The notes below the pieces were generated by a model. The model was not told where the DNA came from and did not search any database. It saw only the letters and a program-made list of their open reading frames with translations. A stretch of DNA of 64,000 nt, from assembly GCF_004365575.1 (NCBI RefSeq), contig NZ_SOBG01000003.1:1-64000 (forward strand), in the 5' to 3' direction. The DNA is from Hypnocyclicus thermotrophus. GTDB lineage: Bacteria; Fusobacteriota; Fusobacteriia; Fusobacteriales; Fusobacteriaceae. Positions 1-64,000 of the stretch are shown here, piece by piece; position 1 is the first letter of the stretch, and each line of letters opens with the position of its first letter. A program made the translations under genes and the position numbers.

Positions 1-30
1 AACTTAGCTAAATCTGTTACTGTTGAATAA
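1..30 (+). CDS. C-terminal end of a gene cut by the window edge
   Basis: The first nine codons read NLAKSVTVE and end in TAA. A strong terminator hairpin follows 24 bases later, so this is probably the tail of an upstream plus-strand gene. Too little remains to name a product, and the reading frame is inferred only from the open codons and the terminator. Confidence 0.4.
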   Translation, partial: NLAKSVTVE

Positions 31-54
31 ATTTAAAAATTGTTTTTTTTTTTT

Positions 55-90
55 AGTTATGTTATATTATCTATAGCATAACTTTTTTTT
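55..90 (+). terminator. Rho-independent terminator
   Basis: A 12-bp stem (AGTTATGTTATA against TATAGCATAACT, one G-U pair) closes a 5-base loop and is followed by eight T. It separates the gene entering from the left from the hypothetical gene at 111. Confidence 0.8.
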
Positions 91-110
91 AGTTTTCTAG
101 GAGGTTACTC

Positions 111-617
111 ATGATAAAATCTTTAAATACAATATCAAAACTATTAAATTTAGATATTGATATATTAAAAAAATCTTTAATTGATAAAAATCTTAAGAAT
201 GAAAGCTTTATCGAGATAGATATGAGAGATTTTTTTACTGATAAACTTTATTTTTTACCTAGTGAAAATTTGTATATTTATTTTTTTGAAAACTCTTCTA
301 ATAGAAATAGATCTACTTTTATTTTAGAATTCTTTAAATCAATGTTAAATATTAATAAAAAATATTCAAAAATTAATATAAAATTCTTTTTATTACAAAA
401 TAATGAAGTGTTGGAAATTAAAGATATTTTCAATCGTCTCCCTTATTCTTTAGATCGTTATTCACCTGACTTTGAGTACATTTTAAAAGATTTTGAATAT
501 TCTACGGATGAAAATTTAAAAAAAGAAATTAAATTAAAAATGTTTTCTCAAATGATTAAATTTATTTCAAATGATCCTGAATTGATTCAGATTACAAAAC
601 TCTTATTAAACAATTAA
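111..617 (+). CDS. Hypothetical protein, 168 aa
   Basis: I do not recognise a family. The ATG is preceded by a perfect AGGAGG with a 6-base spacer, so the gene is very likely translated. The product is rich in Lys, Asn, Ile and Phe, has no signal peptide or obvious membrane segment, and looks mostly helical at the C-terminus (about residues 125-168). A central hydrophobic stretch (IYFFENSS, FILEFFKSML) suggests a compact cytoplasmic fold. It stands alone between a terminator and a Nudix pseudogene. No function is proposed. Confidence 0.7.
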   Translation: MIKSLNTISKLLNLDIDILKKSLIDKNLKNESFIEIDMRDFFTDKLYFLPSENLYIYFFENSSNRNRSTFILEFFKSMLNINKKYSKINIKFFLLQNNEVLEIKDIFNRLPYSLDRYSPDFEYILKDFEYSTDENLKKEIKLKMFSQMIKFISNDPELIQITKLLLNN

Positions 618-638
618 TTATTTCAAAGAAAAATTTTA

Positions 639-1047
639 ATGGAAAATTTAATATTTTTAAAATTTAATATTACAAAACGTCTTTCTATTAATTTAGATCT
701 AGAATATTTACAAAACATAGTGTTCTCTGTGCTTAATCTTAGATGAGACTGAAAGTAAAACTTTATTAGTCAATCAATATATACTTAAGTTTAAATTCAT
801 GCAGGTGTTTATATAGAAATTCGAGAAAAAACAGAATATCACAAAGAAAATTTATTTTTTATTTATAAACATCCTGATTCTTTATTTATTTCACCTGAAT
901 ATTACTGAAAATTCATTTTTTTATATTTTAAAATTAAATGATAATAATATCGAATCTTCTGAATTAGAACTAGATTCCGACGAAAAATTAATAACTCACT
1001 TGTTTAACTTTGAAAAATTACTTATCCCTACTAAAGAGTTAAAGTAA
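639..1047 (+). pseudogene. Decayed Nudix hydrolase (ADP-ribose pyrophosphatase type)
   Basis: Three frame-broken blocks match, in order, the intact Nudix protein encoded at 15774-16295. ESKTLLVNQ (near 748-780) equals the same string in the intact copy. AGVYIEIREKTEYHKENL (near 800-850) corresponds to TAVYREILEETGYEKESL. SPEYYTENSFFYILKLN corresponds to SPGYTTESLYFYIFKLN. In-frame stops and frame shifts separate the blocks. The segment with the first half of the Nudix box (PAGLIDPGEE in the intact copy) is missing, and the catalytic EExG reads EKTE. The ATG at 639 opens a short frame that stops near 746. This is a dead paralogue, not a sequencing slip, because motif residues are also lost. 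Confidence 0.8.
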
Positions 1048-1193
1048 AGTATTACCAAGTCTTTTCTATTATTTACATCTAAGATCCACTCCCTAAATTT
1101 TTGCTTCTATACACACTATTTTTTTGAAATTTTCTTTCTTTTATTCTTTTTTCCGTAATTCTTTTATTATTCTCTTACTTTCTAATATTTTTC

Positions 1194-1222
1194 TTGAAAA
1201 AATAAAAAAAATTCATTATACT
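1194..1222 (+). promoter_or_regulatory. Sigma70-type promoter for the HD-domain gene
   Basis: TTGAAA, a 17-base spacer and TATACT lie 33 bases before the start codon at 1255. The gap 1048-1193 upstream is T-rich on the plus strand and holds nothing else I can support. Confidence 0.55.
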
Positions 1223-1254
1223 TAAAAGAAATACTATTTAAAAAGGAGAAAATT

Positions 1255-1779
1255 ATGATACAAGATAGTTATAAAAAAGCTATAGCCTATGTTGGGAAAA
1301 AATATGTTAATGATAAAGTTTCTTGTATTGATGCAAATTATTTAACATATCTTTCGACTATTACAATGGAAATATTTGTAGCATTCAATAAAGAACCTAA
1401 TTTTAATTTAGAAATCGCTATTCAAACTGCCTTACTTCATGATATTTTAGATAATACCAAAACAAATTTTAATGATTTAAAAGAACAATTTGGAACACAC
1501 ATTGCTACTACAGTTTTAGCTATTACAAAAGATAAGACAATAATTAATAAAGAAGATTCTATAAAAAATAATCTTAAAAGAATTAATGCTACTTTTAAAG
1601 AAGCTACTGTTGTTAAATTAGCTGAATTAATTACAAAATTAGATACTAAAAATTGTGACATTCAAAAATTTAACGAAATAATTAATGAAAGTAAATATTT
1701 TTTAGAAAATTTGAAAAATAAAAATTATTTTTTAGAAAATAGACTAAAAGAATTAATTGAAAAAAATAAAGAATTTTAA
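1255..1779 (+). CDS. Degenerate HD-domain (RelA/SpoT- or Mesh1-like hydrolase) protein
   Basis: This 174-aa protein resembles the (p)ppGpp hydrolase HD domain. ALLHDILDNT followed by FNDLKEQFGTHIATTVLAITK (about residues 58-95) matches the family pattern ALLHDxxEDT...FG..VA..V..VTK. Several expected metal or catalytic residues are altered. The first His, normally in a xxHPxxVA segment, is not visible near residues 25-40. The ED pair after HD reads DN, and the KLADRxxN helix reads KLAELITKL. Fold homology is fairly clear, but activity is doubtful. It may bind a nucleotide without hydrolysing it, or be decaying. It has its own promoter, an AAGGAG ribosome site and a terminator, so it is expressed as a single-gene unit. 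Confidence 0.65.
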   Translation: MIQDSYKKAIAYVGKKYVNDKVSCIDANYLTYLSTITMEIFVAFNKEPNFNLEIAIQTALLHDILDNTKTNFNDLKEQFGTHIATTVLAITKDKTIINKEDSIKNNLKRINATFKEATVVKLAELITKLDTKNCDIQKFNEIINESKYFLENLKNKNYFLENRLKELIEKNKEF

Positions 1780-1806
1780 ATAGAGCTTTTATAAGCTTTA
1801 TTTTTT
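1780..1806 (+). terminator. Rho-independent terminator
   Basis: ATAGAGCTT pairs with AAGCTTTAT (9 bp with one G-U, loop TTAT), followed by a T run. It begins one base after the stop codon of the HD-domain gene. Confidence 0.75.
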
Positions 1807-1822
1807 ATTATAATATTTTAAA

Positions 1823-1851
1823 TTGTATAACTAAGTATTTTATGTTAAAAT
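1823..1851 (+). promoter_or_regulatory. Promoter for rlmN-PBP
   Basis: TTGTAT, a 17-base spacer and TAAAAT, with a TGn extension before the -10. It lies 33 bases upstream of the rlmN start and is the only good match in the gap. Confidence 0.55.
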
Positions 1852-1884
1852 AAGAGGAAAACAATATAAAAGGAGTGGCAAAAA

Positions 1885-2925
1885 TTGAATAAATTTAATT
1901 TATTAAATGCAACATATGATGAACTAGAAAAATTTTTATTAGAACTAGGATTTAAAAAATTCAATGCAAAACAAATATATTCATGGTTGCATAATAAACT
2001 AGTTAGAAAAATTGATGAAATGACAAATATCTCATTAAAAAACAGAGAACTTTTAACCGAAAAATCTTATATTCCTCTATTTAATGTATTAAAACAACAA
2101 ATTTCAAAGATTGATGAAACGGAAAAATACTTATTTGAATTAGAAGATAAAAATACTATAGAAACTGTACTTTTAAAACATAAAGATAGATATACTATTT
2201 GTATTTCTACCCAAGTTGGATGTCCTGTTAAATGTGATTTTTGTGCTACTGGAATGGATGGTTTTGTAAGAAATCTTGAAGTGCACGAAATACTAAATCA
2301 AGTATATACTTTAAATAGACGAATAGAAAAACGTGGATTTAAAATTAACAATATTGTATTTATGGGAATGGGTGAACCTTTTTTAAATATTGATAATCTT
2401 ATAAAATCTATTAAAATTTTAACTGATAAAAATGGTCTTGATTTTTCTATTAGAAAAATTACTGTTTCTACTTCAGGAATAGTTCCAGGTATAGAAAGAT
2501 TAATGGAGGAAAAACTTCAAATAGAATTAGCTATATCTCTTCATTCAGTATTTAATGAGAAAAGAGATATGATCATTCCTATTAATAAAAGATATCCATT
2601 AGAAGATTTAATCGTTGTTTTAAAAGAATATCAACGTATGACTAAAAGACGAATTAGCTTTGAATACATAATGATTAAAAATTTTAATGTTGGTCGTAAT
2701 GATATGGAATTTTTAGCAGATTTAATGCATGAATTCGATCATATTCTTAATTTAATTCCCTATAATAGTATCGAAGGAAAAGATTGGGAAAGACCTCATG
2801 AAAATAAAATGAAAAGTTTTTATGAATACTTAAAAAATGATCGTAAAGTAAATGTAACATTTAGACAAGAAAAAGGTGCTGATATTAATGGTGCTTGTGG
2901 ACAATTAAGACAAAAAAATAGGTGA
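1885..2925 (+). CDS. rlmN: 23S rRNA (adenine(2503)-C(2))-methyltransferase RlmN
   Basis: Radical-SAM enzyme that methylates C2 of A2503 in 23S rRNA (and A37 of some tRNAs in the family). The 346-aa length is typical. The CxxxCxxC iron-sulfur motif reads [11 protein letters not shown] (about residues 112-122). FMGMGEP follows (about 155-161), and the C-terminal [11 protein letters not shown] carries the methyl-carrying Cys of the family (CGQL). The start is TTG with AAAAGGAGTGG upstream; no better ATG precedes the conserved N-terminus. The PBP gene begins 4 bases after the stop, so the two are probably co-transcribed. Confidence 0.95.
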
Positions 2926-2929
2926 TTAC

Positions 2930-5125
2930 ATGAAAAAAGTTAATAAATTAACTATAATTTTATCATTTTTAATAATATCAATCTCTACTATAACTGGAGC
3001 TGGATTTTTTTTAATTTATAAGGCTTATAGTGATTTACCTGATATCTCAAAACTTATTGAGGAATATGACCCTATAATTCCAACAATAATTTATGATATA
3101 AATGGAGAAATAATAGATAAATTCTATAAAGAAAATAGAGAAATTGCAAAAATTAACGAGATCCCTCTTGAAGTTCAAAATGCATTTTTAGCTATTGAAG
3201 ATAAGAATTTTAGAACCCATTATGGATTTGAACCTCTTAGAATAATTAAATCAATCATCATGGCTCCTAAATATATTTTAGCTCATAGAAATATCCCTGG
3301 TGGTAGTACTATTACTCAACAACTTGTAAAAAATGCATTTCTTACAAATGAACGTAGAATAATGAGAAAAATAAAAGAAGCTCTTATAGCAATTGAAATA
3401 GAAAAACATTATACAAAAGATGAGATATTAGAAAAATATTTAAATGAAATATACTTTGGTGAAGGAGCATACGGTATAAAAACAAGTGCTCACATATTTT
3501 TAGGAAAAGAATTATATGAACTTAATCTTGCCGAAGCTGCACTTCTTGCTGGTATACCAAATAGACCTGCAAAATATTCTCCTATAAGACATCTTGATAA
3601 TGCTATCAAAAGAAAAAACCTTATTTTAAATCAAATGCTAAAATTTGGATTTATTACAAAAAAACAATATACTAATGCAAAAAAAGTTAAATTTATACTT
3701 GAAGACAAGGCTACTGAAGAAGATAAAGAAAATCCTTATGTATCTATTATATTAAAGAATAAAAAATCTCGTCGTGGAGTAATAGCCCCGGATTTTGTTG
3801 ATTTTGTCGATAATAAAATCTTTGAAATGTTTGAAGCAAAAGATATATATGAAGGTGGAATGAAAATATATACTACTCTTGATCTTCGTATGCAAAAAAT
3901 AGCTGAAGATGTTTTTTCGAATTCTAATATCTTTAAAAAAAATCCTGATTTAGATGGAGCTCTTATTACTATAGATTCTAATACCGGATATGTAAAAGCT
4001 GTGATTGGTGGAAAGAATTATAAAAGTAAAAATTTTAATAGAGCATTTCAAGCTTTAAGACAACCAGGTTCATCATTTAAACCATTTTTATACTATACTG
4101 CATTAAAACATAATTATCAGATGAATTTAGTTGTTGAAGATAGTCCTTTAGAATTTGGAGATTGGAAACCAGAAAATTATTCTGGTACTTTTGAAGGTAA
4201 TATCACTATTTTGGAAGCTATGGAACGTTCTAGAAATATTCCTGCTATAAATTTATTGCAAAAAGTAGGAATTAAAAATTTAATTACCGAAGCTAGAAGA
4301 TTTGGAATTAGTTCTAAAATCCCTTATAATTTAACTATTGCTCTTGGAAGTTTAAGTTTATCTCCTTTTGAGTTGGCAAAAGCATATATACCATTTTCAA
4401 ATGGTGGATATAAAGTAAAACCAATTTTTATTACAAAAATTACTAATAGATATGGTAAAATATTATTTGAAAATAATATTAAAAAAGAAAAAATAGTTGA
4501 TAATACAGAAATTGCTATGCTTGTTCATATGATGAAAGATGTAGTTAAAAATGGTTCTGGAAGAGGTGCTCGTGTAAAATATTTAAATCCAAAAACAAAT
4601 AAAATTGAATATATTGATCAAGCAGGTAAAACAGGTACTACTAATGGTTTTAGAAGTGCATGGTTTAGCGGATATACACCTGATTTTGTTACTACTCTAT
4701 ATCTTGGAAGAGATAATAATACTCCAATGGGTAGAGGAATGACTGGTGGTGGAGCTGCTGCTCCTATTTGGGGAAAATATGTTCAAAGGTTAATAGATGA
4801 AGGGATTTATACTCCTACAAAATTTGAATTTTTAGAAAACTTAGTGAAAGAAAAAGAATTAAAATATATAGATATTGATTCTAGAAATGGTTTGCTGAGT
4901 GATGGTAGTAGCTATCGAATAAGAACTGCTTTATTTAAAAAGGGGTATGAACCAGTTGAATACTCAAACAAATATAAAAATGGTTTAGATGAATTTTTCC
5001 CTAAATCATTAGATAACAATTTTAATTCTAAAAATCCAAATAACAATTCAGAACTTAATAATGAAAAAAACTCCAATGATGAATCAATAGATACTGTAAT
5101 AAATAATTTAAATATTTTTAATTAA
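2930..5125 (+). CDS. Class A penicillin-binding protein (PBP1A family)
   Basis: Bifunctional peptidoglycan synthase anchored in the inner membrane. An N-terminal transmembrane segment (about residues 7-30) precedes a GT51 glycosyltransferase domain with EDKNFRTHYG (about 88-97) and GGSTITQQ (about 124-131). The transpeptidase domain follows with the three expected motifs: SSFK (nucleophile Ser, about 383), SRN (about 427) and KTGTT (about 565). A low-complexity Asn/Ser-rich tail (about residues 685-720) ends the 731-aa protein. Transcribed with rlmN. A terminator follows at 5139. Confidence 0.95.
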   Translation: MKKVNKLTIILSFLIISISTITGAGFFLIYKAYSDLPDISKLIEEYDPIIPTIIYDINGEIIDKFYKENREIAKINEIPLEVQNAFLAIEDKNFRTHYGFEPLRIIKSIIMAPKYILAHRNIPGGSTITQQLVKNAFLTNERRIMRKIKEALIAIEIEKHYTKDEILEKYLNEIYFGEGAYGIKTSAHIFLGKELYELNLAEAALLAGIPNRPAKYSPIRHLDNAIKRKNLILNQMLKFGFITKKQYTNAKKVKFILEDKATEEDKENPYVSIILKNKKSRRGVIAPDFVDFVDNKIFEMFEAKDIYEGGMKIYTTLDLRMQKIAEDVFSNSNIFKKNPDLDGALITIDSNTGYVKAVIGGKNYKSKNFNRAFQALRQPGSSFKPFLYYTALKHNYQMNLVVEDSPLEFGDWKPENYSGTFEGNITILEAMERSRNIPAINLLQKVGIKNLITEARRFGISSKIPYNLTIALGSLSLSPFELAKAYIPFSNGGYKVKPIFITKITNRYGKILFENNIKKEKIVDNTEIAMLVHMMKDVVKNGSGRGARVKYLNPKTNKIEYIDQAGKTGTTNGFRSAWFSGYTPDFVTTLYLGRDNNTPMGRGMTGGGAAAPIWGKYVQRLIDEGIYTPTKFEFLENLVKEKELKYIDIDSRNGLLSDGSSYRIRTALFKKGYEPVEYSNKYKNGLDEFFPKSLDNNFNSKNPNNNSELNNEKNSNDESIDTVINNLNIFN

Positions 5126-5138
5126 GTTAAAAAAATAA

Positions 5139-5203
5139 ATACTTCTCTTATAATAAACAGTTAAAATAATAAAATTGTTTACTATATGAAGAAGTATTTT
5201 TTT
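5139..5203 (+). terminator. Long terminator after the PBP gene
   Basis: ATACTTCTC...AACAGTT pairs with AATTGTTTAC...GAAGAAGTAT as an imperfect stem of about 24 bp, followed by seven T. The rlmN-PBP unit and the minus-strand nuclease operon converge here. Confidence 0.75.
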
Positions 5204-5232
5204 ATAGTAAATTACTCTTATATATAATAAAA

Positions 5233-5268
5233 AATGACATCAATTATAATTAAATAATTGATGTCATT
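5233..5268. repeat. Perfect inverted repeat in convergent gap
   Basis: AATGACATCAATTAT and its exact reverse complement flank a 6-base loop (15-bp stem). A further partial copy (GATGTCATT) follows at 5271-5279. It has no immediate T run on the plus strand; on the minus strand it lies downstream of the nuclease stop, so it may be the transcript-end hairpin for that operon. Confidence 0.65.
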
Positions 5269-5330
5269 GTGATGTCATTTTCACTTTTTTTATTTATGAG
5301 ATATCTGTTCACATTTATAAAAAACTTAAT

Positions 5331-7913
5331 TTATTTAAATTCATACCTTGATATTACTGGATTGTGATCAGAATATTGACCCATATAATCTGTATTTATA
5401 GGTAATATTTCTATTTCAGGGGAATGATTTTTTAAATTTTTTGATATTAGTATATGATCTATCGCTTGAGCATTTCCTTGAAAATTATATGAATATCTTT
5501 TATTAAAAGGTAAAGTTTCTATTAAATTTGTAAGTATATTTCCCTTTAATACTTTTATTGGATTTGCTGCATAAAATTCATTAAAATCTCCTAATACTAC
5601 TATATTTTTATTTTCATCTTTTGACAATACTTCTTGGACAAATCTATGTATAATCTTAGCTAATTTGATTCTTTTAGCTTCACTACTTAATACTACAGGT
5701 TGTTTTGCGCCCCATAAAGGATCATCGCCACCTTTAGAATTTAAATGATTTCCAAAAACTAAAATTTTATTATTTTTAAAATAAAATTCCATTGCAAGAC
5801 TTCTACGAGTTCCTTTAAATATTGGTTCTTGAGGATAAATTCGACCAGGGTTTAATAATAAATCTCCATTTTTATCTAATCCTGCATGATCTAATGAACC
5901 TGCATTTCCTCTTTTATTAAATTCTACTCTAGTATCTCTATAAATAGCTGCTACTCTAATATTACCTCCAGGTTCTCCTCCTTCTAAGTATGCTAACGGA
6001 TTAATATTTATATATTTATAATCTGTAGCTCCTCCTTTAGATTCTATATTATTAATTAAATTAGTCAAAGTTTGGTCTGCGTCAACTACAGGTGAACCAT
6101 CTTCACCATAATTATCAGGCCCATTATTATCTTGAATTTCAGTAAATACTATTATATCTGGTGATTTCATATTTTGAGCTATAATCTCTGCTATATATGG
6201 TATTTTTTCATGAGTTGCATACATATTTTCTACATTAAATGTTGCTATTGTTAAGTGATTAGCATCGCCTACTAAAGTTGCTTTCGGTCTATCAGATAAA
6301 GGAGTATATGATGTTCTTGGATTTTTAGCTGTTATATAATCATTAAATAACAAATCATACTCTCCGTCACCAAACGTATTTACATTAAATGCTAATATTC
6401 CTGTTATATCTTCTAATTCATCACCTACATTAAATATTCCATTTTTAAAACTACTTGCATCTCCTGGTTTTACACCATCTTTATTATAATAAACATGATT
6501 TACTAGTCTTAATATCTCTGGATTATAATCATTTTTCTCTACATCAATTATTAATCCATTAGATGGGGTAACTTGATAATCATTTGATGTATTATTTGCT
6601 CTAACATATAAATTGAAATATCCTTTACTTTCTAATGCATCATTTTTACCACCTTTAGCTCCTGTTACAATAGGTTTTTTCACTTTAACTAACATTCCTT
6701 CTAAACTTTCCCAAAATCCTATTCCATCATTTAAATTTAATTTTAAACTTTGATTTACATTACCTTTATAAGTAGAAATATGTCTATTTGGTATAATTCT
6801 ATCACTTCCTTCACCTAATTCAACTGGTGACGGTAATGCAACATCTTTTTCTCTTAAAATAATTTTATTTACTGAAGTTAATGATGTTCTTGTAAGTCCT
6901 GTTCCTGTATTTGTTTCTTCTACTTTTCCTTCTACTTCAACAAGATTTCCTACTTTTATAATTAAAGAATATTTATTATATGTTGTTTTATCTAATTTAA
7001 CATATATAGCATCAGATGTATAATTATTATTATCACCATATTTATCTTGCATATAAAAACCATAATTATTATTATAACTGTCTGCTGTATATGCTGTAAT
7101 TATTCCACGTGTTTTTAAATTAATTCCTATTAAATCCGACTTATATTTTTCTCCTTGAATAGAATATATAGGGATTATTTTATTTTTATCAGAAGTTGTT
7201 GAGTCAATAACCTTTACTTTAGAATTAATTTTATTTAAAAAATTATATTTATTGCTTTTTTTTAAATAATTTATAACTAACTCACTTGCTTTTTTTTCTG
7301 TTTTTTGTACTTTTAAATAATTAAACTTATTTCCATAATAATATCCTGGAAAACTTGATTTATAATCATATTCATAATATATAAATGCTACTTTATATTG
7401 TTTATCTAAATCAAATGTTCTTCCATTTCTACTTATATTATAATTTTGTACTTCTCCACCTTTTATTGTGATATCATATTCTATACCATTAGTATGTATG
7501 TCTATTGCATTATTTTTTAAAGTTCTTTCTTTTATAAAATCTTTTATTTTAGATCCACTCATATATGATATGCAAATTAAATCTTTATTAGTTGTTGTAT
7601 CATAAAGAGATTTTATATCATTAGATGTTTTATTTATTAATCTTTCATTTATATCTGTTTTAGTCAAGTCTAAATTCAAATTTAATGAAATATTTTTTAA
7701 ATTTGATTCTGGATAAAAAACTATATCTACTCCTAATTCATTTTTTATAGCTTCTGTTATAAGATTAGCTGCTGGAGTAGACGTATACTCACTATTATTA
7801 TTATTTAAGTTCAATTCTAATTTATCATTTGAAAGAGGAGATAAATCTTTATTACACGAAATTAAAAATAATAATAATGAAAGCATTAAAAAAAATTTAT
7901 TAAAAATTTTCAA
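5331..7913 (-). CDS. Secreted lipoprotein nuclease (ExeM/NucH-like endonuclease/exonuclease/phosphatase)
   Basis: An 860-aa lipoprotein with signal peptide and lipobox LISC (Cys about residue 20). The N-terminal third (PAANLITEAIKNELGVDIVF and onward, to about 235) resembles the C-terminal ligand domain of 5'-nucleotidases. An OB-fold-like region follows (about 250-350). The C-terminal half is an endonuclease/exonuclease/phosphatase domain: TFNVENM, FTEIQD, GNHLNSKG, LGDFNE, IDHILIS and SDHNPV supply the metal and catalytic Asn/Glu/Asp/His set. Known relatives are extracellular DNases. The start is TTG after AAGGAGG. It is last in a five-gene minus-strand unit with two phosphatase-like genes and an outer-membrane barrel, which supports a role in degrading extracellular nucleic acid at the cell surface. 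Confidence 0.85.
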   Translation of the reverse strand: MKIFNKFFLMLSLLLFLISCNKDLSPLSNDKLELNLNNNNSEYTSTPAANLITEAIKNELGVDIVFYPESNLKNISLNLNLDLTKTDINERLINKTSNDIKSLYDTTTNKDLICISYMSGSKIKDFIKERTLKNNAIDIHTNGIEYDITIKGGEVQNYNISRNGRTFDLDKQYKVAFIYYEYDYKSSFPGYYYGNKFNYLKVQKTEKKASELVINYLKKSNKYNFLNKINSKVKVIDSTTSDKNKIIPIYSIQGEKYKSDLIGINLKTRGIITAYTADSYNNNYGFYMQDKYGDNNNYTSDAIYVKLDKTTYNKYSLIIKVGNLVEVEGKVEETNTGTGLTRTSLTSVNKIILREKDVALPSPVELGEGSDRIIPNRHISTYKGNVNQSLKLNLNDGIGFWESLEGMLVKVKKPIVTGAKGGKNDALESKGYFNLYVRANNTSNDYQVTPSNGLIIDVEKNDYNPEILRLVNHVYYNKDGVKPGDASSFKNGIFNVGDELEDITGILAFNVNTFGDGEYDLLFNDYITAKNPRTSYTPLSDRPKATLVGDANHLTIATFNVENMYATHEKIPYIAEIIAQNMKSPDIIVFTEIQDNNGPDNYGEDGSPVVDADQTLTNLINNIESKGGATDYKYININPLAYLEGGEPGGNIRVAAIYRDTRVEFNKRGNAGSLDHAGLDKNGDLLLNPGRIYPQEPIFKGTRRSLAMEFYFKNNKILVFGNHLNSKGGDDPLWGAKQPVVLSSEAKRIKLAKIIHRFVQEVLSKDENKNIVVLGDFNEFYAANPIKVLKGNILTNLIETLPFNKRYSYNFQGNAQAIDHILISKNLKNHSPEIEILPINTDYMGQYSDHNPVISRYEFK

Positions 7914-7949
7914 TTTTAATACCTCCTTTAAGGTATGCTCTTTGATTTT

Positions 7950-7971
7950 AGTCGGAGAGTGTTCTCCGACT
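7950..7971 (+). terminator. GC-rich hairpin between the two lipoprotein genes
   Basis: AGTCGGAGA and TCTCCGACT form a perfect 9-bp stem with a 4-base loop. The T run lies on the plus-strand side, whereas the surrounding genes run minus. For them it may act as an attenuating or mRNA-stabilising hairpin rather than a full terminator. It is among the few GC-rich patches in the region. Confidence 0.5.
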
Positions 7972-7995
7972 TTTTATTAATTTTTTAATTGAATT

Positions 7996-9387
7996 TTATT
8001 TCAAATTAATATTAAAATCACTTAATCTATATGTTGTAGTTTCATTATTAGTAGCATTTCCATTATATTTAAATGCAATAACTATTTTTTTACCTAAATA
8101 ATTATCTAAATCAATTGTAGTATCAACTGTCTCGCTATTTGTTGGTAATTGAATGCTACTTGTAATATCTGTCCAATTAGCTTTTGATATATCACCATTA
8201 AAATCTTCAGATATAAGTACACTTAATCCGGAATGTTTATAATAAGCAGCTTGAATTTTTAATGTTACATATGATTTAACTGTTACATCAAATATTGGTG
8301 ATATTAAATATGATTCATTTTCAGCATCACTTGAGTTATATGCACTTATAGATGTATTTTTATATTTTGCGTTACCTTCCCATGCTCTTGTTCCTTTCGT
8401 AATTATACTGTACCATCCTCTACAAGTAAAATTATCATCTCCTAATGATTCTGTATAATTACTATTTAGTGTTATAGTAATTGGTTTTTTAATAAATTTA
8501 AAATTTTTAATGGCATAAGTTGTAGTTTCACTATTATTAGCATTTCCATTATATTTAAACGCAATAACTATTTTTTTACCTAAATAATTATCTAAATCAA
8601 TTGTAGTATCAACTGTTTCTCTAGTTGATGGTAATTGAATGCTATTTGTAATATCTGTCCAATTAGCTTTTGATACATATCCATTAAAATCTTCAGATAT
8701 AAGCACACTTAATCCAGAATGTTTATAGTAATCAGCTTGAATATTTAATGTTACATATGATTTAGCTGTTACATTTAATACTGGCGATATTAAGTATGTT
8801 TCATTTTCAGCATCACTTGATTTATATGCACTTATAGATGGTGCCGTATATTTAGAATTATAACTCCAATTAATATTTCCTTTTGTTATTTCTGTTAACC
8901 AACCTGTTTGAGTGAAATCATCACTTCCTAAAGTATCACTAAATCCTGTATTTACTTCTGTAAGTGTAATTATAGGAGGTTCTATCTCTTTTTTAGCATT
9001 AGATGTATATGTTATTATAGTATTAAGTTTTGTATACTCAGTAGAACTTGAATTAAATTTTGATTGTGCTAGAGTTTGTTTATTTGCTATCTCATTTAAT
9101 AAGTCTACTTCAACTTTTTTATTTATAATTATTTGTCTATAATATTTTGATATATCTTTTAAATATGTTAAAACTTCTCTTTTATCAGTTTCATTTAAAT
9201 TTGAAGCTAAATTTCCATTTTCAATATCTGAAATAAGAGATTCATTTTCATTATAAGCATTATCTATTAGATTTAATTCTATACTATCAACGTTTTTATC
9301 TATTGGAGTTACTGTTAAATCTTTATTACAACTAATTATTAACAATAATATTGATATTATAAAAATAATATTTAGACTACGTTTCAT
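7996..9387 (-). CDS. Lipoprotein with two choice-of-anchor J domains
   Basis: A 463-aa surface lipoprotein: signal peptide, lipobox IISC (Cys about residue 20), then CNKDL exactly as in the nuclease downstream. A helical linker (about residues 30-135) precedes two copies of a beta-sandwich resembling the 'choice-of-anchor J' family. Each copy has AYxSSDAENExYLISP, GLSVLISEDFNG, ANWTDIT and IDLDNYLGKKIVIAFKYNGNA. The copies span about residues 150-302 and 310-463 and are nearly identical at DNA level, so the duplication is recent. Such domains usually mediate glycan or protein contacts; no catalytic motif is visible. It is the fourth of five genes in the unit and may be a binding accessory to the nuclease or an adhesin. 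Confidence 0.75.
   Translation of the reverse strand: MKRSLNIIFIISILLLIISCNKDLTVTPIDKNVDSIELNLIDNAYNENESLISDIENGNLASNLNETDKREVLTYLKDISKYYRQIIINKKVEVDLLNEIANKQTLAQSKFNSSSTEYTKLNTIITYTSNAKKEIEPPIITLTEVNTGFSDTLGSDDFTQTGWLTEITKGNINWSYNSKYTAPSISAYKSSDAENETYLISPVLNVTAKSYVTLNIQADYYKHSGLSVLISEDFNGYVSKANWTDITNSIQLPSTRETVDTTIDLDNYLGKKIVIAFKYNGNANNSETTTYAIKNFKFIKKPITITLNSNYTESLGDDNFTCRGWYSIITKGTRAWEGNAKYKNTSISAYNSSDAENESYLISPIFDVTVKSYVTLKIQAAYYKHSGLSVLISEDFNGDISKANWTDITSSIQLPTNSETVDTTIDLDNYLGKKIVIAFKYNGNATNNETTTYRLSDFNINLK
8034..8840. repeat. Tandem domain duplication within the anchor-J lipoprotein gene
   Basis: The 321-base segments 8034-8354 and 8520-8840 align without gaps and look close to 90% identical by eye (period 486 bases). 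Conservation extends to third codon positions, so the internal duplication is recent or homogenised by gene conversion. Confidence 0.8.
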
Positions 9388-9399
9388 AATACCTCCTTC

Positions 9400-10128
9400 C
9401 TAATAATTTAAAATTAAAGTTTCTTTACTACCTTCCCAATTATTTAATTTCGCATTATTTAAATCTAAATAATTTGAATATACCGGATTAGCAAAAATAA
9501 AATATTTTTTCCCTATTTTCTGTTTTATTAAATTTTCTTCTTTTATTAAAACTTTTAAATTATTAATGTCTTTCGATGTATAAAAATCTAAATTTGATGA
9601 AATAAATATAGATTTTTCATCCCCTAAATTCATCTTTTCTTTTGAAATGATTTTATAATTATTTAACATATATCTTTTTAAGTTTTTATTTAATAATAAA
9701 GAAAATTCTTTATCTAAATTTGTTACAAAAACTACATTTATATCTTTTTTAGATAATTTAGTTAACAACTCATCTATTCCAATATTTAGTTCCATATCTC
9801 CAGATTTAAGCCATCTTTTATAATTTTTATAATTATTTTCTTTTCCAGTTGTCATTAACCACGCTATATATGGGGTATTATCAAATACTCCATCTTCAAG
9901 TTCAATGTATACTTTATTTATATTATTATCAACTTTATTTAATATATTATTTATTATTTGATAATTTAAAGCTATTTTTTCTCCAGATTTTTGAGCCCAA
10001 AGTAATGCTAATTTATCTTTTTTATCAAATTTATTTTTTGAATTTTTAGTTTCTATTGATTTATTATCTAAACTACTACATGAAATAATAAACATAGATA
10101 AAATAATTAATAAAATATTTTTTTTCAT
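9400..10128 (-). CDS. Lipoprotein, catalytically degenerate acid-phosphatase (HAD) paralogue
   Basis: A 242-aa lipoprotein (lipobox IISC, Cys about residue 17) that aligns with the acid phosphatase encoded just upstream. ALLWAQKSGE corresponds to AVSWMQNSSE, and FDNTPYIAW to LDNTPYAAW. The HAD nucleophile motif DLDET has become ELEDG, removing both catalytic Asp residues. SNRS becomes TNLD, and the metal-binding GDQxSDF near the C-terminus is absent. It therefore should not hydrolyse phosphate esters by the HAD mechanism. It may have been retained as a ligand-binding or partner subunit of the active paralogue. It has its own GGAGG ribosome site and lies 9 bases after the phosphatase stop. Confidence 0.75.
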   Translation of the reverse strand: MKKNILLIILSMFIISCSSLDNKSIETKNSKNKFDKKDKLALLWAQKSGEKIALNYQIINNILNKVDNNINKVYIELEDGVFDNTPYIAWLMTTGKENNYKNYKRWLKSGDMELNIGIDELLTKLSKKDINVVFVTNLDKEFSLLLNKNLKRYMLNNYKIISKEKMNLGDEKSIFISSNLDFYTSKDINNLKVLIKEENLIKQKIGKKYFIFANPVYSNYLDLNNAKLNNWEGSKETLILNY

Positions 10129-10137
10129 AATATCCTC

Positions 10138-10959
10138 CTATTCTCCATCCCATATATTTAAACTATATTCTCTAAGTTTAGACTTTTCATAATTTGATGT
10201 ACTTTCACCAGTTATTTTTACATAAAATTCATTTGAAATTCCTTTACTTTCAAAATCACCATAACTAGGATTTGGTATAACTATCCAATTATTTCCAAAC
10301 ATATTTTTATTTTTTATTACTAAAGAATTTCTAGTTTCATTAGATACATTGTAAAAAATATTAGAAAAATCACTTAATTGATCTCCAATCAACATTACTA
10401 TATTATATCCAAGTTTTTCTATATACTCTCTTCTAGATGTTTTATCTGAACTAGTCGTTTTTAAAAAAATATGATTTTTATCTACTTGAGAAAATCCAAG
10501 TTTTTTCATATTTAACATTGTATCTTTTAATTCTTTTTCACTTCTATTTGAAATATAGATTATATCCATTCCAAGTTTTTTTACATATTTTGAAAATTCT
10601 ACAGCCCCTGGTATAGCCTTTGCTTCTTTTGCAGCTACCCATTCACTCCAAGTATCGCTAGAAAATCCATTTCCACTATAAATTCTCCATGCTGCATATG
10701 GTGTATTATCTAACATCGTTTCATCAAGATCTACTATAACTGCCATTTTACCTTTATTTTCTTTTTTTATTTTATTTAAATTATCTTTTGCTATATTAAA
10801 AGCTTGATTGCACAGTAATTTATATTCTGATGAATTTTGCATCCAACTAACAGCTTTATAAGATTCCATTTCTAAGTCTCTTTCTGTGAAATCTTTTGAA
10901 AAAGATATAGAAAAAACAATTAAATTAATAATTATTAATTTATAAATTGATTTATACAT
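10138..10959 (-). CDS. Secreted HAD-superfamily acid phosphatase (class C / e(P4)-like 5'-nucleotidase family)
   Basis: The family hydrolyses nucleoside monophosphates and similar esters outside the inner membrane. The nucleophile motif is DLDETMLDNTPYAAW (about residues 75-89), motif II is ISNRS, a Lys-bearing segment lies near KTTSSDK, and the final metal site is GDQLSDF. A signal peptide is present but there is no lipobox Cys, unlike classical e(P4). I start at the ATG at 10959 rather than the in-frame upstream ATG at 10989. The later start is preceded by GGAGGAG and leads directly into the signal peptide; the earlier one would run through that ribosome site. The product is 273 aa. It is second in the operon, directly after the outer-membrane barrel. 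Confidence 0.85.
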   Translation of the reverse strand: MYKSIYKLIIINLIVFSISFSKDFTERDLEMESYKAVSWMQNSSEYKLLCNQAFNIAKDNLNKIKKENKGKMAVIVDLDETMLDNTPYAAWRIYSGNGFSSDTWSEWVAAKEAKAIPGAVEFSKYVKKLGMDIIYISNRSEKELKDTMLNMKKLGFSQVDKNHIFLKTTSSDKTSRREYIEKLGYNIVMLIGDQLSDFSNIFYNVSNETRNSLVIKNKNMFGNNWIVIPNPSYGDFESKGISNEFYVKITGESTSNYEKSKLREYSLNIWDGE

Positions 10960-10975
10960 TTTTTCTCCTCCTAAA

Positions 10976-12253
10976 TTAAAAATTAACATTTATCTTAATA
11001 CCGTATGATGATAGTTTATCAGTTAAATCATTCACTCTTTCATCTTCTTTTGCAGTCAAATCATCTTGCGTAGAAAAAACATTATTTTTAGCTTTTTTAT
11101 ATTCATAATATGGTTCAATAGATACATTCTTATATGTATATTTATTTCCGACTGTTATTACTTGTAATCCCCCATGAGAATCTGAAGTATTAAAATAATT
11201 ACTTGAATTAGATAAAGTTCTTAATATATGTGCTGAATTTTCACCATCATATATTAAATTTTCTCCATAATATGCATATTTTAAATATGGTGTATTATTT
11301 TTCATTTCATAACTTAATTTTGTCATAAATCCATAATCTTTTTTATCTACCCAACTTTGTTTGTATAATGGTTCGTATGGTACTTTTTGTGCAAAACTAC
11401 CATCAGAAATATAATATGGCGATTTTCCATTTTCATTATATAATCCTTCTACATAAAAAATAAAATTATTAAAATATTTTTCCATTTCTATTGAAATAGC
11501 TGATTTTAATATTGAATGCGATTTTTCACTGTCATTATGTGAAATATAAGAAATTTTAAATTTACTTATTTCATTATCATAATTAAAAGATGCTAAATAT
11601 CCTACATCAATTCTTTTTTGCCAAATTGTAGGCATTGTTGAATTTTCTACATCAAAATCAACTGGTGAATCATATTGAATAGCTCCAATACCAAAAGTTA
11701 TATCTTTTACTTCATCTAATTTATAATTAAAAGTTATTCCTGGTAATGATTTTGTTGTAATTTCTGGTAAATTAGTTGTTCCATTTATTACTGTATATCT
11801 TTCATTAAAATAATTTACACTAGTTACATCTAATGATTCTATTTCATTTCCAATGTTATTCTTAAAATTAAATGGATAAAAAGTTAATGTAGATTTATTA
11901 TTTATTTTATGTGAAATATAAGTGCTATTTGAATTTGTGTCTACATAAAATTGCATTCCATTTTCAGTATTTAATTTTGATTCAATAGATACAGATGATT
12001 TTTTATCTATATCCTTTTGAAAAATCATAGATAATGAGCTATCATACTCACTTTTATTATTTTTAATATCACTTGAAAATTTTAATTCTAAATCATTAAA
12101 CTCAATTTTTAAATCAATACCTCCATCTTTTTCATAATAATTGTCACTCGTTAAGAATCTGTTATTATAACTTAAATTAGTTGTAGCATAAGTTTGAGAC
12201 AAACTATAATTTGATACTGCTAACAATGCCATTAAAAAATAGTATTTTTTCAT
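10976..12253 (-). CDS. Outer-membrane beta-barrel protein
   Basis: 425 aa with a short signal peptide (MKKYYFLMALLAVSNYSLS) and then alternating polar/hydrophobic strands throughout. The last residues are INVNF, and a terminal Phe is the usual outer-membrane insertion signal. No plug or TonB box is seen, so a porin-like channel is more likely than a TonB receptor. It is the first gene of the phosphatase/lipoprotein/nuclease unit and could admit the products of those enzymes. No Shine-Dalgarno lies close to the ATG; see the 5' leader entry at 12270-12316. Confidence 0.7.
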   Translation of the reverse strand: MKKYYFLMALLAVSNYSLSQTYATTNLSYNNRFLTSDNYYEKDGGIDLKIEFNDLELKFSSDIKNNKSEYDSSLSMIFQKDIDKKSSVSIESKLNTENGMQFYVDTNSNSTYISHKINNKSTLTFYPFNFKNNIGNEIESLDVTSVNYFNERYTVINGTTNLPEITTKSLPGITFNYKLDEVKDITFGIGAIQYDSPVDFDVENSTMPTIWQKRIDVGYLASFNYDNEISKFKISYISHNDSEKSHSILKSAISIEMEKYFNNFIFYVEGLYNENGKSPYYISDGSFAQKVPYEPLYKQSWVDKKDYGFMTKLSYEMKNNTPYLKYAYYGENLIYDGENSAHILRTLSNSSNYFNTSDSHGGLQVITVGNKYTYKNVSIEPYYEYKKAKNNVFSTQDDLTAKEDERVNDLTDKLSSYGIKINVNF

Positions 12254-12572
12254 AATTTTTTGAGAAACTTATATTATTAAATATTAATAATATATTTAGC
12301 TCCTCTTTCCTCCTTTCATTTAATAAAATAACCGGTTACACAAAAATATTATATTCTTTTAAAAAACATAATATTCTATATATAACCATATTACCCCTAT
12401 TATGCACAAATGTACAAATAAATATAAGACACATGTCATATATTAAAGTTTAAAAGTTTTTTAAAAACACGACTTATGTCCTATTATAATTTGCTTTTCA
12501 ATAATATTATATCATTGTAAAATATTATTATTATATATTTCTAGTAAAAAACATGTAAATAAAGGGGGAAAA
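12254..12572. other. Divergent control region between the surface operon and the Crp/Fnr-type gene
   Basis: A 319-base gap. It holds the leader hairpin and distant ribosome site of the barrel gene (12270-12316), a palindrome TAACCGGTTA at 12329-12338, and a core ACATGT at 12433-12438. There is also a weak plus-strand promoter candidate (TTTTCA, 17 bases, TAAAAT) before 12573. No clear TTGAT-N4-ATCAA or TGTGA-N6-TCACA site was found, so the regulator's operator is not assigned. Confidence 0.5.
12270..12316 (-). promoter_or_regulatory. 5' leader with distant Shine-Dalgarno and hairpin
   Basis: On the minus strand the sequence AAAGGAGGAAAGAGGA (12316-12301) lies about 50 bases before the barrel ATG. 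Between them is a hairpin with an 11-bp stem (TATATTATTAA and its complement, 12270-12294). The frame upstream of the ATG reaches a stop within six codons, so no earlier start explains the ribosome site. The hairpin could fold to bring the site closer, or could regulate initiation. Confidence 0.45.
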
Positions 12573-13241
12573 ATGAGAGAAATAAATAGTAAATTAAATA
12601 TAATAGGATATGTAAACGATTTTAAAATAAGAGATCTATTTGAAAATTTTGATCTATCCAAATTTTCATTATTTGAATTTAAAAAAAATGAAAGGATTAT
12701 TGAAAGTAATGAAATAATTAAATATTTTTATTTTCTTGTAGAGGGAAAAATTGATATTATTTATAATACTGTCACTGATAGAGAATTAATCATTGATAAA
12801 TTAGAACCTTTATCTATTATTGGAGACGTCGAACTTAGAAAATCATATATATCAAAATTTGATGTTATTGCCAGAGAAGATTGTTTTTTATTAGGAATTA
12901 ATTATAACATAGCTAAAAAATACTTTGAAATTGATTGTAAATTTAATAAATTTATATATGAATCTACTTGTAAAAAATTAGAAAAAAGTGTTGACATTTT
13001 TATGCTAGCTAGTTGCTATGATTTAAATAGAAGATTTGCTACTTACTTAATTGATAATTCCAACAATGATGGAGAAGTTAAATATAAATCTATTAGTAAC
13101 TTAGCAGACCAACTTTTAGCTAGTAGTAGACAACTTACTAGAGTTTTACACTCATTAGAAACATCTAATATAATTGAAAAAAATAATAAAACAATAAAAA
13201 TTTTAAATATCGAAAAATTATCAGAACTCAGTATAGATTAA
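12573..13241 (+). CDS. Crp/Fnr-family transcriptional regulator (YeiL-like)
   Basis: 222 aa. The N-terminal cyclic-nucleotide-binding-type jelly roll (about residues 25-130) has YFYFLVEGKIDI and LEPLSIIGDVEL. The C-terminal winged helix-turn-helix (about 150-215) has the recognition stretch SISNLADQLLASSRQLTRVL. The FNR cysteine cluster is absent, and the cAMP-binding arginine motif is not convincing, so the effector is unknown. It is transcribed away from the surface operon starting at 12253 and is the natural candidate regulator for it. The ribosome site is AAAGGGGG. Confidence 0.85.
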   Translation: MREINSKLNIIGYVNDFKIRDLFENFDLSKFSLFEFKKNERIIESNEIIKYFYFLVEGKIDIIYNTVTDRELIIDKLEPLSIIGDVELRKSYISKFDVIAREDCFLLGINYNIAKKYFEIDCKFNKFIYESTCKKLEKSVDIFMLASCYDLNRRFATYLIDNSNNDGEVKYKSISNLADQLLASSRQLTRVLHSLETSNIIEKNNKTIKILNIEKLSELSID

Positions 13242-13355
13242 AATTTCCTATTAAAACAAAATTTATTTATGATAACTACTAAAAAAAATAAATATAAAAG
13301 TATTAAAAAATTATTATATATCGAAAATATTTTTTCCTCTCTATATCTATAATAA

Positions 13356-13391
13356 TAACTAACTACATAGTTTAAAACTAGTAGTTAGTTA
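13356..13391 (+). terminator. Hairpin after the Crp/Fnr-type gene
   Basis: TAACTAACTA and TAGTTAGTTA, extended inward by TAGTTT/AAACTA with a small bulge. There is no long T run, so termination strength is uncertain. Confidence 0.5.
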
Positions 13392-13397
13392 TAAATC

Positions 13398-13425
13398 ATA
13401 AGCAGATTCATTTAAATCTGCTTAT
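13398..13425. terminator. Hairpin in the convergent gap before serC
   Basis: ATAAGCAGATT and AATCTGCTTAT form a perfect 11-bp stem with a 6-base loop. It sits immediately downstream of serC on the minus strand. Confidence 0.55.
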
Positions 13426-13433
13426 AGTTATAT

Positions 13434-14546
13434 TTATTTTACTTTTTTATAAGCCCATTTTATCCATTCACATAAGATTTCTAAATCATCTTTTTCAATA
13501 GTTGCTCCACACCAAATTCTTATACCTTTTGGAGAATCTCTATATGAAGCAATATCATACGCTATATTATTTTCTAATAATAATTGTAACAATTTATCTA
13601 TTTTTTCAGATTCTAAATCTAATTTTAAGCAAACACTTGTATTTGAACGAATTTCTTTTGATATAGGTAAAAAACTAATAAAATCATTTTCTTCGACAAA
13701 CTTTTCTATAACTGATAAATTTTCTTCACTTTTTTTAATTGCTGAATATATTCCCCCAATAGATTCAATCCAATTTAATGCAACTAAATAATCTTCATTA
13801 CAGAGCATTGAAGGAGTATTTATTGTAGAACCTTTAAAAATTCCTTCAATTAATTTTCCATTTTTTTTAAGTCTAAATATTTTGGGAAGTGCCCTATCTG
13901 GTGTATAATTTTCAATTCTTTTAACGGCTCTAGGTGATAATATCAACATTCCGTGTGCTCCTTCTCCACCAAGTACTTTTTGCCAAGAAAATGTTATAAT
14001 ATCAAGTTTTTCCCAAGGGATTTCCATAGCAAATACTGCTGAAGTTGCATCACAAATAGTTAATCCTTTTCTATTTTTATCTATCCAATCTGCATTAGGA
14101 ACTTTTACACCACTTGTTGTACCATTCCATGTAAACACAATATCATTATCGCAATCTACATTTGATAAATCAGGTAAGTGTCCATAATCAGCAAAATGAT
14201 AAGTTACATTCGATAATTTTAATTCAGCTTTAATATCATTTGCCCACTCTCGTCCAAATGCATCAAAGGCAATCACTTCCACACCTCTTTCACCTAAAAC
14301 ATTCCAAAGAGCCATTTCTATTGCTCCTGTATCTGAAGCAGGAACTATTCCCACACGATAATCATCTGGAATTTGAAGAATTTTTTTTGTTTTTTCAATA
14401 CTTTCCTGTAATTTTGCTTTCCCAATTTTGCTTCTGTGTGAACGTCCAAGCGGTGCATTAGATAATAGATTTAATCTATACCCTTTAAACTTTGAACAGG
14501 GTCCAGAAGAAAAATGTGTATTATTTGGTTTTAATTTTGGTTTCAT
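13434..14546 (-). CDS. serC: Phosphoserine aminotransferase, Methanosarcina type
   Basis: PLP enzyme converting 3-phosphohydroxypyruvate and glutamate to phosphoserine. The 370-aa length and the motifs fit the SerC subgroup first described in Methanosarcina and some alphaproteobacteria: FSSGPCSK near the N-terminus, [22 protein letters not shown], and [13 protein letters not shown] with the PLP Lys (about residue 190). It stands alone, with neither serA nor serB in the window. The gene is flanked by accessory genes, so horizontal acquisition is possible but not shown. ATG with GGGGG before it. Confidence 0.9.
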
Positions 14547-14746
14547 AATATCCCCCTTGTATAAATTTTTAATACTTTTGTATAATTATTTTATAATGAT
14601 ATACAAAAAATATCAAGTTATTTATAAAAAATAAAGGAAAATATAAATAATATAAGTATATTAAAAATAAGAGGAAAATAATTTAATTAAGAAATTGTTT
14701 ATTAAAATAGTTTTTGAGGGAATAAGGGAAAAGGAGAGTGGGAATA
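14547..14746. other. Gap upstream of the 22-codon gene
   Basis: 200 AT-rich bases holding the serC upstream region and, toward 14700, the purine-rich lead-in to the small gene at 14747. I see no other gene or strong repeat. Confidence 0.4.
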
Positions 14747-14815
14747 ATGTTAAAGAAAAATTTTTGGCTCATTCTTGCTGTAATAATACTTATTAGTTTT
14801 TTATCTAATACTTAA
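14747..14815 (+). CDS. 22-residue hydrophobic peptide
   Basis: ATG with an upstream AAGGAG (spacer about 10) opens a 22-codon frame, MLKKNFWLILAVIILISFLS plus NT, then TAA. The peptide is one predicted membrane helix with positive residues at the N-terminus. A near-perfect 18-bp terminator begins 3 bases after the stop, giving a self-contained transcription unit. Size and layout resemble type I toxins or small membrane proteins, but no antisense RNA was identified. Existence as a gene is moderately supported; function is unknown. Confidence 0.45.
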   Translation: MLKKNFWLILAVIILISFLSNT

Positions 14816-14817
14816 AA

Positions 14818-14860
14818 AATAAAGAGTTATAATATATTGATATTATAACTCTTTATTTTT
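14818..14860 (+). terminator. Strong terminator after the 22-codon gene
   Basis: AATAAAGAGTTATAATAT pairs perfectly with ATATTATAACTCTTTATT (18 bp, loop ATTG), followed by a T-rich tail. Confidence 0.8.
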
Positions 14861-14940
14861 ATTATTAAAATTTACTCTACCTATTCTTTAAAAAAATATG
14901 ATATACTTATATAAAATATAATGTATATTTTGGAGGGGAA

Positions 14941-15510
14941 ATGAAAAAAAAATTAAAAATAATATTTTTAATAATAAATATATTTTTATTTCAAGGCTGT
15001 AAAGTAATTTCGAAAAATATTCAATGGCAAAATATAGAAACTATTCGCAAAAATAAACAAGAACTTGAAACAGGAGATATATTAATTTTAAGTAAAAAAA
15101 TAGGAACATATACATGGCTTGGACATTCAGCGATATATCTAAAAGAATATGATGTAGTAGCTGAATATCCTCAAATATTTCACGGATTTTACTATGTAAA
15201 ACTTAATGACTGGCTTAATGCTGTTTCTGATAGAAAAATAAAAATACTACGATATAAAGAAATTAATAAGAAATTTAAAAATAAAATATTTGAAGTAATA
15301 GAAAATAATAAAAATAAAAGATATAAAGTAGTCTTAAATAAAAAAAATAATAACGGATTTTATTGTTCTCAATGGGTATGGTATATTTTTTATAAAACAG
15401 GTATTGAATTTAATAAAAATATTGACTTGGATTCTGATGGCGGTCCTATTGTATATCCTTATGATTTTTTATATTCAAACAAATTGTATAAAGTTCATAT
15501 AGGAAAATAA
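14941..15510 (+). CDS. YiiX/YebB-like lipoprotein, permuted papain-fold hydrolase
   Basis: 189 aa with a lipoprotein signal (LFQGC, Cys about residue 20). The family pattern is present: LETGDILIL, then WLGHSAIYL with the catalytic His (about residue 61), and later FYCSQWVWYIF with the catalytic Cys (about 141) and DSDGGPIVYPYDFLYS. His before Cys is the order of the circularly permuted NlpC/P60-type (C92) group. Members are thought to cleave amide or ester bonds in the envelope; the substrate is unknown. The DUF4250 gene follows 42 bases later. Confidence 0.75.
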   Translation: MKKKLKIIFLIINIFLFQGCKVISKNIQWQNIETIRKNKQELETGDILILSKKIGTYTWLGHSAIYLKEYDVVAEYPQIFHGFYYVKLNDWLNAVSDRKIKILRYKEINKKFKNKIFEVIENNKNKRYKVVLNKKNNNGFYCSQWVWYIFYKTGIEFNKNIDLDSDGGPIVYPYDFLYSNKLYKVHIGK

Positions 15511-15552
15511 TATATCTAATAAAAATTATTTAATTTAGAAAGGAGTATTATT

Positions 15553-15747
15553 ATGGAATTAAAAAATTTTAAAACTATGGATATTAATATTTTATTTAGT
15601 ATTATTAATATGAAATTACGAGATGAATTTGATAGCTTAGAAGAACTTGTAAAATATTATGATATTGACCAAAAAGAACTTGAAGATAAATTAAATGAAG
15701 CTGGATACCATTACGAAAGTAATCATAATCATTTTACTAAAGTTTAA
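15553..15747 (+). CDS. DUF4250 small protein
   Basis: 64 aa. It matches the DUF4250 pattern closely: MDINILFSIINMKLRDEFDS, then EELVKYYDID and a final GYHY. Family members are short cytoplasmic proteins of unknown role common in Firmicutes and Fusobacteria. AAAGGAG ribosome site. It shares its terminator with the convergent Nudix gene. Confidence 0.8.
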   Translation: MELKNFKTMDINILFSIINMKLRDEFDSLEELVKYYDIDQKELEDKLNEAGYHYESNHNHFTKV

Positions 15748-15751
15748 AAAT

Positions 15752-15792
15752 AAAAAATAAAGAGCTGTTTAAATTACAGCTCTTTATTTTTT
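15752..15792. terminator. Bidirectional terminator overlapping the Nudix 3' end
   Basis: AAAAAATAAAGAGCTGT and its exact reverse complement (17 bp, loop 7). The right arm encodes the last residues (KNKEL) and the stop of the Nudix gene, so one hairpin serves both convergent genes. Confidence 0.85.
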
Positions 15793-16295
15793 AATGATAA
15801 ATACAATAAATATGCAAAATATGATTTTAAATCCGTTTTATTGGCAAAAAAATCATTATCTAATTTATGCCAAGAAGTAATTAAATCCTCTGATTCATCT
15901 AAAGATAAAGGTTTTGGAGTTATATTTTCTTTATTCAATTTAAAAATATAAAAATATAATGATTCTGTAGTATAGCCAGGTGATACCAACAAAGGAGTAT
16001 TACTTTTATATAAAAGTTCCAAACTTTCTTTCTCATATCCTGTTTCTTCTAATATTTCTCTGTAAACAGCAGTATCTGCCTCTTCTCCTGGATCTATAAG
16101 TCCCGCTGGAATTTCATAAATATTATTATTTGCACCAGGTCTAAATTGATTAACTAATAATGTTTTAGACTCATTGTTATTTAATAATAAAGCACAAACA
16201 GCTTTATGTTTTTCAATATATTCAAGCGGATGATTTGTTGTAGGATGATTCATTAATTTAAATTTTAAAAATTTAAATGGAAATTTATTCTCCAA
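15774..16295 (-). CDS. Nudix hydrolase, ADP-ribose pyrophosphatase type
   Basis: 173 aa. The complete Nudix box reads GLIDPGEEADTAVYREILEE plus TG (about residues 66-87), preceded by FRPGANNNIYEIPAG as in ADP-ribose pyrophosphatases. SPGYTTESLYFYIFK after the box is also typical of that group. The start is TTG with AAAGGGGG upstream. It follows the alpha/beta hydrolase gene by 22 bases on the same strand. A decayed paralogue lies at 639-1047. Confidence 0.88.
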   Translation of the reverse strand: MENKFPFKFLKFKLMNHPTTNHPLEYIEKHKAVCALLLNNNESKTLLVNQFRPGANNNIYEIPAGLIDPGEEADTAVYREILEETGYEKESLELLYKSNTPLLVSPGYTTESLYFYIFKLNKENITPKPLSLDESEDLITSWHKLDNDFFANKTDLKSYFAYLLYLSLKNKEL

Positions 16296-16317
16296 GTTAA
16301 TTCCCCCTTTAGATTAG

Positions 16318-17232
16318 TTATAAATTTTTTAAATATTTAATTATTTCATTTTTTAAATATACGGTATTATTTGGTGCCATAATATCTCCTGCTAACACAT
16401 GTTTTCCATAATCTTTTACTGGTATTATTAATAATTTTTTATTTTTAGACCCTAACTCATTATACTTTTTATCGATAATATCAGTATTTACTACATCGTC
16501 ATTATTAGAATGAATAATAAAAAAAGGTTGCTTAAGTTTATTAAAATTAAAATTTCTTACTTCTTTGACTAAATCGCTCATTTCAATTAATACTTTACTT
16601 GGATATCTTGTTGTCCAATATCTATTTTCTTCATCACTATGTCCCTGCCAACTTTGTTCTTTAATAAAAAAATTTACTATTAAATATCTAATTATTGGAA
16701 TTTCTAATAAAATAGAATTTTTATCTTTTATTTTATAATTTGGTGAGATTAAAATATACACAATATTGTCTAAATCTTTATTTTTTTTTATACTTTCCAT
16801 AGCATACCAAGTGACTAAAGTTCCCCCTGTAGAAGTACTAATAACAATTACTTTTTCTCCGATTTCTTTACCTATTTCAATGGCTTCAGTAGTATCATTT
16901 TTCCAATCTTCTTTTTTTGCTTCTCCCAGATATTTCCCTGGCCTACCATGTCCTGTATATCTAGTATAAAAAAGATTTGCTTTAAGATCTTTCGCTATTT
17001 CATTTGCTAAAGGATAAACTTCTTGTCGAGTAGCTGAAAAACCATGTAGATATACAATAGAATATTTTGTTTTTTTATTATGCTCTTTATACCAAAAAAT
17101 CTTTTTTTCTGTATTTTTTATAATATCATCATAAATACTTTCTTTTTCTTTTAAATATATATCTAGATCTTTTGGAAATGTACTTGCTAATATCGTGAGT
17201 GATATTATAAAATATAGAATAACTTTGTACAT
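16318..17232 (-). CDS. Exported alpha/beta hydrolase
   Basis: 304 aa with an N-terminal signal peptide (about residues 1-18). The alpha/beta-hydrolase core shows YLHGFSATRQE (oxyanion region), TRYTGHG, a nucleophile elbow STSTGG, an Asp in SNNDDVV and a His in YGKHVLAGD near the C-terminus. It is probably an esterase or lipase-like enzyme of the envelope; the substrate is unknown. It lies 22 bases downstream of the truncated LacI-type gene, so those two and the Nudix gene likely form one transcript. Confidence 0.8.
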   Translation of the reverse strand: MYKVILYFIISLTILASTFPKDLDIYLKEKESIYDDIIKNTEKKIFWYKEHNKKTKYSIVYLHGFSATRQEVYPLANEIAKDLKANLFYTRYTGHGRPGKYLGEAKKEDWKNDTTEAIEIGKEIGEKVIVISTSTGGTLVTWYAMESIKKNKDLDNIVYILISPNYKIKDKNSILLEIPIIRYLIVNFFIKEQSWQGHSDEENRYWTTRYPSKVLIEMSDLVKEVRNFNFNKLKQPFFIIHSNNDDVVNTDIIDKKYNELGSKNKKLLIIPVKDYGKHVLAGDIMAPNNTVYLKNEIIKYLKNL

Positions 17233-17254
17233 ACCCTAATCCTCCATAATTTTA

Positions 17255-18091
17255 TTAATTAATATCTTTTACACTTTCTCTTTCTTTAAGTTCATATGAA
17301 ATTACAATTTTTTTGTTCATTGTGTTTTTATTTTCTATTTTTTCAATAATTAATTTTGCCGCACTTTCACCAGAAAATTTATAATTATATTTAATTGATG
17401 TAAGTGAAGGAATATAATAAGATGAAGTTTCCATATCATCAATACCAACAATAGAAAAATCCTCTGGAACTTTATAACCAGCTTCATAGATAGCTCTCAT
17501 TGCACCAAATGCAAGTGAATCAAGTGCCGCAAATACTGCAGTAGGTTTTTCTTCAAGAGCTAATATTTTTTTCATTGCAGTATATCCTGATTTCACATCA
17601 AATTTTCCTATAACTTGATATCTATTTTTTACAGATAAATTATTTTCTAGAAGAGCATCAATATACCCATCTCTTCTTAAATTTTGTACAGACATGTTTC
17701 CTGATACACCAATATACGCTATTTTTTTATGCCCTTTACTTATAAGATATTCAACTACCTCTTTTGCTGAAAAATAATCATCATAAGTAACATAAGAAGT
17801 ACGAATTTTAGATGCTTCTCTCCCTAATACCACAACTGGTTTCTTCATATTATTTAAAGTTTTTATATGATTTTCAGTAATTGAAAAAGGAAAAAATATT
17901 ATTCCAGAAATATTTTCTTTTTGAAAAATATCTAAATATTTTAATTCTTCTTCTTCTTTTTCTTTTGTATTAGCTAATACAATATTATATCCATATTTTT
18001 TCAATTCTTGAGTTATTCCTTCGATAATTCTTGAAAAAATATCTGCACCTATTCTAGGTAAAATTACACCAATTAATTTTTCACTACTCAT
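17255..18091 (-). CDS. LacI/GalR-type sugar-binding domain without a DNA-binding domain
   Basis: 278 aa, beginning at the point where the core domain of a LacI repressor starts (EKLIGVILPRIGADIFSRII). The full periplasmic-binding-protein-like fold is present, including GYxVPEDFSIVGIDDMETSSY and the Ile-Lys-Tyr segment near the C-terminus. The usual N-terminal helix-turn-helix and hinge (about 60 residues) are missing. The frame has a TGA three codons upstream of the ATG, and no HTH is visible in other frames before 18180. A GGAG lies upstream, so the truncated protein can be made. It may be a degraded repressor or a sensor that acts by pairing with full-length LacI proteins. Confidence 0.8.
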   Translation of the reverse strand: MSSEKLIGVILPRIGADIFSRIIEGITQELKKYGYNIVLANTKEKEEEELKYLDIFQKENISGIIFFPFSITENHIKTLNNMKKPVVVLGREASKIRTSYVTYDDYFSAKEVVEYLISKGHKKIAYIGVSGNMSVQNLRRDGYIDALLENNLSVKNRYQVIGKFDVKSGYTAMKKILALEEKPTAVFAALDSLAFGAMRAIYEAGYKVPEDFSIVGIDDMETSSYYIPSLTSIKYNYKFSGESAAKLIIEKIENKNTMNKKIVISYELKERESVKDIN

Positions 18092-18129
18092 TTTCTCTCA
18101 ATATCTCCTTTTTTAATTGATTTTAAGGT

Positions 18130-18160
18130 TACTTTAGTATATTATATAATATATAAAGTA
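18130..18160. promoter_or_regulatory. Long palindrome in divergent promoter region
   Basis: TACTTTA, one extra G, a self-complementary 16-mer (TATATTATATAATATA), then TAAAGTA. The dyad lies between the divergent truncated LacI gene and the 58-codon membrane gene, where an operator would be expected. It also holds TATAAT-like -10 sequences on both strands. Confidence 0.5.
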
Positions 18161-18212
18161 TATATTAATAAATTTTAATTTTCAATAAAAATTTTTAAGG
18201 AGGTCTAATAAA

Positions 18213-18389
18213 ATGAGAGAGATAAATCCAAAAGATATAACATTATTTAAAAGAAGTTTTACTTTAGCAACAATTATAATGTTAGTTGCTTTATTTTTTA
18301 ATTTTATTTTAAAATGGATAATTCCTACATTAGTTTTATCAATTATAATATTTTTAATATTAAAATACATAACTAAATTAAATATATAA
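18213..18389 (+). CDS. 58-residue two-helix membrane protein
   Basis: A clear AAGGAGGT site stands 8 bases before ATG. The product starts MREINPKDITLFKRS and then has two hydrophobic helices (about residues 17-34 and 36-52). It ends KYITKLNI. No family recognised. It lies 31 bases upstream of pepF and may be co-transcribed with it. Confidence 0.65.
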   Translation: MREINPKDITLFKRSFTLATIIMLVALFFNFILKWIIPTLVLSIIIFLILKYITKLNI

Positions 18390-18420
18390 AATATGAGCAA
18401 TAAAAAAGGAGAATAAATAT

Positions 18421-20220
18421 ATGAGCATAAATAAAACAGATATACAGTATAATTGGAATGTAAATGATATATATTCAAATTGGGAAGAATGGCAAAAAGA
18501 TTTTGATAAAATAGTTACTCTAATGGATGAAATATCTCAATTAAAAGGAAGTATAAAAGATGCTACAAGTTTAATTAAAATTCTTGATTTAAATGAAAAA
18601 TTAAGTATTTTATCATATAAAATATATAGATATCCACAACTTCAAAGAGATATTAATTCAAAAGATGATTTTTTAAATAAAAAATTTCAAGAAGTCGGTA
18701 TATTATTTTCAAAATTTTCTGTAGCAACTTCATGGTTAACTCCTGAAATGTTGACTATTCCTCAAGATACAATGAAAAAATGGATAGAAGAAAATCCAGA
18801 AAAATTAGAAAAACATAGATTTTCATTAATGAACATGTATAGATTGCAAAAACATGTATTAGACGAAGAAAAAGAAAAATTATTGTCTTACTATTCTCAA
18901 TTTAGAAACACACCTCAAGATATTTATACTGCTTTATCTGTAACAGATATAGAGTTTCCAATTATAAAATTATCAGATAATAGCGAAATAAAACTTACAC
19001 GTGGCAAATATAACAAAATATTAAATACTAATAGAAATAGAGAAGATAGAAAAAAATCTTATGAAAATTTTAATAAAATATTTTTAAAAAATAAAAATAC
19101 ATACGCCGCAATTTATAAATCAATTTTACTTCGTGGAGTTGCTAGCGCTAAGTCTAGGAATTATAATTCGACATTAGAAGGAGCCTTAGAAGGAAATAAT
19201 ATACCTGTAGCCGTATATGAAACATTAATTAATAGTGTAAAAGAAAACACAAAACCACTAAAAAAATATAGAGAATTAAGAAAAAAAGCTTTGAAAATTG
19301 ATGATTATAGACCATGGGACAGTTATATTTCTTTAGTAGATTATGATAATAAATATGATTATGAAAAAGCTAAAGAATTAGTTTTAAAATCACTTTATTC
19401 TATGGATAGTGAATATATTAAAAAGGCAAAAAAAGCTTTAAATAATAGATGGATAGATGTATATGAAAAAGAGGGAAAAAGAAGCGGGGCTTATTCTGCA
19501 GGAACTTATGGTGTACATCCTTATATGTTATTAAATTATAATGGAACTTTAGATTCAGTATTTACTTTAGCACATGAATTAGGACATACAATGCATACAC
19601 TTTTGTCCGATGAAAATCAACCATTTGCAACACATAACTATACTATTTTTGTCGCAGAAGTAGCTTCTACATATAATGAAAAATTATTATTAGAATATAT
19701 GCTTAAAACTTCAGATGATCCAAAGGAGAAAATAGCTTTATTAGAACAAGCGATTAATAATATTGTTGGAACTTTTTTTACACAAGTAATGTTTGCTGAT
19801 TTCGAATATCAAGCACATAAATTAGCAGAAAATAATACTCCAATAACAGCTGAAATCTTAGATAATATTGTAGAAAACCTTTTAAATAATTATTATGGTG
19901 AAGATAGATATAAAGATGAATATTCAAATATTTTTTGGACAAGAATACCTCATTTTTATAATTCACCATATTATGTATATCAATACGCTACTTGTTTTGC
20001 TTCGTCATCAAAAATATATAATAACATAAAATCCAATCCTAAAAATTTAGATACATATATTGAATTATTAAAATCTGGAGGAAATGATTTTCCAATTGAA
20101 CAATTAAAAAAATCAGGAGTAGATTTAACTAAAAAAGAAACAATATTAAAAGTTATAAATGAATTAGATGAATTAGTAGATGAATTAGAAAAAGTGCTAA
20201 AAGAAAATAATATGATTTAA
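18421..20220 (+). CDS. pepF: Oligoendopeptidase F
   Basis: Zinc metallopeptidase of family M3B that cleaves short peptides in the cytoplasm. The 599-aa length is normal. The zinc site is HELGHTMH (about residues 386-393), followed by the third-ligand region in FVAEVASTYNEKLL (Glu about 414). An N-terminal PepF domain (about 115-185) precedes the M3 domain. ATG with AAAAAAGGAG upstream. A mini-frame MSNKKGE overlaps the ribosome site, probably by chance. Confidence 0.95.
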   Translation: MSINKTDIQYNWNVNDIYSNWEEWQKDFDKIVTLMDEISQLKGSIKDATSLIKILDLNEKLSILSYKIYRYPQLQRDINSKDDFLNKKFQEVGILFSKFSVATSWLTPEMLTIPQDTMKKWIEENPEKLEKHRFSLMNMYRLQKHVLDEEKEKLLSYYSQFRNTPQDIYTALSVTDIEFPIIKLSDNSEIKLTRGKYNKILNTNRNREDRKKSYENFNKIFLKNKNTYAAIYKSILLRGVASAKSRNYNSTLEGALEGNNIPVAVYETLINSVKENTKPLKKYRELRKKALKIDDYRPWDSYISLVDYDNKYDYEKAKELVLKSLYSMDSEYIKKAKKALNNRWIDVYEKEGKRSGAYSAGTYGVHPYMLLNYNGTLDSVFTLAHELGHTMHTLLSDENQPFATHNYTIFVAEVASTYNEKLLLEYMLKTSDDPKEKIALLEQAINNIVGTFFTQVMFADFEYQAHKLAENNTPITAEILDNIVENLLNNYYGEDRYKDEYSNIFWTRIPHFYNSPYYVYQYATCFASSSKIYNNIKSNPKNLDTYIELLKSGGNDFPIEQLKKSGVDLTKKETILKVINELDELVDELEKVLKENNMI

Positions 20221-20249
20221 TAAAAGCAGACTTAAATAGTCTGCTTTTA
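20221..20249. terminator. Bidirectional terminator
   Basis: TAAAAGCAGACT and AGTCTGCTTTTA form a perfect 12-bp stem (loop TAAAT) with A/T tails on both sides, between convergent pepF and the reductase gene. Confidence 0.85.
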
Positions 20250-20251
20250 TT

Positions 20252-21898
20252 TTATTTATATAGATACTCTTTTTGTATTTTATAATTTTTATAGCCACCT
20301 GATAGATTGTATACATTTTTAAATCCATGATTAATTAATAAGTTTTGTGCTGCATTTCCTGTAACTCCTTTATTACAATGTACCACAATATTATCGTCTT
20401 TATTAAATTCATTTAATTTTGATTCTAAATCTGCAAGTGGTGTATGATAAGCTCCTTCAATATGGCCTTTATCAAAATCTTTTTTACTTCTTACATCTAT
20501 TACTTTATATTTATCTCTATTCTCGATTAATACATTTGGAGTAATTATTTTTCTTCCTCTATTTATTGCATTGTCTAAAATCATTCCGGTATATAATACT
20601 GGATCTTTTGTTGTTGCAAATGGTGGCGCATAAGCTAAATCCAAATTAAAAAAATCACCCACACTAACTCTATAAGTTATAAGAGTTGCAAATACATCCA
20701 ATCTTTTATCTACTCCTGCTTCTCCTATAATTTGCACTCCTAATAATTTTTGTGTTTTTTTATCTGCTATAGCTTTTATTATTATTTCTTTACTTTCTTT
20801 TAAATACTTACTTTTATCTTCTTTGATATTGTGAATAATTTCAATATCATATCCTAATTTTCTAGCTTCTCTTTCAGTAATTCCTGTATACCCTATTGCT
20901 AAATCAAAAATTTTAAATATTCCTGTACCTAATATTCCTTTAAATTCTCTTTTTATTCCTGTAATATTTTCTCCCGCTATTCTTCCCATTTTGTTCGCTG
21001 TAGACCCTAATGGTCTATAAATATAATCACCTGTAAGTCTAAATTTATGTTCACAACAATCTCCCACAGCATAAACATTTTTTAGATTAGTTTCAGTATA
21101 ATCATTTACTAATATCCCATTGTGTTTTCCTAATTCTATTCCTATTCTTTTAGCAAGTTCTACATTCGGAATTATCCCAGTAGCAAATATTACCATATCG
21201 AATTCTAAATTTTTATTATTTTTAGTAATTGCTTTTTTATCACTTAAAAATTCTTTTATACTATCATTTAGTATATAATTAATATTTTTACTATCTAAAT
21301 ATTTTTCTATATAAATTGATACATCCTTATCTAAGTAAGGCATTAAATGATTTTTAATTTCTATAATAGTCGTCTTTATATTTTTTTTAGCTAAATTATC
21401 TAAAAGTTCTAATCCAATAAATCCACTTCCTATAATCAGTGCTTTTTTTACATTATTATCTTCGATATATTTTTTTATTTTATCAGCATCATTTACATTT
21501 TTTAAATAAAATTGTTTAACCTTTTCAATCCCTTTAATATTTAAAATCTTAGTTTTTGAACCTGTCGAAAAGACTAATTTATCAAATTTGTCTATAATAA
21601 TTTTATTTGTATTTAAATTTTTCACTGTAACTTCTTTATTATTATAATCAATTTCAATTACTTCGTGTTCTACAAATATATCAATATTAAATCTTTTTTT
21701 AAACCATTTTTTATCTCTAGGAGTTATATTTTCTCTTGAAATATAGTTTTCACCAATATAATATGGTAATCCACAACTTGAATATGATATATCTTTATCT
21801 TTTTCATATATAACAATTTCATTCTCTATATTATTTCTTCTTGCTTTTGCAGCAACTGATGTTCCTGCAGCTACAGACCCTATAATAATTATTCTCAT
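20252..21898 (-). CDS. CoA-disulfide reductase with C-terminal rhodanese domain
   Basis: 548-aa flavoprotein of the pyridine-nucleotide disulfide oxidoreductase class. The FAD-binding start is IIIGSVAAGTSVAAKARR. The single redox Cys lies in SSCGLPYYIG (about residue 43), as in CoA-disulfide reductases and NADH oxidases. A second dinucleotide site IIGSGFIGLE (about 155) and AVGDCCE (about 276) follow. Residues about 460-548 form a rhodanese domain with catalytic Cys in VVHCNKGVTGNAAQ. Such fusions reduce CoA disulfides or persulfides and polysulfide. It lies downstream of arsR and the Acr3-like stub, in the same orientation. Confidence 0.88.
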   Translation of the reverse strand: MRIIIIGSVAAGTSVAAKARRNNIENEIVIYEKDKDISYSSCGLPYYIGENYISRENITPRDKKWFKKRFNIDIFVEHEVIEIDYNNKEVTVKNLNTNKIIIDKFDKLVFSTGSKTKILNIKGIEKVKQFYLKNVNDADKIKKYIEDNNVKKALIIGSGFIGLELLDNLAKKNIKTTIIEIKNHLMPYLDKDVSIYIEKYLDSKNINYILNDSIKEFLSDKKAITKNNKNLEFDMVIFATGIIPNVELAKRIGIELGKHNGILVNDYTETNLKNVYAVGDCCEHKFRLTGDYIYRPLGSTANKMGRIAGENITGIKREFKGILGTGIFKIFDLAIGYTGITEREARKLGYDIEIIHNIKEDKSKYLKESKEIIIKAIADKKTQKLLGVQIIGEAGVDKRLDVFATLITYRVSVGDFFNLDLAYAPPFATTKDPVLYTGMILDNAINRGRKIITPNVLIENRDKYKVIDVRSKKDFDKGHIEGAYHTPLADLESKLNEFNKDDNIVVHCNKGVTGNAAQNLLINHGFKNVYNLSGGYKNYKIQKEYLYK

Positions 21899-21948
21899 AA
21901 ATCCTCCTTTATATTATACTATATAAACATAATTTTTTATCTATAATT

Positions 21949-22068
21949 TTAACTATCTAATTCATATTCTTCTAAAAGCTCTTCTTCTAATATTATTTAA
22001 ATACATAAAATTACCCATACAGTTAAATATTTTTCAAAAAATCCTATTTCATTATTTTTTCCATTCAT
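21949..22068 (-). pseudogene. Stub of an Acr3-type arsenite exporter gene
   Basis: Directly downstream of arsR an ATG at 22068 opens MNGKNNEIGFFEKYLTVWVI, then LCI and a stop at 21997. FFEKYLTVWV is the characteristic N-terminus of Acr3 permeases (fleRyLtlWv). The same frame continues after the stop as IILEEELLEEYELDS and a second stop at 21949, which looks like a genuine protein tail. The roughly 300-codon body is absent. This is best read as an internal deletion joining the first and last parts of the gene. Identification of the tail as Acr3 is inference. Confidence 0.65.
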
Positions 22069-22094
22069 AATATTCTTCTATCAATTTTAAATTT

Positions 22095-22427
22095 TTAACA
22101 TTTTTTTTTATTTTTTAAGTATATTTTTAAATTTCTAACATCTTTTTTAAAAATTTCATCATTTAAATTTTTTAAAATTTCACCTATAAAAGTATATTTT
22201 TCAAGTTTTTTTCGATTGATATTATAATATACCCATTGAGCCTTTTTTTCTGAATTAATTAAATTTAATATTTTGAGTTTATTAAGATGTCTTGAGGTAT
22301 TTGATTGACTTAATTTTAAGACTTCTTCAATATCACATACACATAACAAATCTGAGTTATACAAGAGATTTAATATTCTAAGTCTATTTTCATCTCCTAA
22401 TACTTTCATTATTTCTATTATTTTCAT
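22095..22427 (-). CDS. arsR: ArsR/SmtB-family metalloregulator
   Basis: 110-aa winged-helix repressor. LLCVCDIEEVLKLSQSNTSRHL (about residues 27-48) contains the CxC arsenite/antimonite sensing pair at the start of the recognition region, as in ArsR of plasmid R773. It starts with ATG after AAAGAGG. It would normally control the arsenite exporter that follows, but only a stub of that gene remains. Its present target may be the flavoprotein-rhodanese gene downstream, or only itself. Confidence 0.88.
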   Translation of the reverse strand: MKIIEIMKVLGDENRLRILNLLYNSDLLCVCDIEEVLKLSQSNTSRHLNKLKILNLINSEKKAQWVYYNINRKKLEKYTFIGEILKNLNDEIFKKDVRNLKIYLKNKKKC

Positions 22428-22444
22428 TTTTCACCTCTTTAACA

Positions 22445-22498
22445 TTATATTCCTATATAATCATTTAAGAATATAATCTATATTACTATTTTTGTCAA
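22445..22498 (-). promoter_or_regulatory. arsR promoter with overlapping operator
   Basis: On the minus strand TTGACA (22498-22493), a 17-base spacer and TATATT (22475-22470) form a good promoter. An inverted repeat TTATATTC...GAATATAA (22445-22476) overlaps the -10, the expected position for ArsR autorepression. Confidence 0.65.
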
Positions 22499-22599
22499 GA
22501 AAATAATAATATTACTGTCTTTTTTATAGCATTAACCCTTATTTAATATAATAAAAATATAATGCATTAAAATTTTTATTAATAAATTAAAAAAATATA

Positions 22600-22628
22600 T
22601 TGATTTTTTTTTAAATATAAATTATAAT
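22600..22628 (+). promoter_or_regulatory. Promoter of the beta-glucan locus
   Basis: TTGATT, a 17-base spacer and a consensus TATAAT. The start point would be near 22635, placing the two operators at about +17 and +72. The stretch 22499-22599 between this promoter and arsR shows nothing further. Confidence 0.65.
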
Positions 22629-22651
22629 ATTATTGTTTATAACTAAAAATA

Positions 22652-22661
22652 AACGCGCGTT
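22652..22661. promoter_or_regulatory. LacI-type operator 1
   Basis: The palindrome AACGCGCGTT lies within ATAAACGCGCGTTC. A GC-rich core is conspicuous in DNA this AT-rich, and the central CG dyad is typical of LacI/GalR operators. The regulator is not adjacent, since the LacI-type gene at 17255 lacks an HTH. Confidence 0.7.
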
Positions 22662-22706
22662 CAAAAAAATAATTACATATTTATTTTATTTTTTTATCTA
22701 TTTATA

Positions 22707-22716
22707 AACGCGCGTT
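22707..22716. promoter_or_regulatory. LacI-type operator 2
   Basis: A second copy of ATAAACGCGCGTTC, 55 bases after the first (about five helical turns, so on roughly the same face). It lies immediately before the ribosome site of the phosphorylase gene. Together the two sites could block elongation or loop. Confidence 0.7.
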
Positions 22717-22734
22717 CTTGAGAAAGGAGATTTT

Positions 22735-25170
22735 ATGAAATTCGGTTATTTTGATGATTTAAACAAAGAGTATGTTATTACTACGCCAAAAACTCCATAT
22801 CCATGGATAAATTACCTTGGTACTGAGGATTATTTTGGAATTATATCTAATACAGCTGGTGGTTACAGTTTTTATAAAGATGCAAAACTTCGTAGAATAT
22901 TAAGATATCGATACAATAATATTCCTATTGATAACGGTGGAAGATATTTTTATATTAATGAAAAAGGAAATGTATGGTCACCTACTTATATGCCTATTAA
23001 AAAAGAGCTTGATAAATATGAATGTAGGCATGGAATGGGATATACTAAAATTACAGGTGAACTTAATCAATTAGAATCTAATATAACTTATTTTGTCCCT
23101 TTAAAAGAAAGTTGTGAGATTTACAAAGTAACATTAAAAAATAATTCTACACAAAAAAAATCTTTTTCAATATTTTCATATCTAGAATTTTGTTTATGGG
23201 ATGCTCAAGATGATATGACAAATTTTCAAAGAAATTTAAATACTGGAGAAGTTGAAATAGAAGATTCTGTTATCTATCATAAAACAGAATATAGAGAAAG
23301 AAGAAATCACTACGCTTTCTATAGTGTAAATTCTAAAATTGATGGATTTGACAGTGACCGTGATAGTTTTTTAGGTCTTTACAATGGATTAAATGAAGCG
23401 TCAGTTCCTTTGCAAGGTAAAGCTAATAATTCTATTGCTAGCGGTTGGCATCCTATTGCTTCTCATCAATTAAATGTTGAACTAGATTCAAAAGAAGAAA
23501 AAACATTTATATTTATACTCGGTTATGTAGAAAATAATAAAGATGATAAATGGGAATCATTAAATGTTATTAACAAAACTAAAGCAAAACTACTAATTAA
23601 CAAATATTCTACTAAGGAATATGTTGATAACGCTTTAAAAGATCTTAAAAATTATTGGAATAATTTACTTGGAATATACAACTTAGAACACGATGATGAA
23701 AAATTAACTAGAATGGTTAATATATGGAATGCTTACCAGTGTATGGTTACTTTTAATTTATCAAGATCCGCATCGTATTTTGAATCTGGAATTGGTAGAG
23801 GTATGGGATTTAGAGATTCTAATCAAGATATCTTAGGCTTTGTACATCAAATACCTAATAGAGCACGTGAAAGATTAATTGATCTTGCAAATACACAATT
23901 TAGAGATGGCAGTACTTATCATCAATATCAACCTTTAAATAAAAAAGGAAACGCTGAAATCGGCGGAAATTTTAAAGATGATCCATTATGGTTAATATTA
24001 AGTGTAACAGCTTATATTAAAGAAACTGGTGATTTTGAATTTTTAAATGAAGAAACTATTTTCGGATCTGATCCTAATGAAAAAGGAACTATGTTTGAAC
24101 ATTTAACTGCTTCTTTTAATCATGTTTTAAATAATTTAGGACCTCATAAGCTTCCATTAATTGGTAGAGCTGACTGGAACGATTGCCTAAATTTAAATTG
24201 TTTTTCAGAAGAGCCTGGAGAATCATTTCAAACATTTGGTAGTGGTGAAGGGAAAATTGCAGAATCATTATTTATTGCTGGACAATTTGTATTATCTGGA
24301 AAAGAATATATAGAACTTTGTAAAGAAATAGGTAATTTCAAAGAAGCAGAAAGAGCACAAAAACATATTGATGATATGATTAATGCTGTCAAAGAATATG
24401 GTTGGGATGGTGAATGGTATCTTAGAGCTTATGATGCTTTTGGTAACAAAATAGGAAGTAACGAAAATGAAGAAGGTAAAATTTTTATTGAATCTCAAGG
24501 CTTCTGTGGAATGGCAGGAATAGGTAAAGATGAGGGATTAGTTAAAAAATCTCTTGATTCGGTAAAAAAATATTTAGACACATATTATGGTATAGTTTTA
24601 AATCAACCTGCATTTACTAAATATGATAAAAATCTTGGTGAGATAACTTCATATCCACCTGGCTATAAAGAAAACGCAGGAATTTTCTGCCATAATAATC
24701 CGTGGATAGCTTGTGCTGAAACTGTTATTGGTAGAGGTGAAAGAGCCTTTGAAATTTGGCGAAAAATCTCTCCAGCCTATTTAGAAGATATTAGCGAAAT
24801 TCATAAAACAGAACCTTATGTGTATGCTCAAATGATTACTGGAAAAGATGCAGTCCATCATGGACAAGCTAAAAATTCATGGTTAACAGGTACAGCTTCT
24901 TGGAATTTTATTACTATAACTCAATATATTTTAGGTATCAAACCTCACTATAAAGGATTAATGATTGATCCTTGCATTCCTAAGTCATGGAAAAAATATA
25001 AAATAACTCGTATATTTAGAGACATAAAATATAATATAGAAATTCTAAATCCAAATGGTGTAGAAAAAGGAGTTAAAGAAGTTTATATTAATAACAAACA
25101 AATTAGTGATAATATAATTCCTGTTTATGATGATAGATCAGAAATAAATGTTAAAGTTATAATGGGATAA
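22735..25170 (+). CDS. Cellobiose phosphorylase, GH94
   Basis: Cytoplasmic enzyme of the GH94 family that phosphorolyses cellobiose to glucose 1-phosphate and glucose, conserving the bond energy. 811 aa, the usual length. It starts [20 protein letters not shown] and has [26 protein letters not shown] as in characterised cellobiose phosphorylases. The general-acid Asp lies in [10 protein letters not shown] (about residue 483), and the phosphate-site region includes CHNNPW and TGTASW. AAAGGAG precedes the ATG. Cellodextrin or other beta-glucan phosphorylase activity cannot be excluded by eye. First of three genes, with DUF4380 and GH9 following. Confidence 0.92.
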
Positions 25171-25202
25171 TATATATAATCTTTTATTTTGTTAAATAAA
25201 AA

Positions 25203-25276
25203 GTGCCAAAAAAGAAAAAATTATTTTGAAATACCCAACGACAAGAATTTCAACTTATTACTTCTTTTTTTGGCAC
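25203..25276 (+). promoter_or_regulatory. Two-level hairpin between phosphorylase and DUF4380 genes
   Basis: The outer stem GTGCCAAAAAAGAA pairs with TTCTTTTTTTGGCAC (one base bulged). Inside it TTGAAAT pairs with ATTTCAA around the loop ACCCAACGACAAGA. It is not a simple terminator because the T run is inside the stem. It may be an intergenic attenuator or processing/stability element that sets the relative level of the downstream genes. Confidence 0.55.
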
Positions 25277-25307
25277 CCATTTAATAAATAAATTATAAGG
25301 AGAATTT

Positions 25308-26243
25308 ATGGAAATTAAATACTATGAGATTAATTATAAAAATTTTGGAAATTGTCTGAAAATAAATAATGATTTTATTGAATTAATTGTTTCTCTTGAT
25401 TTTGGTCCAAGAATTTTAAGTTATAAATTACTAAATTTTGATAATATTTTTTATGAAGATATTGATAGAGAATTAACCTTTAGCTTTGATAATTTTTCTA
25501 AATTTAATCTAAATAAAAATGAAAAATGGACTTTATATGGTGGACATCGTTTATGGATAGCACCTGAATCTAGTCCTCACACATATTATCCAGATAATAT
25601 AAAAATCTCTTATGAGGTCAAAGATAATATTTTTTCTTTTATTGAACCCATTGAAAACTATTTAAATATCCAAAAAATAATTGAAATCGAAATTATAGAT
25701 TCTAAAGTCAATTTAAATCATAAAATATATAACTATAATGCATTTGAAATAAAATTAACTCCTTGGACAATATCAGCAATGAAAGGTGGCGGAATGTCAT
25801 TAGTTCCTTTACCTAAAAAAAATACTACTCCTCTTGAAAATACTCTAATCAAATTTTGGCCATATAATGATTTTAATGATGAACGTTTTAAGTTTGTAAA
25901 TGATTTTGCTATTTTAGAACAAAATCATAAAATTAATAGCGCATTTAAATATTCTATAAATAATGAATCTGGTCAAGCTTTTTATTTTATTGATAATTTT
26001 GTATTTCTAAAACAATGTAACCCTAGCAAAGATAATTTAATTACTAATTATGAGTCTTATACTAATAAAGATTTTTTAGAAATGGAATTTATAGGTAAAA
26101 CAGAGTATATTCCATCTGATTCATATATATTATTTAAAGAAACATGGAACTTATTTACAATAAAAAATTTTTTAAAACAAAATTTTGTAGATATAAAAAA
26201 ATTTAAAGAAGCTTTAAAATTTGGTTTTGAACATATGCTTTAA
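25308..26243 (+). CDS. DUF4380 / aldose-epimerase-like protein
   Basis: 311 aa. The pattern FGPRILSY (about residues 32-39) and LYGGHRLWIAPESSPHTYYPDN (about 74-95) match DUF4380 proteins, which share the galactose-mutarotase-like beta-sandwich fold. TPWTISAMKGGGMSLVPLP is also typical. No signal peptide. Given its place between cellobiose phosphorylase and an endoglucanase, a role in sugar handling (epimerase or binding) is likely; the substrate is unknown. Confidence 0.75.
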   Translation: MEIKYYEINYKNFGNCLKINNDFIELIVSLDFGPRILSYKLLNFDNIFYEDIDRELTFSFDNFSKFNLNKNEKWTLYGGHRLWIAPESSPHTYYPDNIKISYEVKDNIFSFIEPIENYLNIQKIIEIEIIDSKVNLNHKIYNYNAFEIKLTPWTISAMKGGGMSLVPLPKKNTTPLENTLIKFWPYNDFNDERFKFVNDFAILEQNHKINSAFKYSINNESGQAFYFIDNFVFLKQCNPSKDNLITNYESYTNKDFLEMEFIGKTEYIPSDSYILFKETWNLFTIKNFLKQNFVDIKKFKEALKFGFEHML

Positions 26244-26274
26244 TTTATTTTAAATTTATATAAAAGGTGGGAAA

Positions 26275-28551
26275 ATGAAAAAATTTACATTAATTATTTT
26301 AAATTTATTTATTTTTATTAGTTATACTAGCTTATTTGCACAAAATAATTTTATTATTGTTAAAAAAGAAACTTTTGATGAAAAAATAATTTCTTCAAAA
26401 AATCTTATTAAAAATTATGATTTTGAACAAAATATTGATTCTGATGGAAACTCAACTTTAAGTGAAAATCAATGGAGTCTTACTAGTAATGCAGGAAATA
26501 CTGGTGGAAAAGCTAATATTGAGATCAATAATAAAATTGCTCATATAAATATCAGTGATGGTGGTAAAGAAGTTTATTCTGTACAACTTATTCAAACCCC
26601 TATTTTATTAAAACAATCATATGTTTATAGTATAGAATTTAATGCTAAAGCTGATAAATCTACTTCAATTTTTATTAAAATGGGTAGTAGAGAAAATAGG
26701 AATTGGGCTGATTATACAAATGGAAATGGTCATGGTATTCCTATTGAATTAACTACAAATTTTAAAAGATATATAATTCAATTTACTATGGAAAAACCTA
26801 GTGATAATCAAGCTAGACTTGAATTTCAACTAGGAAAAGAAGGAAATAGAAATATATATCTTAGTGATATAACTTTAAATATAATCGGGAGAAAAAATAT
26901 GAAAATAAAAAATATTCCTCAAAAATTAGTAGAAATCCCTGCAAAAAAAATTCATATAAATCAAATAGGCTATTTACCATATGATAAAAAATTAGTTATT
27001 ATTAATTCTAAAGAAATTATAAACAAATTTAATCTTGTTAATTCAGATAATGCTGAAATAGTTTATAGCAATAAGCTCAAAGAAAAAGGATTTGATAATG
27101 CTACCGGTGATTACATTTTTTATGGTGATTTTTCTGATTATACAAATTCAGGAAATTATTATATTAATATCCCTAACTTTGATAATTCTTTTTCTTTTAA
27201 AATAGATGAAAACATATATCTTGATTTAAAGTTTGCACTAGAAAAAATGTTATATTTTCAAAGAGCTAGTATTACTTTAGATGAAAAATATGCTAATAAA
27301 TGGGCAAGGAAAAAAAGTTATACTGAAAAAGCAAAACTTTTAAATAAAAATATTTATCTTGATGTTTCTGGTGGTTGGTTTGATGCTGGTGATTATGGTA
27401 GATATGTAGTCCCAGCGTCAACTACTATCGGACATTTATTATTAGCATATAAATTTTTCCCTGAGAAATTTACTGATAATACTAATATTCCAGAAAGTAA
27501 TAATGGAATTCCAGATATTTTAGACGAATGTAAATATGCTTTAGAATGGTTATTAAAAATGCAATCTGAAAATGGTGGCGTATACCATAAAGTTACTACT
27601 TCTAATTTTGTGAGTATGATTATGCCTGATAAAAATAATAAAGAATTAATTTTATCTCCTATTTCAGCAACAGCTACTGCAAATTTTGTGGCAGTTACTG
27701 CAATGGCTTCTCGAATATATAATTTTGATAAAAAATTTTCAAATAAATTATTACAAGCATCATTAAAATCTTGGAAATGGTTAGAAAATAATCCTAATGT
27801 CCCTGGATTTAAAAATCCTTCTTCAATTTCAACTGGTGAATATGGTGATAATAATGATTTAGACGAGAGATTTTGGGCCGCTGTAGAATTATATTCAACT
27901 ACAAAACAAGAAAAATATCATATATATATCAAAAATATTATTCAAGATATCCATAATTTAAGTTCTTTTGGATGGGAAGATGTAGGAGGATTTGCTTCTA
28001 CAACTTATTTAATGCTTGATCCAAAATATCAGTCTAATACAATAAAAAACATTATCTCTGATAAATTTATAAATAAAACAAATACCTTAATTAATATTTC
28101 TAAAAATGAAGGTTATAAAATCACATTAAATAAAAACGAATACGCTTGGGGTAGTAATATGAAAGTTATGACTGATGCAATGCTTTTAATTATTACAAAC
28201 ACTTTAATTAAAAATAATTCTAAGTATATAGAAACTGCAAAATTTAATTTAGACTATCTCTTAGGACTAAATAGTTTAGATAAATCTTTTATAACTGGTT
28301 TTGGAAGTAGACCTGTAATAAACCCCCATCATAGACCTTCTATTGCTGATGAAATTCCTGAACCTATTCCAGGAATGGTTTCTGGTGGTCCAAATAGTCG
28401 ATTTCAAGACGATACTATAAAAAATAATTTATCAAAAGATACTCCTTTTGCAAAATGTTATGTTGATTTAGAAGGAAGTTATTCTACTAATGAAATTACT
28501 ACTTATTGGAATTCTCCTGCAATATTTGTTGTAAATTATTTTATAAAATAA
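26275..28551 (+). CDS. Secreted GH9 endoglucanase with N-terminal carbohydrate-binding and Ig-like domains
   Basis: 758 aa. Signal peptide to about residue 22 (SLFAQ). Residues about 40-205 look like a CBM4/9-type beta-sandwich (NLIKNYDFEQN, RLEFQLG). About 220-315 is the Ig-like CelD_N domain (IHINQIGYLP), and 320-758 is the GH9 (alpha/alpha)6 barrel. The catalytic base pair lies in SGGWFDAGDYGRY, HHRPS forms the subsite, and the general acid Glu lies in STNEITTYWNSP. It cleaves internal beta-1,4 linkages in cellulose, lichenan or similar glucans, feeding the phosphorylase. There is no dockerin or C-terminal sorting signal, so it is likely periplasmic or secreted. Confidence 0.92.
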   Translation: MKKFTLIILNLFIFISYTSLFAQNNFIIVKKETFDEKIISSKNLIKNYDFEQNIDSDGNSTLSENQWSLTSNAGNTGGKANIEINNKIAHINISDGGKEVYSVQLIQTPILLKQSYVYSIEFNAKADKSTSIFIKMGSRENRNWADYTNGNGHGIPIELTTNFKRYIIQFTMEKPSDNQARLEFQLGKEGNRNIYLSDITLNIIGRKNMKIKNIPQKLVEIPAKKIHINQIGYLPYDKKLVIINSKEIINKFNLVNSDNAEIVYSNKLKEKGFDNATGDYIFYGDFSDYTNSGNYYINIPNFDNSFSFKIDENIYLDLKFALEKMLYFQRASITLDEKYANKWARKKSYTEKAKLLNKNIYLDVSGGWFDAGDYGRYVVPASTTIGHLLLAYKFFPEKFTDNTNIPESNNGIPDILDECKYALEWLLKMQSENGGVYHKVTTSNFVSMIMPDKNNKELILSPISATATANFVAVTAMASRIYNFDKKFSNKLLQASLKSWKWLENNPNVPGFKNPSSISTGEYGDNNDLDERFWAAVELYSTTKQEKYHIYIKNIIQDIHNLSSFGWEDVGGFASTTYLMLDPKYQSNTIKNIISDKFINKTNTLINISKNEGYKITLNKNEYAWGSNMKVMTDAMLLIITNTLIKNNSKYIETAKFNLDYLLGLNSLDKSFITGFGSRPVINPHHRPSIADEIPEPIPGMVSGGPNSRFQDDTIKNNLSKDTPFAKCYVDLEGSYSTNEITTYWNSPAIFVVNYFIK

Positions 28552-28580
28552 AAAATCTTGGGAATATTCCCAAGATTTTT
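28551..28580. terminator. Shared terminator between convergent GH9 and glyS genes
   Basis: A perfect palindrome, AAAAATCTTGGGAAT and its complement with no spare loop. The palindrome includes the last base of the GH9 stop codon and the first base of the glyS stop. It has T runs in both directions. Confidence 0.85.
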
Positions 28581-30646
28581 TATTCAATATATTTTAAGTC
28601 TGCTACTTTTGAAAATTCATTATAAATAGATTTTAAAAGTGCTAATCTATTATTTTTAATATTTTCATCCTTCTCCATAACCATTACATTATTAAAAAAC
28701 TCATTTATTATTCCTTTTGAATTTAAAATTATATCAAAATAATTATTATAATCAGTGCTTTCTAAATTTTCTTTCACATCTATTTTTATTTTTTCAGTAT
28801 AATTATATAATTCTTTTTCTTTTTCTTCGATTAATAATTCTTCTTTAACCTCTGTATTTTGATAATTCTTAGCAATATTTTCTATTCTTTTTACTAAATT
28901 AATTATATCATCAAAATTATCATTTTTTGAAATAGTTACTAATGCTTTTAACTTAGATTCAATTTCAATTATATTTTTAAAATCAACTTCAACTATTGCA
29001 TTTACAAAATCTTTTGAATATTTTAAATCTGTAAATACATTTATTATTCTTTGTTTTATAAATTCTTTTACTTTTATAAGCACTTCTTCTCTAGTTGATT
29101 TTAATATATTTTTCTTTTCATATATATCTAATGATTTATTAACTAAATCTAATAAATTAATATTTAATTTAGAATTTAATATTACATTTATTATTCCCAA
29201 TGTAGCTCTTCTAAGTGCATAAGGATCTTTTGACCCTGTAGGTATTAGTCCTACTCCAAAACATCCTACTAAAGTATCTATTTTATCTACTATACCAGTC
29301 AATGCACCTTCTAATGTTGTAGGTAATTTATCCCCTTGATATCTCGGATAATAATGTTCTTCTATTCCTAAAGCTACTTCTTTATCTTCACCAGCTTTTT
29401 CTGCGTAAACTTTTCCCATAAATCCTTGAAGTTTTGTATATTCTTTTTCTCCTATCATATTAGATACTAAATCAGCTTTTGATAAATGAACTGTTCTTAG
29501 TATATTTTCTTCAATTTCTTTTATATCTAACTTTTCTAGTAAATATTTAGCAAGTTCTTTATTTCTTTCTACTTTTTCATAAATAGTACCTAAATCTTTT
29601 TGATAAACAACATTTTTTAAATCTTCTACAAAAGAATCTAGAGTTCTTTTTAAATCTTCATTAAAGAAAAATCTAGCATCAGAAAGTCTTGCTCCTATTA
29701 CTTTTTCATTTCCTTTTTTTACATTTTCAGAATCTTCTATACCATTTCTTATTACAACAAATTTAGGAAGTAATTTCCCATTTTCATCTAAAATAGGAAA
29801 ATATCTTTGATGTACTTGCATTGTAATTATTAAAACTTCTTGTGGTACTTCTAAAAATTCACTATTGAATCTACCTACTATTGGATATGGATATTCTACT
29901 AGATTTGTTACTTCATCTAATAGTTCTTCATCTAATAATACTTTTTCTCCTATTTTTGTACATTTTGATTTTATTGATTCTACTATTTTATTTTTTCTTT
30001 CTTCAATATCAATTATCACATTATTTTCTTTTATTTTTTTAAAATAATCTTCTATTGATTCTACTTTAAATTCACTTCCAAAAAATCTATGTCCAAATGA
30101 CTTTAATTCTGTTTTTATTCCTTCTATTTCAAAATTTATAAGTTCATCATTCATCATTGCTAATATCCATCTAATAGGTCTTGCAAATCTTAATTTTTTT
30201 GTTCCCCATTTCATAGATTTTTTAAAATTAATATTTAAAATACATTCTTTTAATATATTTGGAATTAATTCTTTAGTCTCTACTCCAGCAATATGTTTTT
30301 TTACTCCTATGTATTCACCTTTCTCTGTATCAATTATTTCAAGATCTTTTACATCTATTCCTTGAGATTTTACAAATCCAAGACAAGCTTTTGTAGGCTC
30401 TCCTGCATCATCAAATGCTACTTTTTTAGAAGGCCCTATATTAGTTTCTGTAAAATCATCTTGTTTTAACGATACTTCATTTATATTTAATATAAGTCTT
30501 CTTGGTGTACCATACGTTTTTAAATTACTATACTTTATTCTTTTATCTTTGAATTCTTTTTTTATATAATTTTCTATATTTTTTAATGTATCCTTTAGAA
30601 ATCTTGCTGGAATTTCTTCCATTCCTATCTCTAATAATATTTCCAC
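28580..30646 (-). CDS. glyS: Glycyl-tRNA synthetase beta subunit
   Basis: 688 aa, the usual length of the bacterial alpha2beta2 GlyRS beta chain. It starts EILLEIGMEEIPARFLKDTL and has TYGTPRRLIL, MKWGTKKLRFARPIRWI and the HD-like region VHLSKADLVSNMIGEKEYTKLQG, plus EHYYPRYQGDKLPTT. The C-terminal anticodon-binding DALR-like domain is present. GTG start after GGAGG. 17 bases follow glyQ, with which it forms the holoenzyme. Confidence 0.96.
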   Translation of the reverse strand: MEILLEIGMEEIPARFLKDTLKNIENYIKKEFKDKRIKYSNLKTYGTPRRLILNINEVSLKQDDFTETNIGPSKKVAFDDAGEPTKACLGFVKSQGIDVKDLEIIDTEKGEYIGVKKHIAGVETKELIPNILKECILNINFKKSMKWGTKKLRFARPIRWILAMMNDELINFEIEGIKTELKSFGHRFFGSEFKVESIEDYFKKIKENNVIIDIEERKNKIVESIKSKCTKIGEKVLLDEELLDEVTNLVEYPYPIVGRFNSEFLEVPQEVLIITMQVHQRYFPILDENGKLLPKFVVIRNGIEDSENVKKGNEKVIGARLSDARFFFNEDLKRTLDSFVEDLKNVVYQKDLGTIYEKVERNKELAKYLLEKLDIKEIEENILRTVHLSKADLVSNMIGEKEYTKLQGFMGKVYAEKAGEDKEVALGIEEHYYPRYQGDKLPTTLEGALTGIVDKIDTLVGCFGVGLIPTGSKDPYALRRATLGIINVILNSKLNINLLDLVNKSLDIYEKKNILKSTREEVLIKVKEFIKQRIINVFTDLKYSKDFVNAIVEVDFKNIIEIESKLKALVTISKNDNFDDIINLVKRIENIAKNYQNTEVKEELLIEEKEKELYNYTEKIKIDVKENLESTDYNNYFDIILNSKGIINEFFNNVMVMEKDENIKNNRLALLKSIYNEFSKVADLKYIE

Positions 30647-30663
30647 TTAATATACCTCCAAAC

Positions 30664-31533
30664 CTATTTTTTTAATAATGGGTATCCTAACTCTTCTCTA
30701 TTTTTTACAAATATTTCAGCACATTTTTTGGCTAAATCTCTTACTCTTAAAATATATGATTGTCTTTCTGTTACCGATATTGCTCCTCTAGAATCAAGTA
30801 CATTAAATATATGAGAACATTTTAATACATAATCATATGCTGGATATACAAGTCCATGTTCTAATGCTCTTAAAGCTTCTTTTTCATACATATCATACCA
30901 TTTAAAATGTGATTCTAAATCTGCTATTTCAAAACTATATTTTGAAAATTCATATTCACTTTGAAATCTCATATCACCATATTTAACACCTTCTGTCCAA
31001 TCAAGATCATATACATTATCTTTTCCTTGAATATATAATGCTAATCTTTCTAATCCATATGTTATTTCTACAGGTATAATATCTAATTCTAATCCACCTA
31101 CTTGTTGGAAATATGTAAATTGAGTGATTTCCATACCATCAAGCCATACTTCCCAACCAAGCCCCCATGCTCCAAGAGTTGGCGATTCCCAGTCATCTTC
31201 AACAAATCTTATATCGTGATTTTTTATATCTATTCCAAGTGCTTCTAAACTTTTTAAATATAACTCTTGTATATTATCTGGTGAAGGTTTCATTATTAGT
31301 TGAAATTGATGATGTTGATATACTCTATTTGGATTCTCTCCATATCTTCCATCTTTTGGCCTTCTAGAAGGTTCTACATAAGCTATATTCCAAGGCTCAG
31401 GTCCTAAACTCATTAAAAATGTATTTGGATTAAATGTTCCTGCACCTGTTTCTATATCATAAGGATTACTTATTGCACATCCTTGTGAATTCCAGTACTT
31501 TTGTAATGCTAATATCATTTCTTGAAAAGTCAT
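30664..31533 (-). CDS. glyQ: Glycyl-tRNA synthetase alpha subunit
   Basis: 289 aa, catalytic alpha chain of class II GlyRS. It has [48 protein letters not shown] (motif 2 region), YQHHQFQ and [19 protein letters not shown]. Its ATG overlaps the lspA stop as ATGA, so the two are translationally coupled. Confidence 0.97.
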
Positions 31534-31997
31534 TTACTTTCCTCCTGTCTTTTCTTTTTTTCCTCTAAAATATATTCTATTACCATTAATATCACTCCGA
31601 TATTTATATATACATCAGCAAAATTAAAAATATATTCCCATATACCCCTAAAATCTATAAAATCAACAACATATTGTCTCATTAATCTATCTAATATATT
31701 TCCTAATGCACCACTAAAAATAAATAAATATGAATATAATGATAATTTTGATAATTTTTCTCTATTTTTAAAAATATAATAAAAAATAAAAATAGCAGCA
31801 AACAGACTAATAATAGTCACTATATTTAATCTTCCTTGAAACATTCCAAAAGCTATTCCTCTATTTTGTACATATGTAATATGAAAAAAGTCTTTTATTA
31901 TTGGTATAGATTGAGAAACATCTAAATTTTTAGCTACTATATATTTTGATATTTGATCAACAATTAATAAAATTAGTACTAAAACTATTGAGTACAT
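31530..31997 (-). CDS. lspA: Lipoprotein signal peptidase
   Basis: 155-aa inner-membrane aspartyl peptidase with four membrane helices. It has [45 protein letters not shown] (first catalytic Asp) and [11 protein letters not shown] (second Asp). It matures lipoproteins such as those encoded at 5331-10128, 14941 and 61894-63696. Located between ileS and glyQ in a minus-strand run. Confidence 0.95.
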
Positions 31998-32026
31998 ATT
32001 TTAACTCCTTAATTATAATTTAGGAT

Positions 32027-32051
32027 TGGCAGAGTAATACATACTCTGCCA
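32027..32051 (-). terminator. Hairpin after ileS
   Basis: TGGCAGAGTA and TACTCTGCCA form a perfect 10-bp stem (loop 5) between ileS and lspA. There is no T run on the minus strand, so it probably reduces rather than ends transcription into lspA-glyQ-glyS. Confidence 0.5.
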
Positions 32052-32058
32052 TTATTAC

Positions 32059-34851
32059 TTATTTTGTTAATACTTCTGTACATCTTGGACAAATATTTGG
32101 ATGTTCTTTATGTGTTCCTAATTCTGTAGAGAATTTCCAACATCTTTCACATTTTTCACCATCAGCATGTTTTATATTTATAAATAATCCTTCTATTTCT
32201 GAATTTTCATTTTTATCTATAATATCTTCTAATGTAACTTTTGATACTATAAATATTTCTTCTAACATTGGATATACTTTTTCTAAGAACTCTTTATATT
32301 CAGGACTATTACTAAATAACATAACATGTGCATTTAATGAATGTCCTATTACTTTATCTTGTCTTGCTTTTTCTAATTCTTTATTTACTTCTTGTCTTAA
32401 TTTTATTATTTTATCCCATTTTTCTTCTAATTCATTATTAATATAATTTTCATTTAATTCAAACCAACTAGATAAAATTACAGATTCTGTATCTTTTACA
32501 TTTTCAGGAATATTTCTCCAAATTTCTTCAGCAGTAAATGAAAGAACTGGTGATATCATTTTTACAAGTGCCATTAATATTTCATACATTACAGTTTGAG
32601 CTGCTTTTCTAGATATTGAATCTATTTTCTCAGTATATAATCTATCTTTTATTATATCTAAGTAAAATGCTGACATATCTATTCCTGCAAAATAATGAAT
32701 TTCGTGAAATAAATTATAAAATTCAAATTTATCATAATTTTCAGTAACATTTTTCTTAAGAACTTCTAATTTGTGAAGCGCCCATTTATCTATTTCTAAT
32801 AAATCATCATAGTTAACTCTATCTTTTACTGGATCAAAATCAGCAATGTTTCCTAATATGTATCTAGCTGTATTTCTTATTCTTCTATACGATTCTGTTA
32901 TTTGTTTTAAAATATTTTTAGATATTTTTACATCTTCTCTGTAATCAACTGATGCACACCAAAGTCTAAGTATATCCGCACCATATTCTTTTATTACTTC
33001 TTCAGGTAAAATTACGTTTCCTAATGATTTAGACATTTTTTTACCTTGTCCATCATTTACAAATCCATGAGTAAGAAGTTTTTTATATGGAGCATCTTTT
33101 GTACTTCCTATTGAAGTAAGAAGTGATGTTTGGAACCAACCTCTATGTTGGTCACTTCCTTCCAAGTATAAATCTGCTGGTCTTGATAACCCTTCTCTAG
33201 TTTCAAGTACTCCTCTATGAGATACTCCAGAATCAAACCATACATCCATTATATTTGTTTCTTTTCTTAAATCTACATCTTTTAAATTATATTTTTTTAT
33301 TAACTCTTCTCCAATTAATTCCTTTGCACTATATTTTACCCATGCTTCACTACCTTGTTTCTTTACAAGTTCTATCACTCTATCTACTATTTCTTCTATA
33401 AATATTTCTTCTCCAGTTTGATTATTATAAAACATTGGTATAGGTACTCCCCATACTCTTTGTCTAGAGATACACCAGTCAGGTCTATTTTCTATCATAG
33501 ATGTTATTCTATTTCTTCCCCAACCTGGTACAAATTCTACATTTTCTAATGCTTTTAAAGCATTTTCTCTAATATCAGATCCTTCTACTTTTACAAACCA
33601 TTGTTCAGTAGCTCTAAATATTACTGGTTTTTTACTTCTCCAGTCATGAGGATATGAATGTTTTATTTCATTTGTATGTAATAAATGTTCACTTTCAGTT
33701 AGCATCTCTATAATTACTTTATTAGCTTTTTTATAAAATAATCCTGCTAATTTTTCACCAGCTTCAGCTGTTAAATGTCCATTATTATCAACAGGACAAA
33801 TAACTTCTATTCCATATCTAGTACCAACAACATAGTCATCTTGTCCGTGTCCAGGTGCAGTATGTACACAACCAGTTCCCGCCTCTAATGTTACATGATC
33901 ACCTAATATTATCATACCAGTTCTATCTAAAAATGGATGTGTATACGTCAATTTTTCTAACTCTATTCCTTTAAATGTTTTTATTAACTCTACATTTTCT
34001 AATTTCATTTCAGAAAATGCTCTATCCGCAAGTCCTGTAGCTAATATAATATTTCCCTTTTCAGTTTTATACACTCCATAATCAAATTCTGCATTCAAGC
34101 ATATAGCCATATTTGCAGGTAATGTCCATGGCGTAGTTGTCCATATTACTACTGCCGCTTCTTCTACTCCTATTTTATCTAAGAAATCTTTATTCACTTG
34201 CATTTTTACATATACAGTTGGAGATACAACATCTTTATATTCTATCTCTGCTTCTGCCAAAGCTGTTTGAGTAGTTGGTGACCAATATATTGGTTTTAAT
34301 CCTTTAAAAATATATCCATTTTTATATAATTCCTTAAACACTTCAAGTTGTTTTGCTTCATATTCAGGATTTAATGTAAGATATGGATTTTCCCATTCTC
34401 CAAGTATTCCAAGTCTTACAAAGCTTTCTTTTTGAGTTTTAACCCATTTTTTAGCATACTTTGTACATTCTCTTCTTATTTGAAGCGGTGACATATCTTT
34501 AGCTTTTTCCCCTAGCTCTTCTGTTACTTTTAATTCAATTGGAAGCCCATGAGTATCCCATCCAGGAATATAAGGAGCATAATATCCTCTTGCTCTTTTA
34601 TATTTTAAAATTATATCTTTTAATACTTTATTTAACGCATGACCTATATGTATATTTCCATTTGCATATGGTGGTCCATCATGAAGTATAAAAGTTTTAT
34701 CTTTTTCTTCTAACGATTTATCATAAATTTTATTTTCATTCCAATATTTTATATATTCTGGTTCTTTATTTGGTAAATTTGCTTTCATTTTAAATTTTGT
34801 TTTAGGCAAATTTAACGTACTACCATAATCAAAAATTTCTTTTTCTTGCAT
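32059..34851 (-). CDS. ileS: Isoleucyl-tRNA synthetase
   Basis: 930-aa class I enzyme. [16 protein letters not shown] carries the HIGH signature (about residues 56-71), the editing domain lies at about 190-390 ([13 protein letters not shown]), and KMSKSLGN is at about 597. The C-terminal zinc finger is CERCWKF...CPRC. Its ATG follows the stop of the upstream sensor-kinase gene with no gap, so translation is probably coupled. Confidence 0.97.
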
Positions 34852-37284
34852 CTATTTCTCCTCCTCATATATATTAAAAATTATTTTTATATCTGTTCCT
34901 TCTTTATATAATGATTTTATTTTTATATCTGCATTATGTTCATCAAGTATTTTTTTAGCTATAGTTAAACCTAATCCAGATGAACTTTTATTTATACTTA
35001 CAAATGGTTCGAAAATAGATTTTATATCTTCTTTTTTTATTCCTATTCCATTATCTATTATTCTTATCTCTACCATCTTTGCTATATTTCTAGTAATAAT
35101 GTTTATTCTTCCATCATTGTCTCCTATAGCTTCTATACTATTTCTAAAAATATTAAAAAATACTTTTTCTAATTTATATCTATTTGCAAATATAAACCCT
35201 TTATGATTTATTAATTTTGAAATAAATATATTTTTATTTTTTACAATATGATTTAATTGTTCTAATACGTTATTTATGACTAGATTAATATCTATTTTTT
35301 CTTTTAAATAAAGTTTATCTTCAGAATAATCATATAGTATTGAACTTATTGTAGCTATTTGAGTAATTCTTTCTTCTAATTTATTTAAATCTTCTTCATT
35401 TATTTTTTCTTTATCTCTAAAATGCTTAATTAAAATATCGCTACTTTCTTTTAATGGTTCTTGTATCTCTAATAAAATTTTTCTACTTAACCTATCTATA
35501 GTTAATTTTTTTTCTTGTTGAATTTTATTTTTTTCTAAATCCTTATTATCTAAAAAAATAGATAAATTTATTTTTAATAAATTTATTAATTCATAATCAT
35601 CTTTTTCAATTATTCTATTTGTACTACTATTATCTAATAAAATACATCCATAAACTTTTTCATTGTTTCTAATAGGTAAAATAATAAAATTATTGATCCC
35701 TAATCCTATTAATAATTCATTTCCAAAATTAAAATTAAAACCTCTCTCATTATAATAAATTATTTTATTACTTTCAATAGATTCTTTTAATATTGTATCT
35801 TCTTCATATTTTATAGATATCAATTTTATTATTTTGTCTAAAGATTCTGTTTGTAGTTTTAAACCACTTGAATATTTATAAAGTTCATTTGACTCATCTA
35901 TTATCTTAATATTCGTTGACGAAAGTTTTCCAATCAATGAATCTTTTTCCTCACTATATTCAAAATATATTCCTCTAGCAAAATTAAGTCCTATTTCAGA
36001 AGTTGCAGCAGATAAAATATAATATATAGCTTTATCAATATCCACTTCTAATCTAATATTAATTAGTAGTTTTTCTAAAATATTTAATTTCATTAAATGC
36101 TCTTTTAATTTTTCATTTTGAATTTCTAAATCTTTTTGATTTAGTTTAATTGTTTTTATCATTTTTTTTAATGAAACTATTAAAGATCTTATTTCACCAA
36201 TTCCTTTAACTTTAAATTTAACATCAAGATTTCCGTTAGAAATTTCATCACTTATTTCTGATAATTGTATAAGTGGTGTAAAAAGTTTGTAATATAAATA
36301 ACCAAATATTGTAGAAGCAAGTAATAATACTATCACTAATGTTAAAAATGCTACCAAGTAATAACTCCACTTTAGTTTTATTATATCCATTCTAGTAAGA
36401 GCTATTCCTACTAATAAAGGCGTTGAATTCCCTAATTCTAAATTACATATTGCTAAATTATAATATTTTTCTGCTATTTTTTTTTTCCTTAAAATACAAG
36501 TGTTTTTAATCAACTCTTTTTGATCTATATCATCTATAATATCAAATTTTTCTTTACCTAATTCACCTATTAAATATTTTGTACCATTTATTAGAAATAA
36601 TTTAAGATCTTCAACTAATCCACTGTATTTTTTTAAATAACTTATAAATTCGCTATCTAATATTGTTGTAACAACTAAATATCTATCTATATCATATTTA
36701 TATATCACTCTTAATAACTTATCGTTTAATGTTTCTTCAATAAAATAACCTGAAATATTTATTTTTTCTAACTCTTTTTTTATTTTTTTTGAAAATTCTA
36801 AGCTATATTTTACACTACTATTTCCTAATGATTCTGCAATAATTTCACCATTTTTTTTAACAAAACTAATTGCATCATTAAAATAATAATCAGATTCATT
36901 TTTCTCTATTAACTCTTTATGAAAATCCTTTATTAATGCATCAGTATATGTCCTAAGCAATTGTTTATTAGTAAAATACTGATAATATTGTGCTGCTGGA
37001 GTATTCAAAAAAATAGCCATAGTTTTATCTATTTTTTCAACTCTTTCTTTTAATTCATTTGAGATAACTATTTTATATAAACTATTCTTTCTTTCATTAA
37101 CAAGCATATTATATGATATTTTTATATTACTTGCACTTATTTTCAATGCTTCTGGAACTTGATTATTAATATCATTAAAAATATAAAAACCAAGCACAAA
37201 AAGCATTATAATCGTAGTAAGAAAAATAGCAATATCGTTATAATATATAGCTTTTAACAAAAGAGAATCTGATTTTATTTTCAT
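34852..37284 (-). CDS. HAMP-GAF sensor kinase-like protein lacking the phospho-accepting His
   Basis: 810-aa inner-membrane protein. Helix about 13-33, a large extracytoplasmic sensor region (about 34-305), a second helix (about 306-330), HAMP (about 332-385), a GAF-like domain (about 400-590) and a C-terminal ATPase domain. The ATP-binding boxes are intact: N box FNIFRNSIEAIGD, G1 IDNGIGI, F FEPF, G2 GLGLTIAKKIL. The region that should read HExxNPL reads LSRKILLEIQEPLKE, with Leu where the phospho-accepting His belongs. It may transfer phosphate to another protein or act without transfer. No response regulator is nearby. It abuts ileS. Confidence 0.8.
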   Translation of the reverse strand: MKIKSDSLLLKAIYYNDIAIFLTTIIMLFVLGFYIFNDINNQVPEALKISASNIKISYNMLVNERKNSLYKIVISNELKERVEKIDKTMAIFLNTPAAQYYQYFTNKQLLRTYTDALIKDFHKELIEKNESDYYFNDAISFVKKNGEIIAESLGNSSVKYSLEFSKKIKKELEKINISGYFIEETLNDKLLRVIYKYDIDRYLVVTTILDSEFISYLKKYSGLVEDLKLFLINGTKYLIGELGKEKFDIIDDIDQKELIKNTCILRKKKIAEKYYNLAICNLELGNSTPLLVGIALTRMDIIKLKWSYYLVAFLTLVIVLLLASTIFGYLYYKLFTPLIQLSEISDEISNGNLDVKFKVKGIGEIRSLIVSLKKMIKTIKLNQKDLEIQNEKLKEHLMKLNILEKLLINIRLEVDIDKAIYYILSAATSEIGLNFARGIYFEYSEEKDSLIGKLSSTNIKIIDESNELYKYSSGLKLQTESLDKIIKLISIKYEEDTILKESIESNKIIYYNERGFNFNFGNELLIGLGINNFIILPIRNNEKVYGCILLDNSSTNRIIEKDDYELINLLKINLSIFLDNKDLEKNKIQQEKKLTIDRLSRKILLEIQEPLKESSDILIKHFRDKEKINEEDLNKLEERITQIATISSILYDYSEDKLYLKEKIDINLVINNVLEQLNHIVKNKNIFISKLINHKGFIFANRYKLEKVFFNIFRNSIEAIGDNDGRINIITRNIAKMVEIRIIDNGIGIKKEDIKSIFEPFVSINKSSSGLGLTIAKKILDEHNADIKIKSLYKEGTDIKIIFNIYEEEK

Positions 37285-37287
37285 TTA

Positions 37288-39438
37288 TTAAATCCCTTTC
37301 TTTGATAGAGAAACCCTTTTTCTAGCCATATCTACACTTTTAATCTTTACTTTTATAATATCTCCTACTGAAAGCATGCTATTAATATCCTCTATTCTAT
37401 TATCAAATTCGGATATATGTAAAAGAGCATCATTTTTAAGACCTATATCAATAAATGCCCCAAAATTAACAACATTTCTAACAGTTCCTTCTAATATCAT
37501 TCCCTCTTTTAAATCTTCTATTTTTAAAATATCTGATTTTAATATTGGTTTTGGTATTGACTCTCTAGGATCTCTTCTCTCTTTTAATAAAGCATTGTAT
37601 ATATCAAGCGTTGTTTCTTTCCCATATTCTTTCTCAAGTATAAATTTATCAATATCTAATTTTTCTAGTTTTTCAATTATTTCATTTCTATTTTTTATCA
37701 AATCAGATTTTTCAAATCCTATTTCTTTTAATATTTCTTCTGCTATATGATATGATTCAGGGTGAATTATTGTATTGTCAAGCGGATTATCTCCATCATC
37801 AATAACCACAAATCCTGCTGCCAATGTATAAGCTTTATTTCCAAGTCCTTTTACTTTTATCAATTCTTTTCTATTTTTAAATTTTCCATTTTCTTCTCTA
37901 TAGGCAACTATATTTTTAGCTACATTTTTATTTATTCCCGATATATAAGAAAGTAATGCCCAAGATGCTGTATTTAAATTCGCTCCAACATTATTTACAA
38001 CAGATTCTATTACTTCTTTTAGAGATTCATCTAATTTTTTTTGATTAAGATCATGTTGATACATTCCTACACCTATAGATTTAGGTTCAATCTTTACAAG
38101 TTCTGCAAGTGGATCTTGTATTCTTCTAGCTATTGATATTGCTCCTCTTGCCGTTACATCAAGATCTGGAAATTCTTCAATTGCAAGCTTTGAAGCTGAA
38201 TAAACTGAAGCTCCTGCTTCATTTACAATTAAATAGTATACATCTTTTTTTACTTCTTTTAAAGTATTAGCAACAAATTCTTCTGTTTCCCTTGAGGCTG
38301 TACCATTTCCTATAGCTATAATATCAATATCGTATTTATCTATTAATTTTTTTATTTTTTCTTTTGCTTTTTCTATATTATCTCCTGGCATAGCTACATA
38401 TATAACATCATTTGTTTTATATAGCCCATACTTATCTATTACAACTACTTTACAACCAGTTCTATATCCTGGATCAAGTCCTAATACATTTTTTTCTTTA
38501 AGTGGTGGTTGTAATAATAAATTTTTAAGATTTTCTTTAAATACCTTTATTGAATCTATTTCAGCTTTTTCAGTCAAAATGTTTCTTACTTCTCTTTCAA
38601 TAGAAGGAAAAACAAGCCTACTTAAACTATCTTCTATTATTTGTCTGCTTAATTCTTCAATATTTTTATTCAAATTATTTAATATTTTTATTATAATAAA
38701 TTCTTTTGTTTTATCATTTATATTTATAGATACTTTTAGTATTTTCTCTTTTTCACCTCTATTTAGAGCTAATACTCTATGAGAAGCAATATTATTTACA
38801 TACTCACTATGTTCATAGTAATCTTGATATACATTTTTTTCATCAATTTTTTTATTTTTTTCTATTAATTTAGATTCAATAATTCCAAATTTTAACATTC
38901 TTTCTCTTATATCTTCTCTAACCGCTATATTTTCTGAAATATTTTGTGCTAAAATAAGTTTTGCATTTTCTATCGCTTCTTCTATATTATTAACATTTTC
39001 ATTTATATATTTTTCAGCTTCAATTTTTATTTCATCTATATTTTTTGCTTTTAAAATGAATTCTGCAAATGGCTCTAATCCATACTCTTTTGCTATATCC
39101 GCTTTTGTTTTTCTTTTCTTCTTATATGGAAGATAAAGATCCTCGACTTGTTGCAGTTTTTCAGCTTTTAAAATATTTGTTTTTAATTCTTCCGTTAATT
39201 TACCTTGTTCTTCAATTAACTTTATCACATCTTTTTTTCTTGCTTCTAAATTTCTTAAATAATTAATTCTTTCTGAAATATCTCTAATTTCTTCTTCATT
39301 TAAATTACTAGTTACTTCTTTTCTATATCTAGCAATGAATGGTACAGTAGATCCTTCATCTAGTAATTTTACAGTATTTTCGACTTGATGTTTTTTTAAG
39401 TTTAATTCTTCTGAAACTATTTTTATTAAATCTAGCAT
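37288..39438 (-). CDS. tex: Tex family RNA-binding transcription accessory protein
   Basis: 716-aa cytoplasmic protein with the usual Tex order: N-terminal helical domain (VPFIARYRKEVTSNL), YqgF/RNase H-like domain (VLGLDPGYRTGCK, about residues 317-329), helix-hairpin-helix repeats (RKELIKVKGLGNKAY) and a C-terminal S1 domain (LEGTVRNVVNFGAFIDIG, about 640-715). Implicated in transcription-coupled processes and RNA binding. The sensor-kinase gene begins 3 bases after its stop. Confidence 0.95.
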   Translation of the reverse strand: MLDLIKIVSEELNLKKHQVENTVKLLDEGSTVPFIARYRKEVTSNLNEEEIRDISERINYLRNLEARKKDVIKLIEEQGKLTEELKTNILKAEKLQQVEDLYLPYKKKRKTKADIAKEYGLEPFAEFILKAKNIDEIKIEAEKYINENVNNIEEAIENAKLILAQNISENIAVREDIRERMLKFGIIESKLIEKNKKIDEKNVYQDYYEHSEYVNNIASHRVLALNRGEKEKILKVSININDKTKEFIIIKILNNLNKNIEELSRQIIEDSLSRLVFPSIEREVRNILTEKAEIDSIKVFKENLKNLLLQPPLKEKNVLGLDPGYRTGCKVVVIDKYGLYKTNDVIYVAMPGDNIEKAKEKIKKLIDKYDIDIIAIGNGTASRETEEFVANTLKEVKKDVYYLIVNEAGASVYSASKLAIEEFPDLDVTARGAISIARRIQDPLAELVKIEPKSIGVGMYQHDLNQKKLDESLKEVIESVVNNVGANLNTASWALLSYISGINKNVAKNIVAYREENGKFKNRKELIKVKGLGNKAYTLAAGFVVIDDGDNPLDNTIIHPESYHIAEEILKEIGFEKSDLIKNRNEIIEKLEKLDIDKFILEKEYGKETTLDIYNALLKERRDPRESIPKPILKSDILKIEDLKEGMILEGTVRNVVNFGAFIDIGLKNDALLHISEFDNRIEDINSMLSVGDIIKVKIKSVDMARKRVSLSKKGI

Positions 39439-39502
39439 ATTTCATCTCCTAAAAATTTAATATCGCAATTATTATAGCATATACAATTTTTTTTGTCTAA
39501 CT

Positions 39503-40021
39503 TTAGTAGGTGTATAATAGATTATTTTCTCTTAATTCATCTAATATTTTATTAAAATTTTCTATACTATCTATTTCAATAGTATGTAAATGAATCCCAT
39601 TAGTCAATTTTGATAATGGTTCTACATTTTTATTAGATATTTTTTTTATAAAATTATTTAATTCTTCATTATTTGAAATATGTAAATTCCCTGTTATTTC
39701 TCCATATATTTCATGTTCTACAATAACATCTATAATGATTGCATTATATTTTAAAATAATTTCTAATTCTTTTTTCATTTCTTCTATAGTTATATGTTTT
39801 GTTATTAATTTTTTTATAAGTTTATTATTATCTTTTTTTAGCATATATCCTTTTGGACTTGCTATAAGTTCTATTCCTTTTGCTCTAAGTATAGCCATAT
39901 CCTGGACTATTACTTGTCTACTCACTCCAAATCTTGTTGCAAACTCAGAACCTTTTATAGCTGTTTTGCTTTCTGTTAATAATCTTATTATTTCTTTTCT
40001 TCTTATTTTCCCTTCTACCAT
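39503..40021 (-). CDS. niaR: NiaR-type transcriptional repressor (HTH-3H domain)
   Basis: 172 aa. The N-terminal HTH_11 winged helix (about residues 1-60, GVSRQVIVQDMAILRAKGI) is followed by a 3H domain (about 75-170) with three conserved His: ITKHITIEEM, VEHEIYGEITGNLHI and GIHLHTIEID. The 3H domain binds nicotinate with a metal, and NiaR represses NAD precursor uptake or synthesis genes. None of those are adjacent here, so it acts in trans. Confidence 0.88.
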   Translation of the reverse strand: MVEGKIRRKEIIRLLTESKTAIKGSEFATRFGVSRQVIVQDMAILRAKGIELIASPKGYMLKKDNNKLIKKLITKHITIEEMKKELEIILKYNAIIIDVIVEHEIYGEITGNLHISNNEELNNFIKKISNKNVEPLSKLTNGIHLHTIEIDSIENFNKILDELRENNLLYTY

Positions 40022-40077
40022 TTTCCCTCCTCCTATCTAACCAATATATTAATTTTTTTATATTCTATTATTAATAA

Positions 40078-40108
40078 AGAAACTTCCTTGTGTATCAAGG
40101 AAGTTTCT
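40078..40108 (-). terminator. Terminator after galU
   Basis: AGAAACTTCCTTG and its exact complement form a 13-bp stem (loop 5). It lies downstream of galU and upstream of niaR on the minus strand. Confidence 0.75.
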
Positions 40109-40130
40109 CTAAAAAAATTATAAAGTAAGA

Positions 40131-41030
40131 TTACTTACCCTCATTTTTTTCTAGTTTTTCAACTAATTCTAATAAATATGACTTTAATTCTTTTTTTATT
40201 TCTGGATGTTTTAATCCAATTTCTATATTAGCTTTTAAAATACCTAATTTATTTCCTGTATCATATCTATTTCCTATAAAATTATAACTTAGTACTTTAT
40301 CTCCATATTGGATTGACTTAAGTATAGCATCTGTTAATTGTATTTCTCCGCCTTTTCCTGTCTCCGTTTTTTCTAAATAATCAAAAATTGAGGGTTCTAA
40401 TATATATCTTCCTAAACATGCTAAATTCGAAGGTGCTTCATCTTTAGATGGTTTTTCAATGAAATCTTCAATTTTATATGTTCTATCATCAAATTTTGCA
40501 CTTGGTTTCACTATACCATACGATGATACTTGCTCCATAGGTACTTCTTGTACTCCTATGATGTTTCCTCCATGATATCTTTCTCTTATTTCTAACATTT
40601 GTTTAATAACCGGAGTATCTCCGTACACAATATCATCACCAAGTACTACTGCAAATGGTTCGTCACCTATATGCTTTTTTGCTGTCAATATCGCATGACC
40701 AAGCCCCAATGGTTCTTTTTGTCTAATATAATAAATATTTGCCATTTCGGATATTTCTCTTACTTGTTTAAGTAATTCATATTTACCTTTTTTTTCTAAT
40801 TGATATTCTAATTCTACAGAATAATCAAAATGGTCTTCTAATGCTCTTTTATTTCTACCTGTAACTATTGTAATGTCTGTAATTCCAGATTGTACTAACT
40901 CTTCTACAATATATTGTATAGCAGGTTTATCTACTATTGGTAACATCTCTTTTGGTTGTGATTTTGTTGCCGGTAAAACTCTAGTTCCTAGACCTGCCGC
41001 TGGAATTACTGCTTTTCTTACTTTTCTCAT
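40131..41030 (-). CDS. galU: UTP-glucose-1-phosphate uridylyltransferase
   Basis: 299 aa. PAAGLGTRVLPATKSQPKEM is the nucleotide-binding start of GalU; VDKPAIQYIVEE, VLGDDIVYGD and FIEKPSKDEAPSNLA are the other signatures. It makes UDP-glucose for surface glycans. It could also draw on glucose 1-phosphate from the cellobiose phosphorylase at 22735. It follows metG by 20 bases. Confidence 0.95.
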   Translation of the reverse strand: MRKVRKAVIPAAGLGTRVLPATKSQPKEMLPIVDKPAIQYIVEELVQSGITDITIVTGRNKRALEDHFDYSVELEYQLEKKGKYELLKQVREISEMANIYYIRQKEPLGLGHAILTAKKHIGDEPFAVVLGDDIVYGDTPVIKQMLEIRERYHGGNIIGVQEVPMEQVSSYGIVKPSAKFDDRTYKIEDFIEKPSKDEAPSNLACLGRYILEPSIFDYLEKTETGKGGEIQLTDAILKSIQYGDKVLSYNFIGNRYDTGNKLGILKANIEIGLKHPEIKKELKSYLLELVEKLEKNEGK

Positions 41031-41050
41031 CTATATCCCCCTTCGACATC

Positions 41051-42973
41051 TTATCTTATTACTGTACCATTTTTTATAGCATTATCTACTTCTATTAATT
41101 TCACTCTTTTTTTCTCATCAGTTGTAAGTAACATACCTTGTGATAACTCACCTTTTAATTTTACTGGTTTTAAATTAATTACTGCTAAAACTTTTTTACC
41201 TACTAGTTCTTCTTTATTCGGATAATATTTAGCTATTCCTGATATAATTTGTCTTTTTTCATTTCCTGTATCAACTATAAATTTTAATAATCTATCTGCT
41301 TTTTTTACATTTTCTACTTTTAATATTTCTACTACTGATATATTTACTTTTGAAAATTCATCTATTGATATAGAATTTTTTATTTCAAGATTTTCATTAA
41401 TTTCATCTTCTAATTTTTTCTCTTCTTCTACATATTCTAATCTAGGAAAAATTGGTTTTGCTTCTCCTAATATATGATTATATTGTACATTCCCCCAATC
41501 ACTAATATCTGCAATTTTAGCTTTTTTAATGTCTCCATCAAATCCTAATTGGTTCCATATTTTTTGAGCGCTTTCAGGTATAAACGGATACACAAGTACT
41601 GCTATTTTATACAAAGACTCTACTAAATTATATAATACAACTTTTAATCTAGGATGTTTTTCTTTATTTTTTGCAAGAGCCCAAGGCATAGTTTCATCTA
41701 TATATTTATTCATTCTTGAAATAAATTTCCATATAGATTCAAGTGCAAAAGAAAATTGTAATTTTGTCATATGTTTATCCACTTCAACTAAAGTTTTGTA
41801 CCATAATTCTTTTATTTCATCATCATATACTTCTGTTCCTTCACCTTGTAATACCTTTGAATCAAAATATTTTTTTGACATCCCAAGCGTTCTATTCAAT
41901 AAATTTCCAAGATCATTAGCAAGATCAGCATTTACTCTATTTACCATAGCTTTATCTGAATAATCACCATCATTACCAAAATGTACTTCTTTTAATAAGA
42001 AATATCTAAATGCATCAACTCCATATTTTTCTATTTCTTTTACTGGATCAACAACATTTCCTTTTGATTTAGACATTTTTTCACCATTTACTGTCCACCA
42101 TCCGTGTGCAACTACTTTGTCTGGAAGTTTTTCTCCAGCAGATAGTAACATACACGGCCAAATAATCGCATGGAATCTTAATATATCTTTTCCTATAATA
42201 TGTACAACTTCTCCGTTATTCCAAAATTTATCATACATTTCAGGATTGTTTTCATATCCTACTGCTGTTAAATAATTTGTAAGTGCATCAAACCATACAT
42301 AAACTACATGATTTTCATCTATTTCTAATGGTATTCCCCATTTAAAAGTATTTCTTGATATTGACAAATCTTGTAATCCCTGTTTTATAAATGAAATAAC
42401 TTCATTTCTTCTAGTTTCTGGTAAAATAAATTCCTTATTTTCCTCTATATGTTCTAATAATTTATCTTGATATTTAGACATTTTAAAGAAATAACTTTCT
42501 TCTTTAACTATTCTAAGTTCTTTACCACAATCTGGACAATGATTTTCATTTATAACTTGATTTTCTGGAACAAATGTTTCACATGAAACACAATATTTCC
42601 CTTCATATTCACCTTTATAAATATCTCCTTTATCATATACCTTCTTCAATATTTTTTTTACTGCTTTCATGTGTCTTGCTTCAGTTGTTCTTATAAAATC
42701 ATTATTTGAAATATTTAATTTTTCCCATAATTTTTGAAATCTTGGGGCCATTTTATCAACCCACTCTTTTGGAGTAAATCCCATTTCTTTTGCTTTTTCT
42801 TCTACTTTTTGACCATGTTCATCAGAACCAGTTAAAAAATATACATCTTTATTTTTAATTTTATTATATCTTGCAATTACATCACTTGCTATTGTTGTAT
42901 ATGCACTTCCTACATGAGGATCTCCATTTACATAATATATCGGTGTTGTTACATAAAAATTTTTTTTATCCAA
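41051..42973 (-). CDS. metG: Methionyl-tRNA synthetase
   Basis: Class I synthetase. YVNGDPHVGSAYTT holds the HIGH-like site, CVSCETF...CPDCGKEL is the zinc knuckle, and KMSKSKGN is at about residue 300. The C-terminal Trbp111/EMAP-like tRNA-binding domain (about 535-640) has VEILKVENVKKADRLLKF. I use the TTG at 42973 as start because GGAG lies 8 bases before it. The longer in-frame TTG at 42991 would overlap that ribosome site. The product is 640 aa. Confidence 0.94.
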   Translation of the reverse strand: MDKKNFYVTTPIYYVNGDPHVGSAYTTIASDVIARYNKIKNKDVYFLTGSDEHGQKVEEKAKEMGFTPKEWVDKMAPRFQKLWEKLNISNNDFIRTTEARHMKAVKKILKKVYDKGDIYKGEYEGKYCVSCETFVPENQVINENHCPDCGKELRIVKEESYFFKMSKYQDKLLEHIEENKEFILPETRRNEVISFIKQGLQDLSISRNTFKWGIPLEIDENHVVYVWFDALTNYLTAVGYENNPEMYDKFWNNGEVVHIIGKDILRFHAIIWPCMLLSAGEKLPDKVVAHGWWTVNGEKMSKSKGNVVDPVKEIEKYGVDAFRYFLLKEVHFGNDGDYSDKAMVNRVNADLANDLGNLLNRTLGMSKKYFDSKVLQGEGTEVYDDEIKELWYKTLVEVDKHMTKLQFSFALESIWKFISRMNKYIDETMPWALAKNKEKHPRLKVVLYNLVESLYKIAVLVYPFIPESAQKIWNQLGFDGDIKKAKIADISDWGNVQYNHILGEAKPIFPRLEYVEEEKKLEDEINENLEIKNSISIDEFSKVNISVVEILKVENVKKADRLLKFIVDTGNEKRQIISGIAKYYPNKEELVGKKVLAVINLKPVKLKGELSQGMLLTTDEKKRVKLIEVDNAIKNGTVIR

Positions 42974-43063
42974 ATTTATATCTCCTTTCAAGTATTAAAA
43001 TCTTTTTTATTTATAAACCTTTTCTATTATAGATATTTTTTATAATTATTATTTGAAATACTA

Positions 43064-44101
43064 CTAAATATACTCCACTTCTACAAAATTCAACAAATCT
43101 TTTTTCTTATTTTTTATTATATTAATTGCAGTTGTTACTGCTTTATTTAAGCTACTTTCATCGGCTATATTTTTCCCTGCTATATCAAATGCAGTCCCAT
43201 GGTCAACAGAAGTTCTTACAAATGGAAGTCCTATTGTTATATTCACAGCACTACCAAAACTCTCTAATTTTACTGGTATTAATCCTTGATCATGATACAT
43301 AACAACACTTATCACATATTCACCTTTTAACATTTTTACAAACAAAGTATCTGGTACAATAGGACCTTCTACATTTATCCCCTCTTCTTGCATCTCTTTA
43401 ACTGCTGGTACAATTTCTTTTATTTCCTCATCTCCAAATAATCCATTTTCTCCATTGTGAGGATTAAGTCCAGCTACTGCTATTTTACCATTTAATCCTA
43501 ACTCTTTTTTAGCAAATTCTGCTAATTTTATTTTATTTATAATATTATCTTTTTTAACTTTTTTTATGGCATCATTTAATGATAAATGAGTACTATTTAA
43601 TAAAACTATTACTTTCTCACCCTTTAATATCATTGCGAAATCTTTTGTTTTAGTTTTTTCTGCAAAATAAGTCGTGTGCCCACTATATTTATATCCCGCT
43701 AAATTTATACTATTTTTACTAATTGGAGCTGTAACTATTCCATCAATAATTTTATAATCACATATTTTTATAGCTTGATTAAGATATTTTATAGAATATT
43801 CTCCACCTAATTTATTATCTTTTCCAATATTTTCCTTATTAAATTCAAAATCTATATTCAATAATGGTAAAACTCCATTTTTATTATTTAATTTTTCAAT
43901 AGAGTAAATATCTTCAATTAATTCTATTTCTAGATCAATACAATATTTTTTTAAATAATACTCTACTACATTTTTACTTCCAATTAAAAAACAAAAAAAA
44001 TTTTTTTCTTCTACTTTGTAAAGATTATCAAAAAATTTAATACAAATTTCTGGCCCTATTCCAAACGGATCCCCCATTGTTATTGCTAATCTACTTTTCA
44101 T
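43064..44101 (-). CDS. pdxA: 4-hydroxythreonine-4-phosphate dehydrogenase (PdxA family)
   Basis: 345 aa. GDPFGIGPEI, SGHTTYFAEKTKT, GLNPHNGENG, VMYHDQGLIPVK and VDHGTAFDIAGK give the substrate and metal His residues of PdxA. In the family this oxidises 4-phosphohydroxy-L-threonine in vitamin B6 synthesis. No other B6 gene is in the window, and PdxA2-type sugar-acid activities are an alternative. Its start overlaps the end of the DUF374 gene by 11 bases. Confidence 0.9.
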   Translation of the reverse strand: MKSRLAITMGDPFGIGPEICIKFFDNLYKVEEKNFFCFLIGSKNVVEYYLKKYCIDLEIELIEDIYSIEKLNNKNGVLPLLNIDFEFNKENIGKDNKLGGEYSIKYLNQAIKICDYKIIDGIVTAPISKNSINLAGYKYSGHTTYFAEKTKTKDFAMILKGEKVIVLLNSTHLSLNDAIKKVKKDNIINKIKLAEFAKKELGLNGKIAVAGLNPHNGENGLFGDEEIKEIVPAVKEMQEEGINVEGPIVPDTLFVKMLKGEYVISVVMYHDQGLIPVKLESFGSAVNITIGLPFVRTSVDHGTAFDIAGKNIADESSLNKAVTTAINIIKNKKKDLLNFVEVEYI

Positions 44102-44750
44102 TTAGTATCCTTTCTGCTTCTTTATTAGCTTCATGTATCTTTTGATTAATAACCTCTATATATTCCTCAATATTAACATCTTTTTCTATTTTTATAGGTT
44201 TTCCTATATAAGTAACCGATTTTGAAAATGGTAAAGGAAATTGAAATTTATCCCATGCTTTTTTAAATACTATTTTTTTACTAAAAGCTCCTCCAATAGG
44301 TAGTATTTCAACACCTGTTTTTTGTGCCATAAATACTATTCCTGGTTTTATTTGATATATTGGTCCTCTTGGTCCATCTACTGCAAATCCCAAAGAATAT
44401 CCTCTTTTCAAGTGTTTTATCATGCTCATAAGGCTTCTAATATTTTTATCATTAGAAGAACCTCTTATTACATCATATCCAAATTTTTTAAGTATCACAC
44501 TAAGCAGTTCTCCATCCCTTGAAGGACTTACTAATGTAGTAACTTTATCTAAATAAGATAAAGACATCGAAGGAAAAATTATTTTTTCATGCCAAAATCC
44601 ATAAATATAATTTTTTTCTTTTATCTCTTTATGTTTTACTACTTTATTTCTCATTGTTAGCGTAATAAATTTTATTAAATAATAAAGTAAATAACCATAT
44701 TTTCTATATTTTTTTTCTTTTTTTATATTTTTTTTCTTTTTAGTTTCCAT
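44091..44750 (-). CDS. DUF374 lysophospholipid acyltransferase-family protein
   Basis: 219 aa. YGFWHEKIIFPS (catalytic HxxxxxF region), VSPSRDGELLSVILKKFGYDVIRGSS and GYSLGFAVDGPRGPIYQIKPG match DUF374, related to LpxL-type acyltransferases. A hydrophobic segment near the N-terminus suggests inner-membrane association, and a Lys-rich start is present. Probably involved in lipid A or phospholipid acylation. Coupled to pdxA by overlap. Confidence 0.82.
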   Translation of the reverse strand: METKKKKNIKKEKKYRKYGYLLYYLIKFITLTMRNKVVKHKEIKEKNYIYGFWHEKIIFPSMSLSYLDKVTTLVSPSRDGELLSVILKKFGYDVIRGSSNDKNIRSLMSMIKHLKRGYSLGFAVDGPRGPIYQIKPGIVFMAQKTGVEILPIGGAFSKKIVFKKAWDKFQFPLPFSKSVTYIGKPIKIEKDVNIEEYIEVINQKIHEANKEAERILNEK

Positions 44751-44823
44751 TTAAAACCACCTTAAATTATATAAATCACACAAATTATATCATATGCAAA
44801 ATAAAAATTCAATTATATAAAAA

Positions 44824-44844
44824 AAGAGAACTTATTGTTCTCTT
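44824..44844 (-). terminator. Terminator after ybaB
   Basis: AAGAGAAC/GTTCTCTT (8 bp, loop 5), followed on the minus strand by seven T. It overlaps the first bases of the ybaB stop codon. Confidence 0.75.
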
Positions 44845-45181
44845 AAATAAGACCAGGTATTTCAATTCCACCAGTTATTTTAGACATTTCTTTTTCTGCT
44901 AATTCTTCTGCTTGTCTCATAGCTTCTTTTACAGCTGATACTATTAAATCTTCTAGCATTTCTTTATCTTCTACAGCTTCTTTTACTATTTCTTCAGATA
45001 AATTTATGCTTACTAATTCTTTTTGTCCATTTACTTTAGCTACAACTGCTCCACCACCAACTGATGCTTCTACTTCTTTTTCTTTTAACTCTTCTTGAAC
45101 TTTAAGCATTTGTTGTTGCATTTCTTGAGCTTGTTTTAAAATATTTTTGCTCGAATTTTTAGTTTTTATTTTTCTTACCAA
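44843..45181 (-). CDS. YbaB/EbfC nucleoid-associated protein
   Basis: 112 aa with the family layout: helix MQQQMLKVQEELKEKEVEAS, strand GGGAVVAKVNGQKELVSI and the C-terminal ITGGIEIPGLI. Dimeric DNA-binding protein. The start is TTG with AAGGAGG upstream. It is usually beside dnaX-recR; here it follows a sensor kinase instead. Confidence 0.92.
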   Translation of the reverse strand: MVRKIKTKNSSKNILKQAQEMQQQMLKVQEELKEKEVEASVGGGAVVAKVNGQKELVSINLSEEIVKEAVEDKEMLEDLIVSAVKEAMRQAEELAEKEMSKITGGIEIPGLI

Positions 45182-45257
45182 TTTTAGTCCCTCCTTAAAT
45201 ATTAACTAAAGCAAGTTTAAATATATCACACTTTATCTATTTTTTCAACTATTTTAG

Positions 45258-46235
45258 CTATTTTTTTAAGTCTATTACAAATGTAAGTCCGTGAAATTCA
45301 TTTTTATATACTTCAATTGTCCCGTTATGTTCTTCAATTATTTTTTTACAAATAACTAATCCAAGTCCTGTCCCCTTATTTTTAGTAGTATAATATGGTT
45401 TAAATAATTCTGATAAAGATATAAAACTATTTTTATCATAATTAGTAATAAAATGCAACTCTATACTATTTTCTTTTTCTTTAAATTTTATAAAAAATAT
45501 CTTTTCTTCAAGTCCTTCTATTGCAGATAATCCATTATCAATTAAGTTTAAAAAAACTTGTTTAATTTTGTCTTCATTTACCATTACATATATTTCTTTT
45601 TCAATTGGATTATTATTTTTATCTACTAATTTAACTATATGTTCAATATTTTTATAATGAATTAAATTTTTTATTATATCTACTATATTTTTTCTAGATA
45701 AGGTAAGTGGCTCTCGTTTTGTATAATCCAAAATATCACTAACCATTTTTTCCATTCGTTTTGTTTCATCAAATATTACTTTTATATTTTCTTTTATATC
45801 TAAAATATCTTCTGATTCTTGTATTAATTCTGTGAAGCCTGATATTAAATTTAATGAATTTCTTACTTCATGAGCAATATATTTTGCTAATTGTTCTTTA
45901 TCTTGTTCTAATTTTTGTTTTTCTACTTCTTCAGTTAATTTTTCTAGACTAACATCTTTTATTAAAAGCACTGCACCTATCATCTCTTCCATATCAAAAA
46001 TTTTTTTCTTACTTAATTCTAATACTTTGGAATTATATCTAATAACTTTTTTTTCAAAATCATTTTTATAAGCTATAAAAAGATAAATAGTATTTTCTAA
46101 TTCTTCATCACTAATATCTTTATTTATAATATTTCTTACAGCATCATTGATATAAGAAATATTATACTCTTCATCAAAAAATACTATTCCTATATCTAGT
46201 TTCTTTATTAAAGGTAAAATTAATTCTTTATTCAT
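45258..46235 (-). CDS. PAS-type histidine kinase with altered G1 box
   Basis: 325-aa soluble kinase. A PAS-like sensor (about residues 1-105) is followed by a dimerisation helix with YIAHEVRNSLNLISGF, which carries the phospho-accepting His. In the ATPase domain the N box (LNLIDNGLSAIEG), F-like box (LFKPYYTTKN) and G2 box (GTGLGLVICKKI) are good. The G1 box, normally DxGxG, is replaced by TNYDKNSF, so nucleotide binding is questionable. No response regulator is adjacent. It overlaps the upstream coiled-coil gene by 8 bases. Confidence 0.82.
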   Translation of the reverse strand: MNKELILPLIKKLDIGIVFFDEEYNISYINDAVRNIINKDISDEELENTIYLFIAYKNDFEKKVIRYNSKVLELSKKKIFDMEEMIGAVLLIKDVSLEKLTEEVEKQKLEQDKEQLAKYIAHEVRNSLNLISGFTELIQESEDILDIKENIKVIFDETKRMEKMVSDILDYTKREPLTLSRKNIVDIIKNLIHYKNIEHIVKLVDKNNNPIEKEIYVMVNEDKIKQVFLNLIDNGLSAIEGLEEKIFFIKFKEKENSIELHFITNYDKNSFISLSELFKPYYTTKNKGTGLGLVICKKIIEEHNGTIEVYKNEFHGLTFVIDLKK

Positions 46236-46539
46236 TTTTTTCCTCCAAAATTTTCTTTAATTTTTTATTCTCACTTAAAAGCTTATTATTAGATATTTTT
46301 AAAGAATTTATTCTATTTTCTAAATTAAGTATTCTATTATCTTTTTCTCTATTATTTTCTTGTAATTTTTGTATTTTATTTTTTTGTTCTTCAAAATTTT
46401 TATTTTGAATTTTATATTTTTTAGCTAATTCATTTTTTCTTTTTTTTATAATTTTATACTTTTCATAAGTTATTTTTTTATCTAAATATAAAATCCCTTT
46501 TATAGTTTCAGTTAATAGTTTCTTTAACCTTTCTAACAT
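46228..46539 (-). CDS. Coiled-coil protein, 103 aa
   Basis: No family recognised. Residues about 40-100 form a continuous heptad-like coiled coil rich in Lys, Glu and Asn (QNKNFEEQKNKIQKLQENN...). The 8-base overlap with the histidine-kinase gene implies coupled synthesis. It may be a partner or scaffold of that kinase, but this is inference from position. Confidence 0.65.
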   Translation of the reverse strand: MLERLKKLLTETIKGILYLDKKITYEKYKIIKKRKNELAKKYKIQNKNFEEQKNKIQKLQENNREKDNRILNLENRINSLKISNNKLLSENKKLKKILEEKNE

Positions 46540-46671
46540 TTATATCACCTACTTAATTATGTTTTTATTTTAATAAAAGTATACCATATAAAAAATATTT
46601 TTAAAATAAAGGATTTTTCTATTTTATTCGTATAAAATTATAGAATCTTATTATAAATTAGGAGGTTATTT

Positions 46672-47523
46672 ATGGCAAGTTTAACAAATATTTTAAATGT
46701 AAAAAAAGAAAAAAGTGATATCCCAAAAGAAATATCAAAATTATTAACTTCTTTAGAGAAAAAGAAAAAAGAATTTGCTAATTATGAAAAAAATTATTTA
46801 GAAAAAGTTATTCAATTAAATGATTTGAAATCTAAACTTGCATCTTTAGAAGATAATATTGTAAAAGAAAAAGAAAAATTTTTATCTAAAGATAGTATTG
46901 ATAATTTTTCTCTTACTGAAAAAATTGCCCATCTTCAAAAAGATTACTCAAAATTGAAAGAATCTATACAGCAAGAAAATAAATCTATTACTGAGATTAA
47001 AGTAAAAATGGAAAAACATTTAAATGAGTTAGAAAAAAATATCTCTTTCCTCGAAAAAGAAAAAGAAAATTATAATTTTTCTAACATAAAAAAAGATTTT
47101 AAAATAGATAACTCATTTAATGAAAATAATGAAAAACAAATCTTAGAAAAAGCACCCGCTACTAACGCTAAAAAAATAGAATATTTTATCGAATTAGAAA
47201 AAGATTATTTTATAAAAAAAATTCATTCTGAATTTGAAATTATAACACTTTACACTCCTCTTTTACCACTTATTGAAAAAACTAATGAAATTAGAAATGA
47301 AATTTTAGAAAAAAGAGAAATTTTAATAGATTTAGACGAAGAAGGTTTTTTAAATAATAATAATTTATTAAATGAAATTTTAGAAAAAAAAGAAATTTAT
47401 ACAGAAAATATTACTAATATAACTAATACAAATAAAACTATTCAATCTATTTTTAATGCTTTAACTGAATATGAACACTTTATTAAATTTATAAGAACTC
47501 AATTAAATTTGATTACTGAATAG
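46672..47523 (+). CDS. Coiled-coil protein, 283 aa
   Basis: No family recognised. No signal peptide. Two long coiled-coil tracts (about residues 20-135 and 195-240) flank a low-complexity Asn-rich linker. The C-terminus (TEYEHFIKFIRTQLNLITE) is a mixed helix. The start has AGGAGGT with a 7-base spacer. It diverges from the kinase/coiled-coil pair at 46539. Confidence 0.7.
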   Translation: MASLTNILNVKKEKSDIPKEISKLLTSLEKKKKEFANYEKNYLEKVIQLNDLKSKLASLEDNIVKEKEKFLSKDSIDNFSLTEKIAHLQKDYSKLKESIQQENKSITEIKVKMEKHLNELEKNISFLEKEKENYNFSNIKKDFKIDNSFNENNEKQILEKAPATNAKKIEYFIELEKDYFIKKIHSEFEIITLYTPLLPLIEKTNEIRNEILEKREILIDLDEEGFLNNNNLLNEILEKKEIYTENITNITNTNKTIQSIFNALTEYEHFIKFIRTQLNLITE

Positions 47524-47602
47524 ATCGAATACTATTTTTTCTATATATGCCTTTTGATTTCGTATTGTCCTATTTCATCGATATAAACATCAAAAAAAAT
47601 CA

Positions 47603-47631
47603 TTGCATTATTTTGACATTTATGATATTAT
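47603..47631 (+). promoter_or_regulatory. Promoter for the attenuated ABC-transporter operon
   Basis: TTGCAT, a 17-base spacer and TATTAT. A TTGACA at 47613 is better as a -35 but has no -10 at the right distance. Transcription would start near 47638, about 22 bases before the leader peptide. The stretch 47524-47602 between the previous gene and this promoter shows nothing else. Confidence 0.45.
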
Positions 47632-47659
47632 TTAAAAAAATAAAAATTGGAGGTAAAAG

Positions 47660-47695
47660 ATGTATATAATATTTAATCACCATCATCATAGATAA
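47660..47695 (+). CDS. Histidine-rich leader peptide
   Basis: GGAGG at 47649-47653 precedes an ATG by 6 bases. The frame encodes MYIIFNHHHHR and ends in TAA. Four consecutive His codons (CAC CAT CAT CAT) in an 11-codon frame, with a strong ribosome site, a promoter and a terminator downstream, is the layout of an attenuation leader such as that of hisG in enterics. Ribosome stalling at these codons would sense charged tRNA-His. Confidence 0.8.
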   Translation: MYIIFNHHHHR

Positions 47696-47808
47696 ATTGG
47701 GATTATATTTGTGAATGTCACAGGTATAAGCCCGTTTTGTGCTGTATCTGTGATGAACATCTTTTACTTATGAGGATCATCTAGATATAGCTTCTAGATG
47801 ATTTTTTT
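47696..47808 (+). promoter_or_regulatory. Transcription attenuator with pause hairpin and terminator
   Basis: A hairpin at 47718-47753 (TCACAGGTATA with TGTATCTGTGA, extended by GC pairs). A terminator at 47776-47802 (ATCATCTAGA/TCTAGATGAT, loop TATAGCT) then seven T. An alternative pairing of 47747-47756 (TCTGTGATGA) with 47777-47785 (TCATCTAGA) would break both and act as antiterminator. ACATCTTTTAC at 47757-47767 is the exact complement of 47653-47663, which covers the leader ribosome site and start codon. These elements support His-responsive control of the transporter genes; the exact folding scheme is inferred. Confidence 0.7.
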
Positions 47809-47830
47809 ATTTATTAAAAAATCATCTAGA
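47793..47830 (+). repeat. 15-bp hairpin sharing an arm with the attenuator terminator
   Basis: TCTAGATGATTTTTT (47793-47807) is the exact complement of AAAAAATCATCTAGA (47816-47830), with an 8-base loop. The left arm is also the right arm of the terminator stem, so three related arms lie in a row. The gap from 47831 to the transporter gene holds only AT-rich sequence and its ribosome site. Confidence 0.7.
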
Positions 47831-47954
47831 GAAAATCCATTAAATATAATTAAAATATATAATTTTTTTATTACTTATTATATATAGCAAAAAAATATTA
47901 AGGTAATATAAAGATTTTAAATTTGAATAAAATATAAAAAGGAGAGGATTGAAT

Positions 47955-48740
47955 ATGAAAAAAATTTTATTAGTAGTATTAGTTTTATTTTTAGGAATTT
48001 CAACTTTAGGCTTTTCAAAAGATAAAGTTATAACAAAAGGAAAGTTTGTTGTTGGACTTGACGATACTTTTGCACCTATGGGATTTAAAGATGAAAAAGG
48101 TAATATTGTAGGATTTGATATTGATTTAGCAAAAGAAGCTGCGAAACGAATGAATTTAAATGTAGAATTTAAACCTACTGAATGGAGCGGAATAATTTTT
48201 GCATTAAAAGGTGGTAATATCGATGTGATTTGGAATGGTTTAACTATTACAGCTAATAGAAAAAAACAAATTAACTTTACAAAACCATATCTTGCAAATA
48301 GACAATCTATTGTTATTTTAAATAAAAATAATATTAAATCAAAACAAGATTTAAAAAATAAAATTATTGGACTTCAACTTGGAAGTAGTGCTGACACTGC
48401 TGTAATGTCTGATTCTATTTACAAAAATTTGAAAAACATAAAAAAATACGATTCAAATATTGAAGCATTACTTGATCTTGAAGCTGGTAGAATTGATGCG
48501 GTTGTTGTAGATGAAATTGTTGCTAGATATTATATTGCTAAAAAAGAAAAAAGAGAAAATAAAAAAATCTATAAAGTTTTAAATGATGATTTTGGACGAG
48601 AAGAATATGGAGTAGGAGTACGAAAAGGCGATAAAGAATTTTTGGATTTACTTAATAAAGCTCTTGATGAAATGAAAAAAGATGGTACAACAGCAAAAAT
48701 ATCTAAAAAATGGTTTGGTGAAGATATTGTTTTAAAATAA
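47955..48740 (+). CDS. Amino-acid ABC transporter substrate-binding protein (probably histidine)
   Basis: 261 aa. Signal peptide to about residue 21 (LGFS), then a family-3 solute-binding protein: FVVGLDDTFAPMGFKDEKGN, GFDIDLAKEAAKRMN, WSGIIFALKGGNIDVIWNGLTIT, RKKQINFTKPY and GLQLGSSADTAV. No lipobox, so it is likely free in the periplasm. The ATG at 47955 is chosen over an in-frame TTG at 47949 because GGAGAGG then has a normal spacer. Histidine is proposed as substrate from the attenuator; the protein alone says only polar amino acid. Confidence 0.88.
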   Translation: MKKILLVVLVLFLGISTLGFSKDKVITKGKFVVGLDDTFAPMGFKDEKGNIVGFDIDLAKEAAKRMNLNVEFKPTEWSGIIFALKGGNIDVIWNGLTITANRKKQINFTKPYLANRQSIVILNKNNIKSKQDLKNKIIGLQLGSSADTAVMSDSIYKNLKNIKKYDSNIEALLDLEAGRIDAVVVDEIVARYYIAKKEKRENKKIYKVLNDDFGREEYGVGVRKGDKEFLDLLNKALDEMKKDGTTAKISKKWFGEDIVLK

Positions 48741-48773
48741 TTTATATTACTTTTTATTATAGAAGGGATTTTT

Positions 48774-49409
48774 ATGAATACTATTGACATGACACTATAT
48801 ATATTAAAAGGACTTAATATAAGTGTAAAGCTATATATTGCTACATTTATATTTACAGTTCCTATATCTTTAATATTAGCTGTACTTTATACAACTAAAT
48901 ACAAGTTTATAAAAAAATTAATTACTTTATATACATGGGTATTTAGAGGAACGCCACTTCTTTTACAACTTTTTTTTATGTATTATGGTTTACCTATTAT
49001 TAATATAATACTCACTCCTTTTACAGCATCAGTAGTAACCTTTGTTGTTAATTATACAGCATATTTAACTGAAATATTTAGAAGTGGTATTGAAAGTATA
49101 GATAAAGGACAATATGAAGCTTCTCATGTATTAGGCTTTACATATTATCAAACTATGAAAGAAATAATAATTCCTCAAGCGGTAAGAAGAGTTCTTCCTG
49201 CACTTTCAAATGAAGCTATTACTCTTGTAAAAGATACAGCTTTAATCTCTGCTATTGGTATGGCTGAAATATTACGTAATTCAAAAGAAATAGTTAGTAG
49301 AGAATTTACAATTATACCATTTGTAATAGCTACAATTATATATCTTTGTATTAGCTCTCTTATAGTTTATATCTTTAAATATTTTGAAAACAGAAATAAG
49401 GTGAATTAA
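48774..49409 (+). CDS. Amino-acid ABC transporter permease
   Basis: 211 aa, HisMQ-type inner-membrane permease with about five helices. VFRGTPLLLQLFFMYYG and YTAYLTEIFRSGIESIDKGQYEAS (the EAA-loop region) are family signatures, followed by IIIPQAVRRVLPALSNE. A single permease gene implies a homodimer. It ends one base before the ATPase gene. Confidence 0.93.
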   Translation: MNTIDMTLYILKGLNISVKLYIATFIFTVPISLILAVLYTTKYKFIKKLITLYTWVFRGTPLLLQLFFMYYGLPIINIILTPFTASVVTFVVNYTAYLTEIFRSGIESIDKGQYEASHVLGFTYYQTMKEIIIPQAVRRVLPALSNEAITLVKDTALISAIGMAEILRNSKEIVSREFTIIPFVIATIIYLCISSLIVYIFKYFENRNKVN

Positions 49410-50153
49410 ATGGATATCATACAATTAGAAAATATAACAAAATATTATGGTGATTTTAAGGTTCTTGATAATATCTCATTAAATATAAAAAAAGGAGAAA
49501 TAATATCTATAATTGGCCCTAGTGGAAGTGGAAAATCAACTCTTCTTCGTTCACTTATTCAATTAGAAAAAATTAATTCTGGTAAATTAATCGTTGAAAA
49601 TACAATTATTTTTGATAACAATAAAAAAATTGATAAAAAACTAAAAAAAGATATATTATTAAAAATGGGAATGATTTTTCAAAATTTTAATCTTTTTCCT
49701 CATAAAACAGTTTTAGAAAACGTATGCGAACCTTTAATTTTAGTTAATAAAACTGATAAAAAAGAGGCTAGAAAAACAGCTATAGATTTACTAAAAAAAG
49801 TACAAATGGATGGAAAAGAAAATAATTATCCTGATGAAATAAGTGGTGGACAAAAACAACGCGTTGCTATAGCTAGAGCACTCGCATTAAATCCAGACAT
49901 TATTTTATTTGATGAACCAACAAGTGCGTTAGATCCAGAGCTTGTAAACGAAGTATTAAATGTAATTAAAAATCTTGCTGATGGAAACATTACAATGCTT
50001 ATTGTTAGCCATCAAATGAATTTTGTAAAAGAAATTTCTGATAGAATAATTTTTATGGATAAAGGAAAAGTCTTAACTATTGATACTCCTAAAAATATTT
50101 TTTCTTCTGAAAATAAAAGAATAAATGATTTTTTTAGTATAATAAAAAAATAA
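49410..50153 (+). CDS. Amino-acid ABC transporter ATP-binding protein
   Basis: 247 aa, GlnQ/HisP-type ATPase. Walker A GPSGSGKST (about residues 36-44), Q-loop QNFNLFPHKTVLENV, signature ISGGQKQR, Walker B ILFDEPTSALDPE and switch His VSHQM. Completes the binding-protein/permease/ATPase operon under the attenuator at 47660-47808. Confidence 0.95.
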   Translation: MDIIQLENITKYYGDFKVLDNISLNIKKGEIISIIGPSGSGKSTLLRSLIQLEKINSGKLIVENTIIFDNNKKIDKKLKKDILLKMGMIFQNFNLFPHKTVLENVCEPLILVNKTDKKEARKTAIDLLKKVQMDGKENNYPDEISGGQKQRVAIARALALNPDIILFDEPTSALDPELVNEVLNVIKNLADGNITMLIVSHQMNFVKEISDRIIFMDKGKVLTIDTPKNIFSSENKRINDFFSIIKK

Positions 50154-50156
50154 ATT

Positions 50157-50185
50157 AAGAGCGATAATTAACATCGCTCTTTTTA
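50157..50185. terminator. Shared terminator between ABC operon and recJ
   Basis: AAGAGCGAT and ATCGCTCTT (9 bp, loop 7), with T run on the plus side. It overlaps the recJ stop codon (50183-50185). Confidence 0.8.
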
Positions 50186-52762
50186 TAATAATGCTCTAAG
50201 ATCTCTTGTTCCGTAAATTATCTCTTTTGTTTTTAATAAATTTACTATATGTTTCTTTTCTAAAATCGGAATTTTTTTAGTATAAATATTATCCTCATCA
50301 AAACCTTTTCTTATCAATTCATCTTCTGTTAATATAACAATATTTTTTTCATTTATACTATCTTTTATAAAAAAATATCTATTATCTATATTATCTATAT
50401 CGCTATAACTGATTACTAAAGAATTTTTTATAAAATCTTTTGGATTAATATTATCATAAATATAAAAATCATACCCTTTTATATATTCATTTGAAATATC
50501 TAGATAATTTTTCAAAAATTTACTTTTTTTATCTTTTGTAATAAGTAATATTTTTTTTTCTTTTACAGTTTTTAAATAAATTGCAAGCGTTAAATAAATT
50601 GTATCTATTCCTCTACCATACTTTGTAACTGCTAATACAGTTTTTTTATCTTTAAAAATAGCTCCTAATACTTTTTTTTGAAAAGAATTATATTCAAAAT
50701 CACTAATTAAAAATTTTTTTATATCATTAAAAATATTTGCTTCTTTTATTGAAAATGAATTAAAATTATAATCTCTATCTATTTCTATAAAAATATTATA
50801 ATTTGCCTCTTTTTCTTCTATTTTTTTAATTTTTATTATATAATTAAAATTAAAATTTTTTTTTAAATAAATTAAATTATTAAAAATATCCTTATTTAAA
50901 AAACCTACAATTTTAAATCCATTTTTAATTTTTGCAAATTCCTCATCAAATTCAATAGCTAAGTTATCATTAATATCTAATTTTTCTTTTGTATAAAACA
51001 CTGACTTTAAAGGAAAATTAAGATTGTATTTATCTATATAATTTTTTATTTTATTATCTTTTCCATCACTTTCTTTTATATCTTCTACATATAATTTTAT
51101 ATAATATTTATCTTTATACATTTCTTGTTTTAGTTTTACAGCGATATTATAAAATTTATTTAACTCTAAATTATCTTTCATATGTCCATTATTAAACCAA
51201 ACTAAATTCCTTATATATATACTCTCTTTTATTATATCAAACATTAAATGTGTCTTTTCTTTTCCTATTAATCTAACGTTTGTTACTCTAATGTTTCTTA
51301 TTGAAAAAATAGGATTTGGATTACTAAAACCAAAAGGTTTTAATAATTTTAATTTTTCAAAAAATTCAAAAGATATTTTATCAATAATAAGTTCTCTATC
51401 AATTTTTAAAGGTTTTATATAATCATCTTTTCCTAAAATTTTTTTACAATATTCATCTAACTTGTTTTCAAATTCTGTAATTTTATCTATTTCTATTGAA
51501 AATCCAGCTGCTCCAGCATGACCTCCATATTTTAAAAATACCTCTTTCATACTATTTAAAGCATCCATTATATTAAAGTTTTCTATACTCCTACAAGAAG
51601 CGACAGCTATTTTTTCAGTTTCTTTTACTTCCATAATTATAGTTGGTTTATAATATTTATCTACTATTTTTGATGCTACAATCCCAATTATTCCATGATG
51701 ATAGTCTCTAGAATATGATACAATAGCTCCTCTTTTATCAAGTCCTCTTGATATAATATCTTTTTCAACTTTTTCAAGTATAGTATTTTGTATATCTTTT
51801 CTTTCATTATTTTGTTCAATTAACTCTTTTGATAAATATTCAGCTTCTGTTTCAGAATTAGTTATAATTAATCTAACTGCTTTTTTTGCATCTTCTAATC
51901 TTCCAGCAGCGTTAAATACTGGCGCAATAATAAATCCTATATCATATGTATCTAACTCTTTATTTTTATACTCACCATAAATATTTTTTAATAATTTTTT
52001 CAAACCAATATTTTTTGTGTCTCTTAATTTTTTTAAACCATGTTTTACAAAAATTCTATTTTCTTCTACAAGTGGTACTATATCAGCCACAGTTCCTATT
52101 GCAACTATATCTATAAATTTAAATATTTCATTTTTTATACCTAATTTTATATAGAGTCCATATAAAAGCATAAAAACTGTTCCTACTCCTGCCAAATATT
52201 TAAATTCAAACTCATTTTCATCTCTCTTAGGATTAATTACAGCTTTAGCATTTGGTAATTTATTATTTATCTCGTGATGATCTGTTATAATTATATCTAA
52301 TTCAATTGAATTTGCAAAATCTACTTCATCAATAGATGATATACCGCAATCTACCGTAATTACTAAATCTCCACCTTCTTTTTTTATATATTCAAGAGCT
52401 TCCTTATTTAAACCATATCCTTCATCTCTAAGTGGTATATAATAAAACACATTATCATATATTTCTTTTAAAGATAAATAAGATAAAGATGTAGAAGTAA
52501 TTCCATCAACATCATAATCCCCGTATATCCAAATGTTTTTTTTGTTTTTTATTGCATTAAATATTAATTCCACTCCTTTATCAACATCTTTTAATGAAAA
52601 TGGAGTAGATATGTTTTCTAAATTAGAGTTAATAAATTTAGTTATTTTTTTTTCATCATCTATCCCTCTATTTAATAATAAATCTATAATTTCATTATCT
52701 AAATCAATATTTTCAAATGTTTTAAAATGTTTTTTATTCTCTATCCATTTTGTAGTTAACAT
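50183..52762 (-). CDS. recJ: Single-stranded-DNA exonuclease RecJ with C-terminal extension
   Basis: 859-aa DHH-family 5'-3' exonuclease. Motifs: YGDYDVDGITSTSL (about residues 78-91), VTVDCGISS, IITDHHEIN (DHH, about 160), AGRLEDA and the DHHA1 glycine motif KYGGHAGAAGFSIE (about 405-418). An OB-like region follows to about 570. Residues about 580-859 are a Lys/Ile/Asn-rich extension not found in the shorter E. coli protein, comparable in length to Bacillus-type RecJ. It includes TVLAVTKYGRGIDTIYL. Function in repair and recombination. Confidence 0.93.
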   Translation of the reverse strand: MLTTKWIENKKHFKTFENIDLDNEIIDLLLNRGIDDEKKITKFINSNLENISTPFSLKDVDKGVELIFNAIKNKKNIWIYGDYDVDGITSTSLSYLSLKEIYDNVFYYIPLRDEGYGLNKEALEYIKKEGGDLVITVDCGISSIDEVDFANSIELDIIITDHHEINNKLPNAKAVINPKRDENEFEFKYLAGVGTVFMLLYGLYIKLGIKNEIFKFIDIVAIGTVADIVPLVEENRIFVKHGLKKLRDTKNIGLKKLLKNIYGEYKNKELDTYDIGFIIAPVFNAAGRLEDAKKAVRLIITNSETEAEYLSKELIEQNNERKDIQNTILEKVEKDIISRGLDKRGAIVSYSRDYHHGIIGIVASKIVDKYYKPTIIMEVKETEKIAVASCRSIENFNIMDALNSMKEVFLKYGGHAGAAGFSIEIDKITEFENKLDEYCKKILGKDDYIKPLKIDRELIIDKISFEFFEKLKLLKPFGFSNPNPIFSIRNIRVTNVRLIGKEKTHLMFDIIKESIYIRNLVWFNNGHMKDNLELNKFYNIAVKLKQEMYKDKYYIKLYVEDIKESDGKDNKIKNYIDKYNLNFPLKSVFYTKEKLDINDNLAIEFDEEFAKIKNGFKIVGFLNKDIFNNLIYLKKNFNFNYIIKIKKIEEKEANYNIFIEIDRDYNFNSFSIKEANIFNDIKKFLISDFEYNSFQKKVLGAIFKDKKTVLAVTKYGRGIDTIYLTLAIYLKTVKEKKILLITKDKKSKFLKNYLDISNEYIKGYDFYIYDNINPKDFIKNSLVISYSDIDNIDNRYFFIKDSINEKNIVILTEDELIRKGFDEDNIYTKKIPILEKKHIVNLLKTKEIIYGTRDLRALL

Positions 52763-52863
52763 ATTTTTCCTTTCTAAAATACTACCTATATAATTAGTTT
52801 ATATTATTAAAATTCATTACTTTTTATACTAACATGATAAAAAACTTTATTCAAGTTAATTTA

Positions 52864-52892
52864 TTGATAAAATTAAATATAAATGATAAAAT
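52864..52892 (+). promoter_or_regulatory. Promoter of the MORN-AAA+ gene
   Basis: TTGATA, a 17-base spacer and TAAAAT with TGA before it, about 50 bases upstream of the start codon. Confidence 0.55.
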
Positions 52893-52943
52893 AGTATAGA
52901 ATAATAATTTAAAAATACAAAGATTTAATTAAAGGTGAGTTAA

Positions 52944-54326
52944 ATGGAAAATTCCAAATTTTTATCAACTATTTTGCCTGAAGAATACTACTATAAAAAA
53001 CGTTTAAAAAGAAAAGAAAATAAATTTATTACATATGACGGTGAATATTTAAATAATTTAAAACATGGTTTTGGTAAAGAATATATAAAAGGTGAACAAC
53101 TAGGATATGAGGGATTTTGGTCTAATAATCTTTTTCATGGAAATGGTAAAATGTATCGTGGTGACGGAACTATAGAGTATGACGGTGAATGGCGTAATTG
53201 CTATGGTCATGGAAATGGTAGAATATATAATAAAAATGGTAAAATTCAATACGAAGGTGAATGGATTAATAACTTACCTCATGGATTTGGTAAAAAATTT
53301 GATGAAAATGGTAATATTATTTATGAAGGTCAATATAGTAATGGTTTAAAAAATGGTAAAGGTAAAGAATATATAAATGGTAAACTTATTTATGATGGTG
53401 AATGGATTAATGGTTTTAAACATGGACAAGGTAAAGAATTTGATGAAAATGGTAATATTATCTATGAAGGTATTTGGATTAATAACCAAAAAACTCCTGA
53501 AAAAAATATATTAATTGAAAAACTTGATCCTTTAGAAGAATTAAATTCATTAATTGGATTAGATAGTGTAAAAGAAGATGTTAATAAACTCATTAACTTT
53601 ATAAAAGTACAAAATTTGAGAAAAGAAAAAGGAATGATAATTCCAAATTTATCTCTTCATTTAGTTTTTACTGGTAATCCTGGAACTGGAAAAACAACTG
53701 TTGCTAGACTTATTGCTAAAATATATAAAAATCTAGGAATTTTATCAAATGGTCATTTAGTAGAGGTGGATAGAAGTGATTTAGTTGGAGAATATGTGGG
53801 GCAAACAGCTCCAAAAGTAAAGAAAAAAATTAAAGAAGCCCTTGGGGGAGTACTTTTTATTGATGAAGCATATAGTTTATATTCAGAATCTGGAATGGAT
53901 TATGGACATGAAGCTATAAATACATTACTTAAAGAGATGGAAGATAATAGAAAGAATTTAATTGTTATTGTTGCAGGATATAAAAATGAAATGAAACGTT
54001 TTATAAAATCTAATCCAGGATTAGAATCAAGATTTAATAAATTTATTCATTTTCACAATTATTCTTCAAAAGATTTATATAAAATTTTATCTTATTTTTG
54101 TAATAAAAATTACTATTCTCTAGATGAAACTACTTATGATTATCTAATAAAACAATTTAAGCATTTTAAAGAAAAAGATAAAAATTTTGCAAATGCTAGA
54201 TTTGTTAGAAATTTATTTGAAAAAATGCTTATAACTCATTCTACTAGAATTGTTAATTTAGAAAATATTGATGATTATTTAGATAAATTTGAGTTGATTG
54301 ATATACAAGAAGCTTTTGCAATCTAA
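52944..54326 (+). CDS. MORN-repeat protein fused to a CbbX/SpoVK-type AAA+ ATPase
   Basis: 460 aa. Residues about 30-190 are six full MORN repeats and one partial (YDGEYLNNLKHGFGKEY, YEGFWSNNLFHGNGKMY, YDGEWRNCYGHGNGRIY, and so on). Residues about 195-455 are an AAA+ module of the CbbX/SpoVK group: LIGLDSVKEDV, Walker A GNPGTGKTT, pore-loop region RSDLVGEYVGQTAPKVKKKI, Walker B GGVLFIDEAYSLY and the Arg-finger segment NPGLESRFNKFIHF. There is no signal peptide. CbbX-type ATPases remodel protein partners; MORN repeats usually bind lipid or protein, so membrane-linked remodelling is a reasonable inference. No partner gene is adjacent (mtnN follows). Confidence 0.85.
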   Translation: MENSKFLSTILPEEYYYKKRLKRKENKFITYDGEYLNNLKHGFGKEYIKGEQLGYEGFWSNNLFHGNGKMYRGDGTIEYDGEWRNCYGHGNGRIYNKNGKIQYEGEWINNLPHGFGKKFDENGNIIYEGQYSNGLKNGKGKEYINGKLIYDGEWINGFKHGQGKEFDENGNIIYEGIWINNQKTPEKNILIEKLDPLEELNSLIGLDSVKEDVNKLINFIKVQNLRKEKGMIIPNLSLHLVFTGNPGTGKTTVARLIAKIYKNLGILSNGHLVEVDRSDLVGEYVGQTAPKVKKKIKEALGGVLFIDEAYSLYSESGMDYGHEAINTLLKEMEDNRKNLIVIVAGYKNEMKRFIKSNPGLESRFNKFIHFHNYSSKDLYKILSYFCNKNYYSLDETTYDYLIKQFKHFKEKDKNFANARFVRNLFEKMLITHSTRIVNLENIDDYLDKFELIDIQEAFAI

Positions 54327-54382
54327 TATATATTTATGATATACTTTATTCAAATTCAAAATATTTTACGAGGTGATAGAAA

Positions 54383-55075
54383 GTGATAGGAATAATCGGT
54401 GCTATGCACGAAGAGATAATTGAATTAAAAGAAATTATTAATAACCTTAGTGAAGAAACAATTTCAAATATAACTTTTTTCAAAGGTACTATAAATAATA
54501 AAAAAATTATTTTAGTGGAAAGTGGTATTGGAAAGGTAAATTCGGCAGTATGTGCTACTTTATTAATTAATCATTTTAAAGTAAAAAAAATAATATTTAC
54601 CGGTGTTGCTGGTGGAGTAGATAATGATATAGAAATTGGAGATATTGTTATTTCTACAAAATTAATCGAACATGACTTTGATGTAACTGCTTTTGGCTTA
54701 AAACCTGGTGTTATTCCAAGAATGAAAACTTCTGAATTTACAGCTGATGAAAATTTAAGAAAAATAGCTAAAGAAGCCGCTTTAGATATTTTTAAAGAAA
54801 AACAAGTAAGAGAAGGAATTATTGTAAGTGGTGATCAATTTATTAGTTCTATTAAAAAAATAGAGTGGCTAAAAGAAACATTTAATGCATCATGTGCTGA
54901 AATGGAAGGTGCTTCAATTGCTCATGTGTGTTATATGTTTAATATTCCATTTGTCATTCTTAGAGCTATTTCTGATAAAGCTGATCACAATGCAAAAGTT
55001 GATTTTCCCACTTTTGTAAAAAAAGCAGCAAAACATTCTAAAGAGATAGTATTAAAAATGCTTGAAAAATTATAG
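54383..55075 (+). CDS. mtnN: 5'-methylthioadenosine/S-adenosylhomocysteine nucleosidase
   Basis: 230 aa. IGIIGAMHEEI (with catalytic Glu), VESGIGKVNSA, FTGVAGGVDNDIEIGDIV, GDQFIS and the ribose-binding AEMEGASIAHV with a following RAISDKAD are diagnostic. It recycles MTA and SAH and yields the AI-2 precursor via SRH. GTG start with GAGGTGAT upstream. Followed by folC after 10 bases. Confidence 0.95.
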   Translation: MIGIIGAMHEEIIELKEIINNLSEETISNITFFKGTINNKKIILVESGIGKVNSAVCATLLINHFKVKKIIFTGVAGGVDNDIEIGDIVISTKLIEHDFDVTAFGLKPGVIPRMKTSEFTADENLRKIAKEAALDIFKEKQVREGIIVSGDQFISSIKKIEWLKETFNASCAEMEGASIAHVCYMFNIPFVILRAISDKADHNAKVDFPTFVKKAAKHSKEIVLKMLEKL

Positions 55076-55085
55076 GTGAAAATAA

Positions 55086-56309
55086 ATGGTGAATAACATT
55101 TTAAATGAATTATACTCATATACAAAATTTGGTATAAAACTTGGATTAGATAATATAAAACAAATACTAAAAAAATGTGAAAATCCTCAAGATTCTTATA
55201 AAATAATACATATAGCTGGTACTAATGGAAAAGGTTCTACAGCTTCAATTATTGAACATTCTTTAATTGAAGCTGGTTTTTCTGTAGGTAAGTATACTTC
55301 GCCACATATAATTAATTTTAATGAAAGAATTGTAGTAGATAAAAATGAAATAACTGATGAAGATATCACTAAATATTATTTGAAAATAAAAAAAATTATT
55401 TTAGAAAATGATATTAAAGCTACTTTTTTTGAAGTAACTACTGCTATGGCATTTTTATATTTTAAAGATATGAATATCGATTATTTGGTTGCTGAAGTGG
55501 GGCTTGGTGGGAAATATGATGCTACTAATGTAGTTAATCCAATTCTTTCTATAATAACTAACATTTCTTATGATCATATTAATATTTTAGGAAACACATT
55601 AGAAGAAATAGCAGAAGAAAAATGTGGAATTATTAAAAACTCTCCCGTTGTCATTTTAGATAAACAAAAAGTTTTGCTTGATTGTGTAAAATCAAGAACA
55701 AATAACTATATTATTGCTAATAAAAAATTTAATTATACAACTACTCTTGACAAAGAAAAATTTTTTACTAATATTTCTATAAACAAGAAAAAATTTAATT
55801 TATCACTTTATGGAATTTTTCAAGGTGATAATTTTATATTAGCCTATTCTGCTTTAAAATATTTAAATATAGATGATATTTTTATTCAAAATGCTGTAAA
55901 AAATATATATTGGCCTGGAAGATTTGAAGTATTTTCTAAAACACCTTTAATTATTTTAGATGGTGCTCATAATGAAGATTCTGCTTTAGCATTAAAAAAT
56001 AATTGTCTTGAAATACTTAAAAAAGATGATATTGTTTTAATTACTTCAATATTAGAAGATAAAGATAGTGATACTGTATTAAAAACATTTAGTGAATTTA
56101 CCAATATTGTTATTTTTACTAGCCTCAAGTATTATTATAGAGGCTTAAGTGCTAAAGACCTATATAATAAAGGTAAAAAACATTTTAAATTTTCTAATTA
56201 TAAAGAAGATATTCAAGAAGCTTTTAACTTAGCAAAAAAATTTAATAAAAAAGCTATTGTGATAGCAGGTTCGTTTTATTTGATTTCAGAATTCAAAAAA
56301 AATATTTAA
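55086..56309 (+). CDS. folC: Folylpolyglutamate synthase / dihydrofolate synthase
   Basis: 407 aa. HIAGTNGKGSTASI is the ATP-binding P-loop, YTSPHIINFNERI the omega-loop region, EVGLGGKYDATNVV and TNISYDHINILG the Mur-ligase-type motifs, WPGRFEVF and DGAHNEDSA the C-terminal ones. Adds Glu to folates. folB and folK lie 3.3-4.8 kb further on the same strand. Confidence 0.95.
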   Translation: MVNNILNELYSYTKFGIKLGLDNIKQILKKCENPQDSYKIIHIAGTNGKGSTASIIEHSLIEAGFSVGKYTSPHIINFNERIVVDKNEITDEDITKYYLKIKKIILENDIKATFFEVTTAMAFLYFKDMNIDYLVAEVGLGGKYDATNVVNPILSIITNISYDHINILGNTLEEIAEEKCGIIKNSPVVILDKQKVLLDCVKSRTNNYIIANKKFNYTTTLDKEKFFTNISINKKKFNLSLYGIFQGDNFILAYSALKYLNIDDIFIQNAVKNIYWPGRFEVFSKTPLIILDGAHNEDSALALKNNCLEILKKDDIVLITSILEDKDSDTVLKTFSEFTNIVIFTSLKYYYRGLSAKDLYNKGKKHFKFSNYKEDIQEAFNLAKKFNKKAIVIAGSFYLISEFKKNI

Positions 56310-56322
56310 TGGAGATTATATT

Positions 56323-56787
56323 ATGAAAAAAAATATTAGATATATTATTATTAGTATAACTTTTTTTTTGCTAATATATGTTTATATTTCTAAAAAAAAT
56401 CAACTTCTTTTAGAAGTAAAAGAAAAAAATTTAGAATTAATAAAAAATAAAATAATTATACGGAAAAAAAATTTCTTTTTAGACAATAAATATTACTCGA
56501 ATATAAAAAATACTACTTTTAATTCTAAAAAAAATTATACGGAAAAAAAACTAAAAAAATCTTATTATTTACAGATTGGAACTTATTCTATTGAAGAAAA
56601 TGCTATTGAAATGCAAAAAAAATTAAGTAATATATCTAATTTTATTATTATAAAATCACCTTTAAATAATAATTATAATATAGTTATTTCAAGTAATTTT
56701 AAAACAAGAGAAGACGCTGAGCTTTTAGAAAAAAAAGTTATAAAAGCTTTCCCAGAAATTAAACCATTAATAAAAATGAGGTATTAA
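56323..56787 (+). CDS. SPOR-domain membrane protein
   Basis: 154 aa. One N-terminal membrane helix (about residues 6-24) followed by a Lys-rich linker and a C-terminal SPOR domain (about 82-154): YYLQIGTYSIEENAIEMQKK and YNIVISSNFKTREDAELLEK. SPOR domains bind denuded peptidoglycan at division sites. The call rests on pattern similarity only. It sits between folC and hprK with gaps of 13 and 1 bases. Confidence 0.72.
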   Translation: MKKNIRYIIISITFFLLIYVYISKKNQLLLEVKEKNLELIKNKIIIRKKNFFLDNKYYSNIKNTTFNSKKNYTEKKLKKSYYLQIGTYSIEENAIEMQKKLSNISNFIIIKSPLNNNYNIVISSNFKTREDAELLEKKVIKAFPEIKPLIKMRY

Positions 56788-56788
56788 A

Positions 56789-58762
56789 ATGGAAAAAGTT
56801 GTTAGTTTAGAAAATATTATTGAGACATTTAATTTAGAAGTCATTAATTATAATGAAAATTTATCAAAAGAAATTGTATTATCTGCTGTACATAAGCCCG
56901 GTGCAGAATTAACAGGATTTATCTTTGAAAATTCTACAGAAGTTGATAATTCTATTCATGTATTTGGAGTAGAAGAAATTAACTATATAAATAGACTTTC
57001 TCACAAAGAATTAGAAACACGTTTACCAAATTATTTTTCTCATTCATTTCCTTGTATTGTTATTACTGGAGATTTAAAAATAAATTCATTTTTTTATGAA
57101 CTTTCTAAAAAATATAATAAAGCTATTTTACGTACAAATACAAGTTATGAACTTTTTGTAAAAGATTTAAGAAAATTTTTACAAAAAGAATTAGCTCCTG
57201 AAATTGTTGTAAATAAATTTATTTTTTTAGAAATATTTGGAATGGGAATTTTATTTGCTGGTGATAGAAATGCAATAGTAGGGACTTGTATAGAATTGTT
57301 AGAAAAAAATCATCGTTTTATCACTGATGGTCTTTTAAATATAAAAAAAATTTCTGAAAATGAAATTATTGGTGAAAATGCTTATAGTAATAAAAGATTG
57401 AATAGAAATTATTTTTTAAATATTAGTGAAGTAGAAAAAATTAATATTGTTGAATTTTTTGGTATAGGCTCTACAAGAAATTCAAAAAAAATTGACCTAA
57501 TTGTAAAATTAGAAAAATGGTCAGATTCTGTGTTTTATGACAGACTCGGTATTGATTCTACTACTCAATATATATTAGGTATTGAAATAGAAAAACTTAT
57601 TATCCCAGTACGTAAAGGAAGAAATTTAGCTATAATTATAGAGACTGCTGCGATGAATATGCGAATGAAAAAAAATGGCCAAAACCCCGCAAAATACTTC
57701 TTAGAAGAAACACAAAAACTAATAAAAAAAAATAGAAAAAAAAGAATTGGAGATAATGATATGGGATTTTTTAAAGCTTTATCAATTGAAGAATTTCAAC
57801 AAAAATTTAATTTTGATATTATACTTGGAGAAAATAAATTAAATAACAGATTTATAACTTCTACAAATATTTATAAACCTTCATTAGAATTTTCTGGTTT
57901 TTATGAATTAATGGAAGAAAATGGTGAGGATAAGTTACAGATAATTACTGATTCTGAATTTAAATATTTAGAAATGCTTGATGAAAATATTAGAATTGAT
58001 ATTTTAGATAAATATATGTCTTATGATTTTCCCGCAGTTATTTTACTCGGAATAGAAGATGTTCCTAAATATTTCCTTGATATAGCAAATAAATACAATC
58101 AGATTGTTCTTTATTCATCTAAACAATATTCTGAATTATATATAGATTTACTAGAATATTTAGAAGTTTATTTTGCTCCTTCAATTACATTACATGGCGT
58201 TATGGTTGAAGTATATGGATTTGGAGTTCTATTAAAAGGTAAGAGTGGAATAGGAAAGAGTGAAACTGCTCTTGAACTTATCCATAGAGGTCATAGATTA
58301 ATAGCTGATGATATGGTTAAGCTTACAAAATATCCTGACGGTAGAGTAGTTGGAAGAGCAGATAAAGTACCTTATTTTATGGAAATTAGGGGCCTTGGGA
58401 TAATTGATATAAAAACTTTATATGGCCTTGGAGCTGTTAGAAGATCTAAAAAATTAGATATTATTATAGAATTAAAAGAATTAAAAGAAGATGAGTATTT
58501 AACAAAAGCTGATTATACAGAATCTACTATTTCAATTATGGATACACCTTTTCAAAAAGTTGATTTATATATTTCTTCTGGAAGAAATGCTGCTTCAATG
58601 GTTGAAATAGCTACTATGAAACTTCGTGCTAAAAAACTTGGTTATGATTCAAAGAAAGAATATCATTTAAAAAATAAAATACTTCGTGAAATTGAAGAAG
58701 TTGAAATGGAAAAAAATCAAGAAATCATGAATAAAAGGTTTAAAAATAAAGAGGAGGAATAA
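56789..58762 (+). CDS. hprK: Tandem HPr kinase/phosphorylase (two HprK units in one chain)
   Basis: 657 aa, twice the usual ~310. Unit 1 (about residues 1-320) has HKPGAELTGF and the C-terminal LIIPVRKGRNLAIIIETAAM, but its P-loop position reads FAGDRNAIVGTCIE, with the GKS/T lost and ADD replaced by TDG. Unit 2 (about 330-657) has an intact P-loop LKGKSGIGKSETALELIHRG, HRLIADD and the signature MEIRGLGIIDIKTLYG. Its region equivalent to PVRxGRN reads LYISSGRNAASMVEI. Family role: phosphorylation and dephosphorylation of HPr Ser46 in carbon regulation. Each unit appears to have lost what the other keeps. Confidence 0.9.
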   Translation: MEKVVSLENIIETFNLEVINYNENLSKEIVLSAVHKPGAELTGFIFENSTEVDNSIHVFGVEEINYINRLSHKELETRLPNYFSHSFPCIVITGDLKINSFFYELSKKYNKAILRTNTSYELFVKDLRKFLQKELAPEIVVNKFIFLEIFGMGILFAGDRNAIVGTCIELLEKNHRFITDGLLNIKKISENEIIGENAYSNKRLNRNYFLNISEVEKINIVEFFGIGSTRNSKKIDLIVKLEKWSDSVFYDRLGIDSTTQYILGIEIEKLIIPVRKGRNLAIIIETAAMNMRMKKNGQNPAKYFLEETQKLIKKNRKKRIGDNDMGFFKALSIEEFQQKFNFDIILGENKLNNRFITSTNIYKPSLEFSGFYELMEENGEDKLQIITDSEFKYLEMLDENIRIDILDKYMSYDFPAVILLGIEDVPKYFLDIANKYNQIVLYSSKQYSELYIDLLEYLEVYFAPSITLHGVMVEVYGFGVLLKGKSGIGKSETALELIHRGHRLIADDMVKLTKYPDGRVVGRADKVPYFMEIRGLGIIDIKTLYGLGAVRRSKKLDIIIELKELKEDEYLTKADYTESTISIMDTPFQKVDLYISSGRNAASMVEIATMKLRAKKLGYDSKKEYHLKNKILREIEEVEMEKNQEIMNKRFKNKEEE

Positions 58763-58763
58763 A

Positions 58764-59633
58764 TTGAAAAACAAACTTAAGGATATACTTGTTGATTATT
58801 TTTTTATAAATTTTGGTTTAGTAATCTCAGCAATAGGAATTGGATTATTTTTAGTTCCTGGCAAGATTGTTTCTGGTGGTGTATCTGGTATCGCTACAAT
58901 TTTATATTATACATTTAATTTACCTGTTGGTTTAGTAATGTTAGCATTAAATATTCCCTTGTTTTTAATAGGATTAAAAATTTTTGGTAAAACATATGGA
59001 GTAAAAACTTTTTTTGGAACTGTATTTTTATCTGTCTATATTGATTTATTAAGATTTATTATTCCTAATGCTAATAATATTATTGATTTTGATAAAGCAA
59101 GTAATGCACTTATTGCACCTATATTTGGTGGAGTTATTACTGGAATTGGTGTAGGTTTAATAATGAAGTTTGGTGGAAGTACTGGAGGAACTGATATTGT
59201 TGCTCAGATAATAAATAAATATTTCAAAATACCTCTTGGTTATTCATTTATTTTTATAGATGGTTTGATTTTATTAGCTGGTAGTTCTGTATTTGGTATA
59301 GAAAAAGGACTTTATGCTATAATTTCACTTTATGCCGGTGCTGTTGCAATAAACAAAATATTTGAAGGGGTTAGTTATTCAAAAATGATATATATTATAA
59401 GTGATTATCATGAAGATATAAAAAATCTTATATTACATGATTTTGATAGAGGTGGCACTGGATTATATGGAAATGGACTTTATACAAATAAAGATAAAAA
59501 AATCATAATGACAGTTTTAAAAAATAATGAAATACATGAATTAAAAAATTATGTAAAACAAATTGATCCAAATGCTTTTGTGATTATATCAGAAGTTTAT
59601 GAAGTACTTGGTGAAGGTTTTACCCCTTTTTAG
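58764..59633 (+). CDS. YitT-family membrane protein
   Basis: 289 aa. About five or six membrane helices in the N-terminal two thirds (FFINFGLVISAIGIGLFLVP, KIVSGGVSGIATIL, MKFGGSTGGTDIVAQI) and a cytoplasmic DUF2179 domain at the end (about residues 215-285, GGTGLYGNGLYTNKDKKIIM). Family function is unknown. TTG start with GAGGAGG upstream; one base after hprK. Confidence 0.9.
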   Translation: MKNKLKDILVDYFFINFGLVISAIGIGLFLVPGKIVSGGVSGIATILYYTFNLPVGLVMLALNIPLFLIGLKIFGKTYGVKTFFGTVFLSVYIDLLRFIIPNANNIIDFDKASNALIAPIFGGVITGIGVGLIMKFGGSTGGTDIVAQIINKYFKIPLGYSFIFIDGLILLAGSSVFGIEKGLYAIISLYAGAVAINKIFEGVSYSKMIYIISDYHEDIKNLILHDFDRGGTGLYGNGLYTNKDKKIIMTVLKNNEIHELKNYVKQIDPNAFVIISEVYEVLGEGFTPF

Positions 59634-59645
59634 AATGGAGTGTTT

Positions 59646-60014
59646 ATGGATAAAATTTCAATAAAAAATATAGTTGTTTACGGGTATCATGGTGCTATAA
59701 AAGAAGAAAATGTTTTAGGACAAAAATTTATAATTAATATTGATATGTATACCTCATTAAAAAAAGCTGGAATAAATGATAATTTAGAAGAGACTATCCA
59801 TTATGGCTACGTATATAATGATATTGTAAACATCGCTACAAAAAAGAATTATAAACTAATTGAAGCACTTGGTGAAAATATATGTAAAATACTTTTTAAA
59901 AAATATAATATGAATAAAATCATTATTGAAATAAAAAAACCAAATGCACCAATTCCTGGAATATTTGATTATGTATCTATTACATTAGAAAGAGAGAAGA
60001 AAGATTATGAATAA
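59646..60014 (+). CDS. folB: Dihydroneopterin aldolase
   Basis: 122 aa counted from the ATG at 59646; a GTG at 59640 is in frame but lies inside the GGAG ribosome site. VYGYHGAIKEENVLGQKFII has the catalytic Glu, and LIEALGENICKILF and IEIKKPNAPIPGIFDYVSI complete the family pattern. It cleaves dihydroneopterin to the substrate of FolK, whose gene overlaps by 8 bases. Confidence 0.93.
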   Translation: MDKISIKNIVVYGYHGAIKEENVLGQKFIINIDMYTSLKKAGINDNLEETIHYGYVYNDIVNIATKKNYKLIEALGENICKILFKKYNMNKIIIEIKKPNAPIPGIFDYVSITLEREKKDYE

Positions 60015-60885
60015 TGTAGTGTATTTAAGCTTAGGGTCAAATCTTGATAATCCTATTTATAACCTTATTCAAGCTTTTGAATATATTTCTAAATTAAAAA
60101 ATACAAAAATATTAAAAATTTCTGACTTTTATAAAACAGAACCTTATGGTAATATAACTCAAGACAATTTTATTAATTGCTGTATAAAAATAGAAACTTC
60201 ATTACTCCCTTTTGAACTTTTAAAAGAAATAAATAAAATAGAAGAAGAAAAAATGGGACGTAAAAGAGAAATTAAATGGGGGCCTCGAAATATCGATATT
60301 GATATAATTTTTTATGAAAATTTAAAAATTGAGACTAATAAACTCACTATCCCTCATAAAGAATACAAAAAAAGAAATTTTGTATTATATCCTTTACTTG
60401 ACATTATAGATAATAAAAATAAAATAATACCTTTTATAAAACAAGCTAAAGGAAATATAGAAAAATATAATTATCCAAAAAAAATACTAATTAGTTCTTG
60501 TTTAATGGGAAATAGATGTAAATATAATGGTGGTCATAATTATAGATACCTTTATTCTCGTCTATTAAAATTTGATTTTCTTCAAGTCTGCCCTGAAACT
60601 TTTGGAGAATTAAAAATACCTAGACCACCCGCAGAAATACAAAATAATAATAAAGTGATTGATAAAACAGGAAAAGATGTAACAACTAATTTCATTAATG
60701 GTGCTAGAAAAACATTAGATATAGCTAATAAAAATAATTGTGAAATAGCAATTTTAAAATCTAAAAGTCCATCATGTGGATATAGAGAAATATATGATGG
60801 GAGTTTTAGTGGAAAATTAATCAAAGGAAATGGAATTACAACAATTTTTTTACTTAAAGAAAATTTTAAGATTATTTCATCATAA
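60007..60885 (+). CDS. folK: FolK-DUF523 fusion protein
   Basis: 292 aa. Residues about 1-150 are hydroxymethyldihydropterin pyrophosphokinase: LSLGSNLDNP, FYKTEPYG, CCIKIETSL and WGPRNIDIDIIFY (metal-binding Asp pair). Residues about 155-290 are a DUF523 domain: ISSCLMGNRCKYNGGHNY, VCPETFGELKIPRPPAEI, GKDVTTNFINGARK and ILKSKSPSCGYREIYDGSF, with conserved Cys. Standalone DUF523 proteins are of unknown function, related to 2-thiouracil desulfurase. The fusion suggests a link with pterin or thiol chemistry, which is inference. Confidence 0.9.
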   Translation: MNNVVYLSLGSNLDNPIYNLIQAFEYISKLKNTKILKISDFYKTEPYGNITQDNFINCCIKIETSLLPFELLKEINKIEEEKMGRKREIKWGPRNIDIDIIFYENLKIETNKLTIPHKEYKKRNFVLYPLLDIIDNKNKIIPFIKQAKGNIEKYNYPKKILISSCLMGNRCKYNGGHNYRYLYSRLLKFDFLQVCPETFGELKIPRPPAEIQNNNKVIDKTGKDVTTNFINGARKTLDIANKNNCEIAILKSKSPSCGYREIYDGSFSGKLIKGNGITTIFLLKENFKIISS

Positions 60886-60902
60886 TATAAGGAGGAAACA
60901 TT

Positions 60903-61859
60903 TTGAAAGAGATAATTGCTCAAATAAATTCTGCAAACCGAATAATGATAACTGGTCATATAAATCCAGATGGAGATTGTGTAGGTGCTGGTTTAGCTCT
61001 AACTTTAGCAATAAATAAATTAAATAAAGATAACGAAAAAATAATTAGATTTATATTACAAGATAAAGCACCTGATACTACAAATTTTTTAACTCATTCT
61101 ATTCTTATTGAAAAAGCTAAATATATAAATACAAAATATAAATTTGACACAGTTATTGCTGTAGATTGTGCTTCTATTGATAGACTTGGTAATGAAATTA
61201 AGCAATTTATTACTGCAAATACTACATTAATAAATATTGATCATCATATAAGTAATACAAATTACGGAGATTTAAATTATGTTGATCCTAAAAGTTCTTC
61301 AACTTCTGAAATAATATATAATTTTATAAAAAAATTAAATATAGAAATTGATCTTGATATTGCTGAATCTATTTATATGGGAATTGTAAATGATACAGGT
61401 AATTTAGCATATAATAATGTAAGCTATGATACTTTAATGGTAGTCGCTGAGCTTAAAAAACTTGGTCTTGATAATGAAAAAGTAGTTAGAGAATTTTTTA
61501 ATAAAAAAAGTTATGCTCGAATAAAACTTCTTGGTGAAGCTTTAAATAATTTTGAATTTTTTGAAGAAAAAAAACTTAGTTTTTATTATTTATCTCAAAA
61601 AACATTAAAAAAATATAATGGAAAAAAAGAAGATACAGAAGGAATTGTTGAAGCACTTCGAGATTATGATAAAGCTGAAGTTTCTTTATTTTTAAGAGAA
61701 ACAGAAAATGGTGATATAAAAGGAAGTTTTCGTTCTAATGAAAAAGATGTAAATAGAATAGCCAAAATATTTAATGGTGGCGGTCATCAAAAAGCAGCAG
61801 GATTTAATACTGATTTATCAAAAGAAGAAATATTAAAAATAGTTTTAAATGAATTATAA
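60903..61859 (+). CDS. nrnA: NrnA-type nanoRNase / pAp phosphatase
   Basis: 318-aa DHH/DHHA1 phosphoesterase. TGHINPDGDCVGAGLAL, VAVDCAS, NIDHHISNTNYGD, SIYMGIVNDTGNLAY and the C-terminal GGGHQKAAGF are complete. It degrades 2-5-mer RNA and dephosphorylates pAp. TTG start after AAGGAGG. Confidence 0.93.
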   Translation: MKEIIAQINSANRIMITGHINPDGDCVGAGLALTLAINKLNKDNEKIIRFILQDKAPDTTNFLTHSILIEKAKYINTKYKFDTVIAVDCASIDRLGNEIKQFITANTTLINIDHHISNTNYGDLNYVDPKSSSTSEIIYNFIKKLNIEIDLDIAESIYMGIVNDTGNLAYNNVSYDTLMVVAELKKLGLDNEKVVREFFNKKSYARIKLLGEALNNFEFFEEKKLSFYYLSQKTLKKYNGKKEDTEGIVEALRDYDKAEVSLFLRETENGDIKGSFRSNEKDVNRIAKIFNGGGHQKAAGFNTDLSKEEILKIVLNEL

Positions 61860-61893
61860 GGGATTTTAATTTAGTTATTTAGGAGGAATTCAT

Positions 61894-62805
61894 ATGAAAA
61901 AAATTATATTAACATTAATGTTATTGCTAACTATTATTTCTTGTAGTAATAGTCCTACAATAAAAAAAGAAGATAATTTAACTACATTACGTGAATACAA
62001 AACTGAAAAAGAAGCTATAGTACCTAAAACTAAAATAGCTATTTCTACTTTTAGCTCTGCTATTCCATTAGCTAAAAAAAGAAATGTAGGTGAATTATTA
62101 AGTGATATTTTGTCTACTGAACTTACTCAAACTAATAGGTTTATAGTTTTAGAAAGAGATTCTGTAGATAAAATAATGCAAGAAATTAATTTTTCTGAAG
62201 GACTTGGACAAGGTAAAATAGCCAGTGAACAAAATTTATTAGATGCTGACTATATTGTAACTGGTGCTGTTACTAAATATGCTGTAAACATATCTGGAAA
62301 AAAAGGCTTAGTTTCAAATAAAAAATCCCAATCAATAGAAGTAGCATTTGATTTAAGACTTATTGACGTAAGAACCGGTGAAGTGGTATTAGCTGATGTA
62401 GGTGAAGGCTCTGGTAGTACTAATTCTAAAACTACTCTTGGAATGGGACAAACAAATAGCTATAATTCAAGTATAGAAAATGATGCTTTAAGAGCTGCTG
62501 TAGTTGATGTATTAGACTCTTTTGTTAAAACAGTAGATAAGAGACCTTGGAGTGCAAGAGTAGCAAAAGCTAATCCAAGAGAAATATATATAAATGCTGG
62601 AATAAAAAGTAACTTACCAATTGGGGCTAAACTTGAAGTATATGAACAAGGAGAAGCAATTGAACTTGATGGAAAACTTCTTGGCTATGAAGAAAAATAT
62701 GTAGGAACAGCAACTGTCTCAGATTATTTAGGTGATGATGCTTCAAAATGTACTTATAATGGAAAACTCTTTCACATTCCTGCCATTGTAAGATTAAAAA
62801 AATAA
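61894..62805 (+). CDS. CsgG-family lipoprotein
   Basis: 303 aa. Lipobox IISC (Cys about residue 17). The CsgG/HfaB-type domain has KTKIAISTFSS, LSDILSTELTQTNRFIVLERDSVDKIMQEI, DADYIVTGAVTKYAV and VAFDLRLIDVRTGEVVLADVGEGSG. CsgG forms an outer-membrane export channel in curli systems; in other diderms related lipoproteins are periplasmic-facing and of unknown role. A C-terminal region (about 235-303) is an extra small beta domain. The DUF799 gene follows. Confidence 0.88.
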   Translation: MKKIILTLMLLLTIISCSNSPTIKKEDNLTTLREYKTEKEAIVPKTKIAISTFSSAIPLAKKRNVGELLSDILSTELTQTNRFIVLERDSVDKIMQEINFSEGLGQGKIASEQNLLDADYIVTGAVTKYAVNISGKKGLVSNKKSQSIEVAFDLRLIDVRTGEVVLADVGEGSGSTNSKTTLGMGQTNSYNSSIENDALRAAVVDVLDSFVKTVDKRPWSARVAKANPREIYINAGIKSNLPIGAKLEVYEQGEAIELDGKLLGYEEKYVGTATVSDYLGDDASKCTYNGKLFHIPAIVRLKK

Positions 62806-62826
62806 ATTACTTAATTGGAGAATTTT

Positions 62827-63696
62827 ATGATTAAAAATTCTAGTTTAAAAACTTTTTATATACTTTTAATTATTATAAATTTTATATCTTGCGAACCAAA
62901 AAAAACTTTTATTATGCAGGTAGATGGTGGTCCTCCACCTGCTAGACTTGCTATTTTACCAGCTAATAATTTTTCTAATGATGTTCTTGGTGGATATGTT
63001 CAAAGAAACCTTCTCTATAAAAGTTTAAAGCAAAATCCTAAAGGATATTTAATTCAAAATATAAAAACTACAAATGAAAGACTTATAAATGCTGGAATAA
63101 CAGATGGCGCATTATTAAGTGCATTTCATCCTTTAGAACTTTGCGAAATACTTGATGTTGATGGTTTGTTATATATTGATATTTATGATATGGGAATAAA
63201 ATCATTGCCTTTTTACAATTCTAGATATATTTATTTAAATGTTCGTCTTTATAATTTTGAAAAATTTATTTGGCAAAAAGTAATAAATATTAATAATAGA
63301 CATATTGATATCGAAGGAGCTTTAGATAGTATCGATAATATATCACAAGGAAAAGTTAAAGAAGCTTTTAAAAAAGCTGGTGATTCTGTAACAACTCAAG
63401 TAATTGTAAAGCTCGGTATTGCAACATTATTTGAACATGAATTAAAACCTGAAATGAAAATGGTTGTAAATAAAATCATTTCTGTTATTCCTAGAGGCAG
63501 AAGTAGTAATAATAAATATTGGAAAAAAGTAGACTCTAAACTTAAAGAACTTCATTTAAAAGCTAAAAATAATGAAGAATTAGTTCCCAAAGAAGAAAAA
63601 AATAAAATCAGAAAACAATACGAAATAATGATACAAGAACAAGGGATTAATATAATAAAAACAAAAAATGATATAGATATAATAAATAATAAATAG
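62827..63696 (+). CDS. DUF799 (GNA1162-like) lipoprotein
   Basis: 289 aa from the ATG at 62827. The in-frame TTG at 62815 overlaps the TTGGAG ribosome site. Lipobox FISC (Cys about residue 24). PPPARLAILPANNFSND, NAGITDGALLSAF, LCEILDVDGLLYIDI and RYIYLNVRLYNFE match DUF799 (Neisseria GNA1162). In proteobacteria it pairs with CsgG and a DUF4810 lipoprotein; here no DUF4810 gene is visible. The C-terminal ~70 residues are Lys/Glu-rich and helical, beyond the usual domain. Confidence 0.85.
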   Translation: MIKNSSLKTFYILLIIINFISCEPKKTFIMQVDGGPPPARLAILPANNFSNDVLGGYVQRNLLYKSLKQNPKGYLIQNIKTTNERLINAGITDGALLSAFHPLELCEILDVDGLLYIDIYDMGIKSLPFYNSRYIYLNVRLYNFEKFIWQKVININNRHIDIEGALDSIDNISQGKVKEAFKKAGDSVTTQVIVKLGIATLFEHELKPEMKMVVNKIISVIPRGRSSNNKYWKKVDSKLKELHLKAKNNEELVPKEEKNKIRKQYEIMIQEQGINIIKTKNDIDIINNK

Positions 63697-63742
63697 TTTT
63701 ATTATCTTCGTTATATTTTTTACGTGAAAGACAAAATAAAAG

Positions 63743-63771
63743 TTTACTTATAATGTCCATTATGCTATAAT
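63743..63771 (+). promoter_or_regulatory. Promoter of the acetate-transporter gene
   Basis: TTTACT, a 17-base spacer and a consensus TATAAT with a TGC extension. The start codon is 43 bases further. Confidence 0.7.
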
Positions 63772-63813
63772 AATTTCTGTATTTTTTATATTTTATTTTA
63801 AATTGGGAGGAAT

Positions 63814-64000
63814 AATGGAAAGAATAATTAAAGACACAACTGCAAATCCAGCACCTTTAGGGTTATTAGGTTTTGGATTAACTACTGTATTACTTAATTT
63901 ACACAATGCAGGTTTTTTTGAATTGAATGTGATGATTATGGCAATGGGTATTTTTTATGGTGGAATAGCACAACTTATAGCAGGTATACTAGAAAGTAAA
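63814..64000 (+). CDS. Acetate uptake transporter, GPR1/FUN34/YaaH (SatP) family, 5' part
   Basis: The window ends 62 codons into the gene. [21 protein letters not shown] is the family signature (NPAPLGL), followed by helices with [19 protein letters not shown], which matches the next conserved segment. Six-helix inner-membrane channel for acetate or succinate. GGGAGG precedes the ATG. Relevant to a fermenter that excretes or reuses acetate. Confidence 0.93.

Follow-up and report, generated by a model that had tools for sequence, protein, structure and literature searches.

The region upstream of an amino-acid ABC transporter operon in Hypnocyclicus thermotrophus raises the question whether uptake is controlled here by a histidine attenuator and, if so, whether that attenuator stands alone. 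The original prediction described an 11-codon leader with four consecutive His codons, a hairpin, an antiterminator and a terminator in front of a binding-protein/permease/ATPase operon. The window, the whole stretch of 64,000 bp that was analysed, was searched for these features (Table 1). The element is very probably a ribosome-mediated transcription attenuator, responsive to charged tRNA-His and controlling an ABC importer of the polar amino-acid type, for which histidine is the predicted substrate.

Table 1. Features of the leader and the transporter operon in the window
Feature	Position	Strand	Remark
Promoter-like TTGACA-17-AAAAAT	47613-47641	+	weak -10; consensus scan only
Shine-Dalgarno GGAGG for leader ORF	47649-47653	+	
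Leader peptide ORF MYIIFNHHHHR, stop	47660-47695	+	ORF reading; predicted; kept in orthologues
Four His codons of leader ORF	47678-47689	+	
Segment a (His/Arg/stop codons)	47683-47694	+	pairs with d if ribosome-free
Segment b	47698-47714	+	immediately 3' of leader stop codon; partner c
Segment c	47717-47734	+	partners b or d
RF04312 alignment	47717-47813	+	full length (model positions 1-107), 44 bits
Segment d (antiterminator strand)	47739-47764	+	rival partners a, c, e
Segment e (terminator 5' arm)	47769-47790	+	partners d (antiterminator) or f
Terminator with T run	47772-47806	+	
Segment f (terminator 3' arm and T run)	47791-47809	+	
Substrate-binding protein (SBP) gene, SBP_bac_3 PF00497	47955-48740	+	predicted His importer
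Permease gene, BPD_transp_1 PF00528	48774-49409	+	
ABC ATPase gene, PF00005	49410-50153	+	
Terminator-like hairpin closing operon	50157-50181		scored on both strands

The leader ORF and its GGAGG site were present where they had been described, with the codons ATG TAT ATA ATA TTT AAT CAC CAT CAT CAT AGA TAA. The hairpin, antiterminator and terminator were recovered as well, but the leader forms five helices where the original prediction had named three: b:c (about 47698-47714 with 47718-47734), a:d (47683-47694 with 47745-47756), c:d, the antiterminator d:e and the terminator e:f. In helix a:d the His codons base-pair directly to the antiterminator strand. Strand c is shared by b:c and c:d, strand d by a:d, c:d and d:e, and strand e by d:e and e:f; the antiterminator and the terminator are mutually exclusive, and each is conserved. 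The folding energy of the 151-nt leader RNA was -46.7 kcal/mol, compared to -27.6 +/- 3.6 kcal/mol for shuffled sequences (z -5.4, 0 of 200 shuffles). Homologous leaders have a TTGACA at a similar distance, with a better -10 than that in the window. A second copy of AATCATCTAGA is located just 3' of the terminator (47820-47833); it could pair with the terminator 3' arm and T run (TCTAGATGATTTTTT), forming a possible additional hairpin or a terminator on the reverse strand.

We infer that the element would respond to histidine starvation in the following way. In the absence of a ribosome, a, with the His codons, would pair with d, and b with c, and the terminator e:f would tend to form. When histidine is short, a ribosome stalled on the His codons would cover a while b:c remains folded; d would then pair with e, the terminator would be blocked and the operon would be read. 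When histidine is ample, the ribosome would be at the stop codon and cover b, and the freed c would capture d, allowing the terminator to form. The same scaffold would serve other amino acids once its stall codons are replaced and d is altered to match.

These states were folded without the bases that a ribosome covers, taken to extend 12 nt beyond the first base of the A-site codon. In full-length equilibrium folding of the window RNA, a stall at His codon 1, 2 or 3 gave 17.2 antiterminator and 0.1 terminator pairs, a ribosome at the stop codon gave 0.1 and 13.4, respectively, and the ribosome-free RNA was a mixture of structures. The other 24 of 25 aligned leaders retained the terminator in every ribosome state; with a complete terminator, equilibrium folding thus could not tell the switch states apart across the family. 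Before the terminator 3' arm exists, the mean number of d:e pairs over the 25 leaders was 5.5-5.6 when stalled, 3.8 at the stop codon and 0.7 when ribosome-free, and before the terminator is complete about 10 of the 25 shifted clearly as predicted and 2 in the opposite direction. Since the terminator wins at equilibrium in those 24 leaders and only about 10 of 25 shift clearly earlier, the switch must depend on folding order, and from the homologues we infer that b:c would have to form first during transcription.

SBP orthologues were collected across 61 related genomes plus 80 named contigs. His leaders with good Shine-Dalgarno sites and terminal runs of 2-6 His codons are present upstream of the SBP gene in Sebaldella-type genomes and most Fusobacteriaceae. 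Their N-terminal residues diverge widely (for example MFNRSFSIFITVHHHHHR, MSQLFVVLNSLHHHHRY, MKKSFVLLNLKTVHHHHHR and MFRKNLFTTLHHHHHR). Among the orthologous loci read, Leptotrichia-like and some Fusobacterium-like genomes contain the transporter without a leader. The original prediction would have been refuted by orthologous leaders lacking conserved His codons or the terminator; most of them keep both, with a few exceptions. The transporter leader of genome G009 (L007:1202-1400) has a terminator, a Shine-Dalgarno site and a TTG-start ORF but no His run, unlike the his operon leader of the same genome, which has HHHHHH. Loss and re-aiming are suggested as alternatives for this leader. In the leader of G016 (L022:1288) the run is shortened to ...LHYHRY instead of HHHH, one His codon having changed to Tyr. 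The sister species has the leader MYRIFNHHHHR, followed by a stop codon, close to a contig end; its leader-to-SBP DNA is divided between two contig ends (L031:1-470), and the part 5' of the SBP gene contains a repeat-like sequence (ACAGATAAACACTGATAAATCTGGTGTT), perhaps an insertion. In the spirochaete Brachyspira pilosicoli, related SBP loci are preceded by two short ORFs (L061:2614 and 3694) with HHHH or HHHHQ at their ends, and the RNA scaffold seems to be absent there.

An unguided alignment of 25 leaders was used for scoring the helices. The five helices were paired in 96.7, 92.4, 85.9, 88.2 and 94.6% of cells, falling to 19-51% when slid by 1-3 columns, and the terminator showed both-sided changes in 7 of 10 pairs (the shuffle controls ignore kinship). 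Conserved His codons, antiterminator, terminator and covariation across the Fusobacteriaceae thus support the histidine attenuation that was originally proposed.

The genome of H. thermotrophus encodes histidinol dehydrogenase, and its hisZ-led his operon, located on the same contig at a distance of 70 kb, has the leader MKINITIKLHHHRH, ending at a stop codon, with the same RNA layout. The his operons of relatives likewise bear a homologous His leader. When transporter and biosynthesis leaders were aligned together, helices a:d and b:c showed both-sided changes in 7 of 18 pairs, a number reached in 0 of 500 shuffles, which ignore kinship. A covariance model built from this joint set matched exactly two sites in the H. 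thermotrophus genome, the transporter leader and the his operon leader. Across Fusobacteriota, this model gave matches in 55 of 98 genomes. The original prediction understates the finding, as the his operon and the leaders for other amino acids use a homologous scaffold.

The binding-protein/permease/ATPase operon itself was confirmed by the domain matches (Table 1). That its substrate is histidine is predicted from the leader alone. None of the curated HisJ-type models passed its cut-off with the SBP of the window; the top curated model was lysine/arginine/ornithine, under its cut-off, and the permease and ATPase lean toward cystine models, likewise under cut-off. Together with the Cys codon preceding His in the Sebaldella-type leaders (MCHHR), these scores would suit a genuine His-codon attenuator on a transporter with another or broader substrate (e.g. 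Arg/Lys, Gln or cystine), for which His starvation is merely a proxy. We consider this unlikely, given that the His codons are the conserved element of the transporter leaders and that the sole other copy of the scaffold in the genome sits on the his operon.

As read from the sequences, the leader scaffold is not specific to histidine. Several matches of the covariance model, and further leaders found with the Rfam model RF04312, have other stall codons, which match the gene that follows (gene names are from models where tested and otherwise by sequence resemblance). Pro leaders (MRKNQVISNNVNRKPIPPR, MIKKVLLSITLNPMVP and MKRFLIADVNPTVPRVDLH) precede sodium/proline symporter genes, of which 2 of 2 tested passed the PutP model. 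Tyr leaders are present before tyrS (MKKNFTLGNRYYYYYL and MNRKINYNGYYYYYH) and before AGCS carriers (MNNKNFVTTSYYYYYRNQDLN and MKQKIVFNTNAYYYYYLT), and Thr leaders before thrS (MRLLTTTTDTFI) and before asd with an aspartokinase-like gene (MLRLISTTTTIIMI). The Trp leader MKLYCTKLNLTKYWQSH precedes trpX (TrpX model passed), MKLYQQNMTTQNSWQSHWI a trpX relative, and the aromatic leader MASQNLTNWYFYYYFRN precedes DAHP synthase and a tyrA-like gene. A contrasting pair comes from two genera: in one, the His leader MKRFREAMHHHR lies upstream of the ABC operon, and in the other, MKRFREAMCMS lies upstream of the metN-like gene of a metNIQ-like operon (L166:338); each is followed by a stop codon. The latter, whose first eight residues are homologous to those of the His leader, suggests a Met- or Cys-sensing form. 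Two leaders ending in ..FSSQFR before the stop codon (L235 and L242) have the same scaffold upstream of a BPD_transp_2 permease gene; Ser, Phe and Gln are candidates for the amino acid sensed. Downstream of putP in a Cetobacterium-like genome, a cobalamin riboswitch (95.9 bits) was found (L153:2632-2799).

The antiterminator strand changes with the codons: in the Pro form, the stall codons CCCCCC face AAGGGG in strand d. For 25 leaders of eight classes, the mean energy of the own a-d duplex was -13.7 kcal/mol, compared to -10.0 +/- 0.5 kcal/mol with permuted partners, and 0 of 20000 permutations were as strong (strands were delimited by hand, and kinship is not corrected for). In the Tyr leaders the a-d pairing is poor.

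A scan of the window against Rfam at gathering thresholds gave no match, while a permissive scan yielded RF04312 below threshold. RF04312 is the trpB motif (SRC-39-1), a 'strong riboswitch candidate' without a ligand in the paper of 2024 that published it; its more than 900 cases come from Firmicutes and Fusobacteria and most often lie upstream of an uncharacterised amino-acid-type ABC transporter, and the authors also allow a classic attenuator (PMC11109978). The part of the window that aligns to RF04312 consists of c:d, which is the P1 hairpin of the alignment, and the terminator. Because its score of 44 bits lies below the curated gathering score of 59 bits, we do not claim formal membership for the window RNA; the best score in Fusobacteriota was 52.4 bits. 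Both have the P1 hairpin with the antiterminator in its right shoulder, then the terminator, and both are located before amino-acid transporter and biosynthesis genes. They differ in that the published model begins 3' of the leader ORF and was read as a possible riboswitch, and in that the above-threshold members examined carry Trp codons whereas the leader in the window carries His codons.

The sequence upstream of 42 RF04312 hits from one Bacillota order was read for leaders. A Trp-codon ORF with a Shine-Dalgarno site lies just upstream in 39 of the 42 (typically WQNWRR or WQSWRR before the stop codon) and ends 9-23 nt 5' of the motif; the genes that follow are mostly trpX-like or trpB (models passed in 2 of 2 tested). 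The remaining three are an aromatic leader before aroE, a hit truncated at a contig end, where a Trp codon can still be read, and one without a leader. An automatic leader rule alone recognised 36 of the 42; at random positions within these loci its rate was 2.4%. In clostridia, the sub-threshold matches include some with His leaders, upstream of hisS and of a hisZ-like gene, and others whose Leu-rich leaders precede SNF-family carriers. Other matches (L221, L222, L224, L226, L227, L231-L233, L239, L240 and L243), mostly weak, had no convincing leader and were rejected as false positives. With Trp leaders in 39 of the 42 hits, RF04312 looks like the 3' half of a ribosome-mediated attenuator, of which the leader ORF would be the missing 5' half. 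The open-access literature yielded no work tying RF04312 to leader peptides, no account of the trpB motif besides PMC11109978 and no report of a trpX leader peptide; trpX of Streptococcus suis has been reported to be under T-box control.

The rating by its source paper (PMC11109978) favours an aptamer made up of the c:d hairpin and terminator, with a free amino acid or a related compound as its ligand and the leader ORF incidental. We regard a riboswitch as very improbable, since gene-matched leader ORFs precede 40 of the 42 hits in the Bacillota order (39 Trp, 1 aromatic) and are also carried by the Fusobacteriota relatives, one scaffold precedes genes for at least six amino acids, which a single aptamer could not all sense, and the stall codons themselves pair with the antiterminator strand. 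For the Bacillota and Fusobacteriota RNAs, common descent is likely rather than convergence. On balance we favour, with reasonable confidence, one old scaffold comprising RF04312 and the Fusobacteriota leaders. In it the complementary antiterminator strand would change along with the stall codons, and across two phyla it would serve genes for His, Pro, Trp, Tyr, Thr, aromatic amino acids, Leu and perhaps Met/Cys.

Ribosome-mediated attenuation at His codons is a classical mechanism. Like the enteric his operon leader (RF00514), the Fusobacteriota leader has an ORF for a His-codon leader peptide and a predicted stall-dependent choice between an antiterminator and a Rho-independent terminator. 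The two share no sequence or covariance match; in Fusobacteriota the antiterminator strand is a direct pairing partner of the His codons and has a second competitor, c, and the scaffold would serve an ABC importer besides the his operon. In 2004, Vitreschak reportedly predicted attenuator-controlled histidine transporters (yuiF, yvsH and lysQ), mainly in Proteobacteria. There too the substrate was predicted from a His attenuator, but these belong to other transporter families and other phyla.

Among Bacillota, His leader attenuators have been predicted for the his operons of the Bacillus cereus group, Peptostreptococcaceae and Erysipelotrichales (PMC9413887), and His leaders for hisZ/hisS in bacilli (PMC2965389). 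They resemble the Fusobacteriota leader in their short His runs, their histidine genes and their terminator and antiterminator, but govern his operons or hisS, whereas the Fusobacteriota one would govern a transporter too; hisXYZ transporters in the Bacillota survey are under T-box or HisR control (PMC9413887). Neither paper covers Fusobacteriota. That the element itself belongs to the T-boxes or to the enteric His_leader family we hold to be extremely improbable: histidine transporters are under T-boxes in some Bacillota (PMC9413887) and one sub-threshold T-box match occurs elsewhere in the genome (C1:27680), but neither family reaches its gathering score in the window, RF00230 has no match at the transporter operon or the his operon, and RF00514 has none anywhere in the genome. 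An ordinary terminator behind a chance His-rich ORF, for which nothing but the small size of the element speaks, has a negligible probability in view of the covariation and the covariance-model matches across the phylum, and at the sequence level conservation in many divergent genomes rules out a chance origin of the leader.

The original prediction regarded leader attenuation as undescribed for a histidine transporter in Fusobacteriota; no description of leader-peptide attenuation in this phylum was found in the open-access literature, where absence is weak evidence. The class of mechanism was already known; what is new, as far as could be checked, is the scaffold, together with the exchange of its codons and the identity proposed for RF04312. 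For RF04312 a mechanism is now proposed that can be tested directly by codon change. If the single scaffold holds, a published orphan riboswitch candidate would be settled, and amino-acid sensing would be modular in a T-box-like manner, but by way of the ribosome. The leaders also provide substrate predictions: His for the ABC system in the window, Tyr for some AGCS carriers, and Leu or aromatic amino acids for some SNF-family carriers. In Fusobacteriota, leader-peptide attenuation would recur as a means of governing how amino acids are taken up, made and charged onto tRNA.
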